Below are positions 1 to 64,000 of a stretch of 64,000 nucleotides of DNA, one piece after another. The notes beneath the pieces were generated by a model. The model did not search any database. It was not told the DNA's origin and saw nothing but the letters and a program-made list of their open reading frames with translations. A program made the position numbers and the translations under genes. Each line of letters starts with the position of its first letter. The first letter of the stretch is position 1. Source of the stretch: Streptomyces sp. RerS4 (lineage in GTDB: Bacteria > Actinomycetota > Actinomycetes > Streptomycetales > Streptomycetaceae); NCBI RefSeq assembly GCF_023515955.1, contig NZ_CP097322.1, forward strand, positions 4,202,501 through 4,266,500. Reading direction: 5' to 3'.

Positions 1-494
1 TGCGCCCCGGCCACCGGCTGAAGTTCTGGACCCCCGGCGGCTCCTCCACGCCGATGTTCACCGACGAGCACCTCGACGTGCCCCTGGACTACGAGGGCGT
101 CGGCGCCGCCGGCTCCATGCTCGGCACCAAGGCCCTCCAGTGCTTCGACGAGACCACCTGCGTGGTGCGCGCCGTCACCCGCTGGACCGAGTTCTACGCC
201 CACGAGTCCTGCGGCAAGTGCACGCCCTGCCGCGAGGGCACGTACTGGCTGGTCCAGTTGCTCCGCGACATCGAGGCGGGCAAGGGCGTCATGTCCGACC
301 TCGACAAGCTGAACGACATCGCCGACAACATCAACGGCAAGTCCTTCTGTGCGCTCGGTGACGGCGCCGCCAGCCCGATCTTCTCCTCGCTGAAGTACTT
401 CCGCGCGGAGTACGAGCAGCACATCACGGGCAAGGGCTGCCCCTTCGACCCCAAGAAGTCGACCCTCTGGGCTGACACGGAGGTGAACGCATGA
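1..494 (+). CDS. nuoF: NADH-quinone oxidoreductase subunit F, C-terminal part (5' end outside window)
   Basis: Codons run from base 3 and give the last 163 residues of NuoF, the FMN/NADH-binding subunit of respiratory complex I. Seen: the Cys cluster [13 protein letters not shown] and the later Cys in SFCALGDGA, which together ligate 4Fe-4S cluster N3. The NADH/FMN-binding Rossmann-like part lies upstream of the window. The TGA stop overlaps the ATG of nuoG by 4 bp, so the two are probably translationally coupled within the nuo operon. Family assignment is secure; only the 5' part is missing. Confidence 0.97.
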
Positions 495-2996
495 CCGTCA
501 CCACACAGACCCCGGCCGGTGGCGGAGAGGCCGCGCCGCCTCCCCAGGATCTGGTGTCGCTGTCGATCGACGGGATGGAACTCTCCGTCCCCAAGGGGAC
601 CCTCGTCATCCGGGCCGCCGAACAGCTCGGCATCGAGATCCCCCGCTTCTGCGACCACCCCCTCCTCTCCCCGGCCGGCGCCTGCCGCCAGTGCATCGTC
701 GAGGTCGAGGGCCAGCGCAAGCCGATGGCCTCCTGCACCATCACCTGCACCGACGGCATGGTCGTCAAGACGCAGCTGACCTCCGAGGTCGCCGACAAGG
801 CCCAGCGCGGGGTGATGGAGCTGCTGCTCATCAACCACCCGCTGGACTGCCCCGTCTGCGACAAGGGCGGCGAATGCCCCCTGCAGAACCAGGCGATGTC
901 CCACGGCAACGCCGAGTCCCGCTTCGAGGGCCGGAAGCGCACCTACGAGAAGCCCATCGCCATCTCCCCGCAGGTGCTCCTGGACCGCGAACGGTGCGTG
1001 CTGTGCGCGCGCTGCACCCGCTTCTCCAACGAGATCGCCGGCGACCCCATGATCGAGCTGCTGGAACGCGGCGCGCTCCAGCAGGTCGGCACCGGCGAGG
1101 GCGACCCCTTCGAGTCGTACTTCTCGGGCAACACCATCCAGATCTGCCCCGTCGGCGCCCTCACCTCGGCCGCGTACCGGTTCCGCTCGCGCCCCTTCGA
1201 CCTCGTCTCCTCCCCGAGCGTGTGCGAGCACTGCGCCGGCGGGTGCGCGACGCGCACCGACCACCGGCGCGGCAAGGTGCTGCGTCGCCTGGCCGCCGAG
1301 GACCCCGAGGTCAACGAGGAGTGGATCTGCGACAAGGGCCGCTTCGCGTTCCGTTACGCGCAGCGCCCCGACCGGTTGACGACGCCGCTGGTGCGCGGGG
1401 CGGACGGGATCCTGGCCCCCGCGAGCTGGCCCGAGGCGCTGGAGGCGGCGGCCGCCGGGCTCGGCGCCGCGCGCGGTCGCACCGGCGTGCTGACCGGCGG
1501 CCGGCTCACCGTCGAGGACGCGTACGCGTACGCCAAGTTCGCCCGCGTCGTGCTCGACACCAACGACATCGACTTCCGGGCCCGCGTGCACAGCGCGGAG
1601 GAGGCCGACTTCCTGGCCGCGTCCGTCGCCGGCACCGGCAAGGACCTCGACGGCACGGGCGTCACCTACGCCTCCCTGGAGGCGGCCCCCGCCGTCCTGC
1701 TCGTCGGCATCGAGGCCGAGGAGGAGGCCCCGGGGGTCTTCCTGCGGCTGCGCAAGGCCCACCGCAAGCACAAGCAGCGGACCTACGCGCTGGCCCCCTT
1801 CGCCACCCGGGGCCTCGCCAAGGCGGGCGGCACGCTGCTGCCGGCCGCTCCCGGCACCGAGCCGGAGTGGCTCGCGGCCCTCGCCTCCCGCACCGGTCTG
1901 GAGGCGGGCGGCGCCGCCGCGGCCGAGGCGCTGCGCGAACCCGGCGCCGTCATCGTGGTCGGGGAGCGCCTCGCGGGCGTGCCGGGCGCGCTGAGCGCGG
2001 CGGTACGGGCGGCCACCGTCACCGGGGCCCGCCTGGTGTGGATCCCGCGCCGGGCCGGGGCGGGCCGCCGTCGAGGCGGGCGCGCTGCCGTCGCTGCTGC
2101 CCGGCGGCCGGCCGGCCACCGACCCGCGGGCCCGCGAGGAGGTCGCCCGCGCCTGGGGGCTGGACGAACTCCCGCACCGCTACGGCCGCGACACCGGGCA
2201 GATCGTGGAGGCCGCCGCCACGGGCGAGTTGTCCGCGCTGCTGGTCGCGGGCGTCGAGGTCGGCGACCTGCCCGACCCGGAGCGGGCGCGGACCGCGCTG
2301 AAGGAGGCGTTCGTCGTCTCCCTCGAACTGCGGCCCGGCGAGGTCACCGACCACGCCGACGTGGTGTTGCCGGTGGCCGCCGTCGCCGAGAAGTCCGGCT
2401 CGTTCATCAACTGGGAAGGCCGCCTGCGCCCCTTCGAGGCCGCCCTCAAGCCCGACCAGATGACCCGCCGCCTCGCCCCGGCCGACGCCCGCGTGCTGCA
2501 CATGCTGGCCGACGCCGCCGACCGGCCGATCGCCCTGCCCGACGTGCACGCCGTACGCCGCGAGCTGGAGCGGCTCGGCCCCTGGGAGGGCGCGCTCGCC
2601 CCCGAACACTCCACCGACCCGGTGGCACTGCCCCGCCCCGGCGCGGGCGAGGCCGTCCTCGCCGGACACCGGCTGCTGCTGGACCTGGGCCGGCTCCAGG
2701 AAGGCGACGACGCCCTCGCCGGCACCCGCCACGAGGCGAGCGCCCGCCTGTCGGCCGCCACCGCCGCCGAGACCGGCGTCAAGGACGGCGACGTCCTGGC
2801 CGTCACCGGCCCGGCGGGCTCCGTGGAACTCCCGCTGCGGGTCACCGACATGCCCGACCGGGTGGTGTGGGTCCCGCTGAACTCCACCGGCTCCGGGGTC
2901 CTCGCCGACACCGGCGCCCGGCCCGGCACCCTCGTACGGATCGGACCGGCGGCCCCGGCCCGCGCCGATGGCACCACCGCGGAGGTGGACGCGTGA
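491..2996 (+). CDS. nuoG: NADH-quinone oxidoreductase subunit G, frameshifted as read
   Basis: Electron-transfer subunit of complex I. Seen in the first frame: an N-terminal 2Fe-2S ferredoxin domain, the His/Cys 4Fe-4S motif [14 protein letters not shown], the CVLCARC cluster motif, then CEHCAGGC and WICDKG, which form the extra N7-type cluster site, followed by a molybdopterin-oxidoreductase-like domain. Homology leaves the start frame after about residue 523, near the GGGG run at 2057-2060, and continues in the frame that ends at 2996. One extra base, or two missing bases, would restore about 834-835 residues. The original frame has no stop and runs on into nuoH, so naive gene calling gives a 1286-residue NuoG-NuoH fusion. 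A consensus error is more likely than real loss because the downstream part is well conserved. ATG overlaps the nuoF stop; the stop overlaps the nuoH start. Confidence 0.93.
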
Positions 2997-4351
2997 ACAC
3001 CCTGCACCTGGCCGCCGAGGACCTCTCCCTGTTCGGCAGGGACGTCTGGTGGCTCGTCCTGATCAAGGCGGTGTTCTGCTTCGCCTTCCTGATGGTGACC
3101 GTGCTCTTCTCCATCGTGTGGGAGCGCAAGGTCGTCGCCTGGATGCAGCTGCGCATCGGCCCCAACCGGCACGGACCCTGGGGCATGCTCCAGTCGCTCG
3201 CCGACGGCGTCAAGCTGATGCTGAAGGAAGACGTCGTCGTCAAGCGGGCCGACAAGGTCGTCTACGTCCTGGCGCCGATCATCGCGGCCATCCCGGCGTT
3301 CATGGCCATCGCGGTGATCCCCTTCGGGCCCGCCGGCAACGAGGTCTCGATCTTCGGCCAGCGCACCACGATGCAGCTCACCGACCTGCCCATCGCGATG
3401 CTGTACGTCCTCGCCGTTGCCTCCGTCGGGATCTACGGCATCGTCCTGGCGGGCTGGTCGTCCGGCTCGACGTACCCGCTCCTCGGGGGCCTGCGCTCCT
3501 GCGCGCAGATGATCTCGTACGAGATCGCGATGGGCGCGGCCTTCGCCTCCGTCTTCCTCTACTCCGGGTCGATGTCGACGTCGGCGATCGTGGAGGCGCA
3601 GGCGGACCGCTGGTACATCATGCTGCTGCCGGTCTCCTTCATCATCTACATCGTCACGATGGTCGGCGAGACGAACCGCGCCCCCTTCGACATGCCCGAG
3701 TCCGAGGGCGACCTCGTCGGCGGCTTCAACACCGAGTACTCGTCCATCAAGTTCGCCCTGTTCATGCTGGCCGAGTACGTCAACATGGTCACCGTCTCGG
3801 CGGTGTCGGTCACCCTCTTCCTGGGCGGCTGGCGGGCCCCGGCGCCGATCTCCACGTACTGGGAGGCCGCGAACCACGGCTGGTGGCCGATGCTCTGGTT
3901 CGTGTTGAAGGTGCAGCTGCTGCTGTTCTTCTTCATCTGGCTGCGCGGCACGCTCCCGCGCGTGCGCTACGACCAGCTGATGAAGCTCGGCTGGAAGGTC
4001 CTCATCCCGGTCTCGCTGGTCTGGCTGATGCTGGTCGCCTCCGTCCGGGCACTGCGCAACGAGCGCTACGACTTCAGCGAGATCGTGCTCTACGTCGGCA
4101 GCGGGGTCATCGCGATCCTGCTGCTGTCCTTCGTCGCCGACGCGTTCCGCGACCGGCGCGAGAAGAAGGCCGCGGGTTCGGCCGACCGGGCCGCGGCGGC
4201 CGAGCCCTTCGACCCGATGGCGGGCGGGTTCCCCGTACCGCCCAAGCCCGGCCAGCACCTGGCACCCGTACCGCGCAGGCGGCCCCGCGGGGAGCGGGAG
4301 CTGATCGCCAGTGGCGGGACGAACAACGACAGTGACCGAGAGGAGGGTTGA
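2993..4351 (+). CDS. nuoH: NADH-quinone oxidoreductase subunit H
   Basis: Membrane subunit at the hinge between the peripheral and membrane arms of complex I; it forms part of the quinone chamber. The GTG start at 2993 follows GGAGG and overlaps the nuoG stop (GTGA). The product is 452 residues. Eight or so hydrophobic segments are visible, along with the conserved [20 protein letters not shown] loop. The last roughly 65 residues are a hydrophilic, Arg/Pro-rich tail after the last membrane segment, which makes it longer than the NuoH2 paralogue in this window (322 residues). The frame is shared with the 5' part of nuoG, so the true start is easy to miss. Confidence 0.96.
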
Positions 4352-4354
4352 GAC

Positions 4355-4963
4355 GTGTCCGACGAAAAGTGGCAGAACCCGGTCGCCGGCTTCGGCGTGA
4401 CCTTCAAGGCCATGTTCAAGAAGCGCCTCACCGAGCAGTACCCGGAGCAGCAGAAGACCACCGCTCCGCGCTTCCACGGCCGCCACCAGCTCAACCGCCA
4501 CCCCGACGGTCTGGAGAAGTGCATCGGGTGCGAGCTGTGCGCCTGGGCCTGTCCCGCCGACGCGATCTACGTGGAGGGCGCGGACAACACCGAGGAGGAG
4601 CGCTACTCGCCCGGTGAGCGCTACGGCCGCGTCTACCAGATCAACTACGCCCGCTGCATCCTGTGCGGGCTGTGCGTCGAGGCCTGCCCCACGCGGGCGT
4701 TGACCATGACGAACGAGTTCGAGCTGGCCGACTCCAGCCGCGAGTCGCTGATCTACACCAAGGAGCAGCTCCTCGCCGGGCTGACCGAGGGCATGGTCGA
4801 GGCCCCGCATTCGATCTTCCCGGGCACGGACGAGCAGGACTACTACCGGGGGCTGGTCACCGGAGCCGCCCCGGGCACGGTCCGCCAGGTCGCCGCCTCC
4901 AAGGGTGAAGGCGAGAAGAAGGGCGAGAGCACGACCGACTCCACCGAGGAGGTGGACGCGTGA
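4355..4963 (+). CDS. nuoI: NADH-quinone oxidoreductase subunit I
   Basis: 202-residue peripheral-arm ferredoxin-like subunit carrying clusters N6a and N6b. Both 4Fe-4S motifs are intact: [12 protein letters not shown] and [12 protein letters not shown], each C-x2-C-x2-C-x3-CP. The GTG start at 4355 lies 3 bp after the nuoH stop with GAGGAGG just upstream. The C-terminal 25 residues are a Lys/Glu/Ser-rich tail typical of actinobacterial NuoI. The stop overlaps the nuoJ GTG by 4 bp. Confidence 0.97.
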
Positions 4964-5775
4964 GCGCCCTCGCGGCGGAGGCCGCGACGCTGACCTCCAC
5001 CGGTGAGGCCGTGCAGTTCTGGATCCTGGGCACCGTCGCCGTCATCGGCGCGCTGTGCACGATCCTGATGAAGAAGGCCGTCCACAGCGCCCTGTGCCTG
5101 GCCGGAACGATGATCATCCTGGCGGTCTTCTACCTCGCCAACGGCGCCTACTTCCTCGGCGTCGTCCAGATCATCGTCTACACCGGCGCGATCATGATGC
5201 TGTTCCTCTTCGTGGTCATGCTCGTCGGCGTCACGGCGGCCGACTCGCTGAAGGAGACCATCAAGGGCCAGCGCTGGCTGGCCGCCCTGTGCGGGCTCGG
5301 CTTCGGCATCCTGCTCATCGCCGGCATCGGCAACGCCGGGCTGAACCACTTCAACGGCCTGGGCCGGATCAACTCCGCCGGGCACATCGAGGGCCTGGCC
5401 GAAGTGATCTTCACCCGGTACGTCTTCGCCTTCGAACTCACCGGCGCCCTGCTGATCACGGCGGCCGTCGGCGCGATGGTGCTCACCCACCGCGAGCGCA
5501 CCGAGCGGGCCGCCACCCAGCGCGAACTGTCCGAGAAGCGCGTACGCGAGGGCGTGCAGCTCCCGCCGCTGCCGGCGCCCGGCGTCTACGCCCGGCACAA
5601 CGCCGTGGACATCGCCGGTCTGCTGCCGGACGGCACCCCGTCCGAGCTCACCGTCAACAAGACGCTGCGCGCCCGCGGCCAGATCCGCGACGTCTCCAGC
5701 GAGGCCCTGGACGACCTCAAGGCGCTGGAGCAGGCCTCCTCGGAGCGCCTCGGCCGTGAGGAGGCCTCCCAGTGA
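4960..5775 (+). CDS. nuoJ: NADH-quinone oxidoreductase subunit J
   Basis: 271-residue integral membrane subunit of the complex I membrane arm. Five hydrophobic segments are visible in the first 175 residues, including the [20 protein letters not shown] helix characteristic of NuoJ/ND6. The remaining 95 residues are a soluble C-terminal extension, longer than in NuoJ2 of this window. GTG start in a GTGA overlap with nuoI, GGAGG just upstream; the stop overlaps the nuoK start. Confidence 0.96.
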
Positions 5776-6071
5776 ATCCGGTCAACTACCTGTACCTGGC
5801 CGCCCTGCTGTTCACCATCGGCGCGGCCGGGGTCCTCATCCGCAGGAACGCGATCGTGCTGTTCATGTGCGTCGAGCTGATGCTCAACGCCTGCAACCTC
5901 GCCTTCGTCGCGTTCTCCCGCATGCACGGCAACCTCGACGGCCAGATCATCGCCTTCTTCACGATGGTCGTCGCCGCCGCGGAGGTCGTGGTGGGCCTCG
6001 CGATCATCGTGTCGCTGTTCCGTACCCGCCACTCGGCCTCGGTCGACGACGCCAGCCTGATGAAGCTGTAA
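5772..6071 (+). CDS. nuoK: NADH-quinone oxidoreductase subunit K
   Basis: 99-residue three-helix membrane subunit, normal length for NuoK. Seen: [20 protein letters not shown], which holds the conserved membrane-buried Glu of helix 2, and [14 protein letters not shown] with the second conserved Glu. Both belong to the proton-translocation path known for the family. GTG start overlaps the nuoJ stop. Confidence 0.97.
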
Positions 6072-6083
6072 GGGGCGCTCACA

Positions 6084-8024
6084 GTGGAGAATCTGATGGG
6101 GCTGCTGATCGCCGCGCCCCTGCTTGGAGCGGCGGTGCTGCTGTGCGGCGGCCGGCGCCTCGACAAGGTCGGGCACTGGCTCGGCACCCTGCTCGCCGCC
6201 ACTTCCTTCGGGATCGGCGTCGTCCTCTTCTTCGACCTGCTCGGACGCGGGGCCGACGACCGCACCCTGCACCAGCGGCTGTTCAGCTGGGTGCCGGTGG
6301 AGGGCTTCCAGGCGGACATCGCCTTCCAGCTCGACCAGCTGTCGATGACCTTCGTCCTGCTGATCTCCGGCGTGGGCACGCTCATCCACGTGTACTCGAT
6401 CGGGTACATGGAGCACGACGAGCGCCGGCGCCGCTTCTTCGGCTACCTCAACCTGTTCGTCGCGGCGATGCTCCTGCTCGTCCTCGCCGACAACTACCTG
6501 CTGCTGTACTTCGGCTGGGAGGGTGTGGGCCTCGCCTCGTACCTCCTGATCGGCTTCTGGCAGCACAAGCCGAGCGCGGCCACCGCCGCGAAGAAGGCCT
6601 TCCTGGTCAACCGCGTGGGCGACATGGGCCTGTCCATCGCGATCATGGTGATGTTCACGACGTTCGGCACCTTCGCCTTCGGCCCGGTGCTGTCGTCCGT
6701 CGGCGAGACGAGCGAGGGCACGCTCACGGCGATCGGCCTGATGCTGCTGCTCGCCGCGTGCGGCAAGTCGGCGCAGGTCCCGCTCCAGTCCTGGCTCGGT
6801 GACGCGATGGAGGGCCCGACCCCGGTCTCGGCCCTCATCCACGCCGCGACGATGGTGACGGCGGGCGTGTACCTGATCGTCCGCTCGGGCGCGATCTTCA
6901 ACGCGGCGCCCGACGCCCAACTGGTCGTCACCATCGTGGGCGCGGTCACGCTCCTCTTCGGTGCGATCGTCGGTTGCGCGAAGGACGACATCAAGAAGGC
7001 CCTCGCCGGCTCCACGATGTCGCAGATCGGCTACATGATCCTCGCCGCCGGCCTCGGCCCGATCGGCTACGTCTTCGCGATCATGCACCTGGTCACGCAC
7101 GGCTTCTTCAAGGCCGGGCTCTTCCTCGGCGCCGGTTCGGTCATGCACGGCATGAACGACGAGGTCGACATGCGCAAGTACGGGGGCCTGCGGAAGTACA
7201 TGCCGGTCACCTTCGTCACCTTCGGCCTCGGCTACCTCGCGATCATCGGCTTCCCCGGCCTGTCCGGCTTCTTCTCCAAGGACATGATCATCGAGGCGGC
7301 GTTCGCCAAGGGCGGCACCCAGGGCTGGATCCTCGGCGGCGTCGCCCTGCTGGGCGCCGGCATCACCGCCTTCTACATGACCCGCGTCATGCTCCTGACC
7401 TTCTTCGGCGAGAAGCGCTGGCAGCCGGCCCCGGACCCGGACAAGACGCCCGGCGTGGAGCCCGGCGCCGAGGCGCACCCCGGCGACATGCCGCACCCGC
7501 ACGAGTCCCCGAAGTCCATGACCATCCCGATGATCATCCTGGCGTTCGGGTCGGTGTTCGCCGGTGGCTTCTTCGGGATCGGCGAGCGCTTCCTGAAGTG
7601 GCTGGAGCCCGTCACCGGCTACGAGCACGGCCACCCGCCCGTCAGCGCCATGGCGGTGACCGCGTCCACCGTGGTCGTCCTGCTCGTCGGCGTCGCCGTC
7701 GCCTGGTCGATGTACGGGCGCAGGCCCGTCCCGGTCGTCGCCCCGCGCGGCTCGCTCCTCACCCGGGCGGCCCGCCGGGACCTCCTCCAGGACGACTTCA
7801 ACCACGTCGTCCTCGTACGCGGCGGCGAGCACCTGACGCGCTCGCTCGTCTACGTCGACCACAGCCTGGTCGACGGTGTCGTCAACGGCACGGCCGCGTC
7901 CGTCGGCGGACTGTCGGGCCGGCTGCGCAGGCTGCAAAACGGCTACGCCCGCAGCTACGCGGTCTCGATGTTCGGGGGCACGGCGATCCTCATCGCCGCG
8001 ACCCTGCTGATGAGGGCGGTGTGA
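6084..8024 (+). CDS. nuoL: NADH-quinone oxidoreductase subunit L
   Basis: 646-residue antiporter-like proton-pumping subunit. Seen: the proton-antiporter core with [50 protein letters not shown] and MTHGFFKA-like segments (here [17 protein letters not shown]), which carry the conserved Lys and His residues. The C-terminal part corresponds to the lateral helix region. GTG start at 6084, 12 bp after the nuoK stop, preceded by AAGGGG. It is followed after 1 bp by nuoM. Confidence 0.97.
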
Positions 8025-8025
8025 G

Positions 8026-9618
8026 ATGAGTTTCCCGCTTCTGACGGTGACGGCGGCCGTGCCCGCGGTCGGCGCGATCCTCACGGCGGCCGTCCCGGCC
8101 TCCCGCCGGACCGCCGCCAAGTGGCTCGCGCTGCTGTTCTCGCTGGCCACGCTGGCCCTGGCCGTGCTCGTCGCGGTCCGCTTCGAACCCGGTGGCGACC
8201 GCTACCAGCTCACCGAATCCCGCCCGTGGATCGCCGACTTCGGCGTCCGCTACGAACTGGGCGTCGACGGCATCGGGGTGGCGCTGATCGCGCTCACCGC
8301 CCTGCTGGTCCCGTTCGTCATCGCCGCCGGCTGGCACGACGCCGACCCCCTGGAGACGTCCTCGTCCCGCTGGCGGCCGACGCAGGGCTTCTTCGCCCTG
8401 ATCCTGCTGGTCGAGGCGATGGTGATCATCTCCTTCGAGGCCACCGACGTCTTCCTCTTCTACATCTTCTTCGAAGCCATGCTCATCCCGATGTACTTCC
8501 TCATCGGCGGCTTCGGGGACCGGGCGCACGCGGGCTCGGACGAGAACGCCGCCGCGCAGCGCTCGTACGCGGCCGTCAAGTTCCTCCTCTACAACCTGGT
8601 CGGCGGCCTGATCATGCTGGCCGCCGTCATCGGCCTGTACGTCGTCGCCGGGAACTTCTCGCTCCAGGAGATCGCCGCCGCCCGCGCCGCGGGCACGCTC
8701 GACATGGCGACCAACACCGAGCGACTGCTCTTCCTCGGCTTCTTCTTCGCCTTCGCGGTGAAGGCCCCGCTGTGGCCGCTGCACACCTGGCTGCCCAACG
8801 CCATGGGCGAGGCCACCGCGCCCGTCGCCGTACTGATCACCGCGGTCGTCGACAAGGTCGGCACCTTCGCGATGCTCCGCTTCTGCCTCGGACTGTTCCC
8901 CGAGGCGAGCAAGTGGGCCACGCCGGTGATCCTCGTCCTCGCGCTGATCAGCATCGTCTACGGGGCGCTCGTCGCCGTCGGACAGCGTGACATCAAGCGG
9001 CTGATCGCCTACGCGTCCATCTCGCACTTCGGCTTCATCATCATGGGCATCTTCGCCATGACCTCCCAGGGCCAGTCCGGCGCGACGCTGTACATGGTCA
9101 ACCACGGGATCTCCACGGCGGCGCTGATGCTCGTCGCCGGCTTCCTGATCTCCCGGCGCGGCTCCCGCCTCATCGCCGACTACGGCGGCGTGCAGAAGGT
9201 GGCACCGGTCCTCGCCGGCACCTTCCTCATCGGCGGCCTCGCCACCCTGTCCCTGCCCGGCCTCGCCCCGTTCGTCAGCGAGTTCCTCGTCCTGGTGGGC
9301 ACCTTCGCCCGCTACCCGGTCGTCGGGATCATCGCCACCATCGGCATCGTGCTGGCCGCGCTCTACACGCTCGTCCTCTACCAGCGCACCATGACCGGCC
9401 CCGTCAAGGAGGAGGTCCGCACCATGCCGGACCTGCGCCTGCGGGAGGTCCTGGTGGTCGCCCCGCTGATCGCGCTGCTGATCGGCCTCGGCGTCTACCC
9501 GAAGCCGCTCACCGAGATCGTCAACCCGGCGGTGAAGCACACCATGTCGGACGTGAAACAGACCGACTCGAAGCCCGAGGTGGCGGTCGAGGCACAGAAG
9601 GGGGAGGCGGCCAAGTGA
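8026..9618 (+). CDS. nuoM: NADH-quinone oxidoreductase subunit M
   Basis: 530-residue antiporter-like membrane subunit. Seen: YIFFEAMLIPMYFLIG with the conserved Glu, AFAVKAPLWPLHTWLPNAMGEATAPVAV with the conserved Lys, and IKRLIAYASISHFGFIIMG. The order of loops fits NuoM rather than NuoN. ATG start one base after the nuoL stop; the stop overlaps the nuoN GTG by 4 bp. The C-terminal 30 residues are polar and Lys/Glu-rich. Confidence 0.97.
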   Translation: MSFPLLTVTAAVPAVGAILTAAVPASRRTAAKWLALLFSLATLALAVLVAVRFEPGGDRYQLTESRPWIADFGVRYELGVDGIGVALIALTALLVPFVIAAGWHDADPLETSSSRWRPTQGFFALILLVEAMVIISFEATDVFLFYIFFEAMLIPMYFLIGGFGDRAHAGSDENAAAQRSYAAVKFLLYNLVGGLIMLAAVIGLYVVAGNFSLQEIAAARAAGTLDMATNTERLLFLGFFFAFAVKAPLWPLHTWLPNAMGEATAPVAVLITAVVDKVGTFAMLRFCLGLFPEASKWATPVILVLALISIVYGALVAVGQRDIKRLIAYASISHFGFIIMGIFAMTSQGQSGATLYMVNHGISTAALMLVAGFLISRRGSRLIADYGGVQKVAPVLAGTFLIGGLATLSLPGLAPFVSEFLVLVGTFARYPVVGIIATIGIVLAALYTLVLYQRTMTGPVKEEVRTMPDLRLREVLVVAPLIALLIGLGVYPKPLTEIVNPAVKHTMSDVKQTDSKPEVAVEAQKGEAAK

Positions 9619-11273
9619 GTACAGCCACTGCTGCGGCCCACAGCCTGCTGACGCTGGCGGCCGAAGGGCCGGTCGACCGGATCCGGCCCCCGCACATCGA
9701 GTACGCGCAACTCGCGCCCACGCTGATCGTGGTGGGCGCGGCCATCCTCGGAGTCCTCGTCGAGGCCTTCGTCCCGCGCAAGTCCCGCTACTACACCCAG
9801 GTGTTCCTGTCCGTCGCCGCGCTGGCATGCGCCTTCGCGGCGGTCGTCGCCCTCGCGGCCGGCGGGTACGCGGGCACCAAGGCGCACATCGCCGCCATGG
9901 GCGCCATCGCCGTCGACGGCCCGGCGCTGTTCCTCCAGGGCACGATCCTGCTCGCCTCGATCGTGGCGGTGTTCACCTTCGCCGAGCGGCACCTCGACCC
10001 GGCCGCCCACGGCAACCGCGTCGACTCCTTCGCCGCGCAGGCGGCGTCCGTACCGGGCAGCGACAGCGAGAAGGCCGCCGTCAAGGCCGGCTTCACCACC
10101 ACCGAGGTCTTCCCGCTGGCCCTGTTCGCGGTCGCCGGCATGCTGATCTTCCCGGCGGCCAACGACCTGCTGACGCTCTTCATCGCGCTGGAGGTCTTCT
10201 CCCTCCCGCTGTACCTGCTCTGCGCCGTCGCCCGCCGCCGGCGGCTGATGTCGCAGGAGGCCGCGGTGAAGTACTTCCTGCTCGGCGCCTTCTCCTCCGC
10301 GTTCCTCCTCTTCGGCATCGCCCTGCTGTACGGCTACGCGGGCTCGGTCTCGTACGCGAGGATCGCCGACGTGGTGGACGGCACCGTCACCCAGCTCGAC
10401 CCGGCCCTCGCGGCCACCATGGGCAACGACGTGCTGCTGCTGATCGGCGGCGCGCTGATCCTGATGGGCCTGCTCTTCAAGGTCGGCGCCGTCCCCTTCC
10501 ACATGTGGACCCCGGACGTCTACCAGGGCGCCCCGACCCCCATCACCGGCTTCATGGCGGCGGCGACGAAGGTGGCCGCGTTCGGCGCCCTGCTGCGGCT
10601 GCTGTACGTGGTGCTGCCGGGCCTGCGGTGGGACTGGCGGCCGGTCATGTGGGGCGTCGCGATCGTCACGATGCTCGCGGGCGCGGTGATCGCCGTGACG
10701 CAGACCGACGTGAAGCGGCTCCTGGCGTACTCCTCGATCGCGCACGCCGGCTTCATCCTGGCCGGTGTGATCGCCACCTCGGCGGAGGGCGTCCAGTCGG
10801 TGCTGTTCTACCTGGCGGCGTACTCCTTCGTGACGATCGGCGCGTTCGCCGTGGTCACGCTGGTGCGCGACGCGGGCGGCGAGGCGACGCACCTGTCCAA
10901 GTGGGCGGGGCTGGGCCGTCGTTCGCCGCTGACGGCGGCCGTCTTCGCGGTGTTCCTGCTGGCCTTCGCCGGCATTCCGCTGACCTCCGGCTTCGCGGGC
11001 AAGTTCGCCGTGTTCAAGGCGGCGGCGGAGGGGGGCGCGGGGGCGCTGGTCGTGGTCGGTGTGGTCTCGTCCGCGATCGCCGCGTTCTTCTACATCCGGG
11101 TGATCGTCCTGATGTTCTTCAGTGAGCCGAAGGCCGACGGCCCGACGGTGGCCGTCCCTTCGCCGCTGACGATGACGACGATCGCGGTGGGCGTGGCGGT
11201 GACCCTGGTCCTGGGCCTGGCCCCGCAGTACTTCCTGGACCTGGCCGGCCAGGCGAGCACGTTCGTGCGCTGA
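9615..11273 (+). CDS. nuoN: NADH-quinone oxidoreductase subunit N
   Basis: 552-residue antiporter-like membrane subunit that closes the first nuo operon. Seen: ALEVFSLPLYLLCAVARRR, LLFKVGAVPFHMWTPDVYQGAPTPITGFMA and VKRLLAYSSIAHAGF, the standard NuoN landmarks with the buried Glu and Lys. GTG start overlaps the nuoM stop. A strong hairpin follows 17 bp after the stop. Confidence 0.97.
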   Translation: MSTATAAAHSLLTLAAEGPVDRIRPPHIEYAQLAPTLIVVGAAILGVLVEAFVPRKSRYYTQVFLSVAALACAFAAVVALAAGGYAGTKAHIAAMGAIAVDGPALFLQGTILLASIVAVFTFAERHLDPAAHGNRVDSFAAQAASVPGSDSEKAAVKAGFTTTEVFPLALFAVAGMLIFPAANDLLTLFIALEVFSLPLYLLCAVARRRRLMSQEAAVKYFLLGAFSSAFLLFGIALLYGYAGSVSYARIADVVDGTVTQLDPALAATMGNDVLLLIGGALILMGLLFKVGAVPFHMWTPDVYQGAPTPITGFMAAATKVAAFGALLRLLYVVLPGLRWDWRPVMWGVAIVTMLAGAVIAVTQTDVKRLLAYSSIAHAGFILAGVIATSAEGVQSVLFYLAAYSFVTIGAFAVVTLVRDAGGEATHLSKWAGLGRRSPLTAAVFAVFLLAFAGIPLTSGFAGKFAVFKAAAEGGAGALVVVGVVSSAIAAFFYIRVIVLMFFSEPKADGPTVAVPSPLTMTTIAVGVAVTLVLGLAPQYFLDLAGQASTFVR

Positions 11274-11289
11274 CCGTCTCCTGACGGTG

Positions 11290-11321
11290 CAGGGCCCGGC
11301 CCCTTCGGGGGCCGGGCCCTG
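11290..11321 (+). terminator. Terminator after nuoN (TTCG tetraloop), shared by convergent genes
   Basis: A perfect 14-bp GC-rich stem (11290-11303 pairing with 11308-11321) is closed by a UUCG loop. It lies between the end of nuoN and the end of the convergent Uma2 gene. There is no long T-tract, as is common in Streptomyces; it could serve both strands. Confidence 0.85.
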
Positions 11322-11335
11322 TGGCGTGTACGGGG

Positions 11336-11956
11336 CTACTCGGGCTGTCGCCGCTTCGACGTGATCTCGCTGAGGTCCAGGTCGATGGGGAAGGGGACGG
11401 AGACCTTCAGGCGGTCGTGGAAGATGCCGGTGGCGACGTAGACGCCAGTGGCCGGCTCCCGCTCGAAGACGTAGACGACCGCGCGGCCGTCCTTGTTCTC
11501 GACCCGCCAGAAGTGCGGGATCTCGGCTCGCGCGTACTTCAGGGGCTTGGTCTCGCGGTCGCGGGCGACAGAGTCGGGTGAGACCACCTCGATGGCCAGG
11601 ACCACGGCTTCGGCGGGGAAGCGGGTCTGGTTCAGATCGTCGACGGCATCTGTGCGCACGACCACCACATCCGGCTCAGGCCGGTTCGACTTGTCGATGT
11701 CGATGGTGAATTCGCGGAAGATCTCGAAGTCGGCGGGGGCCGCCGACAGAAGTTGCCACTTGAACAGGTCAATGGCCCGCTCGTGGAAGATGCTCTGCGG
11801 ACTCACGAAAACCAAGCTCCCGTCGATCAGCTCCGTATGCGGAGGCAGATTCGGAAGCGTGTCCAGGTCGTCCGCCGTCCAGCCGCCCGCAGGCGGGATG
11901 GGCCAGCGGGGTCCCGACTCCGGCTCAGGCTGCGGCGCGGCGGGTTCGACGCTCAT
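11336..11956 (-). CDS. Uma2 family protein (DUF820, restriction-endonuclease-like fold)
   Basis: 206-residue protein. Seen: HTELIDGSLVFVSP, RPEPDVVVVR, LAIEVVSPDSVARDRETKPLKYARAEIPHFWRV; the spaced Glu, PDV-Asp and E-V-Lys residues match the PD-(D/E)XK-like pattern of the Uma2/DUF820 family. The family is abundant in Streptomyces and cyanobacteria and its biological role is not settled. Start ATG at 11956 chosen because GGGAG lies 5 nt upstream; an in-frame ATG at 11968 is possible. It is monocistronic and convergent with nuoN. Confidence 0.82.
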   Translation of the reverse strand: MSVEPAAPQPEPESGPRWPIPPAGGWTADDLDTLPNLPPHTELIDGSLVFVSPQSIFHERAIDLFKWQLLSAAPADFEIFREFTIDIDKSNRPEPDVVVVRTDAVDDLNQTRFPAEAVVLAIEVVSPDSVARDRETKPLKYARAEIPHFWRVENKDGRAVVYVFEREPATGVYVATGIFHDRLKVSVPFPIDLDLSEITSKRRQPE

Positions 11957-12027
11957 CAGTGCTCCCATGGGGCAGAGTCTCGCGAACCGGTCCAGCCTAT
12001 CGCCGGGGATTCCCGCAGAGGTCGTTC

Positions 12028-12606
12028 TCATGAGTGGGTCATATGCCCGGAGCACTTGAGGGCCGGGTTCCAGTTGTGGAAGCGGCCCGCCGGGTTCTTC
12101 TCGTACGCCCACATGTGCAGGTCGTAGTGCTTGGGCATGCCGGGCCAGTGGCCGGGCATCGGGCCGTCGAAGGGGAGGCCGAACATCGTGGGGCGGTCGT
12201 CGGTGGTCTTCAGGTCCTGGTCGCCGTCGGTGGCCATCCACTCCACGGTCTGGAGCTTGCGCCGGCCGTTGCGGTCCTTCTCCGTGCTGTAGAGGAGGGC
12301 GGTCGGCTTGCTGGGGTCCCGCGAACCCCAGTACTCCTGTTTGACGTAGTGGTAGCCCATGGCGCCCACCCCGAACGGGTTGGTCATGCACTGCTGGCCG
12401 TGCGGGACGTAGCCGTCCTTGATGGCCTCCCGTTCGTCCACGTACTTGGCCGTCGCGCTGATCGCCAGCGCCATGTCCCGCATCGCCTGGACGTTGCGCG
12501 GGTCGGGCGCGGGACCGTCCACCGAGTGGGCCGCCGGCACGGCGGCCAGGGCGAGCGAGACGGCTGCCGCGCAGGTGAGGACGGTCTTCAGGCTGCGTAC
12601 GGGCAT
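12028..12606 (-). CDS. Secreted protein of unknown function, paralogue of next gene (copy 1)
   Basis: 192 residues. An N-terminal Sec signal peptide is clear (MPVRSLKT, then a hydrophobic Ala/Leu stretch, cleavage probably after AHS near residue 28). The mature part shares with the gene at 12702-13313 the run of motifs ATAKY, GYVP, C-x2-NP-x-G, GAxGY, DPxKPTALLY, EWM, DDRPxxFGxPFxGPxP, HYxLHxW and NPAGRF. Two cysteines are conserved between copies (in GQQCMTNP and ALKCSG), so a disulphide is plausible in the extracellular protein. I do not recognise a named domain. Start ATG at 12606 follows AGGAGT. Confidence 0.8.
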   Translation of the reverse strand: MPVRSLKTVLTCAAAVSLALAAVPAAHSVDGPAPDPRNVQAMRDMALAISATAKYVDEREAIKDGYVPHGQQCMTNPFGVGAMGYHYVKQEYWGSRDPSKPTALLYSTEKDRNGRRKLQTVEWMATDGDQDLKTTDDRPTMFGLPFDGPMPGHWPGMPKHYDLHMWAYEKNPAGRFHNWNPALKCSGHMTHS

Positions 12607-12701
12607 CGGTACTCCTGTGGGGTGAGGTCGTTTCGTTCACTTTTCACGGCGCTCCCGGCGCCCCGCACGCGGCGGGCCTCCGAACGGGGCGCCGCGTCCG
12701 C

Positions 12702-13313
12702 TCAAGGAGTGGCGGCGGGCTTGGGGACGACCGGACGGGGCCTGGTGGTGCCGGGGAGGCAGACGACCGACGGGTTGAAGGGCTCGAACCGTCCGGCGGG
12801 GTTGTCCTTCCACAGCCACAGGTGCAGCGAGTAGTGGACCTTCTGGCCCTTGTAGCGGGCGGGCAGCGGGCCGCGGAAGGGCTCCCCGAAGAGGGAGGGA
12901 CGGTCGTCGTCGGTGTCCTCGCGGCCGTCGCGGTCGACGACCATCCATTCGAGGCCGACGAGGCGCCAGTGGCCCGCGCCGTCACCCTCGTAGAGCAGGG
13001 CGGTGGGCTTCGCGGGGTCGACGGAGCCGTCGTAGGCGTGGTTGAAGTGCGGGTAACCCAGCGCGCCGGTGCCGCCCGACGGGTTCACGACGCAGTACTT
13101 GTCGGGGACGTACCCGGCGGCGACGGCGGCGGCGTGCCGGTGGTACTTGGCGGTCGCCTTGTAGGCCAGGGCCAGTTGGGCGGCGGGGATGAGGCGGGGC
13201 GCGGGCGCGGGGGCGGGGGCGTGGGCGTGGGCGGCGGGGGCGGACGGGGCCGCCGCGAGGGTCGCGGCGGCCGCGAGGGCCAGGGGGACGAGCTTGGCGT
13301 GACGAGGAACCAT
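12702..13313 (-). CDS. Secreted protein of unknown function, paralogue (copy 2)
   Basis: 203 residues with an N-terminal signal peptide (basic start, Ala-rich core, then an Ala-His-Pro-rich linker around residues 26-40). The mature domain aligns throughout with the 12028-12606 product and keeps the two cysteines (DKYCVVNP and SVVCLPG), the His-rich HYSLHLWLW patch and the DDRPSLFGEPFRGPLP segment. The C-terminus ends in a Pro/Arg tail. The tandem, same-strand arrangement with 95 bp between copies points to local duplication followed by divergence. Function unknown. Confidence 0.8.
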   Translation of the reverse strand: MVPRHAKLVPLALAAAATLAAAPSAPAAHAHAPAPAPAPRLIPAAQLALAYKATAKYHRHAAAVAAGYVPDKYCVVNPSGGTGALGYPHFNHAYDGSVDPAKPTALLYEGDGAGHWRLVGLEWMVVDRDGREDTDDDRPSLFGEPFRGPLPARYKGQKVHYSLHLWLWKDNPAGRFEPFNPSVVCLPGTTRPRPVVPKPAATP

Positions 13314-13370
13314 GCGAGCAGCGTCACCGCGCCGGCCCCGCCCCGCACGGCCGGGGGAGCGTACGGGTGG

Positions 13371-13549
13371 TCAGGCCCCCCGTGCGGCGTAGGCGCGGTC
13401 GTCCGCGTCGGTGTCGGAGACGGCCGCGGCCGGCGCTGCCCGCGCCTGCGGGGTGTGGCGATGGGCGAGCAGCGACAGCACGGCGGCCTTGCGGAGCGGC
13501 GTGCGGCGGCGACCGGGGCGGTGTGCGGGGAGGTGCGTTCGGCTGGCAT
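13371..13549 (-). pseudogene. Possible small frameshifted ORF in the 374-bp gap 13314-13687
   Basis: The gap between the secreted paralogue and fahA has no intact gene. On the minus strand an ATG at 13549 opens MPAERTSPHTAPVAA, and a different frame ends at a TGA at 13371-13373 with TPLRKAAVLSLLAHR...SDTDADDRAYAARGA. Adding one base around 13500 would join them into a protein of about 59 residues. The acidic tail looks protein-like but I know no family for it. It may equally be chance reading in GC-rich DNA. Confidence 0.3.
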
Positions 13550-13687
13550 GGCAGGGAACGTACCGGCGGGGCGCCGCAGGGTGTGTTGCGGCGGTATTGC
13601 GCCACCGCCCGCCGTGGCCGCGCGGCTGCGACCTGCGGCTCCGGCGGGGCGGTGGGAAGATCCGCCACCCCGCCGGAGCCGGGCGTC

Positions 13688-14926
13688 CTACGATGCGGAC
13701 GCGGGCGATCCCACGATGCGGCCGGTGACCTCGCCGAGGCCGACGCGGGTGCCGTCGGCGCCGGGCGCCCAGGCGGTGAGGGTGACGGTGTCGCCGTCCT
13801 CCAGGAAGGTGCGCTTGCCGTCGGCCAGCTCGATGGCGTCGCGTCCGTTCCAGGTCAGCTCCAGCAGCGAGCCGCGCTGGTCGACGTCCGGGCCGCTGAC
13901 GGTGCCGGAGCCGAAGACGTCGCCGGTGCGCAGGGAGGCGCCGTTGACGGTCATGTGCGCGAGCTGCTGCGCGGCCGTCCAGTACATGGAGGCGAACGGC
14001 GGCCGGGCCACCTCCTGCCCGTTGATGGAGACGGTGATGCGCAGGTCGAAGCCGCCGGGGCGGTCGCCCTCGGCGTCGTCGAGGTAGGGCAGGAGGGGGA
14101 AGTCGCGGGCCGGCGGGGCGACGCGGGCGGCGTCAAGGGCCTCCAGGGGGGTCACCCAGGCGGAGACGGAGGTGGCGAAGGACTTGCCGAGGAAGGGGCC
14201 CAGCGGCACGTACTCCCAGGCCTGGATGTCGCGGGCCGACCAGTCGTTGAGGAGGAAGAGCCCGAAGACGTGGTCCTCGAAGTCGCCGAGGGCCACGGGG
14301 CTGCCCAGCTCGGACGGCGTGCCGACGACGAAGCCGACCTCGGCCTCGATGTCGAGCTTGACGGACGGGCCGAAGACGGGCGCCGGGTCGGTGGGGGCCT
14401 TGCGCTGCCCGGAGGGGCGCACGACGTCGGTGCCGGAGACGACGATCGTGCCGGAGCGGCCGTGGTAACCGATGGGCAGGTGCTTCCAGTTGGGCGTCAG
14501 CGCGTCCCCGTCGGGGCGGAAGATCTTCCCGACGTTGGTGGCGTGGTGCTCGCTCGCGTAGAAGTCGACGTAGTCCGCGACCTCGTACGGCAGGTGCAGC
14601 GTGATCGCGTCCAGCGGCAGCAGGTGCGGCTCGACGGTCGCGCGGTGGCCGGGGTCGGTGACCCAGGCGGTCAGGGCGCGGCGTACGTCGTGCCAGGCGG
14701 TGCGGCCGGCGGCGAGCAGCGGGTTCAGCGAGCCCTGGGCGAGGAGACCGGCGTACGGGGAGCCGAGCGCGACGGCGACCGCCCCCGCGTCGAGCACGTA
14801 CCCGCCGAGCCGCACGCCGACGCGCCGGCGCGTCGGGTCCTCGGGGGTGGTGAACACCCCGTAGGGGAGGTTGTGCGGCCCGAACGGGTCGCCCTCGGGG
14901 ACATCGAGGGGGCTCTGCTGGGGCAT
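13688..14926 (-). CDS. fahA: Fumarylacetoacetase
   Basis: 412 residues, normal length for fumarylacetoacetate hydrolase (EC 3.7.1.2), last step of tyrosine/homogentisate catabolism: fumarylacetoacetate to fumarate and acetoacetate. Seen: an N-terminal SH3-like region starting SPFG-like (here DPFGPHNLPYGVF), DFYASEHHATNVG, YHGRSGTIVVSGT, KLDIEAEVGFVVG and LLNDWSARDIQAWEYVPLGPFLGKSF, which carry the metal-binding acidic residues and the catalytic His region. Monocistronic here; no other tyrosine-degradation gene in the window. ATG at 14926; a GAGGCAG ribosome site lies upstream. Confidence 0.96.
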   Translation of the reverse strand: MPQQSPLDVPEGDPFGPHNLPYGVFTTPEDPTRRRVGVRLGGYVLDAGAVAVALGSPYAGLLAQGSLNPLLAAGRTAWHDVRRALTAWVTDPGHRATVEPHLLPLDAITLHLPYEVADYVDFYASEHHATNVGKIFRPDGDALTPNWKHLPIGYHGRSGTIVVSGTDVVRPSGQRKAPTDPAPVFGPSVKLDIEAEVGFVVGTPSELGSPVALGDFEDHVFGLFLLNDWSARDIQAWEYVPLGPFLGKSFATSVSAWVTPLEALDAARVAPPARDFPLLPYLDDAEGDRPGGFDLRITVSINGQEVARPPFASMYWTAAQQLAHMTVNGASLRTGDVFGSGTVSGPDVDQRGSLLELTWNGRDAIELADGKRTFLEDGDTVTLTAWAPGADGTRVGLGEVTGRIVGSPASAS

Positions 14927-14979
14927 GGGTTGCTGCCTCGCTTTCGACGCGGTCCGGGGGTGTCCCGGGGGCTGGTTGA

Positions 14980-14990
14980 CACGTTACGTG
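14980..14990. promoter_or_regulatory. Short palindrome CACGT-T-ACGTG in the fahA/HAD intergenic region
   Basis: An 11-bp inverted repeat lies 54 bp upstream of the fahA start within the 141-bp divergent intergenic region, next to TTGACA (14976-14981). Position and symmetry suit an operator for a regulator of tyrosine catabolism, but no regulator is nearby, so this is inference. Confidence 0.35.
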
Positions 14991-15067
14991 GCTGGTGGGG
15001 TCTGTGGGAGGCCGGATTAGGGCGCTATTTGTAGGACTTGTCCGAGGGGGTCCGTATCCTTGGCGCC

Positions 15068-15874
15068 GTGACTTCCGCCCTCCCGTATGACTTGATCGCC
15101 ACCGACCTGGACGGAACGCTGCTGCGCGCCGGGGACGCCGTCTCCGCCCGTTCGCGCCGGGCGCTCGCGACGGCGCGCGCGGCCGGCGCGCACCACGTCG
15201 TCGTCACCGGCCGCCCCGTCCCGCAGGTCCGTCATGTCCTCGACAGCCTCGGTTATGCGGGGCTCGCGGTGTGCGGGCAGGGCGCGCAGGTGTACGACGC
15301 GGCGCGCGGGCTGCTGCTGCACTCCGATTCCATGGACCGGGGGCTCGCGGAAGTGGCCCTCGGCAAGATCGAGGCGGAGATCGGTGAGGTCTACGCCGCC
15401 GTCAACCAGGAGGGCCTGGACGGGGAGATGCTGATAGGGCCCGGCTACCGGATGTGGCACCCGCACCTGCCGACGGTGCGGGTGCTCCGGCGGGACGACC
15501 TGTGGTCGGCGCCGATCAACAAGGTGCTGCTCCAGCACCCGAGGCTCGACGACGACGAGCTGACGCGGGTCGCGCGGGGGGTCGTCGGGAACCTGGTGAA
15601 CGTCACGATGGCGGGGGAGCACACCGTCGAACTCCAGCCACCCGGCGTGGACAAGGCCGCCGGCCTCACGCGGGCGGCGGCGGCCCTGGGGGTGGGCGCG
15701 GAGTCGACCATCGCCTTCGGTGACATGCCGAACGACATCCCGATGTTCGCCTGGGCGGCCTGGGGCGTGGCCATGGCCGCCGCCCACCCCGAACTCCTCG
15801 CCGTGGCCGACGAGATCACCGTCTCGAACGAGGCGGACGGGGTGGCGGCGGTCATCGAACGCCTCTACGCGTAG
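15068..15874 (+). CDS. HAD-superfamily phosphatase, Cof/IIB type
   Basis: 268-residue hydrolase of the Cof-type haloacid dehalogenase family (sugar-phosphate or flavin/PLP-type phosphatases). Seen: motif I DLDGTLL (nucleophile Asp and acid/base Asp), motif II VVTGR, the Lys of motif III around GVDKAAGL, and motif IV IAFGDMPNDIPMF. The IIB cap lies between motifs II and III. I prefer GTG at 15068; TATCCT at 15055-15060 would place transcription start near that GTG, so the mRNA may be leaderless. An in-frame TTG at 15038 is less likely. Substrate cannot be told from sequence. Confidence 0.9.
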   Translation: MTSALPYDLIATDLDGTLLRAGDAVSARSRRALATARAAGAHHVVVTGRPVPQVRHVLDSLGYAGLAVCGQGAQVYDAARGLLLHSDSMDRGLAEVALGKIEAEIGEVYAAVNQEGLDGEMLIGPGYRMWHPHLPTVRVLRRDDLWSAPINKVLLQHPRLDDDELTRVARGVVGNLVNVTMAGEHTVELQPPGVDKAAGLTRAAAALGVGAESTIAFGDMPNDIPMFAWAAWGVAMAAAHPELLAVADEITVSNEADGVAAVIERLYA

Positions 15875-15878
15875 GGGC

Positions 15879-15918
15879 CCAGGGGGTGTCCGGCCCTGAT
15901 CCGGCGGACACCCCCTGG
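15879..15918. terminator. Bidirectional terminator hairpin between HAD gene and anti-sigma-like gene
   Basis: Perfect 14-bp stem (15879-15892 with 15905-15918), 12-nt loop, lying 5 bp after the HAD stop and 3 bp after the stop of the convergent gene. It serves both transcripts. Confidence 0.82.
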
Positions 15919-15920
15919 TT

Positions 15921-16886
15921 CTATTGGGGCCGCTCCCCGGCCTCGTCCACCACACCGCGCCCGACGAAGGCCACGGAGGTCACCGGCTCGCCGGCCCTCG
16001 CCCAGTGGCTGTCCTTGAGGGCCACGGTGCGCTCGCCGAGCAGCCGCAGGGTGGCCGCGTCGAAGATCCACTCGGTGCGTTCGCCCCGGTCGACGCGGGC
16101 GACCGCGACGCCGCTCCGTCCGGCGGCGTCCGTCGCCTCGGGGACGAAGACGACCCCGGGGATGCGGGCGGCGGCCCGGTAGAGGGCGGCGCTCACGCCG
16201 GGCGGGGCGTTCACGGTCCGCAGCAGGTCGCCGATGGCCACGAAGGCGTGCTGATCGGTGCTGAGGGTGGAGCCCGAGTCGGGGCCGTGGTTGACGCGTA
16301 CGTCTGCGTAGATGAGCTTCAGGAGCTTGTCGGGGTCGGTGGGCAGGGCTTCGAGGAAGCGGTAGGTGGGCCCGTTGATGCTCGGCTCGGCGTTGCCCTT
16401 GCTGCTCGTGGGCTCCCTGGACGTTCCGTCGGCGGTGCGGACGAGCGTGCCGACCGACCCGTTCACGGAGACCCAGCGCTCGGCGGACTCGTCGGTCCGG
16501 AACGCCTCCATGCCCCCGTCCTTCGTCTCGGACAGGGTGGTGGAGTGGCCGACGGTCTTCGTGTAGAGGAACTGGTCGTCGCGAACGGTCGCGGCGGGCT
16601 GCTCCTGCGCCGTGAGCGCCACGCGGTCCAGCAGCTGAACCGCCGCCGGCTCGGGCGGCCGTACGCCGGACCCGCCGCCCCCGGTGCCGAGGCTGACGGC
16701 CAGCGCCACGGCGCAGGTCGCGACCCCGGCGGCGAGGACGAGGCCGAAGGGCCGCCGGCCGGCCCTGCGCGCGCCCACTACCGCCTCGCTCAACAGGTGC
16801 TCCCGAAGGCGCCGTTCCCCGGCGAAGGGCAGGTCCGCGTCGGCGACGCCGGGCAGGCGCCGGAGGGTCTCGTGGGCGTCGTTCAA
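15921..16886 (-). CDS. CU044_5270-family membrane-anchored protein, partner of the ECF sigma factor
   Basis: 321 residues. The N-terminal 55 residues are cytosolic, followed by one membrane helix (PFGLVLAAGVATCAVALAVSL, around residues 54-74), then a large exported domain. This is the usual architecture of the CU044_5270 family, which is typically encoded with ECF-type sigma factors in Streptomyces and is assumed to act as sensor or anti-sigma partner. The start is a TTG at 16886, overlapping the sigma-factor stop, with GGAAGG 7-8 nt upstream; no better start is available. The coupling supports a two-gene regulatory unit. The biochemical role is inferred from context only. Confidence 0.8.
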   Translation of the reverse strand: MNDAHETLRRLPGVADADLPFAGERRLREHLLSEAVVGARRAGRRPFGLVLAAGVATCAVALAVSLGTGGGGSGVRPPEPAAVQLLDRVALTAQEQPAATVRDDQFLYTKTVGHSTTLSETKDGGMEAFRTDESAERWVSVNGSVGTLVRTADGTSREPTSSKGNAEPSINGPTYRFLEALPTDPDKLLKLIYADVRVNHGPDSGSTLSTDQHAFVAIGDLLRTVNAPPGVSAALYRAAARIPGVVFVPEATDAAGRSGVAVARVDRGERTEWIFDAATLRLLGERTVALKDSHWARAGEPVTSVAFVGRGVVDEAGERPQ

Positions 16887-17395
16887 TGGGTTCCTTCCCG
16901 GGCCGTGAGCTTGTGCAGGCGGGCGCGGGCCCGCGAGAGACGCGAACGTACGGTGCCCACGGCGACCCCGCACGCCTGGGCGACTTCCTCGTGGCTGAGG
17001 CCCGACCACACGGACAGCAGCAGCACCTCGCGGTCGGCCCGGCGCAGCCGATTCAGCGCCGCGAGAGCGGCGGTGGCCCGATCGGAGTCGGCGATACGGG
17101 ACACGACGGCGTCCGCGAGGTCCGGAACGGCGTCGGGAGGTGGCAGGCGGGCCATGGCGGCACGGTGGCGGCGGGCCGTCCGGCGGGTGTTGCGGATGAC
17201 GTTCGTCGCGACCCCGAACAGCCATGCCCGCTGGTTGGCGACCTGGTCGAGCGAGTCGCGCAGCCGCCAGGCTTCGAGGAAGGTGAGGGAGACGATGTCC
17301 TCGGCCCCGGCCCGGTCGGCGGTCATGCGGACGGCATGCGCGTACACGGCTCGGGCGTGTGCGTCGTACATGTCCGCGAACAGTTGGTGGTCCAC
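16883..17395 (-). CDS. RNA polymerase ECF-type sigma factor
   Basis: 170 residues, typical length for group IV sigma factors. Seen: region 2 with YAHAVRMTADRAGAEDIVSLTFLEAWR and QRAWLFGVATNVIRN, then region 4 with REVLLLSVWSGLSHEEVAQACGVAVGTVRSRLSRARARL, a standard sigma-70 region 4 helix-turn-helix. It is directly upstream of, and overlaps, the CU044_5270-family membrane protein. Target promoters are unknown; autoregulation is usual for such pairs. ATG at 17395. Confidence 0.92.
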   Translation of the reverse strand: MDHQLFADMYDAHARAVYAHAVRMTADRAGAEDIVSLTFLEAWRLRDSLDQVANQRAWLFGVATNVIRNTRRTARRHRAAMARLPPPDAVPDLADAVVSRIADSDRATAALAALNRLRRADREVLLLSVWSGLSHEEVAQACGVAVGTVRSRLSRARARLHKLTAREGTH

Positions 17396-17440
17396 GGTGG
17401 GTAGTGTCCGCGGGCGGGGGCGCGTTGCGCGTGACGCGCG

Positions 17441-17733
17441 TCACGCCTCTGCGGTCTCCCAGGTGTGCCGGCCGGGGTGGGCCAGGTGCCCGTCGCAGCC
17501 GTCGCCTGTGGGGGCCGCAGCCGGGCAGTCGGGCAGCACGAGGACGGCGCCCGCGTTGTCCCCCCACCGAGCCCATCATGGAGCAGGTCCATGTGAGGCG
17601 CGTCGGCGTGCCGCTCCGGCAGGCAATGCAGCTCCGGGCTGTCCCCCGGCACACCCCGGAGCGCGCCCCGGTGGAGCCGCGCGAGCGCGTCGAGGTGCGC
17701 CCCGGACAGCACGCCGCGCGCGCCGCAGCTCAC
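17441..17733 (-). pseudogene. Small hypothetical gene with a frameshift at a 6-base C run
   Basis: The GTG at 17733 overlaps the stop of the preceding small gene (GTGA), so the start is well supported. The first frame gives GAHLDALARLHRGALRG, PELHCLPERH and MDLLHDGLGG. After the C run at 17560-17565 (G run on the coding strand) the sense continues in another frame with DNAGAVLVLPDCPAAAPTGDGCDGH and ends TWETAEA at TGA 17441-17443. One extra G in the run would give one 97-residue protein. Family not recognised. The clean coupling to its neighbour suggests an indel error rather than decay. Confidence 0.6.
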
Positions 17734-17912
17734 CCGCCCCGCCCCCGAACCACCAACTCCCGCATCCGCTCGGCCGCCGCCACGACCTCAACGTCGAACG
17801 CCGCCTCCTCTTCCGCCCGCCGGACGACGGCCGCGTCCAACTGAGCGCGAAACGCGGCGCGGTACGTGGAATCGGCCTCGATCCGCCGCAGCTCCCCAAG
17901 CGGATCCGTCAC
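17730..17912 (-). CDS. Small helical protein of unknown function (60 residues)
   Basis: GTG at 17912 with GGAGG 8-9 nt upstream; the product starts MTDPLGELRRIEADSTYRAA and is almost entirely charged amphipathic helix (Glu/Arg/Ala-rich). The stop overlaps the GTG of the next gene, forming a two-gene unit. It lies between a sigma-factor gene and a MarR-type regulator on the same strand. No known domain seen. Confidence 0.6.
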   Translation of the reverse strand: MTDPLGELRRIEADSTYRAAFRAQLDAAVVRRAEEEAAFDVEVVAAAERMRELVVRGRGG

Positions 17913-17975
17913 AACAACCCCTCCGCACTGCTGCGCGCGTCAAGGGACCGGTCGGAGCCGGGCGGCCGGGGGCCG

Positions 17976-18701
17976 TCACGGCGCCGGTGGGGTGGCCGGC
18001 TTGGTGTGGAGGATGTCGCGGGCCTGTTCGGCGGCGCGGGTGATGCTTTCGGAGACGAAGTCGACGAAGCGGGCGATGTTCTCCAGGCGGGTCGCGGCCG
18101 GGGTGCCGGGGCCGAGGACGCCGACGCCCTCGCGCGCCGTCTCGCTGAGCTGGGCGGTGGCGCGGGCGCTGGCCATCATCGACTGGTACCAGACGTCGTC
18201 GTCCACGACGTACCGCTCGCGGCGGCGGTCGTCGCGTTCCCGGCGGACGAGGCCCTGGTTCTCCAGGAACGCGATCGCCTTCGAGATGGACGCCGGGCTG
18301 ACCTGGAGGCGTTGGACGAGTTCGGACGCGGTGAGGCTGCCCGCGTCCGTGAGGTAGAGGCAGGTCATCACGCGGGCCATCATCCTGGGCGTGCCCGCGT
18401 GGATGAGGACATCCGTGAACGACTCCTCGTACGCGCGCATCGCCTCGGCGTCGCGGCCGTGGGCCTGCGGGGGCGCCTCCGACCCCCGGGGCGCGGCCGG
18501 CCTGCGCTGGGCGCGGCGTTCGGTGGCGCGGTGGGCGACGTCGGCGCGGTAGGTGGCGGGGCCGCCGTTGCGCATCACCTCGCGCGTGATCGTCGAGGTG
18601 GGGCGTTCGAGGCGCCGGGCGATCTCGGCGTAGGCGAGGCCGTCGGCCAGCCCCAGAGCGATCTGGCGGCGTTCGGGCTGGGTGAGCCGGCCTCCGGGCA
18701 T
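17976..18701 (-). CDS. GbsR/MarR-type transcriptional regulator with extra N-terminal helix-turn-helix
   Basis: 241 residues with two DNA-binding parts. Residues 1-50 (GGRLTQPERRQIALGLADGL, YAEIARRLERPTSTITREVMRNGG) form a helix-turn-helix like those of IS30-type transposases. Residues about 85-230 form a MarR/GbsR winged helix (LTASELVQRLQVSPASISKAIAFLENQGLVRRERDDRRRERYVV). It is divergent from the DUF4097 and serine-hydrolase genes. A GCAAC site overlaps its own -35 box, so autoregulation is likely. Ligand unknown. ATG at 18701 follows AAGGAG. Confidence 0.88.
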   Translation of the reverse strand: MPGGRLTQPERRQIALGLADGLAYAEIARRLERPTSTITREVMRNGGPATYRADVAHRATERRAQRRPAAPRGSEAPPQAHGRDAEAMRAYEESFTDVLIHAGTPRMMARVMTCLYLTDAGSLTASELVQRLQVSPASISKAIAFLENQGLVRRERDDRRRERYVVDDDVWYQSMMASARATAQLSETAREGVGVLGPGTPAATRLENIARFVDFVSESITRAAEQARDILHTKPATPPAP

Positions 18702-18733
18702 GCGCGGTCTCCTTCGTGGTGGGTGGCGTCTCC

Positions 18734-18763
18734 ACTATAGCGTTCAGTGTCAGCTCATTGCAA
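18734..18763 (-). promoter_or_regulatory. Sigma-70-type promoter of the GbsR/MarR regulator
   Basis: On the minus strand TTGCAA (-35, 18758-18763), an 18-bp spacer and TATAGT (-10, 18734-18739) give a near-consensus vegetative promoter about 33 bp before the ATG. One GCAAC element (18760-18764) overlaps the -35 box. Confidence 0.65.
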
Positions 18764-18880
18764 CGTGACGGGTGTGGGATGTTGCGTTTGAGGGCAGGGC
18801 GGTGCAACGAAATTGGGGCGGTGAGGTGCGGAGATGGGGATTCTGCGCAACGTGCATGTTGCCGAGATGGTGAATGCAAC
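18760..18880. promoter_or_regulatory. Operator array of GCAAC/GTTGC elements in the divergent intergenic region
   Basis: GCAAC occurs at 18760, 18804, 18847 and 18876, and the inverse GTTGC at 18781 and 18858. The pair 18847-18862 is a 16-bp near-perfect palindrome (GCAAC-N6-GTTGC, 14 of 16 symmetric). Neighbouring copies are 44 and 43 bp apart. Sites overlap both divergent promoters. The binding protein is inferred to be the adjacent regulator. Confidence 0.6.
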
Positions 18881-18887
18881 GTAGCTT
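18859..18887 (+). promoter_or_regulatory. Promoter of the DUF4097 - serine hydrolase operon
   Basis: TTGCCG (-35, 18859-18864), 17-bp spacer, TAGCTT (-10, 18882-18887). The -35 lies on the GTTGC arm of the 16-bp palindrome, and another GCAAC sits just upstream of the -10, so repression by steric blocking is plausible. Confidence 0.55.
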
Positions 18888-18947
18888 TTCGTTCATCGGA
18901 AAGCGGCGGGCCGACAGGGCGCGCGCCGCGAGATGAAGGAGCACACC

Positions 18948-19619
18948 GTGCAGAAGTTCGCCACCACCGCCCCGATCGCCGCCGTCCTCGACATCCCCGC
19001 CGGCCGGATCCGTCTCATCGCCGCCGACCGGGCCGACGCCACCGTCGAGGTCCTGCCCGCCGACGCCTCCAAGAACCGCGACGTCAAGGCGGCCCAGGAG
19101 GTCACCGTCGACTACACCGACGGCGTCCTGCGCGTCGAGGCCGCCGAGGCCAAGAGCCGCGTCCTGGGCCACCCCGGATCCGTCGAGGTCACCGTCCAGC
19201 TCCCCGCCGGGTCCGACGTCCGGGCCAAGGCCGCCGACGCCGAACTGCGCGGCGTCGGACGCCTCGGCGACGTCACCTTCGAGGCCGCCCGAGCCGCCGT
19301 CAAGCTCGACGAGACCGCGGGCGCCCACCTCACCCTCCAGGCCGGCGACATCACCCTCGGCCGCCTCGGCGGCCCCGCCGAGATCCGCACGCAGAAGGGC
19401 GACCTCCGCGTCGACGAGGCCGTACGCGGCGCCGTCGTCCTGCGCACCGAATCCGGCGACATCACCATCGGCGCCGCCCGCGGCGTCTCCGCCACCCTCG
19501 ACGCCGGCACCTCCTACGGCCGCATCCACAACGCACTCCGGAACGCCGAAGGCGCCGACGCCGGCCTCACCCTCCACGCCACCACCGCCTACGGCGACAT
19601 CACCGCCCGCAGCAACTGA
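18948..19619 (+). CDS. DUF4097 family beta-strand repeat protein
   Basis: 223 residues from GTG 18948, chosen because GAAGGAG lies 6 nt upstream; an ATG at 18933 would add five residues but has no ribosome site. The sequence is a series of short beta strands with Gly/Asp turns (for example GDITLGRLGGPAEIRTQKGDLRV, ESGDITIGAARG, AYGDITARSN), the DUF4097 right-handed beta-helix-like adhesin fold. No signal peptide or membrane anchor, so it is probably cytoplasmic. Downstream of, and divergent from, the MarR-type regulator, and followed after 48 bp by a serine hydrolase. Function unknown. Confidence 0.85.
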   Translation: MQKFATTAPIAAVLDIPAGRIRLIAADRADATVEVLPADASKNRDVKAAQEVTVDYTDGVLRVEAAEAKSRVLGHPGSVEVTVQLPAGSDVRAKAADAELRGVGRLGDVTFEAARAAVKLDETAGAHLTLQAGDITLGRLGGPAEIRTQKGDLRVDEAVRGAVVLRTESGDITIGAARGVSATLDAGTSYGRIHNALRNAEGADAGLTLHATTAYGDITARSN

Positions 19620-19667
19620 CGACACGACCCGACCCGTACCCGTACCCACCCCAAAGGAGCGACCGTC

Positions 19668-20792
19668 ATGACCGACATCCACACCGCCGACCTGACCACC
19701 ACCGGGCCGGACCGCCCGGAACTGCACCAGGCCGTCCAGGCGTTCGTCGACGCCGGCTTCGCCGGGATCCAGCTGCGCGTGCACGACGAGCGGGGCGAGT
19801 GGGTCGGCAGCGCCGGGGTGCGCGAGCTGGGCGGGAGCGACAGGCCGTCGACGGACGGACGGTTCTGGGCGGGCAGCGTCGTCAAGACCTTCACCGCGAC
19901 CGCCGTGCTGCAACTGGTGGCCGAGGAACGGCTGGCACTCGACGCCCCGGTGGCCGACCACCTGCCCGAACTGGCCGGGCTGGACCCCCGCGTCACGGTG
20001 CGGATGCTGCTCCAACACACCAGCGGGCTGTTCAACTACACCGGCGAGTACTTCGAAGACGGAACGATCGTGCCCGGCATCCCCGCCACCGGCAAGGAGT
20101 GGGTCGACAACCGGCTGCGCACCTACGAGCCGCAGGAACTCATACGGCTCGCGCTGTCCAAGCCGGCGCGGTTCGAGCCGGGGACGGGCTTCGGCTACTC
20201 CAACACCAACTACACGCTGGCCGCGCTGCTGATCGAGGCGGTCGCCGGCCGCTCGTACGGCGAGGAGATGCGGCGGCGCGTCCTGGAGCCGCTCGGGCTA
20301 CGGGACACCGTGCTCGCCGGCGCCGTCACGGACCTCCCCGAGCCGCACGCCCACGGCTACTACCGCTACCAGGACGGCGAAGAGTGGAAGGTGGTCGACG
20401 TCTCCCGCCAGAACCTCACCATGCTCCTCGGCGCCGGCGGCCTCATCTCCACCACCCGCGACCTCCACACATTCTTCGCCGCGCTGAACTCCGGCACGCT
20501 CCTGCCGCCCGCGCTCCTCGCCGAGATGCGCAAGCCGTACGGGGAGCTCGGCTACGGCCTCGGCCTGTTCGTCCAGGACCTCGGCCCGGACGCCGGCACC
20601 GTCTACCACCACAACGGCGGCGCCCCCGGCGGCTACGGAGCCCTCATGTACAGCACCCCCGACGGCAGCAGGACCCTCACCGCCGGCATGACCACCGGTG
20701 ACGCCGACATCAACCCGGCGGAAGTCTTCCCCCAGGCCTTGGCCAGGCTCGTCGAGGACGTCTTCGGGGCCTCAGCCCGCCGCGCGCGGTAG
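19668..20792 (+). CDS. Serine hydrolase of the beta-lactamase/penicillin-binding superfamily
   Basis: 374 residues, class C/esterase-type fold. Seen: the SxxK motif SVVK (Ser70, Lys73), the YxN motif in FGYSNTNY, and HNGG near residue 322 in place of the KTG triad. These make an active acyl-serine enzyme likely. There is no signal peptide, unlike secreted D,D-peptidases, so a cytoplasmic esterase or peptidase role is more likely than cell-wall work. ATG with AAAGGAG upstream. Its 3' end overlaps the convergent CocE gene by 21 bp. Substrate unknown. Confidence 0.88.
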   Translation: MTDIHTADLTTTGPDRPELHQAVQAFVDAGFAGIQLRVHDERGEWVGSAGVRELGGSDRPSTDGRFWAGSVVKTFTATAVLQLVAEERLALDAPVADHLPELAGLDPRVTVRMLLQHTSGLFNYTGEYFEDGTIVPGIPATGKEWVDNRLRTYEPQELIRLALSKPARFEPGTGFGYSNTNYTLAALLIEAVAGRSYGEEMRRRVLEPLGLRDTVLAGAVTDLPEPHAHGYYRYQDGEEWKVVDVSRQNLTMLLGAGGLISTTRDLHTFFAALNSGTLLPPALLAEMRKPYGELGYGLGLFVQDLGPDAGTVYHHNGGAPGGYGALMYSTPDGSRTLTAGMTTGDADINPAEVFPQALARLVEDVFGASARRAR

Positions 20793-22775
20793 GCGGCGCT
20801 CCCAAGTGCGGTGGAAGAGGACTTCCTCGCCCTCGCGGCAGACGACCTCGTTGGAGGTGAGGAAGCCGCCCTCGTCGCAGGTGATCTCCGAGCGGGTTTC
20901 CACGCGGGCGTCCCAGGCGTCCTCCGGGCGGTGCAGGCGGATGCGCCACTCGGAACGGGTCCGGGCGGACAGGGCGTCGCCGTCGCGGATCTCGTAGACC
21001 TCCGTCGCGTCCTCCGCGTACTCCAGCCCGTCCGGGTACGCGCGCGTGCCGCCGTATCGGGGGTCGACCTCCAGGCGCCAGGTCCCGCGCGCCACGTCCC
21101 GTACGACGAGCCGCTCCGGACGCGGCTCGTCCAGGGTCTCCGGGAAGACCACACCCAGCGGCTCCGCCTGTTCGGGCGCCTCGAAGACGATGCCGGACGG
21201 GGCGGCGGAGCCCGACCGCACCGGCAGCTCCAGCGTGCTGCCCGTCGGGTCCAGGGTCCAGCCGGCCTCCGAGCCCGCGCGGGGCCAGATCCACGGCCAG
21301 TACGCCGAGGACAGCGCCAGCCGGATCCGGTGTCCGGGCGGGAAGGCGTGCCCGATGCCGGTCAGCTCGAAGGTGACGTCCTCGTACGCGCCCACCGGCC
21401 ACGGCAGCGCCCGGTCCCGCCCCCGCCGGGCCGACAGGTTCAGCGCGCCCCGCGTGACCAGCGTCGAGGCCCCGTCGGGGGCGACGTCGCACAGCCGGGC
21501 CACGACCTGCCCGTACGGGACGTCCAGCCGCAGCCGCAGCGTCACCGCCGGCCGGCCCAGGATCTCCACCGGCTCCCCGGCCGGCACCGGGAACTCGAAG
21601 CACGCCGACTTCGCGTCCTCCTCGCGCTGGTCCGGAGGCAGGTCGGCCTCGTTGCCGAAGGGGCAGAACCGCCCCGCGTCCAGCCCGGTGTGCTGCGGCG
21701 AGGCGACGAGCACCGGCGCGCCCTGGAGCCCGTACGAGACGGGGACCACCGACGGCGACGGCCAGGCCCGCTCCCCGACCCAGCGGCCCTCCATGCGCTC
21801 GTACACGGTGGCGGGACGGTGCGACTCGCTGATCCAGGCGCGCAGCAGCGGCTCGTCCATGACGCCGTTGTCGTCGCCGCGCAGCCAGTGGTCCCACCAG
21901 CGCAGCGTCTCCTGGAGGAAGCCGATCGCCGGGCCCGGCGGCAGTTCCCGGTCGGGGTACTGGTGCGCCCACGGTCCGATCAGCCCGCGCACCCGGCCGG
22001 CGGGCAGGGCGGACACCAGCCGCAACACGGTGTCGCGGTACGGGTCGTGCCAGCCGCCCACCGCGAGGACCGCCGCGCGGATCGCCCCGTAGTCCTCGCA
22101 GACGCTGCCGTGGCGCCAGTAGTCGTCCCGGGTCTGGTGCGAGAGCCAGGTGTGGATCAGCGGCTCCATGCCCTCCAGCCGCTCCAGCCACATCGCACGC
22201 CAGCCGTCGCCGGCGTAGCGGGGGTCCGGCGGGCGGGAGGTGAAGGCCAGCAGGGTCGCGGCCCACGCGTGCGTGTCCACGGCGAGGACCGAGCCGCCCA
22301 TGGAGTGCACGTCGTTGTCGTAGCGGTCGTCGCTGGAGCAGACCGTGACGACGGCCTTCAGCGCGGGCGGGGCGAGGGCGGCGATCTGGAGGCTGTTGAA
22401 GCCGCCCCAGGAGATGCCGAACATCCCCACCGCGCCCGTGCACCACGGCTGCCCCGCCAGCCACTCCACCACCGCGACCCCGTCGGCCAGTTCCCGCGCG
22501 TCGTACTCGTCGCCCGGCCGGCCCCCGCTGTTGCCGTGGCCGCGTACGTCGACCCGTACGGAGGCGTAGCCGTGCCCGGCGTACCAGGGGTGGCGCTGGG
22601 CGTCGCGCGGGGCGGTCCAGTCGGTCAGCCGGTAGGGGAGGTACTCCAGGAGAGCCGGAACGGGCTCGTCCGTGACGGGGCGCCAGATCCGGGCGTACAG
22701 CTCGACGCCGTCCGGCATGGGAATCCGGACGTCCTCGTGGGTGGTCGCGTACGGGAACGCGGTACGGATGATCAT
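20772..22775 (-). CDS. CocE/NonD family alpha/beta hydrolase (X-Pro dipeptidyl-peptidase-like)
   Basis: 667 residues. The N-terminal alpha/beta hydrolase domain carries the nucleophile elbow GISWGG (Ser122), the Asp region GGWHDPYRD and the His in GPWAHQYP, giving a complete S15-family triad. The C-terminal 250 residues form the jelly-roll domain typical of CocE/PepX proteins (ARLCDVAPDGAS, LALSSAYWPWIWP). No signal peptide. The family includes cocaine esterase and glutaryl-acylases; substrate cannot be inferred. ATG at 22775. Confidence 0.9.
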   Translation of the reverse strand: MIIRTAFPYATTHEDVRIPMPDGVELYARIWRPVTDEPVPALLEYLPYRLTDWTAPRDAQRHPWYAGHGYASVRVDVRGHGNSGGRPGDEYDARELADGVAVVEWLAGQPWCTGAVGMFGISWGGFNSLQIAALAPPALKAVVTVCSSDDRYDNDVHSMGGSVLAVDTHAWAATLLAFTSRPPDPRYAGDGWRAMWLERLEGMEPLIHTWLSHQTRDDYWRHGSVCEDYGAIRAAVLAVGGWHDPYRDTVLRLVSALPAGRVRGLIGPWAHQYPDRELPPGPAIGFLQETLRWWDHWLRGDDNGVMDEPLLRAWISESHRPATVYERMEGRWVGERAWPSPSVVPVSYGLQGAPVLVASPQHTGLDAGRFCPFGNEADLPPDQREEDAKSACFEFPVPAGEPVEILGRPAVTLRLRLDVPYGQVVARLCDVAPDGASTLVTRGALNLSARRGRDRALPWPVGAYEDVTFELTGIGHAFPPGHRIRLALSSAYWPWIWPRAGSEAGWTLDPTGSTLELPVRSGSAAPSGIVFEAPEQAEPLGVVFPETLDEPRPERLVVRDVARGTWRLEVDPRYGGTRAYPDGLEYAEDATEVYEIRDGDALSARTRSEWRIRLHRPEDAWDARVETRSEITCDEGGFLTSNEVVCREGEEVLFHRTWERRLPRAAG

Positions 22776-22950
22776 CGGAGTGGGGTCACGGTTCTGGACA
22801 AAACGTATTCTCCGGTTGTTTCGGCTTCCTCAGAACATACCGGTGCGCATCGGGCGATGCGCGCGTGGCGGGCGGGCAGGCGCTCTGCGTGATCGAAAAC
22901 AGACCCGATACGCTGGCTTGAGTGATGGCAGCGACACATCGACAATCCAT

Positions 22951-22974
22951 GTGATCGTCAGCGTGATCGTCAGC
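22951..22974 (+). repeat. Tandem 12-bp repeat upstream of polyprenyl synthase
   Basis: GTGATCGTCAGC occurs twice in perfect tandem (22951-22962, 22963-22974), ending 17 bp before the GTG start and just upstream of the ribosome site. It may be a regulator site or a simple duplication. Confidence 0.75.
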
Positions 22975-22991
22975 AGACAGGAGTACCCCTC

Positions 22992-24002
22992 GTGACCGTC
23001 GTCGGGCCGTTCGGACTGAGCGTGCGGGACCAGGCTCTTGAGACCGATGTCCAGGCCGGACTGGCCGCCGTCGAGGCGGGTCTGCTGGAGGCCACCAAGA
23101 GCGAAGTCCCCTTCATCACCGAGGCCGCGCAGCACCTCGTGCGGGCCGGCGGCAAGCGGTTCCGCCCGCTGCTGGTGATGCTCGCCTCCCGCTTCGGCGA
23201 CCCCTACGCGCCGGGCATCGTGCCGTCGGCCGTCGTGGTGGAGCTGACCCACCTGGCCACGCTGTACCACGACGACGTCATGGACGAGGCGGACGTACGC
23301 CGCGGGGTGGACAGCGCGAACGCCCGCTGGGGCAACTCCGTCGCCGTCCTGACGGGTGACTTCCTCTTCGCCCGCGCCTCGCACATCCTCGCCGACCTCG
23401 GGCCGGAGGCCGTACGCATCCAGGCCGAGGCCTTCGAGCGGCTGGTGACCGGCCAGATCCTGGAGACCGCCGGCCCGCGCGACGGCCGCGACCCCGTCGC
23501 CCACTACCTCGACGTCATCGCCGGCAAGACCGGCTCGCTGATCGCGGTGTCCGGCCGCTTCGGCGCGCTGATGTCCGGCGCCGACGAGGCCGTCGTCGAC
23601 ATCCTCACCCAGTACGGGGAGCGCCTCGGCACCGCCTTCCAGCTCGCCGACGACGTCCTCGACATCGCGTCCGACTCGCACGAGTCCGGCAAGACCCCCG
23701 GCACCGACCTGCGCGAGGGCATCCCGACGCTGCCCGTGCTGCGGCTGCGGGAGATGGCCGAGCGCGACGGCCGCGAGGAGGACCTGGAGCTCGTACGCCT
23801 CCTGGACGGCGACCTGAGCGACGACGCCCTGCACGCCGACGTGCTCGCCCGACTGCGGGTGCACCCGGCGCTGGAACAGGCCCGCCGCGACACCGTCCGC
23901 TACGCCGAGGACGCGCGCGCCATGCTCGCCCCGCTGCCGGACTGCTTCGCGAAGTCCGCGCTGGAGGAGCTGTGCGACGCGGTGGTCCACCGCGCAGGCT
24001 AG
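22992..24002 (+). CDS. Trans-polyprenyl diphosphate synthase (probably for the menaquinone side chain)
   Basis: 336 residues. Seen: GGKRFRPLL, the first Asp-rich motif DDVMD (Asp94-Asp98) followed by RRG, GDFLFARAS, GKTGSL, and the second Asp-rich motif in FQLADDVLD (Asp220-Asp224). The family condenses isopentenyl diphosphate into long all-trans chains. Small residues rather than aromatics just before the first motif suit a long-chain product; heptaprenyl to nonaprenyl for menaquinone is likely in a nuo neighbourhood, but chain length is inference. GTG at 22992 preceded by CAGGAG. Confidence 0.92.
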   Translation: MTVVGPFGLSVRDQALETDVQAGLAAVEAGLLEATKSEVPFITEAAQHLVRAGGKRFRPLLVMLASRFGDPYAPGIVPSAVVVELTHLATLYHDDVMDEADVRRGVDSANARWGNSVAVLTGDFLFARASHILADLGPEAVRIQAEAFERLVTGQILETAGPRDGRDPVAHYLDVIAGKTGSLIAVSGRFGALMSGADEAVVDILTQYGERLGTAFQLADDVLDIASDSHESGKTPGTDLREGIPTLPVLRLREMAERDGREEDLELVRLLDGDLSDDALHADVLARLRVHPALEQARRDTVRYAEDARAMLAPLPDCFAKSALEELCDAVVHRAG

Positions 24003-24014
24003 AGACCAGTGGAC

Positions 24015-24062
24015 AGGGCCCTTCCGTCCCGCGACCCCTACGGGTCGCCGGGGGAGGGGCCT
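24015..24062 (+). terminator. Terminator after polyprenyl synthase
   Basis: Core stem 24031-24037 with 24042-24048 (7 bp, CTAC loop) inside an outer AGGGCCC/GGGGCCT pairing, followed by CTTTCC. Twelve bp after the stop codon. Confidence 0.65.
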
Positions 24063-24221
24063 TTCCGTGTCATCCCACGGTCGTACACGGAGTTGATTCC
24101 GGGGACTGACGCCCCGAGCCGTCCGATTTGGTCAGATGGAGCCATCGAACCCCACCGGATCGGGTGAGCGCGGCGACACGGGGGTCGCCGCCGCCGTACA
24201 CACAGAGGGCAGGGCACTGAC

Positions 24222-25421
24222 ATGGCAGCGAACACGAAGACCTCGCGCAAGGCCGCACGGTACGCCGTACCGGTCGCGGTGGCGGGCGTCGCCGCGGCGA
24301 CCGTGGCGATGGTCCCGGCCTTCGCCAACGCCGGGAACCCGGACCTGCCCAAGGTGACGGCGCAGCAGCTCATCGAGAAGGTCGCGGCGTCCGAGACCGA
24401 GCAGCTCTCCGGCACCGCCAAGATCAGCACGGACCTCGGCCTGCCCAAGCTCGCCACCGGCCTGCTCGGCGGCGGCGGGGTGGCCGGCGGCTCGGCCGAC
24501 CCGCAGGACAAGATCGCGCAGCTGGCGAACGGCACGCACACCTTCCGCGTCGCGGCCGACGGCCCGGACCGCCAGAAGCTGACCTTCCTCGACGGCAAGG
24601 ACGAGTACACCCTCGTCCACAACGGCGCCGACGTGTGGGGCTACGACTCGAAGTCCAACGAGGCCTTCCACGAGAAGGAGCCCCAGGGCGCCGACAAGGG
24701 CCGCGAGCACAAGACGGGCGACCGCGTCGGCTCCCCGCAGCAGTTGGCCCAGGACATCATCAAGCAGGCCGGTCCCACCACCGACATCAGCGTGGGCGAC
24801 ACCGCGCAGGTCGCCGGGCGGAACGCCTACCAGCTGGTCCTGAAGCCGAAGCAGAGCGGCTCCACCGTCGGCTCGGTCCAGATCGCCGTCGACGCAGAGA
24901 ACGGCGTGCCGCTGCGGGTCCAGCTGCTGTCCAGCCAGGGTGGAAAGCCGATCGTGGACGCGGGCTTCACCCAGGTGAGCTTCGCCAAGCCGGCCGCCGA
25001 CACCTTCACCTTCACCCCGCCCAAGGGCGCCAAGGTGACCGAGGGCTCCGACGCGAAGGGCAAGGGCCAGGGCCACGACAAGGAGTTCAAGGCGCTGGAG
25101 TCCTTCCCGGGCTTCGACGCGCTGACGGGTGGCGCGGGCGACAAGGGCGAGGTCACGCCGCTGGGCGAGGGCTGGGCCACCGTCGCGCGCATCGACACGG
25201 GCGCCGGCAAGAACCTGAAGGAGCTGGAGAACGACAAGGACGCCCCCAAGGAGGCCAAGCAGTTCCTGAACTCCCTGGGCGAGAAGGTCACCGGGAAGTT
25301 CGGCGAGGGCCGGATCCTGTCCACCCGCCTGGTCAACGCGCTGATCACCGACGACGGCAAGGTCTACGTCGGCGCGGTCACCAAGGACCAGCTGGTGAAG
25401 ACGGCGGACGCCGCGAAGTAA
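24222..25421 (+). CDS. LolA-like/DUF2092 membrane-anchored protein
   Basis: 399 residues. The N-terminus has Arg/Lys residues then a hydrophobic stretch (YAVPVAVAGVAAATVAMVPAF, about residues 14-34), a signal peptide or anchor. The exported part resembles the LolA/LppX-type lipoprotein-carrier fold (AQQLIEKVAASETEQLSGTAKI, HTFRVAADGPDRQKLTFLDG, DVWGYDSKSNEAFH). Gram-positives have no outer membrane, so a lipid- or lipoprotein-binding role at the cell surface is inference. ATG with GAGGGCAGGG upstream; monocistronic, terminated 20 bp downstream. Confidence 0.8.
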   Translation: MAANTKTSRKAARYAVPVAVAGVAAATVAMVPAFANAGNPDLPKVTAQQLIEKVAASETEQLSGTAKISTDLGLPKLATGLLGGGGVAGGSADPQDKIAQLANGTHTFRVAADGPDRQKLTFLDGKDEYTLVHNGADVWGYDSKSNEAFHEKEPQGADKGREHKTGDRVGSPQQLAQDIIKQAGPTTDISVGDTAQVAGRNAYQLVLKPKQSGSTVGSVQIAVDAENGVPLRVQLLSSQGGKPIVDAGFTQVSFAKPAADTFTFTPPKGAKVTEGSDAKGKGQGHDKEFKALESFPGFDALTGGAGDKGEVTPLGEGWATVARIDTGAGKNLKELENDKDAPKEAKQFLNSLGEKVTGKFGEGRILSTRLVNALITDDGKVYVGAVTKDQLVKTADAAK

Positions 25422-25441
25422 CCGCAGCGCGCCCACCGCGT

Positions 25442-25481
25442 CCAAGGGTGGCCCGGGACCTGTGCCCTGGGCCACCCTTGG
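25442..25481 (+). terminator. Terminator after the LolA-like gene
   Basis: Perfect 13-bp stem (25442-25454 with 25469-25481), 14-nt loop, then CCCGTTTCCC. Confidence 0.82.
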
Positions 25482-25497
25482 CCCGTTTCCCCCCTGC

Positions 25498-25517
25498 GTA
25501 CAGCGCGGCCGCTGTAC
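25498..25517. promoter_or_regulatory. 20-bp inverted repeat over the promoter of the RHH/Fic-like pair
   Basis: GTACAGCG-N4-CGCTGTAC has perfect 8-bp arms and overlaps a possible -10 box TACCGT (25515-25520), 8 bp before the ATG at 25528. The -10 spacing would allow a leaderless transcript. Position and symmetry fit autorepression by the ribbon-helix-helix protein encoded next. Confidence 0.6.
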
Positions 25518-25527
25518 CGTGAGGGCC

Positions 25528-25731
25528 ATGTCGAGACACGTCACCATCCGCCTGGACGAAGAGTTCCACGAACGCCTCAAGGCGCGCGCGGCGGCGCTGG
25601 GCACGACGGTCACCGCGCTGATCACCGAGGTCACCGAACGCGAGCTGGACGAGGACCGCAGGTCCTTCCTGTCCGGCATCGAGGAGTTCGCCGACCACTG
25701 GGGCTACTTCCAGGAGCGGTTCGGCAATTGA
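25528..25731 (+). CDS. Ribbon-helix-helix (CopG/Arc-type) protein, probable antitoxin
   Basis: 67 residues. MSRHVTIRLDEEFHERLKAR then AAALGTTVTALITEVTERELDED matches the ribbon-helix-helix fold: one beta strand, then two helices with the conserved turn. The C-terminal 20 acidic/aromatic residues could wrap a partner toxin. The start ATG 25528 is preferred to an upstream ATG at 25462 because the protein begins with the DNA-binding strand. TTGA overlap with the next gene (stop 25729-25731). Confidence 0.82.
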   Translation: MSRHVTIRLDEEFHERLKARAAALGTTVTALITEVTERELDEDRRSFLSGIEEFADHWGYFQERFGN

Positions 25732-26144
25732 AGATCACCATGGAATGGGCCTGGACCGCCCTGGCCCACCACCTGCCGTCGGATCCCGCCGTCTGGGACC
25801 CCTCCGGGGTGGCCGCCGCCGTCGCCCGCCACCAGAACGACCTGGTGCTGGTGCCCGAGCAGCCCGCCCCCGACACCGCCTGGCGGGCGGCCGCCTTCCT
25901 GCACACGCTCGCCGTCTGCCCGGCGCTCGAATCCCCGATGAACGAGTTCTACGCGGCCGCCGCGACCCGCTCGTACCTGCGGGTGGCCGGCGCGAAGCAG
26001 CTGCCCTCGCCCGAGGAACTGGGCGATCTGGTCGAGGCCGCGAAGCGGGGCCGCGCGGACGTCGCGGCGGTCGCCGAGGAGCTGCGCGCCCGCATCCAGG
26101 AACCCCTGCCCGCCTCGCTGCGCTCCGCCGCGGAGGACGCGTAG
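25728..26144 (+). CDS. Fic/Doc-like toxin component with degenerate active-site motif
   Basis: 138 residues from TTG 25728 (overlapping the antitoxin stop) or 134 from ATG 25740. The helical layout VAAAVARHQNDLVLVPEQPAP, AWRAAAFLHTLAVCPALES, NEFYAAAATRSYLRVAG follows Doc/Fic proteins, in which the first segment is followed by the H-P-F-x-D/E-G-N motif helix. Here that motif reads CPALESPMNEF: the catalytic His and the GN(G/K)R anion hole are absent. Similar Streptomyces genes are often labelled Fic-family toxin components. It is therefore either inactive as an AMP/phospho-transferase or uses other chemistry. Assignment is by overall pattern, so moderate. Confidence 0.62.
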   Translation: MKITMEWAWTALAHHLPSDPAVWDPSGVAAAVARHQNDLVLVPEQPAPDTAWRAAAFLHTLAVCPALESPMNEFYAAAATRSYLRVAGAKQLPSPEELGDLVEAAKRGRADVAAVAEELRARIQEPLPASLRSAAEDA

Positions 26145-26166
26145 AACTCGGTCGGGTCGAACCGGA

Positions 26167-27597
<1,431 letters not shown>

Positions 27598-27647
27598 TCA
27601 AGACCACAATCCGGGCAGGGTAGTTCGAAAAACGGACGGAAAACGGA

Positions 27648-27682
27648 CGATCCCCGGTACGAGTGGTTCGTACCGGGGATCG
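27648..27682 (-). terminator. Terminator after rarD
   Basis: Perfect 15-bp stem (27648-27662 with 27668-27682), 5-nt loop; on the minus strand it is followed by a T-rich stretch (TCCGTTTTCCG, then TTTTTCG). A strong intrinsic terminator 20 bp past the rarD stop. Confidence 0.88.
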
Positions 27683-27701
27683 AGGGGGAAAAGGGGCGCC
27701 G

Positions 27702-28708
27702 CTACGCCGGCTCGCGCGCCGGGGAAGTGGGAGTCGAGGCGGGAGCCGAGCCGGGAACGGAAGCGCCGGCGGCGGCGCGGCGACGCCGGCGGCCGCGGCG
27801 GCGGCCTCCGCGAGGCGCAGCCGCGAGCGCCGGGCCGTCCGCAGCGCGTCCCAGGTCAGGAGCACCAGCGCGACCCAGACCAGCGAGAAGCCCGCCCACC
27901 GCTCCGGCGGCATCGCCTCGTGGAAGTACAGCACCCCGAGCGCGAACTGGAACACCGGCGCCATGTACTGGAGCAGCCCCAGCGTGGACAGCGGGACGCG
28001 GATCGCGGCGGCCCCGAAGAACACCAGCGGGATCGCCGTGACCAGACCGGTGGCGGCCAGCAGGGCGGAGTGCCCGAGGCCCTGCGAGGTGAAGGTGGAC
28101 TGGCCCTGGACGCCCAGCCACAGCAGGTAGCCGAGGGCGGGCGGGAAGAGCAGCGCCGTCTCGGCGGTCAGCGACTCCAGCCCGCCCATGTCCAGCTTCT
28201 TCTTGATCAGGCCGTACGCGGCGAAGGAGAAGGCCAGCACCAGCGAGATCCACGGCGGTCGCCCGTACCCGATGGCGAGGACGACCACGGCGGACGCGCC
28301 GATCCCGACGGCCGCCCACTGGGCCTTGCGCAGCCGCTCGCCGAGCAGCAGGACGCCGATCGCGATGGTGACGAGCGGGTTGATGAAGTAGCCGAGGCTG
28401 GCCTCCACCACGTGTCCGTTGTTGACCGACCAGATGTAGAGGCCCCAGTTCACGCTGATCACGGACGCGGCGAGCGCCGTCAGCCCGAGCTTGCGCGGCT
28501 GCCGCACCAGCTCGACGATCCAGCTCCAGCGGCGCAGCGCCAGCAGCGCGATCCCGACCACGGCGAGGGACCACACCATGCGGTGGGCCAGGATCTCGAT
28601 CGCGCCGGAGGGTATGAGCAGCGGCCAGAAGAGGGGTACGAGCCCCCACAGCCCGTACGCGCCGAATCCGTAGAGCAAACCCGTGCGGTGCTCGTTGTCT
28701 GCCTTCAC
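27702..28708 (-). CDS. rarD: EamA-family transporter RarD (C-terminal tail frameshifted as read)
   Basis: Ten-helix drug/metabolite transporter superfamily protein. Seen: GLLYGFGAYGLWGLVPLFWP, EILAHRMVWSL, SVNWGLYIWSVNNGHVVEASLGYFINPL and a second EamA repeat with FSFAAYGLIKKK. GTG 28708 is preferred to the upstream GTG 28741 because GGAGG lies 6 nt before it. After WDALRTARRSRLRLAEAAAAAA the Ala/Pro-rich tail runs on without a stop into the aminopeptidase gene. One added base near 27760-27780 restores the frame that ends SPAREPA at TAG 27702-27704. The transport core is intact, so the indel is probably a consensus error. Substrate unknown (family linked to chloramphenicol sensitivity). Confidence 0.88.
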
Positions 28709-28842
28709 GGGCCCTCCAGCGCGACTTCCAGCCAATTTCACAACCTCACGACCGTAGCGCCGCCCGCCCGCGATGTCATGCCCGTTTGAGGGAGATACTC
28801 ATGACACCTGGTGGACCGGATGGTGAAGCCCTTCTACGACGT

Positions 28843-28877
28843 CAAGCCCGGACCCCCTGGAAGGGGATCCGGGCTTG
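28843..28877 (-). terminator. Terminator after korB
   Basis: 10-bp stem (28843-28852 with 28868-28877) extended by 4 G-C pairs after a bulged A, 6-nt loop; 22 bp past the korB stop. Confidence 0.75.
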
Positions 28878-28898
28878 GTCCGGTCGGCGACGGGTCAC

Positions 28899-29958
<1,060 letters not shown>

Positions 29959-29966
<8 letters not shown>

Positions 29967-31905
29967 TGATGGCCTCCTTGAGAACCGTCGCGAGCTGCTC
30001 CGCCTTGAAGGGCATTCCGTTGACCTGGTGGTACGACTGGGCGTCGACCAGGTATTTCGCCCGGATCAGGGTCGCGAGCTGTCCGAGGTTCATCTCGGGC
30101 ACCACTACCTTGTCGTAACGCTTCAGGGCCTCCCCGAGATTCCTCGGGAACGGGTTCAGGTGGCGCAGGTGGGCCTGGGCGATCGGCAGCCCCGACCCGC
30201 GCAGCCGGCGGACGGCGGCGGTGATGGGGCCGTAGGTGGAGCCCCAGCCGATGACGAGCGTGCGGGCCCCGTCCGGGTCGTCGACCTCCAGGTCGGGCAC
30301 GGTGATGCCGTCGATCTTGGCCTGGCGGGTGCGGACCATGAGGTCGTGGTTGGCGGGGTCGTAGGAGATGTTGCCGGTGCCGTCCTGCTTCTCGATGCCG
30401 CCGATGCGGTGTTCGAGGCCGGGGGTGCCGGGGATCGCCCAAGGGCGGGCGAGGGTCTCGGGGTCGCGCTTGTAGGGCCAGAACACCTCGGTGCCGTCGG
30501 CCAGGGTGTGGTTCGGGTCCGTGGTGAACTGCACCGCGAGGTTCGGCAGGTCGTCCACGTCCGGGATCCGCCACGGCTCGGAACCGTTGGCGAGGTAGCC
30601 GTCGGAGAGCAGGAAGACGGGCGTGCGGTAGGTCAGGGCGATACGGGCCGCGTCGAGGACGGCGTCGAAGCAGTCCGCGGGGGTGCGGGGAGCCACGATC
30701 GGGACGGGTGCCTCGCCGTTGCGGCCGTACATGGCCTGGAGGAGGTCGGCCTGCTCGGTCTTGGTGGGCAGACCGGTGGACGGACCACCGCGCTGGATGT
30801 CCACGATCAGCAGCGGCAGCTCCAGGGACACCGCCAGGCCGATCGTCTCGGACTTCAGGGCCACGCCCGGCCCGGAGGTGGTGGTGACGCCGAGCGCGCC
30901 GCCGAAGGCGGCCCCGAGGGCCGCGCCGATGCCGGCGATCTCGTCCTCGGCCTGGAAGGTGCGTACGCCGAAGTTCTTGTGCTTCGACAGTTCGTGCAGG
31001 ATGTCCGAGGCCGGGGTGATCGGGTACGAGCCCAGGTACAGCGGCAGATCCGCCTGCCGGGCCGCCGCGATCAGGCCGTAGGACAGGGCCAGGTTCCCGG
31101 AGATGTTGCGGTAGGTACCGGTGGGGAAGGCGTGGGTGGCCGGGGCGACCTCGTAGGAGACGGCGAAGTCCTCGGTCGTCTCGCCGAAGTTCCAGCCGGC
31201 GCGGAAGGCGACGATGTTCGCCTCGGCGATGTCGGGCTTCTTCGCGAACTTCTGCCGCAGGAAGCTCTCCGTGCCCTCCGTCGGACGGTGGTACATCCAG
31301 CTCAGCAGGCCCAGCGCGAACATGTTCTTGCTGCGCTCGGCCTCCTTGCGGGTGAGCCCGAAATCCTTCAGCGCTTCGACCGTCAGAGTGGTCAGCGGGA
31401 CCGGATGCAGGTTGTAGGCGTCCAGCGAACCGTCTTCCAGGGGAGAGGTCTCGTACCCGACCTTCGCCATCGGCCGCTTGGTGAATTCGTCCGTGTTGAC
31501 GATGATCTCCGCGCCGCGCGGGACGTCGGCGATGTTGGCCTTCAGGGCCGCCGGGTTCATCGCGACCAGCACGTTCGGCGCGTCGCCGGGGGTGAGGATG
31601 TCGTGGTCGGCGAAGTGCAGCTGGAACGAGGACACGCCCGGCAGGGTCCCGGCGGGGGCGCGGATCTCGGCGGGGAAGTTCGGCAGCGTCGAAAGGTCGT
31701 TGCCGAAGGACGCCGTCTCCGAGGTGAAACGGTCACCCGTCAGCTGCATGCCGTCACCCGAGTCACCCGCGAAACGGATGATCACACGGTCCACGCGGCG
31801 GACTTCCTTGCCGGCACCGTCGGGTGCGGGCGCGGTGCGCTGCTCGCCGATGGACCCTCCGGCCCCATCGGCGTGCTCGGCCGGAGTACTGACCTGGCTG
31901 GTCAC
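29959..31905 (-). CDS. korA: 2-oxoacid:ferredoxin oxidoreductase, fused gamma-alpha subunit
   Basis: 648 residues. The N-terminal gamma domain (VIIRFAGDSGDGMQLTGDRF, about residues 40-220) is fused to the alpha/pyrimidine-binding domain (YPITPASDILHELSKH, TFQAEDEIAGIGAALGA, TTTSGPGVALKSETIGLA, DIQRGGPSTGLPTKTEQADL). The SGPG and QRGGPSTG motifs are class hallmarks for CoA-dependent 2-oxoacid oxidoreductases. ATG at 31905 with AAGGAGG upstream. First gene of the korAB operon and about 3.8 kb from the second nuo operon. Confidence 0.94.
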
Positions 31906-32116
31906 TGAACTGGACCTCCTTCGAGGCGCGGGCGTTCGTTCCCAAGGCCAACCCTACGTCCGCGAGGAGATTCGTCCCTGGGGTCGCCCGCATTCTGGAC
32001 CGCCTGTTTGAAAGTCCGAAAAGGCGGTCTGTCCGACAGACGTGGTGCTCTTCACGCTCTACGCGCTGTACACGCGATCTACACGGAAAGGCATTACCTG
32101 ACAGGGTGTCAGTCGA

Positions 32117-32788
32117 TCAAGACTTCAGATAGGTGAGAACCGCCAGTACGCGCCGGTGATCCCCGTCACTCGGGGACAGGCCCAGCTTCATGAAGATGTT
32201 GCTGACGTGCTTCTCCACCGCCCCGTCACTGACCACGAGCTGCTTGGCCACCGCCGAATTCGTCCGGCCCTCCGCCATCAGGCCGAGCACCTCGCGCTCG
32301 CGCGGGGTCAGACCGGCCAGGACGTCCTGCTTTCGGCTGCGTCCGAGCAGCTGGGCCACGACCTCCGGGTCCAGCGCCGTACCGCCCCGCGCGACGCGCA
32401 CGACGGCGTCGAGGAACTCCCTGACGTCGGCCACCCGGTCCTTGAGCAGGTACCCCACGCCCGTGGTGGAACCGGCCAGCAATTCGGTGGCGTACTGCTC
32501 CTCCACGTACTGCGACAGCACGAGCACCCCTATGCCGGGGTACTCGCGCCGCAGCCGCACGGCCGCCCGTACGCCCTCGTCGGTGTGCGTCGGGGGCATC
32601 CGTACGTCGGCCACCACCACGTCGGGCAGCAGGTCCTCCGCCGCCAGGTCCGCCACCGTCTTGATCAGGGCTTCCGCGTCCCCGACGCCCGCCACGACGT
32701 CATGCCCCCGGTCGGTCAGCAGCCGGGTCAGGCCCTCACGGAGCAGCACTGAATCCTCGGCGATGACCACCCGCACCCTGTCTTCCAC
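32117..32788 (-). CDS. NarL/LuxR-type two-component response regulator
   Basis: 223 residues. Receiver domain with AEDS acidic pocket (Asp12), phospho-acceptor Asp61 in VVVADVRMPP, and the conserved Lys in LLKDRV. The C-terminal LuxR helix-turn-helix is LTPREREVLGLMAEGRTNSAVAKQLVVSDGAVEKHVSNIFMKLGL. It lies downstream of two histidine kinases on the same strand and is their likely partner. ATG at 32788. Confidence 0.94.
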   Translation of the reverse strand: MEDRVRVVIAEDSVLLREGLTRLLTDRGHDVVAGVGDAEALIKTVADLAAEDLLPDVVVADVRMPPTHTDEGVRAAVRLRREYPGIGVLVLSQYVEEQYATELLAGSTTGVGYLLKDRVADVREFLDAVVRVARGGTALDPEVVAQLLGRSRKQDVLAGLTPREREVLGLMAEGRTNSAVAKQLVVSDGAVEKHVSNIFMKLGLSPSDGDHRRVLAVLTYLKS

Positions 32789-32927
32789 GTTTCAGCAGCT
32801 CCCACGTCCAACTCGTCGTGCGCGACCCGCCTGTCGGCAGCGGGGCGTACCTGGCAGAGCCAAGCATCCCAGCTCGACGGCCGGTGCAGGCGCGGTCGGA
32901 GCAAGAAACGGGCCGATCACGTGGGGG

Positions 32928-34247
32928 TCAGTCGCGCCAGGGCAGTTCCGCCGTGACCGTGGTGCCCGAGCCGGTCGGGGAGTCCACGAGCAGGACGCCG
33001 TCCACCGCGCCCAGCCGCTCCGTCAATCCCGCCAGACCCGTACCGCCGGACGGGTCGGCCCCGCCCCGGCCGTCGTCGGCGACCTGGATCAGCAGCCGCG
33101 TACCGGAACGCCACACATCGACGCTCGCCGTACGGGCCCGCGCGTGCTTGCTGACGTTCTGGAGCAGTTCCGAGACGGTGAAGTACGCGATCCCCTCGAT
33201 CGCGGCCGCCGGCCGCGCCGGCAGGTCCACCGAGACCTTCACCGGAACGGCGCACCGCGAGGCCACCGAGGACAGGGCCGCGTCCAGCCCCCGGTCGGTG
33301 AGCACCGCCGGATGGATGCCGCGCGCCAGGTCCCGCAGCTCGCGCAGGGCGAGCTTCACCTCGCCGTGCGCCTCCTCCACCATCCGGGACGCGGCCTGCG
33401 GGTCCTCGCTCAGCTTCTCCTTCGCCAGACCCAGGTCCATGGCCAGCGCAACCAGCCGGGCCTGGGCCCCGTCGTGCAGGTCCCGCTCGATGCGCCGCAG
33501 GTCGGCGGCGGCGGTGTCCACGACCACGCCCCGGTCGGACTCCAGCTCGCTGACGCGGCTGTCCAGCCGGGACGGCCCGAGCAGCCCGGCCACCAGCAGC
33601 CGGTCGACGCCGACCATCGCCCGGATCACCCAGGGGGTGAGGAGGGTGAGGCCGAGTCCGACGAGGAAGGCGAGCGCGACGCCCAGGGGCGCGTCCAGGT
33701 AGAAGGAATAGTCGCCGTTCTGGAAGACCTGGAGCCCCGGCTGATCGGTGAAGACGGGGAAGACCCAGAAGTACAGCGGGTACAGCAGGCTCGCCCAGCC
33801 GGTGGACCACAGCGTCAGGGCCAGGCTGAACGTGAACACCGCCCACGGGAAGTGGATCACCGAGTACAGCACGTGCCGCCAGGCGCTGCCGCTCCCCAGC
33901 AGTGCCCCCATCGCGGCCGGCGCCCCGGCCTTCCCGGCCCGGATCGGCGCCGGGTCCGCCACCGGCGCCCGCAGCAGGCCCCGTACGCGGGCCCGCTCCA
34001 CGTGCCCGAAGCCCCGGCACATCGCCAGTACGCCTGCCAGTACCGGCACGCCGACGAAGGTGATCAGCAGCCCCGCGCCCAGGCTCACGCCGGTGATCGC
34101 GAGGGTGAAGTACAGGCAGCTCAGCGGCAGCCCGATCAGCAGGTACCCGAACTCCCGCCAGGTCCGCGCCGCCACGGGTGCCCGCAGCACCGCCGCGATC
34201 CCGTTGCCGCCAGGCCCCTTGCCGCCAGTCCCCTTGCCGTCAGCCAT
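32928..34247 (-). CDS. Sensor histidine kinase, copy 1 (HisKA_3 type)
   Basis: 439 residues from ATG 34247. Residues about 30-225 contain a DUF-type sensor with four or more membrane helices; then [20 protein letters not shown] with the phospho-accepting His258; ATPase N box [12 protein letters not shown] and G box DDGRGGADPSGGTGLAGLTERL. The C-terminal catalytic half is almost identical to copy 2 at 34389-35549. The two plus the response regulator form one unit (35549 to 32117). Possible starts further upstream (to 34370) lack a ribosome site. Confidence 0.92.
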   Translation of the reverse strand: MADGKGTGGKGPGGNGIAAVLRAPVAARTWREFGYLLIGLPLSCLYFTLAITGVSLGAGLLITFVGVPVLAGVLAMCRGFGHVERARVRGLLRAPVADPAPIRAGKAGAPAAMGALLGSGSAWRHVLYSVIHFPWAVFTFSLALTLWSTGWASLLYPLYFWVFPVFTDQPGLQVFQNGDYSFYLDAPLGVALAFLVGLGLTLLTPWVIRAMVGVDRLLVAGLLGPSRLDSRVSELESDRGVVVDTAAADLRRIERDLHDGAQARLVALAMDLGLAKEKLSEDPQAASRMVEEAHGEVKLALRELRDLARGIHPAVLTDRGLDAALSSVASRCAVPVKVSVDLPARPAAAIEGIAYFTVSELLQNVSKHARARTASVDVWRSGTRLLIQVADDGRGGADPSGGTGLAGLTERLGAVDGVLLVDSPTGSGTTVTAELPWRD

Positions 34248-34356
34248 GATCCCGACCCGCCCTCTTCCCGTCCGCTCCCGCGTGCCCGTCCTTACCGCTC
34301 CACCCTGCCGCCCGGCCCTACGCCGCCACCATGCGGCGGGTCGGTCTCCGCCGGCG

Positions 34357-34368
34357 GGGGTTAACCCC
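34357..34368. promoter_or_regulatory. GGGGTTAACCCC palindrome upstream of kinase copy 1
   Basis: Perfect 12-bp palindrome inside the longer string GGGGGTTAACCCCACCCC. A near-copy stands at 35611-35622 before kinase copy 2. Shared placement suggests a common operator, perhaps for the response regulator. Confidence 0.5.
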
Positions 34369-34388
34369 ACCCCCGCGGGGCCGGCCGT

Positions 34389-35549
34389 CTACGTCCGGTC
34401 CCGCCACGGCAGCTCCGCCGACACCACCGTCCCCGCGCCCCGCGGCGAATCCACCACGAACACCCCGTCCACCGCCCGCAGCCGCTCCGCCAGCCCCGCC
34501 ATCCCCGTACCGCCGGACATCCGGGCCCCGCCCCGGCCGTCGTCCGCGACCCGCAGCAGCAGCCGACGGTCCGACCGCCACACCTCGACCGTCGCGCTCC
34601 GCGCGCCCGCGTGCTTGCTGACGTTCTGCAGCAGCTCCGAGACCACGAAGTACGCGATCCCCTCGATCGCCTCCGCCGGCCGCGCCGGCAGGTCCACCGC
34701 CACCTTCACCGGCACCAGGCACCGCGACGCCACCGACGACAAGGCCGCGTCCAGTCCCCGGTCGGTGAGCACCGCCGGATGGATGCCGCGCGCGAGGTCC
34801 CGTAGTTCCCGCAGGGCGAGCTTCACCTCGCCGTGCGCCTCGTCGACCATGGCCGCCGCCCCCTCCGGGTCCTCCAGGAGCTTCTCCTTCGCCAGCCCCA
34901 GCCCCATCGCGAGCGCCACCAGCCGGGCCTGGGCCCCGTCGTGCAGGTCCCGTTCGATGCGCCGCAGGTCCGCCGCCGCCGTGTCCACGACGACCCCGCG
35001 CCCCGACTCCAGTTCCGCGATCCGCCGCTCCAGCTCGTCGGAGGGGGACAGCAGCCCCCGCGCCATCGCCCGGTCGACGTTCGCGAGCCCGCGCACCACG
35101 TAGGGCAGGACGGGCCACAGCACGAACAGGCCCGTCAACGTGACGGTGAAGGTCAGCACCCCCCAGGGCAGCCGGATCACCTGGTAGAGCACCGACCGCC
35201 AGGCCACCGGATCCTTCAGGGCCCCCCACAGCCAGGCGAAGAACCCGCCCGCCCGCCCCGGGCGGGGCAGCGGCGACGGCTCGACCACCCGCAGGCCCAG
35301 CAGCCCCCGTGCCCGCGCCCGCGCGAGCCGCCCGAGCTGCCGCGACCCCCACAGACCGCAGGCGAGCAGCGGCAAACCGATCACGGTCACGGACAGGCCG
35401 CCGGCGGTCGCCAGCATGAAAATGGTGTAAACAAAACCGATCAGCGCCTCCGGCAGATTGCTCAGCAGGTACGCGATCTCCTTCCACGTGGCCCGGTCGA
35501 AGACGGGTCGTACGGGAGGAGGGGCGTCGGCTTGATCGTTCACGGTCAT
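34389..35549 (-). CDS. Sensor histidine kinase, copy 2 (HisKA_3 type)
   Basis: 386 residues from ATG 35549. Shorter membrane sensor region than copy 1 but the same plan: [22 protein letters not shown], hydrophobic helices, [20 protein letters not shown] with His203, [16 protein letters not shown], and [22 protein letters not shown]. From about residue 185 to the end it is closely similar to copy 1, while the sensor halves differ much more. This suggests duplication with sensor divergence, or gene conversion of the catalytic half. It may sense a different signal but feed the same regulator. Confidence 0.92.
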
Positions 35550-35610
35550 GCGGCCCAGCCTGCCAATTCCGCCCGGCCGATGCCATGGGGCGGGCAGGCG
35601 CCAGTGAACG

Positions 35611-35622
35611 GGGGATAACCCC
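35611..35622. promoter_or_regulatory. GGGGATAACCCC near-palindrome upstream of kinase copy 2 and nuoA2
   Basis: One-base variant of the 34357 palindrome, again followed by ACCCC. It lies 62 bp upstream of kinase copy 2 and about 100 bp upstream of the divergent nuoA2, so it could also touch control of the second nuo operon. Confidence 0.45.
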
Positions 35623-35717
35623 ACCCCGTGCGGACCAGGCCCTAGACTCCCGTCCGTACCGGATCAACCAAACGATCGACCCGATCGTCGACAGTGGCCG
35701 AGGAGCGAGGAGCGGAC

Positions 35718-36125
35718 GTGCCCGACCCAACGGTATCGACCGTGACCATCATCGCCGCGGACTACTTCCGGAGTTATTCGGTCGTCGGCCTGCTCGCCGT
35801 GCTCGGCGTGCTCTTCGTCGCCGTGGCCTTCGGCGCCGGCCGCCTGCTGCGGCCCGTGGTGCCGACCCCGGAGAAGCTGCTGACGTACGAATGCGGCGTG
35901 GATCCCGTGGGCGAGGGCTGGGCGCACACCCAGGTCCGCTACTACGTCTACGCCTTCCTCTACGTCATCTTCGCCGTCGACTCGATCTTCCTCTTCCCGT
36001 GGGCGACGGTGTTCGCCGCCGCCGGTTACGGCGCCACGACCCTCGTGGAGATGTTCGTCTTCCTGGGGTTCCTGGCCGTCGGCCTGCTCTACGCGTACAA
36101 GAAGGGCGTCCTCGAATGGACGTGA
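35718..36125 (+). CDS. nuoA: NADH-quinone oxidoreductase subunit A, second cluster
   Basis: 135 residues with three membrane helices, normal NuoA plan: [34 protein letters not shown] loop with the conserved Cys, then [23 protein letters not shown] and [21 protein letters not shown] 35718 is chosen because GAGGAG lies 7-8 nt upstream; an in-frame GTG 35694 is less likely. First gene of the second nuo operon; its 3' end overlaps nuoB2 by 10 bp. Confidence 0.93.
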
Positions 36126-36748
36126 CACCGCAGGTGGGTGGGGGTGCGCAGTCCGCCGCGCAGCCCGCGCCCGAGCCCGTGCTCCTCCCGGAGCCCAAGC
36201 GGCTGGGAGTGCTCTCCCGGCTCGCCCCGGAGCCGATGAAGGTGGTCCTGAACTGGGGCCGCCGCTACAGCCTGTGGGTCTTCAACTTCGGTCTCGCCTG
36301 CTGCGCGATCGAGTTCATCGCCGCCTCCATGGCCCGCCACGACTTCATCCGCCTCGGCGTGATCCCGTTCGCGCCCGGCCCCCGTCAGGCCGACCTGATG
36401 ATCGTCTCGGGCACGGTGACGGACAAGATGGCCCCGGCCGTCAAGCGGCTCTACGAGCAGATGCCCGAGCCGAAGTACGTGATCTCCTTCGGCGCCTGCT
36501 CCAACTGCGGCGGCCCGTACTGGGACTCGTACTCGGTCACCAAGGGCGTCGACCAGATCATCCCGGTGGACGTCTACGTGCCCGGCTGCCCGCCGCGCCC
36601 CGAGGCGCTCCTCCAGGGAATCCTCAAGCTGCAGGAGAAGATCGCTCGAGAGTCGCTCGCGGAACGGTACGCGGCCACGCCCTCCGTTTCCCAGCTCACC
36701 AGCGGCCTCGTCGCGCCCCCGACCACCCTCCCGGGAGCCGACGCGTGA
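36116..36748 (+). CDS. nuoB: NADH-quinone oxidoreductase subunit B, second cluster
   Basis: 210 residues. All four ligands of terminal cluster N2 are visible: the adjacent pair in [10 protein letters not shown], one in [11 protein letters not shown] and one in [11 protein letters not shown]. The subunit should therefore be redox-active. It has a Pro/Ala-rich N-terminal extension of about 25 residues and a 40-residue C-terminal extension. ATG start inside the end of nuoA2; the stop overlaps nuoC2 by 4 bp. Confidence 0.95.
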
Positions 36749-37815
36749 ACCTCTACGACTCCCTCCCCGACGCCGCCCCGACGCTCTTCGGCGAAGAGGC
36801 CGTCGGCAGCTTCGCGTACGACGTCCTGACGGTCGACGTACCCGTCGGCTCCTGGATCTCCGCGCTGGAGATCGCCCGCGACAAGCTGGGCTGCACCTAC
36901 TTCGACTGGCTGAGCGCCGTGGACGAGCCGGGCACCGGCTTCCGGATCTGCGCGCACGTCGTCGCCCTGGAGAACCGGCGCGTACGCCGCCTGCTGCTGC
37001 GCACCACCGTGCCGCACGCGGCGCCCTCCCTGCCGTCCGCCGTCGCCGTGTACGCGGGGGCCGAATGGCACGAGCGGGAGACCTTCGAGATGTTCGGGGT
37101 GACCTTCACCGACCACCCGCACCTCGTCCACCTGCTGCTCCCCGAGAACTTCGAGGGCCACCCGCTGCGCAAGGACTTCGTCCTCGCGGCCCGCGTCGCC
37201 AAGGCCTGGCCGGGCGCCAAGGAGCCGGGGGAGGCGCACGACCCCGACGCTCCGAAGCGCCGCCAGATGCTCCCGCCCGGCGTGCCCGACCCGAACGACT
37301 GGGGCCCGCTCAAGGGCCAGCTCCCGCCCGCCCCCGCCCGCCCGGCCCGCGCCCCGCGCGCCGGGGCGGCGGCGGCGCGCGGCGCGCGGCGGGCGAACGC
37401 CCGGCCCGACGCCCCCGCCCGGCCCCGGCCGGCGAAGCGGGGCCGAGGGCGAAGCCCCGGCGCGTCCGGTGCGGCGCAGCCGCTCGGTGGCGGAGGGCTC
37501 GGCGAGCCAGGCCGCCGCTGCGGCCCCGGAGGCGGGCGGCGGCGCGGACGAAGCCCGGCGCGTCCGGTGCGGCGCAGCCGCTCGGCTTCCGAAGGCTCGG
37601 CGAGCCAGGCGGCTCCGGCCGCGCCGGCCGCCGAGCCGGAGGCACCCGCGCCCGCGCCCCGGACCGCTCCGCGTAGCTCCGACGCGCCCTGGCACGACCC
37701 GAAGCCCGCCTTCGAGGAGTCCCCGGCCACACCGCCGGAGGCGAAGCCGGAGCCGAAGAGCGTCCCCAAGACCGACCCCCCATCCGAACCCGACACCACC
37801 GGAGGCGACGCGTGA
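36745..37815 (+). CDS. nuoC: NADH-quinone oxidoreductase subunit C, second cluster, with repetitive C-terminal tail
   Basis: 356 residues. The first roughly 195 are a normal NuoC (30-kDa subunit) domain: [53 protein letters not shown]. After [17 protein letters not shown] comes a tail of about 160 residues made of Ala, Pro, Arg, Gly and Ser, encoded by GC-rich DNA with a 62-63-bp direct repeat. Peptides like RRSRSxxEGSASQA appear in two different frames, which hints at compensating indels, so the exact tail sequence is uncertain. A NuoD gene or fused NuoD domain, expected here, is absent; nuoH2 follows with a 4-bp overlap. Confidence 0.85.
37450..37610 (+). repeat. Imperfect 62-63-bp direct repeat inside nuoC2
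   Basis: Copies at 37450-37512 and 37549-37610, 99 bp apart, differ by a handful of bases and by one C (CCCC versus CCC after GAAG). The odd length difference changes frame between copies. Confidence 0.85.
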
Positions 37816-38780
37816 ACGACGTCCTCGACGTCGCCCTGCGACTGATCGTCGTCTTCGCCGTCTTCCTCGTGTTCCCGCTCGTCGTCGGGCAGACCGAACA
37901 CAAGGTGATGGCGCACATGCAGGGCCGCCTCGGCCCCATGTACGCGGGCGGCTTCCACGGCTGGGCGCAGCTCGTCGCCGACGGCGTGAAGTTCGCGCAG
38001 AAGGAGGACATCGTCCCGGCCCAGGCCGACCGGCGGATCTTCCAGCTCGCGCCCGCCGTCGCGCTGCTGCCGTACCTCCTCGTCCTCCTCGCCATCCCCC
38101 TCGGTCCGGGCGAGGGCGCCGTCGGCCAGATCATCGACGCCGGCGTCTTCTTCGCGCTCGCCGTCATGGGCGTCGGCGTCCTCGGCAGCCTCATGGGCGG
38201 CTGGGCCTCGGCCAACAAGTTCTCCCTGCTCGGTGGTCTGCGTACGGCCGCCCAGCTGCTCGCCTACGAGCTGCCGATGCTGCTCGCCGCCGCCTCCGTG
38301 GCGATGGCCGCCGGGACGGTGTCGCTGCCCGGCATCGTCGAGGCGTTCGAGTGGTGGTGGCTGCCCTGGCAGATCGTCGGCGCGCTGGTCTTCTTCACCG
38401 CCGGCCTCGCCGAGCTCCAGCGGCCCCCGTTCGACATGCCCGTCGCCGACTCCGAGATCATCTTCGGCGCCTACACCGAGTACACCGGCCTGCGTTTCGC
38501 GCTGTTCCTGCTCGCCGAGTACGCGGGCATCGTCGTCCTGTGCGCCCTGACCACCGTCCTGTTCCTCGGCGGCTGGCAGGGTCCCTTCGGCGGTGAGGAC
38601 CTCGCCTGGGTCTGGACCCTGCTGAAGATCGCGGTCCTGGCCTTCGTCGTCATCTGGCTGCGCGTGAGCTACCCGCGCCTGCGCGAGGACCAGCTCCAGA
38701 AGCTCGCCTGGACCGCACTCATCCCCCTCGCGCTCGCCCAGATCGCGCTGACCGGCATCGTGAAGGTAGCGATCCAGTAA
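37812..38780 (+). CDS. nuoH: NADH-quinone oxidoreductase subunit H, second cluster
   Basis: 322 residues without the long hydrophilic tail of the first-operon NuoH. Seen: [49 protein letters not shown] and the quinone-loop stretch [23 protein letters not shown]. Membrane helices fill the rest. GTG start in a GTGA overlap with nuoC2; the stop overlaps nuoI2 by one base. Confidence 0.95.
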
Positions 38781-39424
38781 TGCCCAACCCGTCACGCGAC
38801 CACAGCCCCTCATCGACGCCCTCCGGGCGGCGCGCTGGATTCCCCGGCTCTGGCCTCGCCAAGGGCCTCGCCGTCACCCTGCGCACCATGACCAAGCGCG
38901 CGCACACCGCCCAGTACCCCGACGTGCAGCCCGAGCTCCCGCCCCGCAGTCGCGGGGTCATCGGCCTGTTCGAGGAGAACTGCACGGTCTGCATGCTGTG
39001 CGCCCGCGAGTGCCCCGACTGGTGCATCTACATCGACTCCCACAAGGAGACGGTGCCCGCCGCCACCCCGGGCGGTCGCGAGCGCAGCCGCAACGTGCTC
39101 GACCGGTTCGCCATCGACTTCTCGCTCTGCATGTACTGCGGCATCTGCATCGAGGTGTGCCCCTTCGACGCCCTCTTCTGGTCGCCGGAGTTCGAGTACG
39201 CGGAGACCGACATCCACGAGCTGACCCACGAGCGCGACAAGCTGCGCGAGTGGATGTGGACCGTGCCGGCCCCGCCCGCCCTCGACCCGGCCGCCGAGGA
39301 GCCCAAGGAGATCGCCGCCGCCCGCAAGGCCGTGGAGAAGGCGGAAGCCGCCGCGGCCGCGGAAGCCGCCGCCGCCGAAGCCGCCGCCACCCAGCCGCCG
39401 ACCACCCCGGAGGCAGACGCGTGA
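38780..39424 (+). CDS. nuoI: NADH-quinone oxidoreductase subunit I, second cluster
   Basis: 214 residues. Both 4Fe-4S motifs are intact: [12 protein letters not shown] and [12 protein letters not shown]. The N-terminal 35 residues are a Ser/Pro/Gly extension not seen in the first NuoI; the C-terminal 50 residues are an Ala/Glu-rich coil. With NuoB2 it provides a complete N6a-N6b-N2 wire. In ferredoxin-using complex I relatives (cyanobacterial/chloroplast NDH) the homologous NdhI is at the ferredoxin entry site. Confidence 0.94.
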
Positions 39425-40047
39425 CCCCCGCCGCCCCTCTCGCCGCGGCCGCAGGCCAAGGGTTCCTCTCCCCGACCGGCGTCGAGATCGCGTTCCTCCT
39501 CGTCGGCCTCGCCACCCTCGGCGCGGCCGTCATCACCGTCACCACCAAGCAGCTCGTGCACGCCGCCCTGTGGCTGGTCGTCGCGCTCGGCGGGATCGCC
39601 GTCGAGTACCTGCTGCTGACCGCCGAGTTCATCGCCTGGGTGCAGGTCCTGATCTACCTCGGCTCCGTGGTCGTCCTGCTCCTGTTCGGCCTGATGCTGA
39701 CCAAGGCCCCCATCGGCCGCTCCCCGGACGCCGACTCCGGCAACCGGTGGGTGGCCCTCGGCGTGGCCGGCGTCGCTGGCGTGGCCCTCGTCTGGGTCGT
39801 CGTCGACGCCTTCCGCACCACCTGGATCGACCTCGACGGGCCGGTCCAGGGCTCCACCAAGGTCTCCGGCGAGATCCTGTTCCAGCACTGGGTGCTGCCC
39901 TTCGAGGCGCTGTCCGTGCTGCTCCTCGCGGCCCTGATCGGCGCCATCGTGCTCTCCCGCAGGAACACCCCGGCCGAGGACGCCGCCGACGCCGCCGACG
40001 CCGAAGCGGCGCAGGGCCGTACGGGTTACCTGAAGGGGCCGCGCTGA
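39421..40047 (+). CDS. nuoJ: NADH-quinone oxidoreductase subunit J, second cluster
   Basis: 208 residues, five membrane helices: [58 protein letters not shown] (the ND6-type helix). GTG start in a 4-bp overlap with nuoI2. It has only a short C-terminal tail, unlike the first-operon NuoJ. Confidence 0.94.
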
Positions 40048-40418
40048 TGCACCTCGCCTACCCCGCCGTCCTGGCGGCCCTGCTCTTCACCACCGGCCTC
40101 TACGGGGTCCTGGCCCGCCGCAACGCCATCCTGGTCCTGATGTCCGTCGAGCTGATGCTCAACGCCGTCAACCTCAACCTGGTGGCCTTCGACGTCTGGC
40201 TGCGCGACACCCTGCACGCCGGCCAGGCCCTCACCCTCTTCACCATCGCCATCGCCGCCGCCGAGATCGGCATCGGCCTCGCGATCGTGCTCATGGTGTA
40301 CCGCAACCGGGGCACCTCGGACGTCGACCGTCTGCGCGACACCGCCGAGGGCCACGAGACCGTCCCCGGTGAGAGCACTCCCGATCAGACCACTGGCCGG
40401 CCGGAGGTCGCCGCGTGA
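40047..40418 (+). CDS. nuoK: NADH-quinone oxidoreductase subunit K, second cluster
   Basis: 123 residues; the first 95 are a normal NuoK with [22 protein letters not shown] and [16 protein letters not shown], both conserved buried Glu present. The last 25 residues are a polar extension ([16 protein letters not shown]). ATG shares its first base with the nuoJ2 stop. Confidence 0.95.
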
Positions 40419-42430
40419 GCACCACGACCCTCGCGGTCCTCGTCCCCCTGCTGCCCTTCCTCGGTGCCGTGGCCGGCCTGCTGCTCGGCCGGACCGCGCC
40501 CGGGTTCGTCCGTCCCCTCGCCGTCCTGCCGGTGCTGGCCGCGGCCGTCCTCGCGGTCCTCGTCGCCGTCCGCCAGGGCGGCGGCGCGGCCATCGACGCG
40601 GCCACCGAACTGACCCCGACCGGGTCGGTGCCGATCGAGCTGGCGTTCCACCTCGACGGGTTCGCCGTCCTGGTCGCCGCCCTCGTCGGCGTCGTCGCCA
40701 CCTGCGTCCAGCTGTACTCGACGGCCTACCTCCGCGAGGACCCGCGCTACCCCTCGTACGCGGCCCTGGTCTCGCTGTTCACCTCCGCCATGCTGCTCGT
40801 CGTCTACTCCGGCGACCTGATGGTGCTGCTGGTCGGCTGGGAGATCATGGGCATCTGCTCGTACTTCCTGGTCGGCCACTACTGGGAGACCGAAGCGGCC
40901 CGCTCCGCCTCCCTGAAGGCCTTCCTCGTCACCAAGCTCGGTGACGTCCCCTTCCTCATCGGGCTCTTCGCGCTCGCCGCCGACGCCGGCTCCTTCCGGA
41001 TCACCGAGATCCTGGGCACCGTCGCCGCGGGCGGGCTCGACCACCCGACGTTGATCGCGCTGCTCCTGCTGGCCGGCGTCGCGGGCAAGTCCGCGCAGTT
41101 CCCGCTCCACACCTGGCTGCCCGACGCCATGGCCGGCCCCACCCCCGTCTCCGCGCTGATCCACGCGGCGACGATGGTCGCCGCCGGCGTCTACTTCATC
41201 GCCCGTCTCCTGCCGGTCTTCGCGGCCTCCCGGGCCGCCCTGATCGTCATGGCCGTCATGGCGGCCGTCACGATGATCGGCTCCGGCCTCGCCGCGCTCG
41301 CGCAGGACGACATCAAGCGGGTGCTGGCCTACTCCACCGTCGGCCAGCTCGGCTACATGACCGGCGCCCTCGCCGTCGCCGACCGCGGCGCCGCCGTCTT
41401 CCACCTCCTGTCCCACGGCGCCTTCAAGGCGCTCCTCTTCCTCGGCGCGGGCGTGATCATCCACGCCGCCGGCACGAACTCGCTCGCCGCCATGTCCCGC
41501 ATGGACGGCCTGGCCCGGCGCATCCCCGACGCCTTCTGGACGATGACCCTCGCGCTGCTCGCGCTCGCCGCGATCCCGCCCTTCGCCGGCTTCTTCTCCA
41601 AGGAAGCCGTCCTGGTCGCCGCCGAGGGCGCGGCCGAGGGCCACTCCGACCTCGCCCCGAGCGCGGCGGGCTGGCTCGTCCTCGTCGCCGGTGTCCTCAC
41701 CGCCCTGCTCACCGCCGCCTACGCCACCCGGCTGTGGCTGATGGCCTTCCGCGGCCGGGGCGCCGCCGCCCCCGACCACGGCCGCGAACCCCTCGCCATG
41801 ACCGGCGTGCTGTGGCTCCTGGCCGTTCCCACCCTCGGCTTCGGGCTCGCCGCGGGCCCCCTCGCCGACTGGTTCGACGGGAAGCCCCTCACCCCGACCG
41901 TGACGACCTCGGTGCTGGGCACGGGCGCGGCCCTGATCGGCGTACTCCTGACCTACGGCCTGTGGCAGCGCGCCACCGCACGGGCCGCCGCCGGCGCCCG
42001 CACCGGAACCGGCATCGAGAACGGCACCACCGCCGCCGAGGCCACCGCGCGGTCCGTCGCCGAGACCCCGGAGGTCGCCGAGGTGACGCACGAGCACCCC
42101 GCCGCCCCGGCCGGCCCCGTCGCCGACCCCGGCTTCGCGCTGCTCGGCCCCCTGCACCGGCACGCCGCCGCCGGCTTCCACCTCGACGCCGGCTACGACC
42201 GGCTCTTCGTCCGCCCCACCCGGGCGGCCGCGGGCCTGGTCCGCTTCCTCGACCGCGAGGTCGTCGACACGTACGTGCGCGGCGCGGGCGCCGGCCCCCG
42301 GCTGCTCGGCAGCCTCGTCCGCCGGGCCCAGACCGGCAACGTGCAGAGCTACCTGAGCGCCCTGCTCGCCGGCGCCGTGGTCCTGGCGATCGCCACCGCC
42401 GTCCTCGCCAACGTCAACGCCGGATCGTGA
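40415..42430 (+). CDS. nuoL: NADH-quinone oxidoreductase subunit L, second cluster
   Basis: 671 residues. Seen: [67 protein letters not shown]: conserved Glu, Lys and His of the pump path are present. Residues about 520-560 form an Ala/Thr/Glu-rich linker before the final helices. GTG start overlaps the nuoK2 stop. Confidence 0.95.
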
Positions 42431-42444
42431 GCCGTGAGTCAGCC

Positions 42445-44022
42445 GTGATTGATATCAGCCCGTCCGTGATGCAGTTCCTCCTGGCGTTCGTCGTGGCCGC
42501 ACCGCTCCTCGGGGCCGTCGCCGCCCTGCTGCCGGCCCCGCCCGGCCTGAAGGGCAAGAGCCCCGAGCAAGCCGTGCTGCGCCACGGCGTCACCGTCACC
42601 GGCGTCGTCCTCGCCGCGGCCATCGCCCTCACCGTGGGCTTCGACCACGACGCCCCGTCCCGCTTCCAGGCGACGACGGACATCAGCTGGATCCAGGCGC
42701 TGAACATCCGGATCCACCTCGGCATCGACGGCATCTCGCTCCCCCTCCTCCTGATGACCGCGCTGCTGTTCTTCCTCTGCGCGATCTACAGCTACTACAA
42801 GCTCCCCGAAGGCCCCTCCCCGAAGGCCTTCGTCGCCCTGCTCCTGGTCCTGGAGTCCGGCACCCTCGCCACCTTCGCCGTCCTCGACCTGCTGCTGTTC
42901 TTCCTCGCCTTCGAGATGGTCCTCATCCCGATGTACTTCCTCATCGCCCGCTGGGGCGGTGCTCAGAGGCAGGCCGCCGCCTGGAAGTTCATCCTCTACA
43001 CCCTCCTCGGGTCCGTGGTCATGCTGCTCGGACTGCTGCTGATCGGACTGAACGGCGGCACCTTCGACATGGTGGCACTCGCCTCCGACAACGGCCGCGA
43101 ACTGTCCCACACCACCCAGCTCCTGGCCGTCCTCGCCATCGGCATCGGCCTCGCCGTGAAGACCCCGATGTGGCCGCTGCACAGCTGGCTCCCCGACGCC
43201 CACACCGCTGCCCCCACCGTCGGCTCCGTGCTGCTCGCGGGCGTCATGCTGAAGATGGGCACGTACGGGTTCGTCCGCATCCTGCTGCCCGTCACCCCCG
43301 ACGGCATGCGCACCTTCGCCCCCTACCTCGGGGCCTTCGCCGCCATCGGCATCGTCTACGGGTCCCTCGCCTGCCTCGCGCTGACCCGCAAGGGCGGCAA
43401 GGGCGACCTCAAGCGGCTCATCGCCTACTCGTCCGTGGGCCACATGGGCTTCGTCCTGCTCGGCATCGCCACCCTGACCCCCACCGGCGTCAACGGCGCG
43501 CTCTTCGCGAACATCGCCCACGGCCTCATCACCGGCCTCCTCTTCTTCCTGGTCGGAGCCCTCAAGGACCGCTACGGCAGCAGCGACCTCGACACCCTCG
43601 CCGGAGCCACCGGCGCCGCCCTCTACGGCCGCGCCCCGCGCCTCGGCGCGCTCCTCGCCTTCGCCGCCGTCGCCTCCCTCGGGCTGCCCGGCCTCGCCGG
43701 GTTCTGGGGCGAGATGCTGGCCCTGTTCGGCGCGTTCGACCCGGCCGAGGGCCTGTCGCGGCCCGCGTTCCTCACGTACATGGCCGCCGGCGCGGTCGGC
43801 ACCCTGCTCACCGCCGCATACCTGCTGATCGTCGTACGGCGCGTCTGCATGGGCGACCCGAAGGCCGGCCCCGAGCTCGCCCTCGCCGACGTCCAGCGCT
43901 ACGAGTTCGCCGCCTGGACCCCCCTCGTCGCCCTCACCGTCCTCGCCGGGCTGTGGCCCGCGGCCCTCCTCGGCCTCACCGACCCGGCCGTCCAGAAGCT
44001 CCTCGCAGGAGGCAATTCATGA
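42445..44022 (+). CDS. nuoM: NADH-quinone oxidoreductase subunit M, second cluster
   Basis: 525 residues from GTG 42445; the ribosome site is weak, and in-frame GTG 42466 or ATG 42469 are alternatives. Seen: FLAFEMVLIPMYFLIARWGG, GLAVKTPMWPLHSWLPDAHTAAPTVGSVLLAG and LKRLIAYSSVGHMGFVLLG. 14 bp separate it from nuoL2, the largest gap in this operon. Confidence 0.94.
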   Translation: MIDISPSVMQFLLAFVVAAPLLGAVAALLPAPPGLKGKSPEQAVLRHGVTVTGVVLAAAIALTVGFDHDAPSRFQATTDISWIQALNIRIHLGIDGISLPLLLMTALLFFLCAIYSYYKLPEGPSPKAFVALLLVLESGTLATFAVLDLLLFFLAFEMVLIPMYFLIARWGGAQRQAAAWKFILYTLLGSVVMLLGLLLIGLNGGTFDMVALASDNGRELSHTTQLLAVLAIGIGLAVKTPMWPLHSWLPDAHTAAPTVGSVLLAGVMLKMGTYGFVRILLPVTPDGMRTFAPYLGAFAAIGIVYGSLACLALTRKGGKGDLKRLIAYSSVGHMGFVLLGIATLTPTGVNGALFANIAHGLITGLLFFLVGALKDRYGSSDLDTLAGATGAALYGRAPRLGALLAFAAVASLGLPGLAGFWGEMLALFGAFDPAEGLSRPAFLTYMAAGAVGTLLTAAYLLIVVRRVCMGDPKAGPELALADVQRYEFAAWTPLVALTVLAGLWPAALLGLTDPAVQKLLAGGNS

Positions 44023-45566
44023 CGGCCCTCACCGTCGCGGCGCCCTCGACCTCGAACCTGGTCCAGTCCGTCGACTGGCTCGCGATCGCGCCCGTCGTCG
44101 TCACCGCCGCCGTCGCCCTGGTCGTCCTCGTCGCCGACCTGTTCCTGCCCGAGCCGCGCAAGCGGCTCCTCGGCTGGGTGTCGGTCGCCGGGCTGGCCGC
44201 CGCGACCGCCCTGCTGCTGCCGCTGCGCGCCGGCGAGCGGGCCACGTTCTGTCTCACCGGCGACCCGGCCGCCTGCAGCTACACCGCCGACCACTTCACG
44301 CTCGTCATCCAGTTCATGGTCCTGGCCGGCGCGCTGGTCACCGCCCTGCTGTCGGTCACCGCCGTCCGCGACACGCGGATGCCGGCTGGCGAGTACTGGT
44401 TCCTGCTGCTGTCCTCCGCCGCCGGCGCGGCCCTGCTGCCCGCCTCCCGCGACCTCGCCACGCTGATCGTCGCCCTGGAGGTCGCCTCCCTGCCCGCGTT
44501 CGCCCTCGTCGGCATGCGGCGCGGCGACCGGCTGTCCTCCGAGGCCGCCCTCAAGTTCTTCCTGTCCTCCGTCACCGCCACCGCCGTGTCGCTGATGGGC
44601 GTCAGCTTCGTCTACGCCGCCACCGGCTCCCTGCACCTGACGCAGGTCGCCGACCGGCTCGAAGAGGTACCCGGGCAGCTCGACACCCTCGCCATGGCGG
44701 GCGTCGCGCTCACCCTCGTCGGCTTCGCCTTCAAGACCGCGGCCGTCCCCTTCCACTTCTGGGTCCCCGACACCTACGTCGGCGCCCCGCTGCCCGTCGC
44801 CGGCTACCTCTCGGTGATCGGCAAGGCAGTCGGCTTCACCGGCCTGATCCTCGTCACGGTGATCGCCTTCCCGGCGTACTCGGACATTTGGGGCCCCGCC
44901 CTGGCCGTCCTCGCCGCGCTCACCATGACGCTGGGCAACGCCGCGGCCCTGCGCCAGTCCGCCGACCGGCCGAACGGCGCCGTACGCCTCCTCGCCTGGT
45001 CCTCCGTCGGCCAGGCCGGCTACCTGCTGGTCCCGATCGCCGCCGCCGCGTACAGCGACCGCGACCAGATCGGTACGACCGTCGCCTACGCGCTGATGTA
45101 CGCCGCCGTGAACCTCGGCGCCTTCGCCGTGGCCGCGCTGGTCGCCCGTACCAAGCCGCTGCACCGGATCGCCGACTACCGGGGGCTGTACGCAGAGCGG
45201 CCGTTCGCCGCCCTGTCCCTGGCCTTCTTCCTGCTGTGCCTGGCGGGTCTGCCGCCGGGCATCGTCGGCCTCTTCGCCAAGGTCGCCGTCTTCCGCTCGG
45301 CGGTGGACGCGGGGCTCGGCTGGCTCGCGGTGGTCATGGCCGTCAACGTCGTCGTCGCCCTGTACTACTACCTGCGCTGGACGGCGCTCCTCTTCCGCGG
45401 CCCGGAGGCGGAGCCCTCGCAGGCGCCCGCCCCGGCCCCCGCGCCCGCCAGGGCGCCGCGTCCCGTCGTGGTGGCGATCGCCGTCACCGCCGCGACCGCC
45501 CTGGCCTTGTCGGGCGCGCCCCAGCTCGTCCTGCGCTTCGCCGCCGGCAGCCTCTTCCCGCAGTAG
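44019..45566 (+). CDS. nuoN: NADH-quinone oxidoreductase subunit N, second cluster
   Basis: 515 residues. Seen: ALEVASLPAFALVGMRRGD, FAFKTAAVPFHFWVPDTYVGAPLPVAGYL, LLAWSSVGQAGYLLVP. ATG at 44019 follows AGGAGG and overlaps the nuoM2 stop. A Pro/Ala linker precedes the final helix. Last gene of the second operon. Confidence 0.94.
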   Translation: MTALTVAAPSTSNLVQSVDWLAIAPVVVTAAVALVVLVADLFLPEPRKRLLGWVSVAGLAAATALLLPLRAGERATFCLTGDPAACSYTADHFTLVIQFMVLAGALVTALLSVTAVRDTRMPAGEYWFLLLSSAAGAALLPASRDLATLIVALEVASLPAFALVGMRRGDRLSSEAALKFFLSSVTATAVSLMGVSFVYAATGSLHLTQVADRLEEVPGQLDTLAMAGVALTLVGFAFKTAAVPFHFWVPDTYVGAPLPVAGYLSVIGKAVGFTGLILVTVIAFPAYSDIWGPALAVLAALTMTLGNAAALRQSADRPNGAVRLLAWSSVGQAGYLLVPIAAAAYSDRDQIGTTVAYALMYAAVNLGAFAVAALVARTKPLHRIADYRGLYAERPFAALSLAFFLLCLAGLPPGIVGLFAKVAVFRSAVDAGLGWLAVVMAVNVVVALYYYLRWTALLFRGPEAEPSQAPAPAPAPARAPRPVVVAIAVTAATALALSGAPQLVLRFAAGSLFPQ

Positions 45567-45632
45567 CCGGCGCGGCGGCCCGTGCCGTAGTCCGGTGCCG
45601 TAGCCCGTACGGAGCAACGCCCACCACGGCCC

Positions 45633-45678
45633 CCGCCGGCCCCGCCGCCCCGCAGCCCGGGGCCGGCGGGGCCGGCGG
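45633..45678 (+). terminator. Terminator of the second nuo operon
   Basis: Perfect 15-bp GC stem (45633-45647 with 45664-45678), 16-nt loop, 66 bp past the nuoN2 stop. No T-tract. Confidence 0.8.
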
Positions 45679-45692
45679 CGTGCCCGGGTGCC

Positions 45693-45720
45693 GGGAACCG
45701 AGGACCCCCCACCTCGCGTT
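45693..45720 (+). promoter_or_regulatory. Possible stress-sigma promoter upstream of htpX
   Basis: GGGAAC (45693-45698) then 19 bp then GTT (45718-45720) resembles ECF promoters such as SigR (GGAAT-N18-GTT) with one base of extra spacing; it is about 80 bp before the htpX GTG. A TTGACC at 45719-45724 is an alternative -35. Low confidence. Confidence 0.3.
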
Positions 45721-45801
45721 GACCAGGAAGGGAGGGTCCACTGGACCGAAGACCCTCGGATCCATGACGGCTCCCCAGTCGCACCACTTGGAGGGCGCAC
45801 C

Positions 45802-46665
45802 GTGCACCGCCGGCACAACGGGCTGAAGACCGCCGTACTCCTCGGCGGGATGTCCGCACTCATCATCGTCATCGGCAGCTTCTTCGGCCGGGGCGGCCTG
45901 ATCGTCGCCGTCCTCGTCGCGCTCGGGACGAACGCGTACGCGTACTGGAACAGCGACAAGCTGGCTCTACGCGCGATGCGCGCCCGCCCCGTCAGCGAGT
46001 TCGAGGCCCCCGCGCTCTACCGCATGGTGCGCGAGCTCTCCACCTCCGCACGCCAACCCATGCCCCGCCTCTACATCTCCCCGACTGAGGCCCCCAACGC
46101 CTTCGCGACCGGCCGCAACCCGCGCAACGCGGCCGTGTGCTGCACCGAGGGCATCCTGCGCATCCTCGACGAGCGCGAGCTGCGCGGCGTCATCGGACAC
46201 GAGCTGAGCCACGTCTACAACCGGGACATCCTGATCTCCTCGGTCGCCGGAGCCCTGGCCTCCGTGATCATGTTCCTGGTCAACTTCGCCTGGCTGATCC
46301 CCGTCGGCCGCTCCAGCGACGACGAGGGCCCCGGCCTGTTCGGCATGCTCCTGATCATGCTGCTGGGCCCCCTCGCCGCCTCCGTCATCCAGCTCGCCAT
46401 CAGCCGCTCGCGGGAGTACGAGGCCGACGCCTCCGGTGCCCAGCTCACCGGCGACCCCCTCGCCCTGGCCGGCGCGCTGCGCAAGCTGGACGCGGGCACC
46501 AAGCAGCTCCCGCTGCCCCCGGAGCCCCGCCTGGAGACGGCGAGCCACATGATGATCGCCAACCCCTTCCGGCCCGGCGCCGGACTCTCCCGGATGTTCT
46601 CGACCCATCCGCCGATGGCCGAGCGCATCGCCCGACTCGAACAGATGGCAGGACGCGGTCAGTGA
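45802..46665 (+). CDS. htpX: M48 zinc metalloprotease HtpX
   Basis: 287 residues, membrane-embedded quality-control protease. Seen: two N-terminal helices ([20 protein letters not shown]), catalytic HELSH (His133, Glu134, His137) and third ligand Glu in [13 protein letters not shown], two more helices between them. GTG 45802 chosen for the GGAGGG 8 nt upstream. The stop overlaps the next gene, so it heads a three-gene operon with YccF and a barstar-domain protein. Confidence 0.95.
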
Positions 46666-47054
46666 AAACCATCCTCAACGTCATATGGCTCGTCCTCAGC
46701 GGGATCTGGCTGTTCCTCGGCTACTGCCTGGCGGGCGTGATCCTCTGCGTCACCATCATCGGCATCCCCTTCGGCATCGCGGCCTTCCGCATCGCCGTCT
46801 ACGCCCTGTGGCCCTTCGGGTACACCACGGTCGAGCGGCGCGACGCGGGCGCCGGCTCCTTCGTCGGCAACGTCCTGTGGCTCATCCTGGCCGGCTGGTG
46901 GCTCGCCCTCGGCCACATCGTCACCGGCCTCGCCCTCTGCGTCACGATCATCGGCATCCCCTTCGGCATCGCCAACTTCAAGATGGTGCCCCTGTCCCTC
47001 CTCCCCCTGGGCCGCGAAATCGTCCCCACGGACGCCCCCTTCGCCACCCGATGA
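46662..47054 (+). CDS. YccF-domain inner-membrane protein
   Basis: 130 residues with two copies of the YccF repeat, each ending [12 protein letters not shown] (about residues 28-40 and 89-101), and four hydrophobic stretches. GTG start overlaps the htpX stop; its stop overlaps the barstar gene. Molecular role of YccF is unknown; the coupling with a membrane protease may mean it is a partner or substrate. Confidence 0.9.
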
Positions 47055-48142
47055 CGGCCGCGTTCGCCCTGTGGGGAGAGGACGACGACCACGAGCGGGA
47101 ACAGCTGTGGGCGCTGTGCGAGGAGGCGGAACACCTCTTCGCCGACCCGCCGCCGCCCGTACGGCGCCTCTACGAGCTGCGCGACTGCGTCTTCGAGACG
47201 CCGACGCCGGTCCCGGCCGCGCTGGGCTTCCTCGTCCTGAAGTCGCTCGACGAGGACGGCGAGGCCCTGGGGGAGTGGTACCTGGAGGACGCCCGCATCA
47301 TCGCCGAGCGCGCGTGGAGCAGCGATCCGTCACGGCGGGACGTGACCGTGGAGGCGGTACGCGCCGAGCACCAACCCGCGTATCCCCACCGGGCCGCCCG
47401 GTCGGCGGGTTTCAGCGTCGGCGACGCCGAGGACCGGCTCCTGGCTCACTTCCGCGACCTCGCCGAGGTGTCGCCCGTCGAGGATCCGCCTCCGCATGTC
47501 GTACACCTCCTCGGGTGCGACGTACGGGGACCGCTGCGGGAGGCGCTGGAAGGCCGGCACACCGGCCGGCTCGGCTACCGGCACCTCGACGCCCTGGACG
47601 ACGCGGGGGACGTCATCGCCTTCGCGGGGTACCCGACCATCGTCGACCGGCGGCCCTCCGCCCACGGGCCCGGTCTGTACGACCTCACGGTCGAGATGGA
47701 TCCGCAGCCGCCCGAGGTCGCCGACATCTGGCCCCTGTGGCGCGCCGGCCGTCCGACCGTCCCCAACCTGTGGGCGCGCTTCGAGCGCGTCGGCCGGGCC
47801 TGCTGGCTGGACCCGGCCCTGGCGCACCTTCGCGGCCCCGACCGCCCGGCCGGAGGCACCTACCACCTCGACGGGCGTCACGTCACCGACGCCGAGGGCT
47901 TCTTCTGCGCCCTCGGTGAGGCGGTGAACGGCCCCGGCGGATACTTCGGGCGCTGCCTGAACGGCGTCTCGGACGCCCTCGGTGGCGGCTTCGGCGCGAC
48001 GACCCCGTTCACCCTGGTCTGGCACGACCACGAGGTGGCCCGCCGCTGCCTGGGAGTCCAGCCGCTGACCGCCTACCCCTGCACCTTCCCCGAACTGCTC
48101 GCCTTCCTGCGGGAGAAGCGCGTCGAGGTCGTTCTCGACTGA
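47051..48142 (+). CDS. Barstar-domain protein with large N-terminal region
   Basis: 363 residues. The C-terminal 90 residues match barstar (ribonuclease inhibitor): GTYHLDGRHVTDAEGFFCALGEAVNGPGGYFGRCLNGVSDALGGGF, then PFTLVWHDHEVA. The N-terminal 270 residues (LWALCEEAEHLFADPPPPVRRLYELRDCVF, LLGCDVRGPLREALEG) are of unknown fold and much longer than classical 90-residue barstar. No barnase-type RNase is encoded nearby. ATG overlaps the yccF stop. Probably cytoplasmic immunity-type protein, but the target is unknown. Confidence 0.82.
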   Translation: MTAAFALWGEDDDHEREQLWALCEEAEHLFADPPPPVRRLYELRDCVFETPTPVPAALGFLVLKSLDEDGEALGEWYLEDARIIAERAWSSDPSRRDVTVEAVRAEHQPAYPHRAARSAGFSVGDAEDRLLAHFRDLAEVSPVEDPPPHVVHLLGCDVRGPLREALEGRHTGRLGYRHLDALDDAGDVIAFAGYPTIVDRRPSAHGPGLYDLTVEMDPQPPEVADIWPLWRAGRPTVPNLWARFERVGRACWLDPALAHLRGPDRPAGGTYHLDGRHVTDAEGFFCALGEAVNGPGGYFGRCLNGVSDALGGGFGATTPFTLVWHDHEVARRCLGVQPLTAYPCTFPELLAFLREKRVEVVLD

Positions 48143-48159
48143 GGGCCGGCCAACAGGTG

Positions 48160-49398
48160 TCAGGTCCGCGAGCGGAGCCGCCCCCGTACGGCGTAGAGCA
48201 GCGCGCCCAGCGCCAGGACGGCCGCCCCCGCGACCGCCGAGGCCAGGGGCAGCGTGCAGGCGAGCACCACGCAGCCGACCAGCCCGACGGCGGCCACGGC
48301 CCGCCCCTTGACGGCCGCCCCGAGCGTCCACGCGGAGGCGTTCGCGATCGCGTAGTAGACCAGCACCCCGAAGGACGAGAAGCCGATCGCGCCGCGCAGG
48401 TCCGCCGTCGCCGCGAGCACCGCCACGACCGCGCCCACCGCGAGCTCCGCGTGGTGCGGCACTTGACGCCGGGGATGTACGGCGGCCAGCGCGCGCGGCA
48501 GATGACCGTCCCGGGCCATCGCCAGGGTGGTGCGCGACACCCCGAGGACGAGCGCGAGCAGCGAGCCTAGCGCGGCGAGGGCCGCGCCCACCCGGACCAC
48601 GGGGGCCGCCCCGGGCCACCCGGCGGCGCGCACCGCGTCCGCCAGCGGGGCGGCGGACCCCGCCAACGCGTCGCTGCCCAGCACCGACAAGGCGGCCACG
48701 GCCACGGCGGCGTAGACGCACAGGGCGATCCCCAGCGCGATCGGCACCGCCCGCGGGATCGTGCGCTCCGGATCGCGCACCTCCTCGCCCAGCGTGGTGA
48801 TCCGGGCGTAGCCCGCGAAGGCGAAGAACAGCAGCCCGGCGCCCTGCAACAGCCCGACCGGGCCGGCCTCCCGGCCGCCGGTCAGCAGTCCCGGGTCGGC
48901 CGCCCGCGAGGTCAGGCACACCACGACCACCCCGGCCAGCACCGCCAGTACCGCCGCCACGATCAGCCGGGCGACGCGCGCCGACTTCTGCATCCCGCCG
49001 TAGCCGGCGGCCGTCAGCGCCACCACCGCCGCCACGGCGACGGCGTGCTCGCGCCCCGGCCACACGTACGCCCCGACCGTCAGGGCCATCGCCGCGCAGG
49101 AGGCGGTCTTGCCGACCACGAAACCCCAGCCGGCCAGGTACCCCCAGAACGGTCCGAGCCGTTCGCGCCCGTACACGTACGTCCCGCCGGAGGCGGGGTA
49201 GCGGGCGGCGAGCCGCGCCGAGGAGTGCGCGTTGCAGTACGCGACGACAGCCGCGACCACCAGGGCGGCCAAGAGCCCGCGCCCCGCCGCGCCGGCCGCC
49301 GGCGCGAGCGCGGCGAAGATCCCGGCGCCCACCATCGCGCCGAGCCCGACGACCACCGCGTCGAACACCCCGAGCGTGCGCTTCAACTCATTGTCCAC
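48160..49398 (-). CDS. APC-family amino acid permease
   Basis: 412 residues, about 12 helices. Seen: VVVGLGAMVGAGIFAALAPAAG in helix 1 (the unwound substrate site), SSARLAARYPASGGTYVYGRERLGPFWGYLAGW, and FFAFAGYARITTLGEEVRDPERTIPRAV. Substrate not assignable. ATG at 49398. The gene lies convergent to the barstar gene (17-bp gap) and downstream of sulP on the same strand. Confidence 0.9.
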   Translation of the reverse strand: MDNELKRTLGVFDAVVVGLGAMVGAGIFAALAPAAGAAGRGLLAALVVAAVVAYCNAHSSARLAARYPASGGTYVYGRERLGPFWGYLAGWGFVVGKTASCAAMALTVGAYVWPGREHAVAVAAVVALTAAGYGGMQKSARVARLIVAAVLAVLAGVVVVCLTSRAADPGLLTGGREAGPVGLLQGAGLLFFAFAGYARITTLGEEVRDPERTIPRAVPIALGIALCVYAAVAVAALSVLGSDALAGSAAPLADAVRAAGWPGAAPVVRVGAALAALGSLLALVLGVSRTTLAMARDGHLPRALAAVHPRRQVPHHAELAVGAVVAVLAATADLRGAIGFSSFGVLVYYAIANASAWTLGAAVKGRAVAAVGLVGCVVLACTLPLASAVAGAAVLALGALLYAVRGRLRSRT

Positions 49399-49416
49399 GC
49401 GCGGAGGGTAACGATT

Positions 49417-50853
49417 CTATGTGACGCCCTCACGACCGGGAAGCGGCATCCGCTTGCGCTCCCAGCCCTCCAACGCCGTCAGACAGGCGTGGTCCATGTG
49501 CCGAAGCCCCGTCAGGTCGAGGCGTACGGACGGCCCGTGCGGCAGCGCCTCCAGCGCGTCCAGGAGCTTCGGCAGCCGCAGGAAGCTGGCGTTCCCCACG
49601 ACCCGTACGCACAACCGCTCGCCCTTCTCGCCCTCCCACACCTCCTCGATGTGCACGTGCGAGGTCTCCCAGGCGGCCTTCGCGACGGCCAGTCCCAGCC
49701 CGATCAGCACCCCCTCGAACAGGCTCGTGGCCACGATCGAGCCCGCCGTCACCACGAGCACCACCGCCTCCCCCCGATGGCTGCGCCACAGGGCCGCCAC
49801 CGCCCGCGCCGGCAGCAGCTTCCACCCCGCGTGCAGCAGCACCCCGGCCAGCGCGGCCAGCGGCACCACCTCCAGCACCTGCGGGAAGGCCACCGCGAAC
49901 AGCAGCAGCCAGGCCCCGTGCATCACCCGCGCGGCCCGCGTCTTGGCCCCGGCCTCCACGTTCGCGGCGCTGCGCACGATCACGGCGGTCATCGGCAGCG
50001 CCCCGAGCAGCCCGCAGACGGTGTTGCCGACGCCCTGGGCGATCAGTTCCCGGTCGTACTCCGTGCGCGGCCCGTCGTGCATCCGGTCGACGGCGGCGGC
50101 GCTGAACAGCGTCTCGGCGGACGCGATCAGCGCGAGCGCGACGACGGTCCCGACGGCCCCCACGGAGGCCAGCACCTCGAAATCGTTCCAGCCGGGCGGC
50201 GCCACCGCGTCGAGGACCCCCGTGACCCGGACCGTCTCGACGGGCAGCGTCAGCAGGGCGGCCACCGCCGTCGCGGCGCCGACGCCGACGAGCGCGCCCG
50301 GCAGCACCCGCAGCCGGGCCGGCATGCGCGGCCAGAGCACCAGGACGGCGACGGTCCCCGCTCCGAGCCCCACGGCCGTCCAGTCGGCCGCCGCCCCCAG
50401 CTCGTGCATCCCGGCCAGCTTGGACAGCGTCGGCCCCGGCGCCTCGACCCCGCCGAGGGCGTAGAGCTGCCCGGCGATCAGCACCAGGCCGATCCCGGCC
50501 AGCATCCCGTGCACCACGGCGAGGGAGATCGCCCGGAACCACCGGCCGAGCCGCAGCGCCCCCATGCCGAGCTGGAGGATCCCGGCGAGCAGCACGATGG
50601 CCCCGAGCGCGGGGAGCCCGTACGTGGTCACCGCCTCGTAGACGAGGACGGTCAGCCCGGCGGCCGGCCCGCTGACCTGGAGCGCGCTGCCACGGAACCA
50701 GCCGGTGACGAGGCCGCCGACCACCCCGGTGACGATCCCCAACTCCGCCGGCACCCCGGAGGCGACGGCCACTCCGACGCAGAGCGGAAGCGCGACCAGC
50801 GCGACGACGACGGACGCCCCGAAGTCGTCGCGGAAAGTGTCGGCCCCAGGCAT
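49417..50853 (-). CDS. SulP-family inorganic anion transporter
   Basis: 478 residues. Seen: GVAVASGVPAELGIVTGVVGGLVTGWFRGSALQVSGPAAGLTVLV, SLAVVHGMLAGIGLVLIAGQ, and a short C-terminal STAS-like region (VRVVGNASFLRLPKLLDALEALP, LRHMDHACLTALEGWE). The family carries sulphate, bicarbonate or other anions. ATG 50853 is preferred (AGGGGG upstream) to GTG 50871. A palindrome sits 20 bp upstream. Confidence 0.9.
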   Translation of the reverse strand: MPGADTFRDDFGASVVVALVALPLCVGVAVASGVPAELGIVTGVVGGLVTGWFRGSALQVSGPAAGLTVLVYEAVTTYGLPALGAIVLLAGILQLGMGALRLGRWFRAISLAVVHGMLAGIGLVLIAGQLYALGGVEAPGPTLSKLAGMHELGAAADWTAVGLGAGTVAVLVLWPRMPARLRVLPGALVGVGAATAVAALLTLPVETVRVTGVLDAVAPPGWNDFEVLASVGAVGTVVALALIASAETLFSAAAVDRMHDGPRTEYDRELIAQGVGNTVCGLLGALPMTAVIVRSAANVEAGAKTRAARVMHGAWLLLFAVAFPQVLEVVPLAALAGVLLHAGWKLLPARAVAALWRSHRGEAVVLVVTAGSIVATSLFEGVLIGLGLAVAKAAWETSHVHIEEVWEGEKGERLCVRVVGNASFLRLPKLLDALEALPHGPSVRLDLTGLRHMDHACLTALEGWERKRMPLPGREGVT

Positions 50854-50873
50854 GCGAGAACCCCCTGCCACGC

Positions 50874-50889
50874 GATGACGATTGTCATC
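50874..50889. promoter_or_regulatory. Palindrome GATGAC-N4-GTCATC upstream of sulP
   Basis: A perfect 16-bp inverted repeat with core GATT, 21-36 bp before the sulP ATG. AT-richer than the surroundings and reminiscent of Fur-family (Fur/Zur) boxes, though arm spacing is not canonical. Otherwise the 265-bp gap 50854-51118 shows no gene. Confidence 0.5.
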
Positions 50890-51094
50890 CCCAGCCTGGT
50901 GGGCGCATCGGCCCGCGCCTAGTGATCACGGGGGGCTCGGCGAGGAGCGTGCGCCGCTCACGCCCGGCACACGCTCCGGGCGCCGTCGACCGACCCCGCC
51001 GCCCACGACGAAGGGCACAACGCGGGCGGCCGCCGGCGCCAAGCCCCGGCGATCTGCCCCGTTGTGCCCCGGAGGCTCGACGGCTGCCCCAAAA

Positions 51095-51122
51095 CGATCA
51101 ACGATCCACGATCAACGATCAG
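51095..51122 (-). repeat. Four tandem 7-bp repeats at the end of yajQ
   Basis: CGATCAA, CGATCCA, CGATCAA, CGATCAG in tandem; the last copy overlaps the yajQ stop codon. Could influence transcript 3' processing or simply be replication slippage. Confidence 0.7.
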
Positions 51123-51607
51123 CGGTAGTTCACGAACTGGATCGCGAAGTCCAGGTCCTTGCCCTTGAGGAGGGCCTGGACGGCCTGGAGGTCGTCGCGG
51201 CTCTTGGAGCTGACGCGCAGCTCGTCGCCCTGGACCTGGGCCTTGACGCCCTTGGGGCCCTCGTCGCGGATGATCTTGGCGACCTTCTTGGCGTTCTCCT
51301 GGGAGATGCCCTCCTCGATGGAGGCGAAGATCTTGTACTCCTTGCCGGACAGCTGCGGCTCGCCGGCGTCCAGCGCCTTCAGCGAGATCCCACGCTTGAC
51401 CAGCTTGGTCTCGAACACGTCGAGGACCGCCTTGACGCGCTCCTCGGAGTTCGCCTCCATGAGGATCTTCTCGCCGGACCAGGCGATCGTGGCGCCCGTG
51501 CCCTTGAAGTCGTAGCGCTGCGAAAGTTCCTTGGCGGCCTGGTTGAGGGCGTTGTCGACCTCCTGCCGCTCGACCTTCGAGACGATGTCGAAACTGGAGT
51601 CGGCCAT
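51119..51607 (-). CDS. yajQ: YajQ-family nucleotide-binding protein
   Basis: 162 residues, standard UPF0234/YajQ length. Seen: [29 protein letters not shown]-like [13 protein letters not shown], and [27 protein letters not shown]. Two tandem domains of the same fold. In other bacteria YajQ binds cyclic di-GMP and acts with a regulator; that role is not shown here. ATG 51607 with GGAGCC upstream; nothing overlaps it except the short repeats at its 3' end. Confidence 0.94.
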
Positions 51608-51773
51608 GTGCTGTGGCTCCTTGAAGTCGGCTGCTGTGTGCCCCGCAAGCCTAGCCACCACGCCCGGCCGGGGCGCTGATCAATCGGGTGGCGAACCACC
51701 CCCGCACATCGGGTATTGTTTACGTCGTTGCCACGGAGCGCCGCCGCAAGGCGGAAAAACGGCAACAACTCTT

Positions 51774-51855
<82 letters not shown>

Positions 51856-51988
51856 CGCGAGTGGAACCCCCGTTCATCTGCGGAAACGCGATGACCGGGG
51901 GTTCTTTCGTTTCCCCCTGCGGCCGGTCCCGGTGACCCTATCGGGCGCCTCCCGCGCATCGATGGGGGCGGGCCGTCGTTCACGGGGC

Positions 51989-52414
51989 GTGACATGGACT
52001 TCGGACACACGGGGGAAGGTCGGCGGCGGCGTTCTGATGGCCCTGCTCGGCGCCGGCATCCCGGCCCTGGTGGGAGCGGCGCTGGACGGCCACGCGGGGC
52101 AGCCGTACCGGGAGACCCGGCTCCACTTCGCCGCGCAACACCCCGACGGACAGTTCGCGCGGTTCCTCGACCGCGAGGTCACCCCCGCGTTCCCCGACGG
52201 GCTCACCGTCCACCACGGTCGAACCCAACGGCTCGACGCGCACGGGCGGATCGCCCGCGGGGCCTCGTACGAGGTCGTGCTCCTCTACCCGGAGACGGAG
52301 GCCGAGGAGCGCGGCGCGCGGATCGAACGGATCCGCAGGGCCTACGAGAAGGAGTTCCGACAGGAAGCGGAACCGGTCGGACGCTCCGACGACACGGTGG
52401 AAGGGGGGTTCTGA
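51989..52414 (+). CDS. DUF3574 domain protein, secreted or membrane-anchored
   Basis: 141 residues from GTG 51989 (an upstream in-frame GTG 51932 is possible; neither has a strong ribosome site). Hydrophobic stretch GGGVLMALLGAGIPALVGAAL near the N-terminus is a signal peptide or anchor. The rest (YRETRLHFAAQHPD, FLDREVTPAFPDGLTVHHGRTQR, YEVVLLYPETEAEE, IERIRRAYEKEFRQE) matches DUF3574. Function unknown. Single gene downstream of tRNA-Tyr. Confidence 0.8.
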   Translation: MTWTSDTRGKVGGGVLMALLGAGIPALVGAALDGHAGQPYRETRLHFAAQHPDGQFARFLDREVTPAFPDGLTVHHGRTQRLDAHGRIARGASYEVVLLYPETEAEERGARIERIRRAYEKEFRQEAEPVGRSDDTVEGGF

Positions 52415-52421
52415 GCGTCGG

Positions 52422-53078
52422 TCAGTTGCCCGCCACGTCCTTCACCGCCACCGACACCGGCGTCGAACCCTCGACCAACTCCAGCGTCAGACCCGCCGTC
52501 GCCGGCGTCTCCAGCAGCTCCGCCAGCACCGCCGCCACGTCGTCCCGCGACACCGGGCCCCGGCCGGCATGGGCCTCCAGCCGCACCAGCCCGACGCCCT
52601 CGTCGTCCGTCAGCGTCCCCGGCCGCAGGATCGTCCACTCCAGGCCCAACCGGGTCCGCAGGTGGTCGTCGGCCTCGCCCTTCGCCCGCAGGTAGACGTC
52701 GAAGACCTCGTCACCGCCGCGCCGCGCGTCCGAACCCATCGTGGAGACCATCAGGAAGCGCCGTACGCGCGCCCGTTCGGCCGCGTCCGCGAACAGCACC
52801 GCCGCGCCCCGGTCCACGGTGTCCTTGCGCGCCGCCCCGCTGCCCGGACCCGCCCCGGCGGCGAACACCACCGCGTCCGCGCCCTGCAGGATCCCCGCGA
52901 CGTGCTCGACGGAGGCCGACTCCAGATCGCACAGCACCGGCTCCGCGCCCGCCTCCCTGAGGTCGGCGCCCTGCTCCGGGTCACGGATGATGCCCGCGAC
53001 CTCGTACCCGCGCGCGGAGAGCAGACGCTCCAGCCGCAGCGCGATCCGACCGTGTCCACCCGCGATGACGATGCGCAT
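52422..53078 (-). CDS. NAD(P)H-binding protein (atypical short-chain dehydrogenase)
   Basis: 218 residues. Rossmann start RIVIAGGHGRIALRLERLL (GxxGxxA type), VVFAAGAG, STMGSDAR, and a short C-terminal part GPVSRDDVAAVLAELLETP, the layout of NAD(P)-binding 'SDR a5'-type proteins. The Tyr-x3-Lys motif is only loosely present (YLRAKGEAD). Substrate unknown. ATG 53078; convergent with the DUF3574 gene. Confidence 0.85.
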   Translation of the reverse strand: MRIVIAGGHGRIALRLERLLSARGYEVAGIIRDPEQGADLREAGAEPVLCDLESASVEHVAGILQGADAVVFAAGAGPGSGAARKDTVDRGAAVLFADAAERARVRRFLMVSTMGSDARRGGDEVFDVYLRAKGEADDHLRTRLGLEWTILRPGTLTDDEGVGLVRLEAHAGRGPVSRDDVAAVLAELLETPATAGLTLELVEGSTPVSVAVKDVAGN

Positions 53079-53132
53079 GTCCCGACCGTACGACGACCCG
53101 GGCCCCGTCGCCCGCGAACGGACGGCGAACGT

Positions 53133-54434
53133 TCAGGGACCGGGCTCCATCCGGCCCTGCCGGGGCAGGTCCAGCGCCACCGCCACGGCCGAGTCGCAGT
53201 ACTCCCGTACGGCACTCGTCCGGGCTACGACCCGCCCCCGGTGGATCACGATCCGGCTGTACGCGAGGGAGAGCACGCCCGCGATCCGGTCCCCGCGCAC
53301 CGCCAGCAGCTCCGCCGGGAAGCCGGCCTCCACCCGGACCTCGGGCAGCGCCATGGCCTCGCGGGCGACGGCACTGATGGCCTCGTAGGCCTCCATCGGG
53401 CGCAGCCCGCCCTGCGAGGCCAGCAGGTACGCCGCTTCGAGCGGGTCGCCCCGACCGACCGGGTTGCCGGCGTCGCGCAGTGCCCCGCTGCCGGCGGCCA
53501 CCCGGACCCCGGCCGCCCGCAGGAGGCGTACGGGCGCGGTGCGCAGGCCGCGGCGCTCCAGGGCGGCGCAGTCGCCCTGGGGCAGGCAGGTGACGCGTAC
53601 GCCGGCCGCGGCGAGCTGGTCGGCGGCGCGGGCCGCGGCGTCCAGGGGGAGCCGGGACAGGCCGCCGCAGGGGCCGATGGTCACGCCGGGGCGCAGCCCT
53701 CCGGCCATCGCCGCGAGCCGGGCGAGGCGGCCCGGGTCGTCACCGTCCGTGTGCAGGTCGACTGGGCAGCCGTGCTCGTCGGCCAGTTCGAGGACCGCTT
53801 CGAGGAAGCCCGTCGGGTCGGGATCCAGGTCCGGGCAGCCGCCGATCACGGAGGCGCCCATCTTCACGGCGTCGCGCAGCATGGCGAACCCGTCGGCGCC
53901 GGCGACCCCCGTCAGCAGCCGGGGGACGGCCACGGCGGTCAGATCGGCGAGCCCGCGCAGGGAACGGCGGGCCTGGAGGACGGCCTCCAGCGGCCCGAGC
54001 CCGTGCACGTCGCCGATGCGCACGTGGGACCGGACGGCCGTCGCGCCGTGCCCGAGCTGGAGCAGCGCGGCCTCGGTGGCGCGGCGCTGGACCTCGTCGG
54101 GGGCGTACGAGACGGGCCCCTCGCCGTCCGCGGTCAGGGCGGTGTCGCCGTGGGCGTGTGGTTCGGCGGGGGCGGGCAGGAGCAGGTAGCCGCGCAGGTC
54201 GACCCGGGCCAGGGCGGGCGCGGGGAGGCTGCCCGCGGTGCCGACTGCCTGGATGCGCCCGGCGCCGATCCGGACGTCGACGGTGCGGCCGTCGGTCAGC
54301 CGGGCCCCGGTCAGGAGCAGCCCGGTGCCCTCGGGACCGGGTCCGGGCCCGCCGGCCCCGGCCTGGTTCCGCGAGGACGACGACGAGGACGAGGACGACG
54401 AGGACGGGGGCTGCTGCGGCTGGCTGTCGGACAT
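53133..54434 (-). CDS. Amidohydrolase-family protein (cytosine deaminase-like)
   Basis: 433 residues from ATG 54434. The metal-binding His pair is EPHAHGD, followed by a VDLHTDG strand and a late Gly-Ser region GVRVAAGSGALRDAGNP, consistent with the cytosine deaminase/amidohydrolase branch. A flexible N-terminus holds 11 consecutive Ser encoded by a trinucleotide tract (54372-54404) with Pro/Gln. C-terminal beta domain GDRIAGVLSLAYSRIVIHRGRVV is normal. Substrate not assignable; some catalytic positions are non-canonical (PAPAEPHAH rather than PGFVDxHxH). Confidence 0.82.
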   Translation of the reverse strand: MSDSQPQQPPSSSSSSSSSSSRNQAGAGGPGPGPEGTGLLLTGARLTDGRTVDVRIGAGRIQAVGTAGSLPAPALARVDLRGYLLLPAPAEPHAHGDTALTADGEGPVSYAPDEVQRRATEAALLQLGHGATAVRSHVRIGDVHGLGPLEAVLQARRSLRGLADLTAVAVPRLLTGVAGADGFAMLRDAVKMGASVIGGCPDLDPDPTGFLEAVLELADEHGCPVDLHTDGDDPGRLARLAAMAGGLRPGVTIGPCGGLSRLPLDAAARAADQLAAAGVRVTCLPQGDCAALERRGLRTAPVRLLRAAGVRVAAGSGALRDAGNPVGRGDPLEAAYLLASQGGLRPMEAYEAISAVAREAMALPEVRVEAGFPAELLAVRGDRIAGVLSLAYSRIVIHRGRVVARTSAVREYCDSAVAVALDLPRQGRMEPGP

Positions 54435-54763
54435 CGCGCTCCTGCGGTGGCTCGGGCGGTTCCTGTGCCGTGGCCGCAGCCCGCGGCCCAAGATCACGCA
54501 GCGTGCTCAGAGCCTAGGGCGCGGGGCTCTCCGGTTCGCGGAAGAGCGCAATAGTCGTACCGGTGTGGTGCCCTGCGCGCCCGCGTACCCGGGCGTACGG
54601 GCACGCGGCCCTCCCGCTCTGTGACCCCGGCCACAAAACGACGGAAAATCGGCCCCGGAGCCCGCCGGGCGGTGATCACAATCCCCGTCCGACCGCTGCC
54701 GAGCCCAGTCGCCGCAAAGGATTTGGGCGTTCGGCCGGCAACCGTGTAATGTCTTCCTCGCTC
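54435..54763. other. Intergenic region (329 bp) with tRNA promoter near its right end
   Basis: No protein gene is visible. The left part should hold the amidohydrolase promoter; the right end holds the tRNA promoter listed separately. AT-richer stretch CACAAAACGACGGAAAATCGG lies at about 54631-54651. Confidence 0.6.
54723..54752 (+). promoter_or_regulatory. Promoter of the tRNA-Thr/tRNA-Met unit
   Basis: TTGGGC (-35, 54723-54728) and TAATGT (-10, 54747-54752; spacer 18), with an extended TG upstream of the -10. Expected transcription start is just before tRNA-Thr. Confidence 0.6.
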
Positions 54764-54836
54764 GCCCCAATAGCTCAGTCGGTAGAGCGTCTCCATGGTA
54801 AGGAGAAGGTCTGCGGTTCGATTCCGCATTGGGGCT
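54764..54836 (+). tRNA. tRNA-Thr (GGT)
   Basis: Acceptor GCCCCAA/TTGGGGC with discriminator T, anticodon loop ATGGTAA, T-arm GCGGTTCGATTCCGC. 73 nt, CCA not encoded. Confidence 0.96.
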
Positions 54837-54850
54837 CTGGTGAGAGAGGT

Positions 54851-54870
54851 TCCCCACCCTCGGGTGGGGA
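54851..54870 (+). other. Hairpin between tRNA-Thr and tRNA-Met
   Basis: TCCCCACCC pairs with GGGTGGGGA around a tight CTCG-type loop. It may separate or aid processing of the two tRNAs in one transcript. Confidence 0.6.
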
Positions 54871-54884
54871 ACGGATCTCATCAA

Positions 54885-54957
54885 AGCGGCGTAGCTCAGT
54901 CGGTAGAGCAAGCGGCTCATAATCGCTGTGTCACCGGTTCAAGTCCGGTCGCCGCTA
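54885..54957 (+). tRNA. tRNA-Met (CAT), elongator type
   Basis: Acceptor AGCGGCG/CGCCGCT, discriminator A, anticodon stem-loop AGCGG-CTCATAA-TCGCT, T-arm CCGGTTCAAGTCCGG. The first acceptor pair is A-U (not the C-A mismatch of initiators), so this is elongator Met. Confidence 0.95.
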
Positions 54958-54962
54958 CCCAC

Positions 54963-55005
54963 AGTAGCCGATTGCGGGGTCGGTCTCCCGATCGGCTACT
55001 CTTTT
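54963..55005 (+). terminator. Terminator after tRNA-Met
   Basis: Perfect 10-bp stem (54963-54972 with 54991-55000) followed by CTTTTATG. It separates the tRNAs from rpmG, which would then need its own promoter in the following 40 bp. Confidence 0.75.
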
Positions 55006-55045
55006 ATGCGTTCATCCGTCCCATAGTCCGTCAAGGAGCACTCAC

Positions 55046-55210
55046 GTGGCTGCCACCGACGTCCGCCCGAAGATCACGCTGGCCTGCGTGGAGTGCAAGG
55101 AGCGGAACTACATCACCAAGAAGAACCGGCGTAACAACCCGGACCGCATGGAGATGAAGAAGCACTGCCCGCGTTGCAACTCGCACACCGCGCACCGCGA
55201 GACCCGCTGA
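55046..55210 (+). CDS. rpmG: 50S ribosomal protein L33 (zinc-binding form)
   Basis: 54 residues, [20 protein letters not shown]... Cys14, Cys17, Cys41 and Cys44 form two CxxC pairs, so this is the zinc-ribbon (C+) paralogue; Streptomyces usually also has a zinc-free copy elsewhere. GTG at 55046 preceded by AAGGAG. Same tRNA-Thr, tRNA-Met, rpmG, hadA order as in mycobacteria. Confidence 0.97.
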
Positions 55211-55244
55211 TCCTGGCGAAGTCTCGAATATAGGCACCGTCATG

Positions 55245-55272
55245 AGGTCGTCCCCTTCATTGGGGGCGGCCT
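55245..55272 (+). terminator. Terminator or attenuator hairpin between rpmG and hadA
   Basis: 11-bp stem with two G-U pairs (55245-55255 with 55262-55272) and 6-nt loop, then TGTGTCGTTTCC. Read-through to hadA remains possible. Confidence 0.6.
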
Positions 55273-55326
55273 TGTGTCGTTTCCGCACCGGATCTTTCGT
55301 GTCCCTTCAACAGGAGGTAGTGAGCC

Positions 55327-55779
55327 ATGGCCCTCGACCAGACCTTCGTGGGGCGGACGTACCCGCCCACCGAGCCGTATGAGGTCGGCCGGGAGAAGAT
55401 CCGCGAATTCGCGGTCGCGGTGGGTGACGACAATCCCGCCTACACCGACCCCGAGGCCGCGAAGGCGCTCGGTCACCAGGACGTGATCGCCCCGCCGACT
55501 TTCGTGTTCGCGATCACATTCGCGGCCGCGGGCCAGGTCGTCGAGGACCCGCAGCTGGGCCTGGACTACAGCCGCGTCGTCCACGGGGACCAGAAGTTCT
55601 CCTACGTCCGCCCCGTGCGGGCCGGTGACCGGCTCACCGTGACCTCCACCATCGAGGCCGTGAAGTCCCTCGCCGGCAACGACATCGTCGACATCCGCGG
55701 CGAGGTCCACGACGAATCCGGCGAGCACGTCGTCACGGCGTGGACCAAGCTCGTGTCCCGCGCCCCCGAGGAGGCCTGA
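55327..55779 (+). CDS. hadA: MaoC-like N-terminal dehydratase, HadA-type subunit
   Basis: 150 residues, hot-dog fold of the FAS1/HadA type: FVGRTYPPTEPYEVGREKIREFA, GDDNPAYTDPEAA, VIAPPTFVFAI, SYVRPVRAGDRLTVTS. It lacks the hydratase-2 His, as in mycobacterial HadA, which is the substrate-binding partner of HadB. ATG follows AGGAGG. One bp before hadB; probably a heterodimer in a (3R)-hydroxyacyl dehydration step, substrate unproven in Streptomyces. Confidence 0.9.
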   Translation: MALDQTFVGRTYPPTEPYEVGREKIREFAVAVGDDNPAYTDPEAAKALGHQDVIAPPTFVFAITFAAAGQVVEDPQLGLDYSRVVHGDQKFSYVRPVRAGDRLTVTSTIEAVKSLAGNDIVDIRGEVHDESGEHVVTAWTKLVSRAPEEA

Positions 55780-55780
55780 G

Positions 55781-56209
55781 ATGACCGCGCAGATCCAGTA
55801 CGCAGACGTCGAGGTCGGCACCGAGCTGCCGGCCCGGTCCTTCCCCGTGACGCGCGCCACGCTCGTCCGCTACGCCGGTGCGTCGGGAGACTTCAACCCG
55901 ATCCACTGGAACGAGAAGTTCGCCAAGGAGGTCGGGCTGCCGGACGTGATCGCGCACGGCATGTTCACCATGGCCGAGGCGATCCGTGTCGTCACCGACT
56001 GGACGGGCGACCCGGGCGCGGTCGTCGAGTACGGAGTCCGCTTCACCAAGCCGGTCGTCGTCCCGAACGACGACGAGGGCGCGCGCATCGAGGTCTCCGC
56101 GAAGGTCGCCGCCAAGCTCGACGGCAACCGCGTGCGCGTCGACCTGACGGCCATGAGCGCGGGCCAGAAGGTCCTCGGCATGTCCCGCGCGGTGGTCCAG
56201 CTGGCCTGA
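55781..56209 (+). CDS. hadB: MaoC-family (R)-specific hydratase, HadB-type catalytic subunit
   Basis: 142 residues. The full hydratase-2 motif is visible in YAGASGDFNPIHWNEKFAKEVG, with catalytic Asp and His, then VIAHGMFTMAEAIR. Hot-dog fold. Follows hadA by 1 bp with GAGGAGG upstream. The third mycobacterial subunit (HadC) is not present here. Confidence 0.93.
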   Translation: MTAQIQYADVEVGTELPARSFPVTRATLVRYAGASGDFNPIHWNEKFAKEVGLPDVIAHGMFTMAEAIRVVTDWTGDPGAVVEYGVRFTKPVVVPNDDEGARIEVSAKVAAKLDGNRVRVDLTAMSAGQKVLGMSRAVVQLA

Positions 56210-56267
56210 GCGGCCGCGGCGCCTCTCCCCGGCCGGCCGGGAAGAGGCGCCGCGCTCTGCTTGACGT

Positions 56268-56289
56268 AGTTAGTGATTGAGTACTAACT
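56268..56289. promoter_or_regulatory. TetR operator in the tetR promoter
   Basis: AGTTAGT-N8-ACTAACT (56268-56289) overlaps the region between TTGACG (-35, 56261-56266) and the start. The same GTTAGT-N8-ACTAAC core occurs before the MFS gene, so the adjacent TetR protein is the likely ligand. Confidence 0.75.
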
Positions 56290-56297
56290 TCGTGTCC

Positions 56298-56870
56298 ATG
56301 GCAAGGATGAGTGCGGAGGAGCGACGCGAGAGCGTCATCCGGGCCGCCGTGCGCGAGTTCGCGCGGGGCGGGTACTACGGGACCTCCACCGAGGCGATCG
56401 CCAAGCGCGTCGGGGTGTCGCAGCCGTACCTCTTCCGGCTCTTCCCCGGCAAGCAGGCGATCTTCCTCGCCGCCGCCGCCCGCTGCATCGAGACCACCCG
56501 CGAGGTGTTCACCCGGGCGGCCGAGGGGCTGGAGGGGGAGGAGGCGCGCGGTGCGATGGCCGACGCCTACGCGCGGTTGATCGCCGAAGACCCCCACGTG
56601 CTCCAGATGCAGCTCCAGATGTACGTCACCGTCGCCGCCGCCGAGGCCGCCGGGGACCACGAGCTCGGTGAGCTCGTACGGACCGGCTGGCTGGAGCTGT
56701 GGGACACCGTCGCGCTGCCGCTCGGCGGCGACGTTCGGGAGACCACCGAGTTCATGGCCTTCGGCATGCTCATCAACACGCTCTCCGCGATGGGCTTCCC
56801 GGCCGGCCACCGCATCTGGGACGGGTTCTACCCGTCGGAGGGGCCGGATCGGCCCGAGAAGTCGGAGTGA
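56298..56870 (+). CDS. TetR/AcrR-family transcriptional regulator
   Basis: 190 residues from ATG 56298. N-terminal helix-turn-helix EERRESVIRAAVREFARGGYYGTSTEAIAKRVGVSQPYLFRLFPGK is typical TetR. The C-terminal ligand domain is QacR-like in length but not assignable. Own operator overlaps its promoter. Terminator follows, then the MFS exporter it very probably represses. Confidence 0.93.
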   Translation: MARMSAEERRESVIRAAVREFARGGYYGTSTEAIAKRVGVSQPYLFRLFPGKQAIFLAAAARCIETTREVFTRAAEGLEGEEARGAMADAYARLIAEDPHVLQMQLQMYVTVAAAEAAGDHELGELVRTGWLELWDTVALPLGGDVRETTEFMAFGMLINTLSAMGFPAGHRIWDGFYPSEGPDRPEKSE

Positions 56871-56879
56871 GGCGCGCGT

Positions 56880-56900
56880 GCGCCCGGCCGGCGCTTTTTT
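56880..56900 (+). terminator. Small terminator after tetR
   Basis: 5-bp GC stem (56880-56884 with 56890-56894) then six T. It separates tetR from the MFS gene, giving the latter its own promoter and operator. Confidence 0.65.
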
Positions 56901-56912
56901 CTGTCCAAGAAA

Positions 56913-56932
56913 GTTAGTCAGCAATAACTAAC
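56913..56932. promoter_or_regulatory. TetR operator in the MFS promoter
   Basis: GTTAGT-N8-ACTAAC, the same arms and spacing as at 56269-56288, 26 bp before the MFS ATG. Confidence 0.75.
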
Positions 56933-56957
56933 AACAAGACTCAGGGGGACCGTACAC

Positions 56958-58400
56958 ATGGACCGGACACTCAGGGGACCCGCCGTGTGGGCACTCGTGC
57001 TCACCGGCGCCGCGAGCTTCATGGCCGCCCTCGACAACCTCGTCGTCACCACCGCCCTCCCCGCCATCCGCGCCGACCTCGGCGGCGCGCTGGAGGACCT
57101 GGAATGGACGGTGAACGCGTACACCATCACCTTCGCCGTCCTGCTCATGTTCGGCTCCGCCCTCGGCGACCGCTTCGGGCGCCGCCGGCTCTTCATCGGC
57201 GGCCTCGCCGTCTTCACCGCCGCCTCCGCCGCGGCGGCCCTCGCCCCCGGGATCGACGCCCTGATCGCCGCCCGCGCCGTCCAGGGCGTCGGCGCGGCCG
57301 TCATGATGCCCCTCTCGCTCACCCTGCTCACCGCCGCCGTCCCCGCCGCCCGCCGGGGCACGGCCCTCGGGATCTACGGGGCCGTCGGCGGGATGGCCGT
57401 CGCCAGTGGCCCGCTCGTCGGCGGCAGCCTCACCGAACACATCTCCTGGCAGTGGATCTTCTGGGTCAACGTCCCCCTCGGCCTGGCCCTGATCCCCCTC
57501 GCGCGCCTGCGACTCGCCGAATCCACCCGCCCCGGCGCCCGCCTCGACGTCCCCGGCACGCTCCTCATCAGCGGCGGCCTCTTCGGCATCGTCTACGGCC
57601 TGGTCAACGCCAACGCCCACGGCTGGACCAGCGCCCGCGTCCTGGCCGCCCTCATCGTGGGCACGGCCCTCGTCGCAGGATTCGTCCGCCACGGCTTCCG
57701 CGCCGCGAACCCCATGCTCCCCATGCGCCTCTTCCGCGACCGGGGCTTCTTCGGGATCAACCTCGCCTCGCTGCTGATGTACCTCGGCATGTTCGGCTCG
57801 ATCTTCCTGCTCAGCCAGTTCCTCCAAGGCGTCGCCGGCTACTCGCCCACCCAGGCCGGCCTGCGCATGCTGCCCTGGACCGGCATCGGGATCGTCGTCG
57901 CCCCGCTCGCCGGCATCGTCGCCGACCGCATCGGCGGCCGCCCGGTCGTCGTCGCGGGGCTCACGCTCCAGGCGATCGGCCTCGGCTGGTTCGCGGCGGT
58001 CCTCGGCACGGACGTCCCGTACGTGGACCTGCTCCCCGCCCTCGTCCTCAGCGGGATGGGCATGTCCCTCTACTTCGCCCCCGCCAACCACGTGCTGATG
58101 TCCACCGTGGCCCCCGCCGACCAGGGCACGGCCTCCGGCACCAACAACGCCCTGCGCGAGGTGGGCGGCGCCCTCGGCGTGGCCGTCCTCGCCTCCGTCT
58201 TCGCCGCCCAAGGCGGCTACGAGACCCCGCTGACCTTCACCGAAGGCACCATCCCCGCCCTGTGGATCGGCGCGGCCGTGGTCGCCCTCGCCGCCGCCCT
58301 GGCCCTTCTCCTGCCCCGCCGGCCGAAGCCCGCGCCCACCGCTTCCCCCGAGCCGGCCCCCCTCGTGGCCGCCGCCCACGACAAGGTCCCCGCCGCCTGA
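56958..58400 (+). CDS. MFS drug exporter, DHA2 (14-helix, EmrB/QacA) family
   Basis: 480 residues. Seen: LDNLVVTTALPAIRADLGG (motif D1), GDRFGRRRLFIGG (motif A), RAVQGVGAAVMMPLSL (motif B) and GIYGAVGGMAVASGPLVGG (motif C). Charged Pro/Ala C-terminus. ATG 56958 with CAGGGGG upstream. Regulated by the adjacent TetR on the operator evidence. Substrate unknown. Confidence 0.93.
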   Translation: MDRTLRGPAVWALVLTGAASFMAALDNLVVTTALPAIRADLGGALEDLEWTVNAYTITFAVLLMFGSALGDRFGRRRLFIGGLAVFTAASAAAALAPGIDALIAARAVQGVGAAVMMPLSLTLLTAAVPAARRGTALGIYGAVGGMAVASGPLVGGSLTEHISWQWIFWVNVPLGLALIPLARLRLAESTRPGARLDVPGTLLISGGLFGIVYGLVNANAHGWTSARVLAALIVGTALVAGFVRHGFRAANPMLPMRLFRDRGFFGINLASLLMYLGMFGSIFLLSQFLQGVAGYSPTQAGLRMLPWTGIGIVVAPLAGIVADRIGGRPVVVAGLTLQAIGLGWFAAVLGTDVPYVDLLPALVLSGMGMSLYFAPANHVLMSTVAPADQGTASGTNNALREVGGALGVAVLASVFAAQGGYETPLTFTEGTIPALWIGAAVVALAAALALLLPRRPKPAPTASPEPAPLVAAAHDKVPAA

Positions 58401-58423
58401 CCACGCGGCTCGCGGCCACCGAG

Positions 58424-58440
58424 CTCGCGGTCACCGCGAG
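58424..58440 (+). terminator. Hairpin after the MFS gene
   Basis: 7-bp stem CTCGCGG/CCGCGAG with TCA loop, 24 bp after the stop. Weak terminator candidate. Confidence 0.45.
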
Positions 58441-58471
58441 TGCCCCGCCGTGATGCGAGGGGGGCGGACCG

Positions 58472-58477
58472 TACTCT
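58472..58477 (+). promoter_or_regulatory. -10 box for a probably leaderless murB transcript
   Basis: TACTCT ends 7 bp before the GTG at 58485, the spacing expected when transcription starts at the start codon. No ribosome site precedes the GTG, which supports leaderless initiation. Confidence 0.5.
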
Positions 58478-58484
58478 TGTCCCC

Positions 58485-59540
58485 GTGCAGGAACTCCACG
58501 ATGCCCCCCTCGCCCCGCTGACCACCTTCCGCCTCGGCGGCCCCGCCACCCGGTTGGTCACCGCGACCACCGACGCCGAGGTCGTCGAAACCGTCCGTGC
58601 CGCGGACGCGAGCGGCACCCCGCTGCTGATCATCGGCGGCGGCAGCAACCTGGTCATCGGCGACAGCGGCTTCGACGGCACCGCCCTGCGCATCGCCACC
58701 AGCGGCTTCCGCCTCGACGGCACCACCCTGGAACTCGCCGCCGGCGAGAACTGGAGCGACGCCGTCACCCGCACCGTCGAAGCCGGCCTCGCAGGCATCG
58801 AATGCCTCGCGGGCATCCCCGGCTCCGCCGGCGCCACCCCGATCCAGAACGTCGGCGCGTACGGCCAGGAAGTCCGCGACACCATCACCGAGGTCGTCGC
58901 CTACGACCGCACCACCGGCGAGACGGTCACCCTCACCGCCGCCGAGTGCGCCTTCCGGTACCGCAACAGCACCTTCAAGGACCAGCCCGACCGCTACGTC
59001 GTCCTGCGCGTCCGCTTCGCCCTGGAGGACGCCGGCGGGCTCTCCGCCCCCATCAAGTACCCCGAGACCGCCCGCGCCCTCGGCGTCGAGGCCGGCGACC
59101 GCGTCCCGGCCGCCCTCGCCCGCGAGACCGTCCTGGGCCTGCGCGCCGGCAAGGGCATGGTCCTCGACCCCGCCGACCACGACACCTGGTCCGCCGGCTC
59201 CTTCTTCCACAACCCGATCCTGACCGACGAGGCCTACGCCGCCTTCCTCGCCCGCGTCCAGGACCGCCTCGGCCCCGACACCGCCCCGCCCGCCTACCCG
59301 GCCGGCGATGGCCGTACGAAGACCAGCGCCGCCTGGCTCATCGACAAGGCCGGCTTCACCAAGGGCTACGGCACCGGCCCCGCCCGCATCTCCACCAAGC
59401 ACACCCTCGCCCTCACCAACCGGGGCCAGGCCACCACCGAGGACCTGCTCGTCCTGGCCCGCGAGGTCGTCGCGGGCGTGCACGCGGCCTTCGGCGTCAC
59501 CCTCGTCAACGAGCCGGTGACGGTCGGAGTCCGCCTCTGA
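58485..59540 (+). CDS. murB: UDP-N-acetylenolpyruvoylglucosamine reductase
   Basis: 351 residues; FAD enzyme that reduces UDP-GlcNAc-enolpyruvate to UDP-MurNAc (EC 1.3.1.98) in peptidoglycan synthesis. Seen: FAD-binding LLIIGGGSNLVIGD, IPGSAGATPIQNVGAYGQEV, FRYRNSTFK, and the catalytic Ser in AGSFFHNPIL; a Lys/Glu-rich final region TKHTLALTNRG. Type I MurB. GTG 58485 chosen because the -10 box immediately precedes it and the protein then begins QELHDAPLAPLTTFRLGGPA. Confidence 0.95.
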   Translation: MQELHDAPLAPLTTFRLGGPATRLVTATTDAEVVETVRAADASGTPLLIIGGGSNLVIGDSGFDGTALRIATSGFRLDGTTLELAAGENWSDAVTRTVEAGLAGIECLAGIPGSAGATPIQNVGAYGQEVRDTITEVVAYDRTTGETVTLTAAECAFRYRNSTFKDQPDRYVVLRVRFALEDAGGLSAPIKYPETARALGVEAGDRVPAALARETVLGLRAGKGMVLDPADHDTWSAGSFFHNPILTDEAYAAFLARVQDRLGPDTAPPAYPAGDGRTKTSAAWLIDKAGFTKGYGTGPARISTKHTLALTNRGQATTEDLLVLAREVVAGVHAAFGVTLVNEPVTVGVRL

Positions 59541-59541
59541 C

Positions 59542-60060
59542 ATGCACTGCCCCCTGCACGGGGCCGGAACGGACCCCACGCGCCTGGTGGGACGCCGGAT
59601 CAGCCGGGTCGTCGCGTCCTGGCACATCTGCGAAGGCGAACGCTCCGAGGCGCCGCTCGACGTCTGGCTGATCGACGACGCCGGCGACTCGATCCGGATC
59701 ACCACCGGGTCCGACCAGTGCCTCATCGTCGAGTCCGCCACCCCCCACGAGCCCTACGACATGGGGGAGTGGGGACGCGTCGAGGTCGGCGAGGACCTCG
59801 GGGACCACCCGTTCCTGCGCCACCTCGGCGAGACCGTCACCTCGGTCGCCGAGTTCGCGCTGCCCGAGCAGGGCCGCACGCACCTGGAGATCGGCTTCCC
59901 GGACGGCCACCGCGTGCGCGCCGACTGCCACGAGGGGGACCTGCGGCTCACCCGCCCAGCCAGTGGTCGATGCCCGCCAGCAGCTTGTCCTGCACCTCCC
60001 GCGGCGCCGCCGAACCCCGCACCGACTGGCGGGCCAACTCGGCCAGCTCCGCGTCCGTGA
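59542..60060 (+). CDS. Hypothetical protein; 3' end runs antisense into add
   Basis: 172 residues as read. The first 135 (MHCPLHGAGTDPTRLVGRRI, LDVWLIDDAGDSIRITTGSDQCLIVE, GRTHLEIGFPDGHRVRADCHEGDLRL) look like a compact beta-rich protein and start 1 bp after murB. The last 37 residues are Pro/Ala/Thr-rich and lie antisense to the end of the adenosine deaminase gene (113-bp overlap), which looks like stop-codon loss. No domain recognised. Confidence 0.65.
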   Translation: MHCPLHGAGTDPTRLVGRRISRVVASWHICEGERSEAPLDVWLIDDAGDSIRITTGSDQCLIVESATPHEPYDMGEWGRVEVGEDLGDHPFLRHLGETVTSVAEFALPEQGRTHLEIGFPDGHRVRADCHEGDLRLTRPASGRCPPAACPAPPAAPPNPAPTGGPTRPAPRP

Positions 60061-61000
60061 AGGCGTGGTGGCGGCGGGCGATCTCGTACTGGGCCGCCAG
60101 CCGCGACCCGAACAGCAGCGGGTCGTCCGCGCCCAGCGCCATCGGCACCCCGGCCTCGAAGAGCGTGCGCAGCGGAACGTCCTCGGGCCGCTCGTACACG
60201 CCGAGCGCGACGTTCGACGCCGGGCAGACCTCGCAGGTCACCTGCCGGTCCGCGAGCCGCTTCAGCAGGCGCGGATCCTCGGCGGCCCGGACGCCGTGGC
60301 CGATGCGGGAGGCGTGCAGGTCGTCGAGGCAGTCACGGACGGACGCCGGCCCCGTCAGCTCGCCCCCGTGCGGGGCGGCGAGGAGGCCGCCGTCACGGGC
60401 GATGGCGAAGGCCCGGTCGAAGTCACGGGCCATGCCGCGGCGCTCGTCGTTGGAGAGCCCGAAACCGACGATGCCGCGGTCGGCGTAGCGGACGGCCAGG
60501 CGGGCGAGCGTACGGGCGTCCAGGGGGTGCTTCATGCGGTTCGCGGCGATGACCACCCGCATCCCGAGGCCGGTCTCGCGGGAGGCGGCGTCCACGGCGT
60601 CGAGGATGATCTCGACGGCCGGGATCATCCCGCCGAGGAGGGGCGCGTACGAGGTGGGGTCGACCTGGATCTCCAGCCAGCCGCTGCCGTCCCGAACGTC
60701 CTCCTCGGCCGCCTCACGGACCAGGCGACGGATGTCCTCCGGCTCGCGCAGGCAGTTGCGGGCGGCGTCGTAGAGCCGCTGGAAGCGGAACCAGCCGCGC
60801 TCGTCGGTGGCGCGGAGCTTGGGCGGCTCGCCGGTGGTCAGCGCGTCGGGCAGCCGGACGCCGTACTTGTCGGCGAGCTCCAGCAGGGTCGAGGGGCGCA
60901 TCGAGCCGGTGAAGTGCAGGTGGAGGTGCGCCTTCGGCAGAAGCGCGAGATCGCGTGCGTGCGGGGGGTTCGGGGGGTGCCCCCCTGAATGGGCCAGCAT
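59948..61000 (-). CDS. add: Adenosine deaminase
   Basis: 350 residues. Zinc and substrate motifs in order: KAHLHLHFTGSM (HxH), SAPHGGE-type AAPHGGELTGP with His and Glu, ASRIGHGVRA with catalytic His, and GADDPLLFG with Asp-Asp. Deaminates adenosine/deoxyadenosine to inosine (EC 3.5.4.4) in purine salvage. ATG 61000; transcribed toward the murB group, its 3' end overlapped by the hypothetical gene above. Confidence 0.95.
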   Translation of the reverse strand: MLAHSGGHPPNPPHARDLALLPKAHLHLHFTGSMRPSTLLELADKYGVRLPDALTTGEPPKLRATDERGWFRFQRLYDAARNCLREPEDIRRLVREAAEEDVRDGSGWLEIQVDPTSYAPLLGGMIPAVEIILDAVDAASRETGLGMRVVIAANRMKHPLDARTLARLAVRYADRGIVGFGLSNDERRGMARDFDRAFAIARDGGLLAAPHGGELTGPASVRDCLDDLHASRIGHGVRAAEDPRLLKRLADRQVTCEVCPASNVALGVYERPEDVPLRTLFEAGVPMALGADDPLLFGSRLAAQYEIARRHHAFTDAELAELARQSVRGSAAPREVQDKLLAGIDHWLGG

Positions 61001-61080
61001 TCGGTGATCCTGCCGTACCGCCGCGCTCCGCGGGAGGGGGTTTTACCGATCGGGGGCTTGCCCGTACGCGTGAGCGGGTG

Positions 61081-61112
61081 CCGGCGGGGCCAGGAGTACC
61101 CAGCCCCGCCGG
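61081..61112 (-). terminator. Terminator after aspC
   Basis: Perfect 10-bp GC stem (61081-61090 with 61103-61112), 12-nt loop, 6 bp past the aspC stop on the minus strand; no T-tract. Confidence 0.65.
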
Positions 61113-61118
61113 TCGGGC

Positions 61119-62345
61119 CTAGGCCTTCGCCTCGGCCAGGAGGTTCTGGATGCGGGTCACGCCCTCCACCAGGTCCTCGTCGCCCAGGGCGTAGGAGAGG
61201 CGGAGGTAGCCGGGGGTGCCGAAGGCCTCGCCCGGGACGACGGCGACCTCGGCCTCGTCCAGGATCAGCGCGGCCAGCTCGACGGAGGTCTGCGGACGCT
61301 TGCCGCGGATCTCCTTGCCGAGCAGCTCCTTGACCGAGGGGTACGCGTAGAACGCGCCCTCCGGGGTCGGGCAGAAGACGCCGTCGATCTCGTTCAGCAT
61401 CTTGACCATCGTCTGGCGGCGGCGGTCGAACGCCTTGCGCATCTCCGCGACCGCGTCCAGGTTGCCGGAGACGGCGGCCAGCGCGGCGACCTGGGCCACG
61501 TTGGAGACGTTGGACGTGGCGTGCGACTGGAGGTTGGTCGCGGCCTTGATGACGTCCTGCGGGGCGATGACCCAGCCCACGCGCCAGCCGGTCATCGCGT
61601 ACGTCTTGGCGACGCCGTTCACGATGATGCACTTGTCGCGCAGGGCCGGGACCAGCACCGGGAGCGAGGTGAACTTCGCGTCGCCGTAGACGAGGTGCTC
61701 GTAGATCTCGTCCGTCAGCACCCACAGGCCGTGCTCGGCGGCCCACTCGCCGATCGCGCGGGCGTCGGCCTCGCTGTAGACCGAACCGGTCGGGTTGGAC
61801 GGGGAGACGAACAGGACGACCTTCGTGCGGTCGGTGCGCGCGGCCTCCAGCTGCTCGACGGAGACCCGGTAGCCGGTGGTCTCGTCGGCGACGACCTCGA
61901 CCGGGACACCGCCGGCGAGGCGGATCGACTCCGGGTAGGTGGTCCAGTACGGGGCCGGGACGATGACCTCGTCGCCCGGGTCGAGGATCGCGGCGAAGGC
62001 CTCGTAGATGGCCTGCTTGCCGCCGTTGGTCACCAGGACCTGGGAGGCGTCGACCTCGTAGCCGGAGTCGCGCAGCGTCTTGGCGGCGATCGCTGCCTTC
62101 AGCTCGGGCAGGCCCCCGGCCGGCGTGTAGCGGTGGTACTTCGGGTTGCGGCAGGCCTCGACCGCGGCCTCGACGATGTAGTCCGGGGTCGGGAAGTCGG
62201 GCTCGCCCGCGCCGAAGCCGATCACCGGGCGTCCGGCGGCCTTGAGGGCCTTGGCCTTGGCGTCCACGGCGAGGGTGGCGGACTCGGAAATGGCGCCGAT
62301 ACGGGCGGACACCCGGCGCTCGGAGGAAGGCGTTGCAGAGGTCAT
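61119..62345 (-). CDS. aspC: Pyridoxal-phosphate aminotransferase, aspartate-aminotransferase type
   Basis: 408 residues, class I/II aminotransferase. Seen: [49 protein letters not shown] (Asp212, Tyr215), the PLP-Schiff base Lys247 in [16 protein letters not shown], and the Arg in YLRLSYALG. Probably aspartate/2-oxoglutarate transamination; related enzymes are promiscuous. ATG 62345. Divergent from the tRNA-Trp/secE/nusG block. Confidence 0.93.
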
Positions 62346-62549
62346 GCGGCCAATCGTCCCAGACGCCCCAGAGGCGCGGCACACCGTTTCAGTCATCGGA
62401 CGAAGCACGTCCGGATGGGGCTCGGAACGGTTCCTGTTCGACGTCAGGGCCAGGAGCACGTACACTCACCTGTCGTTGGTCCTCAACAGCCACCCCAGAG
62501 CGTGAGCACTCCGTGCACTCGCTCGGATGCGGTAGGTTGGGGAGCGCAA

Positions 62550-62622
62550 AGGGTCGTAGCTCAATTGGTAGAGCACTGGTCTCCAAAACCAGCGGTTGGG
62601 GGTTCGAGTCCCTCCGGCCCTG
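62550..62622 (+). tRNA. tRNA-Trp (CCA)
   Basis: Acceptor AGGGTCG/CGGCCCT, discriminator G, anticodon loop CTCCAAA (CCA), T-arm GGGGGTTCGAGTCCCTC. 73 nt. TAGGTT (62533-62538) is a possible -10. It precedes secE, as in mycobacteria. Confidence 0.96.
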
Positions 62623-62727
62623 CTTCACACTCCTTCTCGGACGTGTGCGCAGGTACGTACTTCGATGCAACGCCGTGCGGCGCAACCGGGCGCGGCTACG
62701 GCCACGACCCGGATTCAGGTGAGAGAC

Positions 62728-63009
62728 GTGACGGACGCCCTGGGCTCCATCGACATGCCTGACGCCGATGACGACACGCGCGAGAAGAAGGCCCGCAAGG
62801 GCGGCAAGCGCGGCAAGAAGGGCCCTGTCGGCCGTCTCGCGCTTTTCTACCGCCAGATCGTCGCGGAACTCCGCAAGGTCGTCTGGCCCACTCGAAACCA
62901 GCTCACGACGTACACCACCGTGGTGATCGTGTTCGTCGTCATCATGATCGGTCTGGTGACCGTGATTGACTATGGATTCCAGGAAGCCATCAAGTTCGTC
63001 TTCGGCTGA
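62728..63009 (+). CDS. secE: Preprotein translocase subunit SecE
   Basis: 93 residues; single-helix subunit of the SecYEG channel. Acidic/basic N-terminus (IDMPDADDDTREKKARKGGKRGKKG), then the hallmark FYRQIVAELRKVVWPTRNQL and the membrane helix TVVIVFVVIMIGLVTVIDYG. GTG 62728 is preferred; GTG 62719 is also in frame. Upstream of nusG. Confidence 0.95.
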   Translation: MTDALGSIDMPDADDDTREKKARKGGKRGKKGPVGRLALFYRQIVAELRKVVWPTRNQLTTYTTVVIVFVVIMIGLVTVIDYGFQEAIKFVFG

Positions 63010-63092
63010 TCCCCGCGGAGGGCGGCGCCTGATGGGTGCCGCCCGTTTTCGCATGTTCCACCACCTTTTGTATCCAGGAAGAAGCAGCCACC

Positions 63093-64000
63093 GTGTCTGA
63101 CCCGAACCTGAACGCGAGCCACGACTCCGTCGAGTCCGTCGAGGACGAGCTCGACATCGTCGAGGCGGCAGACGCTGTGGACCCGGACGAAGCCGAGCTC
63201 GCCGACGCCGAGGCCGGCGACGCCGCCGAAGAGGCCGCGCTGCACGTCGAGCCCGCCGAGGACACCGAGGACGCCGACGAGATCGAGGCCGACGCCGAGA
63301 TCGAGTCCGACGAGGCCGCCGAGGTCGCCGCCGAGGGTGACGTCGAGGCCGAAGAGGCCGCCGAGGTCGAGCCCGCCGAGCCGGTGGACCCCATCCAGGC
63401 CCTGCGCGACGAGCTGCGTCTGCTCCCCGGCGAGTGGTACGTCATCCACACCTACGCGGGCTACGAGAAGCGCGTGAAGGCGAACCTGGAGCAGCGTGCC
63501 GTCTCGCTGAACGTCGAGGAGTTCATCTACCAGGCCGAGGTGCCCGAGGAAGAGATCGTCCAGATCAAGAACGGCGAGCGCAAGAACGTCCGGCAGAACA
63601 AGCTGCCCGGTTACGTTCTCGTCCGCATGGATCTGACGAACGAGTCCTGGGGCGTCGTCCGCAACACCCCCGGCGTCACCGGCTTCGTCGGCAACGCCTA
63701 CGACCCGTACCCGCTGACCCTCGACGAGATCGTCAAGATGCTCGCCCCCGAGGCGCAGGAGAAGGCCGCCAAGCAGGCCGCCGAGGAAGCCGGTCTGCCG
63801 GCCCCCGCGGTCAAGCGCACCATCGAGGTCCTCGACTTCGAGGTCGGCGACTCGGTCACCGTCACCGACGGCCCGTTCGCCACGCTCCAGGCGACGATCA
63901 ACGAGATCAACCCGGACTCCAAGAAGGTCAAGGGCCTCGTGGAGATCTTCGGCCGCGAGACCCCGGTCGAGCTGAGCTTCGACCAGATCCAGAAGAACTG
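63093..64000 (+). CDS. nusG: Transcription termination/antitermination protein NusG (cut one base before the stop)
   Basis: 302 residues are visible; the window ends at TG of the stop codon. Residues 1-110 are an acidic Glu/Ala/Asp extension typical of streptomycete NusG. The NGN domain follows ([55 protein letters not shown]) and then the KOW motif ([24 protein letters not shown]). GTG 63093 with AGGAAGAAG upstream. Ribosomal-protein genes normally follow outside the window. Confidence 0.96.

Follow-up and report, generated by a model that had tools for sequence, protein, structure and literature searches.

The intergenic region between a MarR-type regulator gene and a divergent DUF4097 gene in Streptomyces sp. 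RerS4 carries an array of eight GCAAC-type words, which is probably the operator of the adjacent regulator. The HTH_38 domain of this protein would read GCAAC, dimers linked through the MarR part would cooperatively repress both promoters, and a ligand would relieve repression. The window, that is, the whole stretch of DNA analysed, comprises 64,000 nt (GCF_023515955.1, NZ_CP097322.1, positions 4,202,501-4,266,500, forward strand). The computed basis consists of the words, their conservation and near-fixed geometry, their co-occurrence with the regulator, the loss of the word in relatives lacking HTH_38, the match with IS30 ends, and orphan arrays.

The regulator, its neighbours and the word array

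The features of the locus are as follows, with conservation given as counts of aligned upstream regions of orthologs.

17976-18701, minus strand: regulator gene (ORF, 241 aa), N-terminal HTH_38 plus MarR-type winged helix
18567-18689, minus: HTH_38 coding stretch (residues 5-45, Pfam), near-invariant among 31 orthologs
18739-18734, minus: regulator promoter -10 TATAGT (promoter scan); 18734, 18738 and 18739 invariant in 106/106
18737-18747, minus: word s0 (degenerate), GTGAACGCTAT type, GCGTTCA on the plus strand at 18740-18746; overlaps the regulator -10
18758-18765, plus: word s1, TTGCAACG; overlaps the regulator -35; GCAA invariant in 106/106
18781-18789, minus: word s2, GTTGC[GA]TTA type (TAACGCAAC on the minus strand); TTGC and TT invariant in 106/106
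18801-18813, plus: word s3, TTGCAACGATTT type (GTGCAACGAAATT in the window); GC in 106/106, AA in 105/105
18822-18834, minus: word s4 (degenerate), TGACCTGCA type at 18822-18829, TGACCTGCA...AT in relatives, GCAGG on the minus strand; T 103, G 105 and C 94 of 105
18847-18851, plus: word s5, GCAAC; GC in 104/104, second A in 104/104
18858-18864, minus: word s6, GTTGC, merged with the target -35 TTGCCG (18859-18864, plus); T 104, T 103 and G 104 of 104
18872-18881, plus: word s7, GAA[CT]GCAACG, next to the target -10; CAAC invariant in 104/104, flanking Gs in 102/104
18882-18887, plus: DUF4097 promoter -10 TAGCTT; TA invariant in 104/104
18948-19619, plus: DUF4097 (toastrack) gene (Pfam DUF4097, 6.6e-10)
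19668-20792, plus: serine hydrolase (beta-lactamase fold) gene, downstream of DUF4097 (Pfam Beta-lactamase, 5.9e-59)

The N-terminus of the regulator matched Pfam HTH_38 (9.5e-14, residues 5-45), a helix-turn-helix of the IS30-transposase type, and its winged-helix domain matched MarR (6.7e-10, residues 111-160) and MarR_2 (6.7e-11), both above the cut-off. The AlphaFold2 model displayed a MarR fold with long terminal helices; block means of pLDDT were 84-97 over residues 81-230 and 64-77 over residues 1-60, and residues 65-78 stayed below 50. Foldseek placed the model closest to 4nb5 (E 9.9e-7), 1ku9 (4.0e-6) and 5jbr (3.0e-5), and a sequence search of solved structures returned three matches, in the MarR region (E 0.0014-0.0098). 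The MarR recognition helix is conserved as SPASxSKAxxFL. No DDE catalytic domain was found in the regulator by Pfam or NCBIfam scans up to E 0.01, and its IS630 and PHROG transposase matches were confined to the HTH.

The DUF4097 gene likely starts at GTG 18948, with AAGGAG upstream, the alternative opening of the ORF being ATG 18933. Of the ortholog loci having 500 bp or more of upstream sequence, 103/103 (window included) contained a DUF4097 relative, whereas a serine hydrolase relative was present in just 7 of the 65 whose upstream sequence reached 2300 bp; DUF4097 is therefore the conserved partner of the regulator. A gene for an ECF-type sigma factor (Pfam Sigma70_r2 and r4_2) also lies near the regulator, at 16883-17395 on the minus strand.

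A preliminary description of this DNA had reported four GCAAC and two GTTGC elements within 121 bp, and we found them again with that total span, GCAAC starting at 18760, 18804, 18847 and 18876 and GTTGC at 18781 and 18858. Its spacings of 43-44 bp were correct (44 and 43 bp), a spacing in helical turns was supported, and its near-perfect 16-bp palindrome, GCAACGTGCATGTTGC at 18847-18862, pairs at 7/8 positions. The words do lie over both facing promoters, as it had proposed: s0 and s1 on the -10 and -35 of the regulator, s6 on the DUF4097 -35 and s7 abutting its -10. They form part of a larger design of eight words (s0-s7, of which s0 and s4 are degenerate), alternating in orientation over about 150 bp and mostly 21-23 bp apart. 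The 18822-18834 block, GCGTTCA at 18740-18746, the alternating orientation and the arrays located away from the regulator go beyond the earlier account. From s0 to s7, centre distances in the window are 23, 21, 23, 21, 22, 11 and 18 bp; the minus-strand words s0, s2 and s4 follow each other in 44-bp steps, and the plus-strand words s1, s3 and s5 in steps of 44 and 43 bp. The form [CT]GCAAC is seen in words s1, s2, s3, s5 and s7 of the array in the window.

The regulator promoter, TTGCAA (18763-18758, minus), N18, TATAGT, was the sole promoter-like match of the scan in 18600-19050. The DUF4097 promoter, TTGCCG (18859-18864), N17, TAGCTT (18882-18887), was recognised by eye; the scan did not report it.

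Within the window the word cluster is confined to this one intergenic array, any stretch of equal length in the rest of the 64 kb holding at most two word starts (84 words in 64 kb). Six or more such words were obtained in 2 of 5000 dinucleotide shuffles of the 231-bp intergenic region; when any 5-mer plus its complement occurring six times was counted, to allow for looking elsewhere, this rose to 160 of 1000. The evidence of this single sequence is therefore only suggestive, and it is the conservation in relatives that makes the array real. Genome-wide, GCAAC-N6-GTTGC occurred at 4 places versus 2 for a control pattern, which is uninformative alone (one of the 4 is the second-replicon array described below), and ACGCAACRTAGC with one mismatch occurred at 11 places versus 21 for the control, a weak result.

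Conservation and distribution of the array

Orthologs were searched in related genomes and in named contigs, from which the best 80 loci were taken; among these, relatives with 76-81% identity occurred in Actinomadura, Kribbella, Longispora, Cellulomonas, Micromonospora and Saccharothrix. All 110 upstream regions (window counted twice) contained at least three words within 250 bp. Before alignment, five loci were left out: L112 (match from residue 8), L002 (duplicate of the window) and L083, L090 and L092 (short upstream regions). In the resulting 106 rows, of which two stop before the right part, word cores were near-invariant and spacers drifted, which bears out the conservation of the elements in orthologous loci. 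Mean information was 1.77 bits at word and target -10 positions versus 0.69 bits elsewhere, with word boundaries set after the alignment had been seen, and 35 columns within 18733-18903 were invariant.

The geometry was nearly fixed, five of the seven inter-word distances being the same in at least 113 of 121 arrays. The distance s0-s1 was 23 bp in 113 arrays, s3-s4 was 21 bp in 119, s4-s5 was 22 bp and s5-s6 was 11 bp in all 121, and s6-s7 was 18 bp in 119; s1-s2 measured 21 bp in 77 and 20 bp in 38, and s2-s3 measured 23 bp in 101 and 24 bp in 18. The anchored stretch spanned 168-172 bp in 99 of 109 loci; because the other 10 do not have both anchors, selection has in part acted on s7 and on the left end in this set of 99 rows, unlike in the 106-row figures. 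Array and locus counts are not phylogenetically independent. Against the operator reading, s4 is degenerate, s0 overlaps the -10, and the constraint on s6 is chiefly that of a -35 box, the C that follows TTG being kept in only 71/104 rows and the full GTTGC in 57/99 arrays. Since s6 is kept as TTG and not as GTTGC, the 16-bp palindrome is partly a promoter box. At the [CT] position of s7, C was found in 50 and T in 43 of 104 rows.

A sequence-only model of the array matched in 66 of 150 genomes. All but one of the 67 genomes whose regulator match reached E<1e-40 were among them (66/67), and of the remaining 83, 32 of which had a weaker regulator match only, none was. Within the same genus, the array was present in 58/58 genomes that reached this cut-off and in 0/33 of the rest. 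The exception, G097, has a partial regulator match (starting at residue 16), and the model did not detect an array there. The array thus tracks the regulator to which it belongs.

Arrays also occur at a distance from the gene, 36 having no intact regulator gene directly beside them. From the array list, 35 orphan candidates away from regulator positions were picked by eye and fetched, three of them at or near a contig end (L238, L253 and L261); one had an intact regulator about 1.6 kb to the right and two had adjoining remnants. The right-hand neighbour was DUF4097 in 17/35, and other right-hand genes coded for a cytochrome P450 (L264, Pfam) or a serine hydrolase (L268 by Pfam, L271 by tblastn); a cytochrome P450 gene also stands beside a paralogous regulator (L115, Pfam). 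Two orphan arrays, L257 and L258, precede the gene of a small protein that is apparently membrane-embedded; the label GtrA-like was considered for it and dropped, L257 having no Pfam match at 1e-5.

Twenty-two orphans were compared with the arrays beside a regulator, excluding L259 (degenerate), L260 (regulator remnant), L261 (left end missing) and L262-L272 (paralog-type). Base 18734, the last of the regulator -10, was kept in 99/99 arrays with the regulator versus 2/22 orphans, and base 18738 in 99/99 versus 16/22. Each position of GCGTTCA was kept in 21/22 orphans, which were found with the whole-array model, a bias equal for GCGTTCA and the neighbouring -10; s1 and s2 also stay. Because orphans lose the regulator -10 and keep the left words, these words seem to serve the right-hand (target) promoter about 130 bp away.

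The 242-kb second contig of the same assembly, a second replicon, holds a further copy of DUF4097 and the operator (L207, G000:C2:186000-193000), 97% identical over 900 bp, from which the regulator is absent. It is flanked by a cupin gene (Pfam) and by a gene for an apparent prolyl-oligopeptidase-type peptidase. In this copy, 1 of 66 word positions was changed, compared with 23 substitutions in 105 other positions (14 end-gap columns uncounted); one of the 23 falls on base 18734 of the regulator -10. A P450-type array also lies at C1:6288764. In another genome (G024:C33; L241 and L242), three arrays lie within about 6.4 kb beside one regulator, which suggests a local duplication of array plus DUF4097.

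The GCAAC word, IS30 ends and the two DNA-binding domains

MarR relatives lacking HTH_38 share the related MarR part (33-43% identity) and the divergent layout, here beside an ABC transporter (ABC ATPase by Pfam in L139), but differ in having a single conserved palindrome, TTCACAAATTT[GC]TGAA, almost without GCAAC words. After 40 loci had been collapsed to 37 distinct ones, 37/37 came within two mismatches of TTCACAAATTTGTGAA, and GCAAC or GTTGC within 200 bp was seen in only 2/37. This word swap is a correlation, since these relatives differ in the MarR part too. They were present (L136-L145, L273-L302) in 93 of the 121 searched genomes of the genus. Conversely, their palindrome was sought in 107 upstream regions of the array type and reached 5-8 mismatches at best, within the range of shuffles (4-9). 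At the window locus, no single palindromic operator was found; there are eight alternating words instead.

Paralogous regulators (42-49% identity) have kept the array, which there precedes genes for a P450, an ABC transporter or a serine hydrolase. In the 25 scored of 30 paralog-type arrays, s1-s2 was shorter by one helical turn (10 in place of 21) in 15; the other 10 had no such pair or a distance of 11, 14 or 22. Word s5 was missing in 25/25 and the left arm of the palindrome was found in 0/25, and 14/25 carried, at a distance of exactly 17 bp from the -10, a TTG hexamer that was in most cases TTGACG; the other 11 did not. A MarR half-site GTGAA at both array ends, as in the palindrome of the HTH_38-less relatives, is suggestive only; against it stand the left end of the paralogs' arrays, which is GAAGGCAA, and differences between the MarR recognition helices.

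At IS30 loci in Actinomycetota, wherever an end pair was detected, the terminal repeats finish inward in GCAAC. The inward pair TTC-N9-13-[CT]GCAAC[AG] was present in 15 of 22 distinct IS30 elements, the other 7 having no paired ends under that pattern, and two control words scored 0/22 each. In a blind count GCAACA was the 6-mer most often common to both ends (9/22; next 5), whereas among 5-mers GCAAC did no better than tie with GGTCG and CGGCG (12/22). The ends of E. coli IS30A contain CAACGCAACA and CAATGCAACA, with the same C/T choice as in word s7. On the protein side, 16-25 of the first 47 residues of the regulator were identical in 17 IS30 transposase N-termini (one broken frame at 12; 4/22 elements unscored), and S36, R40, E41, R44 and N45 were invariant in 43 members including paralogs. 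Regulator and IS30-family transposase thus have a similar recognition helix (STITREVMRNGG in the regulator, STISREIRRNG type in the transposase) and [CT]GCAAC in common, and differ in that the regulator has no detected catalytic domain and its words stand in a promoter, not at element ends.

The preliminary description had suggested that the extra IS30-like HTH might read direct repeats and the MarR part the palindrome. A role of the HTH in reading GCAAC is supported by the word and helix common with IS30 and by the HTH_38-less relatives, and that half of the idea is kept; the division of labour is not supported, the words alternating instead of forming direct repeats plus a palindrome. Reading of the 16-bp palindrome by the MarR part was not borne out: its right arm is the target -35, with the full GTTGC in little more than half of the arrays, and its left arm is lost in paralogs. 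As two independent lines, IS30 ends and HTH_38-less relatives, agree, the most likely reader of GCAAC is HTH_38 rather than the MarR domain. The genome of the window itself also holds an IS30 transposase gene (L155, G000:C1:4826192), and there transposase and regulator could compete for the word.

Proposed control, rival explanations and significance

Each GCAAC word would be read by an HTH_38 domain, as presumably by the transposase at IS30 ends. MarR-joined dimers may hold oppositely oriented words separated by about two turns, and several dimers would line up cooperatively along the array of some 150 bp. Cover on the regulator -10/-35 (s0, s1) and on the target -35 and spacer (s6, s7) would repress both promoters, a small ligand of the MarR domain would relieve this, and the same regulator would act in trans on array copies elsewhere. 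Binding, cooperativity, repression rather than activation, and the ligand are all what we infer from the computed evidence. We also consider it possible, at slightly under even weight, that a family of actinobacterial regulators originated when an IS30 end-reader and a MarR sensor became joined and kept the word for the operator. The eight-word ladder on two strands, with its period of about 44 bp, would then resemble a transposition complex frozen as a gene switch, and it would serve targets at separate places, with or without a regulator gene (DUF4097, cytochrome P450, serine hydrolase, ABC transporter).

The main rival concerns the sign of control. The array might mainly activate the target promoter, repression being limited to the regulator's own promoter: like activator sites, words are placed upstream of the -35, upstream words are kept in orphans where the target promoter alone remains, and retention of such distant words fits activation as well as cooperative repression. 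We hold this to be unlikely, however, with s6 on the -35 and s7 in the spacer against the -10, where a bound protein is expected to block polymerase. It is less likely still that the MarR winged helix reads GCAAC half-sites and HTH_38 has another purpose, e.g., protein contact. Although the MarR recognition helix is conserved and inverted GCAAC pairs could suit a dimer, the HTH_38-less relatives use an unrelated palindrome, word and helix are common to IS30 transposases, and 21-23 bp between half-sites is a wide spacing for a single MarR dimer.

Use of the array by a different DNA-binding protein, such as a global regulator or nucleoid protein, is very improbable in view of its co-occurrence with the regulator (66/67 versus 0/83, and 58/58 versus 0/33 within the genus). 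High conservation of the intergenic region would also suit an RNA element (leader or small RNA), but Rfam gave no match in 18500-19100 up to E 1 and, if the promoters are right, both transcripts begin outside the array, so that we give this reading hardly any weight. Least credible, and already contradicted, is a decayed remnant of IS30-type insertions: the words do match IS30 ends, yet the geometry is near-fixed in 121 arrays, conservation extends across genera, words are kept while spacers change, and there is no transposase among the proteins scanned at the locus (regulator, DUF4097, serine hydrolase and others).

The locus, with HTH_38 as the preferred reader, is of the general type of a MarR-family autoregulated divergon. 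With such divergons, of which CouR is an example, it shares the divergent target, the operator over both promoters, the MarR-type domain and a presumed ligand pocket; those divergons have one or two palindromes, whereas here there are an extra IS30-type HTH and an alternating eight-word array of about 150 bp, and, unlike in those systems, the array occurs also away from the regulator. Compared with the known MarR divergon, we rate as new the transposase-type reader together with its transposon-end word. Eukaryotic transcription factors derived from domesticated transposases, FHY3/FAR1 and ZBED6, are likewise reported to reuse a transposase DNA-binding part for gene control; the present case is bacterial, fused to a MarR sensor and retains the transposon-end word. 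PMC9866976 has DUF4097 and MarR in a gene-cluster table, and the passages of PMC9333248 that concern IS30 binding give 26-bp repeats and no recognition word. Among the matches listed, the openly licensed PMC literature held no description of this regulator type.

If the proposal is true, a bacterium has taken over the DNA-reading domain of a transposase together with its DNA word as a transcription switch. The orphan arrays would supply a regulon from the outset and, through natural variation, separate operator bases from promoter bases; it is also predicted that resident IS30 elements and promoters of the host engage in cross-talk. To our knowledge, the IS30 recognition code has not been solved structurally, and it would become testable in a small regulator.
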